NCBI GenBank assembly: GCA_005888755.1
Contig: VBBQ01000037.1
Coordinates: 119,648 to 128,491 of the forward strand
Length of the DNA stretch: 8,844 nucleotides
Direction of reading: 5' to 3'
DNA from: Candidatus Bathyarchaeota archaeon
GTDB lineage: Archaea; Thermoproteota; Bathyarchaeia; 40CM-2-53-6
In this document: piece after piece, positions 1 to 8,844 of the stretch
Layout of the letters: the number at the start of each line of letters is the position of its first letter
Position numbering within the stretch: the stretch's first letter is position 1
The notes under the pieces: model-generated
Seen by the model: only the letters and a program-made list of their open reading frames with translations
What the model was told of the DNA's origin: nothing
Database searches by the model: none
Position numbers and translations under genes: made by a program

Positions 1-417
1 CACACGCGCGACTTTCCTGTAGAGATCGGAATAGGTCAGACTAGAACGTCCTCGTCCCTCAGACCGCGAGATGAGGGCGATCCTATCGTCTCTAAATCTC
101 AGAAGGTTCTCGGCGAAATTGAGTCTCGCCCCGGAAAACCAATTGGCCCCAGGAAACCTGCTAAGATCATCGACGATTGCGTCAAACTTTTTCGAGGATA
201 TGATTCCTGCATACTCCCACATGGCGGACCAAAACTCAGTAGGTTTCTCAACGGACCACCTGTAGAGCTCAGGATAGGATCCAAGACTCAGACTGTACTT
301 CTTGTTGACAGATGCTAGAAATCGGGTGAGATTGGCCTGTTTTACTCGCTCCCCAGAAGGTATCCAGAGAGGCTTTCGCCCGGGACCCGTTTCAACCAAG
401 TCGGCCAACCGCTCCAA
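1..417 (-). CDS. Acetoacetyl-CoA synthetase-like acyl-CoA ligase, N-terminal part (runs off the left edge)
   Basis: Reading the minus strand from about 417 to the edge gives 139 uninterrupted codons that look like the N-terminal domain of acetoacetyl-CoA synthetase, an ANL-superfamily ligase that makes acetoacetyl-CoA from acetoacetate, ATP and CoA. Recognisable pieces, in order, are PLWIPSGERV (residues 16-25), YPELYRWSVE (48-57), FWSAMWEYAG (62-71), RFPGANWFSGARLNFAENLL (87-106) and LTYSDLYRKVARV (127-139). The adenylate-forming core motifs lie outside the window, so substrate specificity rests on the N-terminal signature only. There is no ATG. An in-frame TGA sits just upstream, leaving TTG codons at 417, 408 or 399 as starts; 417 is the longest choice and is uncertain. 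It diverges from the metallo-hydrolase gene and shares its AT-rich promoter element. Together with the thiolase further on, it suggests acetoacetate use or formation (inference). Confidence 0.82.
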   Translation of the reverse strand, partial: MERLADLVETGPGRKPLWIPSGERVKQANLTRFLASVNKKYSLSLGSYPELYRWSVEKPTEFWSAMWEYAGIISSKKFDAIVDDLSRFPGANWFSGARLNFAENLLRFRDDRIALISRSEGRGRSSLTYSDLYRKVARV

Positions 418-467
418 GAATCACTTGATAACTTGTCCGGACTCCCTTTGAAGGATTTCGACCTGGA

Positions 468-477
468 TAATTTATAG
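468..477. promoter_or_regulatory. Shared bidirectional TATA-like element
   Basis: The AT-rich stretch TAATTTATAG reads as CTATAAATTA on the minus strand, a good archaeal TATA box in that direction. It is the only such element between the divergent ligase (start near 417) and hydrolase (start 509) genes. A start of transcription about 25 bases away would fall near 448 on the minus strand, giving a leader of about 30 bases, and near 497 on the plus strand, giving a leader of about 12. Spacing supports both directions, but this is a by-eye call. Confidence 0.5.
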
Positions 478-508
478 CCTTTCAATCAAACCTCAGATCC
501 GAGTCCAG

Positions 509-1222
509 TTGACCGTCGTCGACGTAAGACTGCTTACGGATGGTTATTTCACCCTCGACAAGAGCTTTCTCGTATTTGGCAAATATCAAGGAACCAAGTA
601 CAAAGCCGCACTAAAACCACTACTGATACGAACAGAAAAAGAGAATATCCTAGTCGATACCGGAATCGGGACGCTGCCACCGAAATACGAGAAATTCCAC
701 GAAGTCATCAGAACCAAAGAAGAGCAACTGCGGCTATCTCTGAAGAAAGCTGGGCTGGAACCCAGTGACATTACTTTAGTGGTAAACACTCATCTCCACT
801 TTGACCACTGTGGGAACAATCTTCTATTTCCCAACGCGAAGTTTCTAGAACAGACTGACGAGGTCCGGTACGCATACTTTCCAGACCGATTCATGCGGGT
901 AAGCTACCTGCGTGAATTCTTCGACACCGAAGGAGAAATCGTGCCGCTACGAGGGAGATACGCGATTGAGGACGGAGTCGAGATCGTACCAACACCAGGC
1001 CACACCGTAGGGCACCAGTCAGTTATCGTGAAGTGGAAGAACCGAAACCTCGTCTACGCGGGAGATGCAGCTCCCCTACCAGAAAACATCGAGAAACGAA
1101 ACATCACAGGAATGATCTACAGCACAGCACAAGGATTAGAATCAATCGACCTCTTACGAAGGATAGAAAATCCAGTTTACATTTACTCACACGAGAACGA
1201 ACAACTGAAAATTCCGGCGTAG
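509..1222 (+). CDS. Metallo-beta-lactamase-fold hydrolase, N-acyl homoserine lactonase (AttM/AiiA)-like
   Basis: This 237-residue protein is a complete metallo-beta-lactamase-fold hydrolase with the two-metal site intact. It has HLHFDH at residues 95-100, a third-strand His165 in TPGHTVGH, the bridging Asp186 in YAGDAA, and a final His228 near the C-terminus. The layout, about 240 residues with the LVDTGIG segment near residue 50 and no extra domain, is that of the lactonase branch (AttM/AiiA/AhlD) rather than glyoxalase II or RNase J types. The substrate cannot be read from the sequence: a lactone is likely by family, and other cyclic or thioester substrates are possible. Translation starts at TTG 509. 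No ATG, GTG or TTG lies in frame between the TATA-like element and this codon, and the implied leader is about 12 bases. No signal peptide is seen. Its stop codon lies only 7 bases from the stop of the convergent zinc-finger gene. Confidence 0.88.
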   Translation: MTVVDVRLLTDGYFTLDKSFLVFGKYQGTKYKAALKPLLIRTEKENILVDTGIGTLPPKYEKFHEVIRTKEEQLRLSLKKAGLEPSDITLVVNTHLHFDHCGNNLLFPNAKFLEQTDEVRYAYFPDRFMRVSYLREFFDTEGEIVPLRGRYAIEDGVEIVPTPGHTVGHQSVIVKWKNRNLVYAGDAAPLPENIEKRNITGMIYSTAQGLESIDLLRRIENPVYIYSHENEQLKIPA

Positions 1223-1229
1223 CATTCGC

Positions 1230-1409
1230 CTACCTCTTAGCTGGCTCGGGTAAATGCGTCTCTAGCGCGGGGAAGAGAGCCTTGGCCCTCAGTTGACGGA
1301 TAAGCTCTCTATGCTCAGCAAAGTGCTTCTTACAGAACCATTTGCGACAGTCGCCACAGAATAGAATGGTTTCGCTTTGACAATCTTCGTAGTGACAACC
1401 CGATTCCAT
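1230..1409 (-). CDS. Small B-box/AN1-like zinc-finger protein
   Basis: From ATG 1409 this frame encodes 59 residues dominated by one metal-binding finger: Cys5, Cys10, Cys18, Cys21, Cys26, His29 and His33. The spacing C-x4-C-x7-C-x2-C-x4-C-x2-H-x3-H resembles B-box or AN1-type fingers. A charged helical tail (about residues 30-45) follows. Such fingers usually mediate protein or nucleic-acid contacts; nothing here fixes the role. The frame stays open upstream to a TTG at 1577, which would add 56 residues with no recognisable motif, so I prefer the ATG that sits directly before the finger. With the TTG start it would lie 27 bases after the PurM-like gene and could be the last gene of that transcript; with the ATG start the gap is about 195 bases, in which I see no other gene. 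No clear promoter precedes the ATG. Confidence 0.6.
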   Translation of the reverse strand: MESGCHYEDCQSETILFCGDCRKWFCKKHFAEHRELIRQLRAKALFPALETHLPEPAKR

Positions 1410-1604
1410 AGCTAAAGTGAGTAGCGGGACTTGATTGGTGGGAGAGGTAGCCGGCCCTAGGTTAGCCCAGAAAGGGGAAGTCGTGGCCTCGGTGACAAAG
1501 TTTTCTATGCGATGTAAGGTGTCGATACCTTGCTTAGTTCTGAAGATAGTTACCGACCTTCTCAATCGGAATCTCAAAACGATCCTATTCTTCGCTGCGG
1601 CAAT

Positions 1605-2675
1605 TCATGACCAGCCACTATTGACGGCTTTCGAGTAGGCCTTCCAGTAAGGGTCCACGCTGGGGTAATTGAGATTGCGCAGCCCCTTACTCGTTGTGGC
1701 CTTGCAACCTCGAAACTTGCGCGTTAGGCTCCCAACGATAGATGAAGGAATGCCCCCTGAAGATAATTTGGCCAATATCTTGTTCGTCTTTGTTGGTCTA
1801 GACGCGATGAGAAGACTGCCCTCGCTCAGACAAACCAATGGGTCTATCCTGAACAATTTGCACAGGTGTCGGGTCTCTTCGCTAATCTGAATCAGTTCTA
1901 GGTCTACAATTAGCCCAAGCTTTGATGCTGTCGTAAGTTCGATCAGGGCTGCGATTACCCCGCCTTCCGTCGCATCATGCATTGCTGTGACACCATGCTG
2001 TCGGACTCCTACTGTTGATGCCGTCAACGCGTCTTCGACTGTACTCACTTTGTAGAGGTAGTTCCAGGCTTTTTCAAAGAGGCTGTTTCCGAGAGCTCTC
2101 CTCGCTCTCTTTGGGAATGCTCGCGTCAAGATTGCCGTTGCTTCGATCGCCGCTCCTTTTGTCAGTATGATATCGTCTCCAGCTCGAGCCATGCCTGACG
2201 TCAGGTAACGGTCCTCGGGACCCGTGGCCATCACTACGCCTCCTCCAACAATCGTGTAGTCTATGCCCGGGTACCGTCCAGTGTGGCCACCGATGATGGA
2301 GAGCCCCAGCTGTTTGCATTCTTTGTGGAAAGATCTCCAATACTTCGCAAAGTTCGCGTCACTTAGGGTCGGTGGGAGGTTGAAGTCAAAAAGTCCGAAC
2401 TGAGGCGAAAATCCGCTCGTCGTGAGATCGGAGGCTAACAGGTGAACGGACAACCACGCTGAGGCTTCCGGGCCCAGCGACGGAATGTACGATAATGGAT
2501 CAGAAGTCGCGACCAGAACACGGCCGCGACCAAGTCGAAGAATTGAATTGTCAGCCCCGAAGGCAGGGCCAACGATTAGTTGCGATGATGAAGCGCCCAG
2601 GGACCGGTAGATGACGGATTCTAGGGTGCTTTGTCCCGCTTTACCGAGCCTCGGAGAACCACGCACAGCACGCAT
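1605..2675 (-). CDS. AIR synthase (PurM/HypE/ThiL-superfamily) protein under TPP-riboswitch control
   Basis: This 356-residue protein has the two-domain plan of the PurM/HypE/ThiL/SelD superfamily, ATP-dependent enzymes whose products pass through a phosphorylated or activated intermediate. The N-terminal half carries FGADNSIL (about residues 39-46), which aligns by eye with the GDDAA metal/ATP loop of ThiL and HypE. It is followed by TSDPLSYIPSLG, LLASDLTTSG (compare SDLAAMG of ThiL) and IIGGHTGRYPG. The C-terminal half carries ILTKGAAIEATAIL and AMHDATEGGV, the counterpart of the HypE DPTRGG glycine loop. The protein ends without the C-terminal cysteine that HypE uses to carry the carbamoyl group, so hydrogenase maturation is unlikely. 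It begins 10 bases after the stop of the riboswitch-controlled transporter gene, with no Shine-Dalgarno site visible, so the two are very probably cotranscribed. The link to thiamine is inference from the riboswitch and the ThiL kinship; substrate unknown. Confidence 0.85.
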   Translation of the reverse strand: MRAVRGSPRLGKAGQSTLESVIYRSLGASSSQLIVGPAFGADNSILRLGRGRVLVATSDPLSYIPSLGPEASAWLSVHLLASDLTTSGFSPQFGLFDFNLPPTLSDANFAKYWRSFHKECKQLGLSIIGGHTGRYPGIDYTIVGGGVVMATGPEDRYLTSGMARAGDDIILTKGAAIEATAILTRAFPKRARRALGNSLFEKAWNYLYKVSTVEDALTASTVGVRQHGVTAMHDATEGGVIAALIELTTASKLGLIVDLELIQISEETRHLCKLFRIDPLVCLSEGSLLIASRPTKTNKILAKLSSGGIPSSIVGSLTRKFRGCKATTSKGLRNLNYPSVDPYWKAYSKAVNSGWS

Positions 2676-2685
2676 AGAATCGGGC

Positions 2686-3348
2686 CTAATCGAAGTGCTG
2701 GACCCGAAACGCCCTCTGTGCTGCGACGATGAGAATCAGAGCCACTGGTATCCAAACAATGTCTATGAGAGTCGCGAAGTCGAAGGATGCGAGCCAGAAA
2801 CCTTGGACTAACCCTGAGGAGCTACAGCCTGGTTGGATGCAGTAAAACGCTGTAAACGAGTACACCGGCCAGTCGATCAGAAAGAAGACAACGGTCTCAT
2901 AGACGGTCGCTAGAACCATTCCGTAAGCGAGAATGCGTCTTGCCTTGTCTCTAAATCTGTGAATGATCAGAACCTCGGGCGCTCGCGCAAGCACTATTCC
3001 GGGGACGAAGGTTAGGGCCCAGATGGAGGGAGCTTCGCCGAAGACGAAAATGTTGATAGTCTCACCGATTGCTGAGCCAATAGCCGTCGACCAGAAGCTG
3101 ACTTTACGCGAAAATAGAACAGCGATAGCGAGATAGAAGGCAGGCGCGGCGGTAATTTCTCCAAGAGGATAAGGAAGCGTGAAACCAAACAAGACGTTTG
3201 ATATGATCGTTCCAACAGCCACGAGTGCCGAAAAAGCGCCGATTCTAGCGATGTCTAAGACCGGATTCGTCTTAAGCTCTCTGCGAATGGGAGCTGATGC
3301 CGACGGAGGAAGTGAATTCTGCGCTGACCATTCTGGATATTGATTCAT
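2686..3348 (-). CDS. ECF-transporter S component, probably for thiamine or a thiamine precursor
   Basis: A 220-residue integral membrane protein with about six hydrophobic segments (roughly residues 32-53, 63-80, 84-104, 108-128, 138-160 and 188-212) after a polar N-terminus of about 30 residues. Size, segment number and the GEITAAPAFYLAIAVLF and GSAIGETINIFVFG stretches fit substrate-binding S components of energy-coupling-factor vitamin transporters. Such proteins bind a vitamin and need a shared EcfT/EcfA module, which is not encoded in this window. The specificity call rests on the TPP riboswitch directly upstream, so thiamine, its pyrimidine (HMP) or its thiazole moiety are the candidates. 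The start at ATG 3348 is well supported: a GGAG site lies 5 bases before it. The PurM-like gene follows after 10 bases. Expression should fall when cellular TPP is high (inference from the riboswitch class). Confidence 0.82.
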   Translation of the reverse strand: MNQYPEWSAQNSLPPSASAPIRRELKTNPVLDIARIGAFSALVAVGTIISNVLFGFTLPYPLGEITAAPAFYLAIAVLFSRKVSFWSTAIGSAIGETINIFVFGEAPSIWALTFVPGIVLARAPEVLIIHRFRDKARRILAYGMVLATVYETVVFFLIDWPVYSFTAFYCIQPGCSSSGLVQGFWLASFDFATLIDIVWIPVALILIVAAQRAFRVQHFD

Positions 3349-3353
3349 TGTTT

Positions 3354-3357
3354 CTCC
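3354..3357 (-). promoter_or_regulatory. Shine-Dalgarno site of the S-component gene
   Basis: GGAG on the minus strand lies 5 bases ahead of ATG 3348. It is one of the few convincing ribosome-binding sites in the window, in keeping with a gene that has a long structured leader. A CTCC at 3385-3388 on the same RNA could pair with it, so the riboswitch could act by hiding this site; that is inference. Confidence 0.6.
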
Positions 3358-3398
3358 ATTCTTCGAGGAAGGGAAAACAAGGCAGGAGTCAGGCTTCG

Positions 3399-3496
3399 TA
3401 TCGTCCCTCCGCCGGCATTACCCGGATCAGGTTCAAAGGGTCGATGGCAAGCGAAGCCATCCTCTCAGCCGGGTTTATCCCAGCTCCCCGTTGATA
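3399..3496 (-). promoter_or_regulatory. TPP riboswitch (THI element)
   Basis: Read on the minus strand, this leader shows the signature TPP aptamer blocks in order. GGGGAGC opens the core, followed by the GGCTGAGAGG element (the CTGAGA bulge that binds the pyrimidine ring). Next are a variable GATGGC...GCCATC hairpin, ACCCTTTGAACCTGATC, then CGGGTAATGCCGGCGGAGGGA split by P4/P5. The P1 stem can close by TATC at 3493-3496 pairing with GATA at 3399-3402. It lies between a TATA box and the S-component gene, with about 50 bases from the aptamer to the start codon. That linker is pyrimidine-rich in part (CTTGTTTTCCCTTCC) and holds the GGAG site. Control could be by premature termination or by blocking translation; the sequence does not decide. 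TPP riboswitches are common in bacteria and less common in archaea. Confidence 0.95.
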
Positions 3497-3514
3497 GAAG
3501 GAACTAGGAACCGC

Positions 3515-3523
3515 GTATTTAAG
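3515..3523 (-). promoter_or_regulatory. Archaeal TATA box of the thiamine operon
   Basis: CTTAAATAC on the minus strand lies about 25 bases before position 3494. Transcription should therefore begin almost exactly at the first paired base of riboswitch stem P1. The box begins within 10 bases of the DUF35 stop codon, so the two transcription units are packed tightly and read-through from the thiolase operon is possible. Confidence 0.6.
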
Positions 3524-3529
3524 CGCTGG

Positions 3530-3946
3530 CTATCCAGTTTCCTTGAAGAAATAGCGCGGCCAGTGTGGCCAGCTCGTCTCTTGTGATTTCGGACTAAAAT
3601 CAACCTCCAGCTCCATTCCAATCTTCAAAGATTCCAGTCTCGATGTTCTGATAATGCTCGGCAACTTGACGCCCTCTTCCATATCCACAATTCCGACGGC
3701 GTATGGAGCCATATGTTTGAACTGCGGTGGTGAGACATGGACGACGGTGTATGTTACGAGCTTGCCCTTGGTTCCGAGCTGAACCCATTCTACTCTTGAA
3801 GATCGACATTTTGGACAGATGGTTCTTGGCGGAACCATGATGTGTTTGCAGCGAACGCACCTGACCGCCATTAGTTTGCGATCAGCGCATTGCCGATAGA
3901 ACTCTTCGATTGTGGGAGGAGGGAGTTCGCTCAAATTATCAAGCAC
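3530..3946 (-). CDS. DUF35 zinc-ribbon/OB-fold protein, thiolase partner
   Basis: A 138-residue protein of the DUF35 family. It has an N-terminal helix (PPPTIEEFY, residues 9-17), a rubredoxin-like zinc ribbon with Cys30, Cys33, Cys44 and Cys47, then an OB-fold domain from about residue 60 (GKLVTYTVVHV, YAVGIVDMEEGV, LKIGMELEVDF). In archaea DUF35 proteins bridge acetoacetyl-CoA thiolase and HMG-CoA synthase, holding the CoA of the shared intermediate. Here it follows the thiolase, but no HMG-CoA synthase is adjacent. The GTG start at 3946 overlaps the thiolase stop by 8 bases. A GAGGAG site at 3946-3951 runs into that GTG, so it cannot serve it. An in-frame TTG at 3932-3934, 11 bases downstream of the site, gives a protein beginning with SELPPPTIEEFY after the initiator and may be the true start. 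Confidence 0.92.
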   Translation of the reverse strand: MLDNLSELPPPTIEEFYRQCADRKLMAVRCVRCKHIMVPPRTICPKCRSSRVEWVQLGTKGKLVTYTVVHVSPPQFKHMAPYAVGIVDMEEGVKLPSIIRTSRLESLKIGMELEVDFSPKSQETSWPHWPRYFFKETG

Positions 3947-5123
3947 TCCTCAAGATGTGAACGACGCCGGTGGCGCCGGATCCGCCTAGATTATGGGCAA
4001 GAGCAATTTCCGCGTCGGCGACTTGTCTCCGGTCAGCCTGTCCTGTCAGCTGCAGGTACAGCTCGTGCACCTGGGCAGTTCCCGTGGCGCCTACTGGGTG
4101 TCCTTTCGATTTGAGCCCCCCACTCGTGTTTATTGGAATAGTGCCGCCAATGTTTGAGGCGCCACTTTCGACAAACTTGCCTCCTTGACCAGGCCTGCAG
4201 AAGCCCAAGTCTTCACATGCGATTATCTCTGCGATTGTGAAGCAGTCGTGGACTTCGGCAACGTCGATGTCCTTCGCTTTGACGTCGGCCATTTTGTAGG
4301 CCTCCTGGGCTGCTTGCTTTGCCGCGTTGATAGTTGTGAGGCTGTCACGCTCGTGGAGGCAGAATGTGTCCTGGGATTGTCCTGAACCGATAATGTGAAC
4401 GAAATTGTCACTCAGTTTCTTGGCGAGTTTCGGGTGCGTCAGGATTAGACAGCTGGCTCCGTCTGTTATGAGGGAGCAGTCATACAGTTTGAGAGGCCAT
4501 GCGACCATACGGGACTTCATGACTTCGTCGAGGGTCACTTCTTTCTGCATGTGAGCCTTAGGATTCAGAGCACCGTTCTTGTGATTCTTTACGGCTACAG
4601 CGGCCATTTGTTCCTCCGTCGTGCCGTACTCGTGCATGTGGACCGTTGCCATCAGGGCGAATAGTCCGGGGAACGTCATTCCGTTCCATTGTTCGAAGGG
4701 ATAGTCTGACGCTGTAGCAAGGATTCCGGTTACTTCTGGCGTTGGTTGATTGGTCATCTTCTCAACTCCTCCGACCAACACGATGTCGTACATGCCGGAT
4801 TTGATCGCCATTATCCCGGCGCGGAGGGCTGATCCTGAGGAGGCGCAGGCGTTTTCTATCCTCGTTGCAGGAGCGGGCAGTAAGCCAGCCCAGCTTGCGT
4901 TTATCGGGGCATCATGCGCTTGATGCTCGTAGGCCTCGCTCATCTGGCCGATAAATGCGGCCTTGATATCCTTGCCAGGGTCCAGCTCCTCGACTCTGTG
5001 AAAGGCCTCTAGAGCTGCTTCGGCGAATAGTTCGCGTGCGTAGACGCCCTCTCGCCGGCCGAATTTGGAGAGGCCCGCAGAGATTATTGTAGCAAGCGGC
5101 TTGACCCTACGCGGCCTACGCAA
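3939..5123 (-). CDS. Thiolase family protein (acetyl-CoA C-acetyltransferase/SCP-x type)
   Basis: A full-length 394-residue thiolase, which condenses or cleaves acyl-CoA/acetyl-CoA. The nucleophile is Cys93 in NACASSGSA, followed by the oxyanion and base residues His292 (EVHDCF) and His342 (GHPVGATG). The C-terminal loop is NLGGSGATG (378-386) instead of the CxGGG-like loop of bacterial biosynthetic thiolases. This matches the archaeal/SCP-x branch that works with DUF35 proteins. Probable role: acetoacetyl-CoA formation for mevalonate synthesis, or cleavage of acetoacetyl-CoA supplied by the ligase at the left edge. The start is TTG 5123, immediately after an in-frame TAG, with no ATG or GTG nearby. 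A TATA box about 35 bases upstream implies a leader of roughly 9 bases or fewer. The DUF35 gene follows with an overlap of up to 8 bases, so they form one operon. Confidence 0.94.
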   Translation of the reverse strand: MRRPRRVKPLATIISAGLSKFGRREGVYARELFAEAALEAFHRVEELDPGKDIKAAFIGQMSEAYEHQAHDAPINASWAGLLPAPATRIENACASSGSALRAGIMAIKSGMYDIVLVGGVEKMTNQPTPEVTGILATASDYPFEQWNGMTFPGLFALMATVHMHEYGTTEEQMAAVAVKNHKNGALNPKAHMQKEVTLDEVMKSRMVAWPLKLYDCSLITDGASCLILTHPKLAKKLSDNFVHIIGSGQSQDTFCLHERDSLTTINAAKQAAQEAYKMADVKAKDIDVAEVHDCFTIAEIIACEDLGFCRPGQGGKFVESGASNIGGTIPINTSGGLKSKGHPVGATGTAQVHELYLQLTGQADRRQVADAEIALAHNLGGSGATGVVHILRSA

Positions 5124-5153
5124 CTAAATCTGAAATCAAGGGGCGACCCTTCA

Positions 5154-5162
5154 CTAAAATAG
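5154..5162 (-). promoter_or_regulatory. TATA box of the thiolase-DUF35 operon
   Basis: CTATTTTAG on the minus strand sits about 26 bases before position 5132, predicting a very short leader ahead of TTG 5123. This supports the TTG start. It is directly flanked upstream by a palindromic pentamer cluster. Confidence 0.5.
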
Positions 5163-5166
5163 CCTT

Positions 5167-5190
5167 CCTTGAGCCAAGGCAAGGCCTTGC
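5167..5190. repeat. Operator-like cluster of CCTTG/CAAGG palindromes
   Basis: Four pentamers lie in 24 bases: CCTTG (5167-5171), CAAGG (5175-5179), then CAAGG and CCTTG within the perfect 12-base palindrome GCAAGGCCTTGC (5179-5190). The first two form an inverted repeat with a 3-base spacer. The cluster begins 4 bases upstream of the thiolase TATA box, where archaeal regulators commonly bind. It may be an operator for a dimeric regulator; this is inference from symmetry and position. Confidence 0.4.
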
Positions 5191-5426
5191 TCTAGATGCT
5201 CCCTCGAGCAGTGCCTTTTTCTCCGGATTCCTTTGGATTATCGTGGGCCGTGAGAGCAGAACACGATTCCCAGCGACCAAGAACCGGTCGATCGGGTTCG
5301 AGGAAGAAAAATTCGGCGATGGCTGAGGTTAGCCTTCTGGCTCGTCCTTTGGATTCTCGCCATCTACATCACAGCTTATGGTTATCTGCCCCTGCCTTGA
5401 ATCAGAAAAGGGTGAAAGTCTACAGC
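5191..5426. other. Intergenic region without a confident gene
   Basis: No ORF here has a recognisable protein family. Plus-strand frame 5254-5400 encodes a 48-residue stretch ending in a strongly hydrophobic segment (AFWLVLWILAIYITAYGY) preceded by a basic RGRKIRRW run, like a single-pass membrane anchor. It has no ATG, GTG or TTG after its upstream TGA, so it would need a frameshift to be a gene. A pyrimidine-rich CACCCTTTTCTG run just after the secreted-protein stop (minus strand) might help transcription end there. Confidence 0.3.
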
Positions 5427-7011
5427 CTAGGCGAACATTGGAACTTTCCAGTTTATGGCGACGATTGCGAGGTCGAGGATGCCTATCCCTCCGTCGCCGT
5501 TCAGGTCGAGACTTGGGTTCCAATTAGGCGAACCAGGCACTCTGTTCCAGGCGAGTGCCAGAGTGGCCAAGTCTGAGATGTCCACCGCTCCGTCTAGGTT
5601 GATGTCGGGGTCCTTTGAAACCATACAACTAGTTTGATCACTGCTGGGATTCGTCAAGCACGATGCTCCTAACGCGCCGACGGTCGAGGGCATCACGAGT
5701 ACAAACTGTGGGGTTTGTCCGGAGCTAAACGAGAATGATACAGTGAAAGTCTTTGAGAATATTGTTGAGCCACTTGTCGCATTGGTTACGGTAACGGAGA
5801 CTGTGCCTGATACTGTGTTGCCGCTGACTGTCAGAGATGGGGTTATCGCAACGTTCACTCCGTCAAGGGTCAGGCTTTGGCCGGGGGGATCAGCCACTAT
5901 CAACTGTACGGTTATCGAAGGGAGGTTGCAGTTGCAGCCTCCGCCGGACACGGCTATCGTGGCTCCTGCCATGGTTGTGGCATTGGTCGAGACTGTCAGA
6001 ACGGTAGTTGCTGTGCCGAACGCTGGAAGCAAAACAGTGCTTGGAGAGATCGAGACTGTCGGAGGAACGGGACACGTAGGATTGCATAGGGTCAGAGGCA
6101 CGGCGACGCTTGCTTGGAGTGTTGCGTTAAAGGCATACGGCACGTGGCTTGTCAAGGTGATCGTGGAAGTACCTGCCGATCCCTTTGGAACCGAGAAACG
6201 GCTCGGGTTGGCTGTGAGGTCGAAGTAGGGTCCCACTAAGGCGTCTATTGTCGCGGCCCCATTTGTGACCCCTCCGCCGGATCCGAACATGTTGACAATG
6301 TAATCGCCGGTGGCAGCGTTCGAGAGAGCGGTGACATTGATGGTAGTGCTTGCGCTACCGCCGGAGGTTAGTGAAACGCTGGTTGGGCTCGTTGTTGCGG
6401 TGACAGGGACGGGGGATCCAACGCAGCCTTGGTTGACACATATGCTAATCGAGACTAAACCGGAATAACCGTTCACGCTAGATACCGTGAAGGTTGATCC
6501 TGCGGAAGAGCCTGGCAGGAGGCGGACTGAAGATGGACTGGCGGCGATCGAGAAGTCGGGGGACGGCAAGACGGTGACGGGTAATGTGATCGAGTGGACG
6601 ATCGAGCCTGTGGTACCAGTGATGGTTAGATTGTAGTTGCCGATTGCATACGCGTAGAAGCCGGCCACGACTTGGATCGAACTATTGGAAGACAGGCTCA
6701 CGCTGTACTGCTTGAAATGCCGGGTGGTGAAGCCGAAATCGATAGACGATGCGGCGGAATAGGTCAGAGAAATGGTGCCCGAGAAACCGTTGAGGCTGGT
6801 TAGGAGAAGGTGCTCCGTAGTATTTGCTTTCTGGAACATTGTTGATGTAAATAGTGTAGCTCTCCTTGACGGACAGAGATGATTGATCCGCGGAGAGACT
6901 GAAATCAGGAGCAATCCCACGAGCAGGTCTCACATAGACTGACGGAAATAGCATAGCTGACAGGAAAATCAGTACGAGAATAATCGTCGATGCGATTCTC
7001 AACTGATACAC
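5427..7011 (-). CDS. Secreted Ig-like repeat protein with C-terminal dockerin-like domain, frameshifted
   Basis: Joining two frames gives a protein of about 527 residues. It begins at GTG 7011 with a signal peptide (YQLRIASTIILVLIFLSAML), then PDFSLSADQSSLSVKESYTI, the start of a beta-sandwich repeat. The repeat continues in another frame as HLLLTSLNGFSGTISLTYSA. Further Ig-like repeats follow (DFSIAASPSSVRLLPGSSAG; FDLTANPSRFSVPKGSAGTS). The last 61 residues (5430-5612) form a type I dockerin-like pair of calcium loops, DINLDGAVDISD and DLNGDGGIGILD, each with Asp at loop positions 1, 5 and 12 and Asn at 3. Removing one C at 6833/6834 restores a continuous frame. The break may be an assembly error, a recent mutation or, less likely, programmed frameshifting. 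The protein is probably exported and binds a cohesin-like partner or calcium on the cell surface; no catalytic domain is visible. The uninterrupted downstream frame alone spans 5427-6920. Confidence 0.75.
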
Positions 7012-7030
7012 TCGGCCGAATTGGGCGAAC

Positions 7031-7040
7031 TTATAAAAAT
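7031..7040 (-). promoter_or_regulatory. TATA box of the secreted dockerin-like protein
   Basis: ATTTTTATAA on the minus strand is the strongest TATA box in the window. Transcription about 25 bases downstream would start at about 7010, right at GTG 7011, so the mRNA is predicted to be leaderless. This fixes the start at the residue that opens the signal peptide and argues against reading upstream codons back to 7077 as protein. Confidence 0.65.
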
Positions 7041-7129
7041 TTATCGCGAAAAATATGCCTGGATCGACCGTGGTCACGACGTCTACCTAGATGAGATGTC
7101 CATTTTGTCGTGAAGGATTGCGAGCTTCC

Positions 7130-7705
7130 TTACTTCTGCTTGGGAACAATCTCTGTTGCTGGCTTGCTCGCGGGGTGGTAGACTAACTTGACGACTCCGG
7201 TGTCATACGTTTTCGACTCGACAAGCTTCAGATTGGCTTGGCTGGTTTCGTCAAAGAGGCGTTTTCCGCGCCCAAGAATGATGGGGTAGACAAGGAGCCG
7301 GTATTCGTCGATGACGTGGTGCGGCATTAGAGAGCGGATGAGGCCCGGGGAACCGTGGATGAGAATATCCTTCCCGGTTTGTTGTTTTAGCTTTGAGACC
7401 TTGGCTGTAATATCACCCTTGAGCACGTGGGAGTTGTTCCATTCTAGTTTTCTCGGGGTCCTGGTGGCAACGTGTTTGGGGATGTTGTTGAATCGGTCTG
7501 CGAACCCTTCGGGGTCCTTGCGGCCGGGCCATGAGGCGGCAAAACCCTCGTATGTCACGCGTCCCAAGAGGAGGGCGTCTGAGGAGAAGGTCTCGTCGTG
7601 CTTGAATTTTCCAATCTCATCGTTCCAGTAGGGAAACGACCATTTTTCCGGCGACTCGACTACACCATCTAACGAGATGAAGAGGGTGGCTGCCAACCGT
7701 GACAT
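7130..7705 (-). CDS. Dihydrofolate reductase-like (RibD C-terminal domain) family protein
   Basis: A 191-residue single-domain protein of the RibD_C/DHFR-like family. It has ATLFISLDGVVE at residues 6-17, DALLLGRVTYEGFAASWPGR at 43-62 (the cofactor-loop region), ILIHGSPGLIRSLM near 114-127, and DEYRLLVYPIILGRGKRLF at 133-151. Proteins of this type bind NADPH; stand-alone members are mostly of unknown substrate and should not be called true DHFR. ATG 7705 gives a natural family N-terminus. An AGGAG lies about 13 bases upstream, rather far. It follows the DUF1801 gene by 32 bases on the same strand and is probably cotranscribed with it. Its basic tail after residue 178 has no family motif. Confidence 0.88.
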   Translation of the reverse strand: MSRLAATLFISLDGVVESPEKWSFPYWNDEIGKFKHDETFSSDALLLGRVTYEGFAASWPGRKDPEGFADRFNNIPKHVATRTPRKLEWNNSHVLKGDITAKVSKLKQQTGKDILIHGSPGLIRSLMPHHVIDEYRLLVYPIILGRGKRLFDETSQANLKLVESKTYDTGVVKLVYHPASKPATEIVPKQK

Positions 7706-7737
7706 TTGTCTTATTGCACTCCTGGCGAGATCGGTCC

Positions 7738-8190
7738 TTAGCTCACTGCTTTCTTTACGAGGGTGGCGATCCTAGCCTCTTCGGCTGCTGTCAACCCTTT
7801 CACCGCGAAGGCGTTCGGCCACATGAGGCCTTCGTCGAGGTTCGCTTTGTCGCTGAAGCCGAACGTCGCGTACCTCGTCTTGAACTTCTGTCCGGGTTGG
7901 AAGAAGCAGACGACCTTGTCGTCTTTTGCATAGGCGGGCATTCCGTACCATAGTCTAGGCGTGAGGGCTGGGACGCTTTCTTTGATGATGGTGTGGATCC
8001 GCTTGCTCATGGTGCGATCCGGTTCCCGCATCCCCGCAATCTTCGCGAGTACAAGGCTTTCCCCTTCCGCCTCGTCCGCCTTCAGGTCTTCAACGCGGTC
8101 TCTAATCGCGGCTCGTTCCTCTTCCGTGAATGCCTTGGACTTTTTGGTGATCGTAACGGACTTCTGCGTGCTCTTCTGTGCGGGTTTCAT
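7738..8190 (-). CDS. DUF1801 domain protein
   Basis: A 150-residue soluble protein. A lysine/serine-rich N-terminal tail (residues 1-20) and a charged helical stretch (21-57) precede a DUF1801-type domain. Recognisable elements are [20 protein letters not shown] (65-84), [15 protein letters not shown] (86-100), [15 protein letters not shown] (107-121) and a C-terminal helix ending in [10 protein letters not shown]. The molecular role of DUF1801 proteins is not established; some are annotated as iron-chaperone-like by fold. Translation starts at ATG 8190. A TATA-like element centred near 8217 would place transcription at about 8191, so the mRNA is likely leaderless. The DHFR-like gene follows after 32 bases. 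Confidence 0.85.
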
Positions 8191-8212
8191 GGAATTTTGT
8201 TCGTGTTCAGAG

Positions 8213-8222
8213 CTTAATTACT
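8213..8222. promoter_or_regulatory. Bidirectional TATA-like element
   Basis: CTTAATTACT lies between the divergent DUF1801 gene (ATG 8190) and the four-cysteine protein (ATG 8253). Its core TTAATTA is nearly symmetrical, so it can be read as a TATA box both ways. Minus-strand transcription would start at about 8191, leaderless. Plus-strand transcription would start at about 8243, giving a leader of about 10 bases. By-eye call. Confidence 0.4.
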
Positions 8223-8252
8223 TTTCACGAGTTCATTCCTTGCTGAAACATC

Positions 8253-8519
8253 ATGTCTGGGTCTGAGTCTGAACTACAGAAGCGCTTGAAGGGCATACAG
8301 TGGCAGAGCCAAAATTGTCTATCCTGCATCTGGTTTGCCACAACCGATCCGCTCAACGCTGATCTGTTTGACAGGGCAATGTGCATTCATCCGAAGCTCA
8401 AGATCTACCAGCTCGTCGTCTCCGGCCGCGACTGGTGCAACCTATATGAGGAGATCAAACTGAAGCAGATCGAACACAAACAAGAACGCGCTTTGAAGGC
8501 AGAAGAAAAATCCGGATAA
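8253..8519 (+). CDS. Small four-cysteine protein of unknown function
   Basis: An 88-residue protein I do not recognise. Four cysteines (22, 25, 44, 62) are spaced C-x2-C-x18-C-x17-C, in the local contexts NCLSCIWF, AMCIHPKLK and GRDWCNLYEE. This arrangement, with an aromatic after the first pair, a C-x-H-P turn and a late W-C, resembles small zinc or iron-sulfur binding folds, so a metal site is probable. The C-terminal 25 residues are highly charged (Lys/Glu) and likely helical. No signal peptide or membrane segment is seen. ATG 8253 is the first start after the shared AT-rich element and gives a plausible soluble N-terminus; no Shine-Dalgarno site is visible. It converges with the VOC gene, 66 bases beyond its stop. 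Confidence 0.7.
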   Translation: MSGSESELQKRLKGIQWQSQNCLSCIWFATTDPLNADLFDRAMCIHPKLKIYQLVVSGRDWCNLYEEIKLKQIEHKQERALKAEEKSG

Positions 8520-8585
8520 ACAAAGACCGACCTCGAATGGAACCCAAGCGGGCTCCCGAACGGTCGCGCCGACGTCCGCTGGCGG

Positions 8586-8844
8586 CTAGCTAAGCTGAGT
8601 GACCTGAATCAGATTGCCTACAGTGTCGTCGAATCGGGCTATGGTTGAGCCCGGTGTTCTTGTTGGCTCCATAGTGAATTTGACGCCGAGCTTCTTTAGC
8701 CTTTGAAACTCTTTTTGAATATCGTCGACGAAAAACATGGTTGCGGGAATGCCTTGTTTGAGGATGGATTCCTGGTATGTTCTTGCGGCAGGGTTGGCGT
8801 TTGGTTCGAGAACAAGCTGGGACCCGTTCGGATCCTCTGCTGAG
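8586..8844 (-). CDS. VOC/glyoxalase-family protein, C-terminal part (runs off the right edge)
   Basis: The minus strand from the right edge to the TAG at 8586-8588 encodes 85 residues of a vicinal-oxygen-chelate (glyoxalase/bleomycin-resistance) protein. EDPNGSQLVLEPN closes the first beta-alpha-beta module, with the usual metal-ligand Glu. ATMFFVDDIQKEFQRLKKLG opens the second module. TPGSTIARFDDTVGNLIQVT ends the protein. In many VOC enzymes the final ligand is Glu; here the matching position is Gln (GNLIQ), as in numerous uncharacterised relatives. The substrate cannot be inferred. The start and about the first third of the protein lie beyond the window, and the frame has no start codon to mark within it. 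Confidence 0.88.
   Translation of the reverse strand, partial: SAEDPNGSQLVLEPNANPAARTYQESILKQGIPATMFFVDDIQKEFQRLKKLGVKFTMEPTRTPGSTIARFDDTVGNLIQVTQLS

Follow-up and report, generated by a model that had tools for sequence, protein, structure and literature searches.

What does a protein of the PurM superfamily do in an archaeal operon headed by a TPP riboswitch? The question arises from a window of 8,844 nucleotides (the whole stretch of DNA that was analyzed) from a soil archaeon, a Candidatus Bathyarchaeota member, the assembly of which amounts to ~2.0 Mb and is 95% complete. On the minus strand of this window, a TATA-like box is followed by a full TPP aptamer, then by a membrane protein, and then by the PurM-superfamily protein (Table 1). 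On balance, we favor the reading that this operon is a B1 salvage unit and that the PurM-like protein serves in this lineage as a thiamine kinase, converting thiamine to TMP.

Operon architecture and riboswitch

Table 1. Features of the operon, in window coordinates
Feature	Position	Strand	Remarks
TATA-like box CTTAAATAC	3514..3522	-	5' of the aptamer; read by eye, putative promoter element
TPP riboswitch aptamer	3387..3501	-	RF00059, 65.7 bits, full length
Leader from aptamer to start codon, possible expression platform	3349..3386	-	GGAG just before ATG; platform role putative
ECF S-component-like membrane protein, 220 aa	2686..3348	-	PF07155/DUF1393-like
PurM-superfamily protein, candidate thiamine kinase, 356 aa	1605..2675	-	PF00586 and PF02769, AF2 model, TPP association

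The aptamer scored above the gathering score of RF00059 (54.3 bits), with positions 1-105 all covered, and is the sole TPP switch in the host genome. The ATG of the PurM-like gene lies 10 bases past the stop codon of the S component. A sequence-only reading of the same DNA had described a full aptamer followed by an S-component gene and, 10 bases on, a 356-residue PurM-fold protein; this was confirmed by RF00059, by the AIRS and AIRS_C profiles, and by the coordinates, with the middle gene classed as S-component-like. Among named sequences, the closest orthologues of the PurM-like protein (88-89% identity) belong to MAGs that bear the labels Crenarchaeota 13_1_40CM and Candidatus Bathyarchaeota BA_23.

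The leader between the aptamer and the start codon may act as the expression platform. When the aptamer was enforced in RNA folding, GGAGAAACA, 5' of the AUG, was predicted to be mostly paired; in the free RNA fold, AAACAAUG was open. Such a fold switch would suit translational repression, in which TPP binding to the aptamer would shut off the operon. The short leader hairpin was no more stable than shuffled sequences (z -0.02), and pairing over the start region was not clearly kept among the relatives compared.

Two further genes of the window lie on the same strand. A small Cys-rich, zinc-finger-like open reading frame (1230-1577) stands directly 3' of the PurM-like gene, with weak Pfam matches below the cut-off, and a 497-residue surface-type protein (5427-6920) ends in a C-terminal type I dockerin domain (PF00404), a domain that is unusual in archaea.

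Family, fold, and motifs of the PurM-like protein

Both AIRS domains (PF00586 and PF02769; 41.3 and 59.9 bits, respectively) were found above their cut-offs, whereas the profiles of the characterized enzymes were not reached: 60.2 bits for ThiL (TIGR01379; cut-off, 184.15), 54.6 bits for HypE (TIGR02124; cut-off, 251.6), and 52.7 bits for SelD (TIGR00476; cut-off, 125). An AF2 model built from 18 relatives (pLDDT, 87.9) matched HypE (Z 33), SelD (27.8), ThiL with AMPPCP and TMP (27.4), and PurM (20 to 24), with sequence identities of 12 to 22% over most of the protein. Among solved structures, HypE proteins and not ThiL are closest by both profile and structure; the comparison with these two enzymes that the sequence-only reading had proposed was made at the level of the overall fold.

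The family is marked by the motifs GxDN, TSDP, SDLxTSG, GGHTG, HDATEGG, and SEGS, and the Asp positions of the metal site are near-invariant across it. The window protein carries GADN, GGHTG, and HDATEGG, lacks the GDD, GGDT, and SDGL of ThiL, and terminates in AVNSGWS; that GADN stands in place of GDDAA, that GGHTG is present, and that a HypE-type C-terminal Cys is missing had all been noted correctly from the sequence. A tree of 143 sequences placed the window family in a clade of its own (SH-aLRT, 99), distinct from ThiL, from a HypE-like paralogue, and from a third group that we call PurM2; the outgroup branches of this tree are long, and how the groups branch relative to one another is uncertain. 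The HypE-like paralogue is present in most class genomes (33% in the host). Score, motifs, and tree together rule out that the window protein is an ordinary ThiL.

Conservation of the riboswitch association

Within our class sample of 201 genomes, the PurM-like gene formed a close clade of 18 loci. In 15 of them, an aptamer precedes the gene on its own strand (13 above the Rfam cut-off and two below), and a sixteenth locus (L016) has an aptamer interrupted by N; the remaining two (L007 and L023) are truncated by the ends of their contigs. Outside the class set, 25 of 69 more distant loci, from Bipolaricaulota, Calditrichota, KSB1, Zixibacteria, Eisenbacteria, Bacillota, Bacteroidota, Bathyarchaeota, and others, also have an upstream aptamer. 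The neighbors of these distant members include, by similarity, ThiE, ThiL, ThiD, and ThiC, as well as ThiT and ABC importers. At L221, the NCBIfam models for ThiE, ThiL, and ThiD scored above their cut-offs, confirming these assignments, and a distant member adjoins TenA at L219, an sfuA/ThiB-family thiamine importer at L206, and an NMT1/THI5-type importer at L185.

A single TPP switch in 2 Mb, together with a pairing that recurs in 16 of 18 relatives, indicates that the arrangement is not due to chance; the chance estimate for the switch-gene association was negligible, as calculated with the relatedness of the genomes ignored. The recurrence of TPP switches beside homologues, put forward as a check in the sequence-only reading, was thus borne out in both the class and the distant loci. 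That reading had also named two observations that, taken together, would speak against it, namely a complete ThiL in the host and the lack of a conserved association. The first was found, but the association proved to be strongly conserved.

Some gene neighborhoods depart from this picture. At L240 and L256, family members devoid of a TPP switch stand beside ThiI/MnmA-like tRNA thiolation genes, which hints at a different role in a subclade. A trio of a SAM methyltransferase, a window-type PurM-like protein, and ThiE occurs in Bipolaricaulota, Kryptonia, Bathyarchaeia, Nitrososphaeria, and Chryseobacterium (L185, L187, L188, L189, L191-L194, L203, and L246; also L018 and L019). In the ThiE-like protein of L018 and L019, the usual pyrophosphate-binding Arg and Lys motifs seem, by eye, to be missing.

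The S component and its exchange with ThiT

The window S component is a remote relative of PF07155 (13.8 bits; cut-off, 26.7), and homologues in the same position exceed this cut-off (L022, 30.5; L019, 44.7; L188, 38.8). It gave no NCBIfam match, so the cut-off of TIGR02357 (ThiT) was not reached. For its AF2 model (pLDDT, 78.9), the best Foldseek matches were ThiT, in first place, RibU, and PanT, with a probability of 1.00 and TM-scores of ~0.5-0.65 but weak E-values of 0.014 to 0.12; the match to 4hzu was likewise weak (E 0.018). We take the family to be reminiscent of HmpT.

The gene between the switch and the PurM-like gene is ThiT in three genomes (G079, G082, and G067), where TIGR02357 was above the cut-off (L010, L015, and L020), and, by similarity, also in a fourth (G097; L182, on the contig of L011). 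In the window's family, ThiT occupies the same site and the same gene neighborhood as the S component that it replaces, and the tree requires three such exchanges, in three lineages. ThiT is the known thiamine S component, and its presence in the relatives indicates thiamine import. The cargo of the window S component is probably thiamine or a close derivative, which it would import together with a putative ECF module encoded elsewhere.

A second PurM-type subfamily shows a parallel arrangement. Among the 83 operons of the class sample in which a TPP switch precedes ThiT, PurM2 follows ThiT in 56, and in 21 of the 56 a KaiC-family ATPase (PF06745, by Pfam) lies between the two genes. PurM2, too, falls below the ThiL, HypE, and SelD cut-offs. 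The two PurM groups thus occupy the same place. The KaiC-like genes were seen at L043, L046, L053, L068-L071, L077, L078, L080, and others. One locus (L066, genome G175) has two TPP operons in succession, the first encoding an S component and a methyltransferase and the second ThiT and PurM2.

The thiamine pathway in the host and its class

The sequence-only reading had proposed checking whether genomes with this protein lack canonical ThiL or TPK, and here the two enzymes parted ways. ThiL was above the cut-off in 164 of the 201 class genomes, the host included, whereas TPK (PF04263) was above the cut-off in none of the 201; 6 of 14 control reference genomes were positive. ThiC, ThiN, and ThiE were not found above the cut-offs in the host or in the searched genomes of the window's family, nor was genuine Thi4 detected there, the weak partial matches reaching at best E ~1e-9 compared with 1e-76 or better for true Thi4. 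Given these results, an imported thiamine compound must be the source of TPP, and ThiL needs TMP. If thiamine is imported, a thiamine kinase would be missing from the pathway as searched with the profiles for TPK, ThiL, ThiC, ThiN, ThiE, and Thi4, and the PurM-like gene lies next to that of the importer under a TPP switch. A recent marine survey likewise took ThiL together with a transporter as a sign of salvage in cases where the key biosynthetic enzymes had not been detected (PMC12236431).

Elsewhere within the order to which the window belongs, ThiW (TIGR02359) is under TPP-switch control together with a P-loop-like protein (GEIKTGKT) that has no Pfam match and is possibly a thiazole kinase (L036, 1611-2779; L040, L042, L050, L052, and L065).

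Proposed function and alternatives

The missing kinase is most plausibly the PurM-like protein. In the model that we favor, it would transfer the γ-phosphate of ATP onto the 5-hydroxyethyl group of the thiazole half, yielding thiamine monophosphate, and the separate canonical ThiL of the host would add the second phosphate to give TPP. The presence of ThiL is thus a requirement of this model. The idea of a salvage kinase is supported by the conserved association with TPP switches, by the exchange of the S component with ThiT, and by a missing thiamine-to-TMP step in a host with ThiL and no detectable TPK. The suggestion of the sequence-only reading that the protein is a thiamine-salvage enzyme, plausibly a kinase acting on the imported compound, is accordingly well supported by context; that the protein is a kinase, and that thiamine is its substrate, we infer from the same context.

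The distant members complicate a uniform assignment. TPK was above the cut-off in 7 of the 38 genomes reached through them, and many stand beside ThiE, so there is no obvious need for a thiamine kinase in these cases. One possible generalization, which we advance tentatively, is that members of the family, found in archaea and in several bacterial phyla, phosphorylate the 5-hydroxyethyl-thiazole group, making TMP from thiamine where TMP synthase is lacking and HET-P where ThiE is present, and filling the first phosphorylation step where ThiL occurs but TPK does not; PurM2 may perform the same task independently. Both proposed reactions would phosphorylate the same hydroxyethyl group, and one family could therefore carry out both.

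The same distant operons lend some weight to the view that the protein phosphorylates a precursor for ThiE, most likely hydroxyethylthiazole (HET to HET-P, replacing ThiM), and that thiamine kinase activity in the window's lineage is an offshoot. Many distant members share operons with ThiE, ThiD, ThiL, and TenA, in which ThiM is usual; full-length ThiM was found in none of the 38 distant-member genomes (best short partial matches, E 4.5e-9 or weaker), and the members from TPK-bearing genomes all adjoin ThiE or ThiD. For some bacterial members with TPK and ThiE, a role as HET kinase is a live alternative. For the family as a whole, it is unlikely: HET-P would lead nowhere in the host and the window's family, where no ThiE or ThiN was found, and the partner in three lineages is ThiT, a thiamine importer. 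An HMP or HET kinase in this host is likewise disfavored, as neither ThiE nor ThiN was found.

Somewhat more doubtful is the view that the protein catalyzes a different ATP-dependent reaction on a thiamine derivative that has been taken up, such as PurM-like activation with ring closure or repair, or a step linked to the methyltransferase. HypE and PurM activate a carbonyl and are not plain kinases, HypE is the nearest solved relative, and members with ThiE repeatedly have a SAM methyltransferase as a neighbor. This methyltransferase is, however, absent from the operons of the window's family, and the conversion of thiamine to TMP is the simplest gap in the host pathway.

Membership in the superfamily and regulon of ThiL could also suggest that the protein is an additional TMP kinase or, as a pyrophosphokinase of PurM fold, converts thiamine to TPP in one step, but the ThiL motifs are lost and canonical ThiL, already in the host, persists across the class, making this improbable. 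That the protein is a hydrogenase maturation factor of the HypE type, or that its gene is an unrelated passenger, is very improbable; the closeness in fold to HypE speaks for it, but the hydrogenase role was rejected on the missing C-terminal Cys, the low TIGR02124 score, and a recurrent thiamine context with no hyp genes within the window.

Significance

We found no paper in the open-licence literature linking TPP riboswitches with AIR-synthase-like proteins, nor any on thiamine salvage in Bathyarchaeia; the one paper naming both 'TPP riboswitch' and 'hypE' deals with overlooked genes in Shigella and appears to be unrelated. Within that literature, we thus found no prior description of this PurM-superfamily family. 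For thiamine-requiring archaea with ThiL and no TPK, we found no enzyme assigned to the route from imported thiamine to TPP, and a candidate family can now be named, one that is cloneable and riboswitch-linked in many lineages, including one cultured bacterium, Chryseobacterium defluvii. If the proposal is correct, predictions of B1 auxotrophy would be corrected for many uncultured archaea and bacteria, and the PurM superfamily would gain a thiamine-level kinase.

Comparison with known systems

ThiL (AaThiL, 3c9t; AbThiL, 5dd7) shares with the window family the PurM superfamily, two AIRS domains, Asp at the ATP/metal positions, and the pathway, as well as the same operon in some bacteria. In ThiL structures, the two domains enclose TMP between them, and Mg2+ is located at the phosphate that is transferred (PMC6416309). 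The window family differs in having GxDN for GDD, GGHTG for GGDT, HDATEGG for SDGL, and SEGS for GEEYEL, in forming a separate clade, and in coexisting with canonical ThiL in the host. HypE, the carbamoyl dehydratase of hydrogenase maturation, is the closest solved fold (17% identity) and has the DATxGGV motif in common with the window protein, which, unlike HypE, lacks the C-terminal Cys, has no hyp genes nearby, and is under TPP-switch control. The selenide water dikinase SelD shares the GGH(T/S) motif and would also have ATP phosphate transfer in common with the window protein; its gene context is different, and the window protein scores far below its cut-off. ThiT/HmpT-type ECF S components likewise directly follow a TPP switch, and the weak structural matches of the window model point to a similar fold, but the window S component, a remote PF07155 relative only, fails the ThiT profile. 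Finally, ThiM, ThiK, and TPK are the known kinases for HET and thiamine. Their folds are unrelated to the PurM type; TPK was not found in the class, and full-length ThiM was not found in the 38 distant-member genomes; what these kinases share with the window protein is the proposed reaction and the position in salvage.
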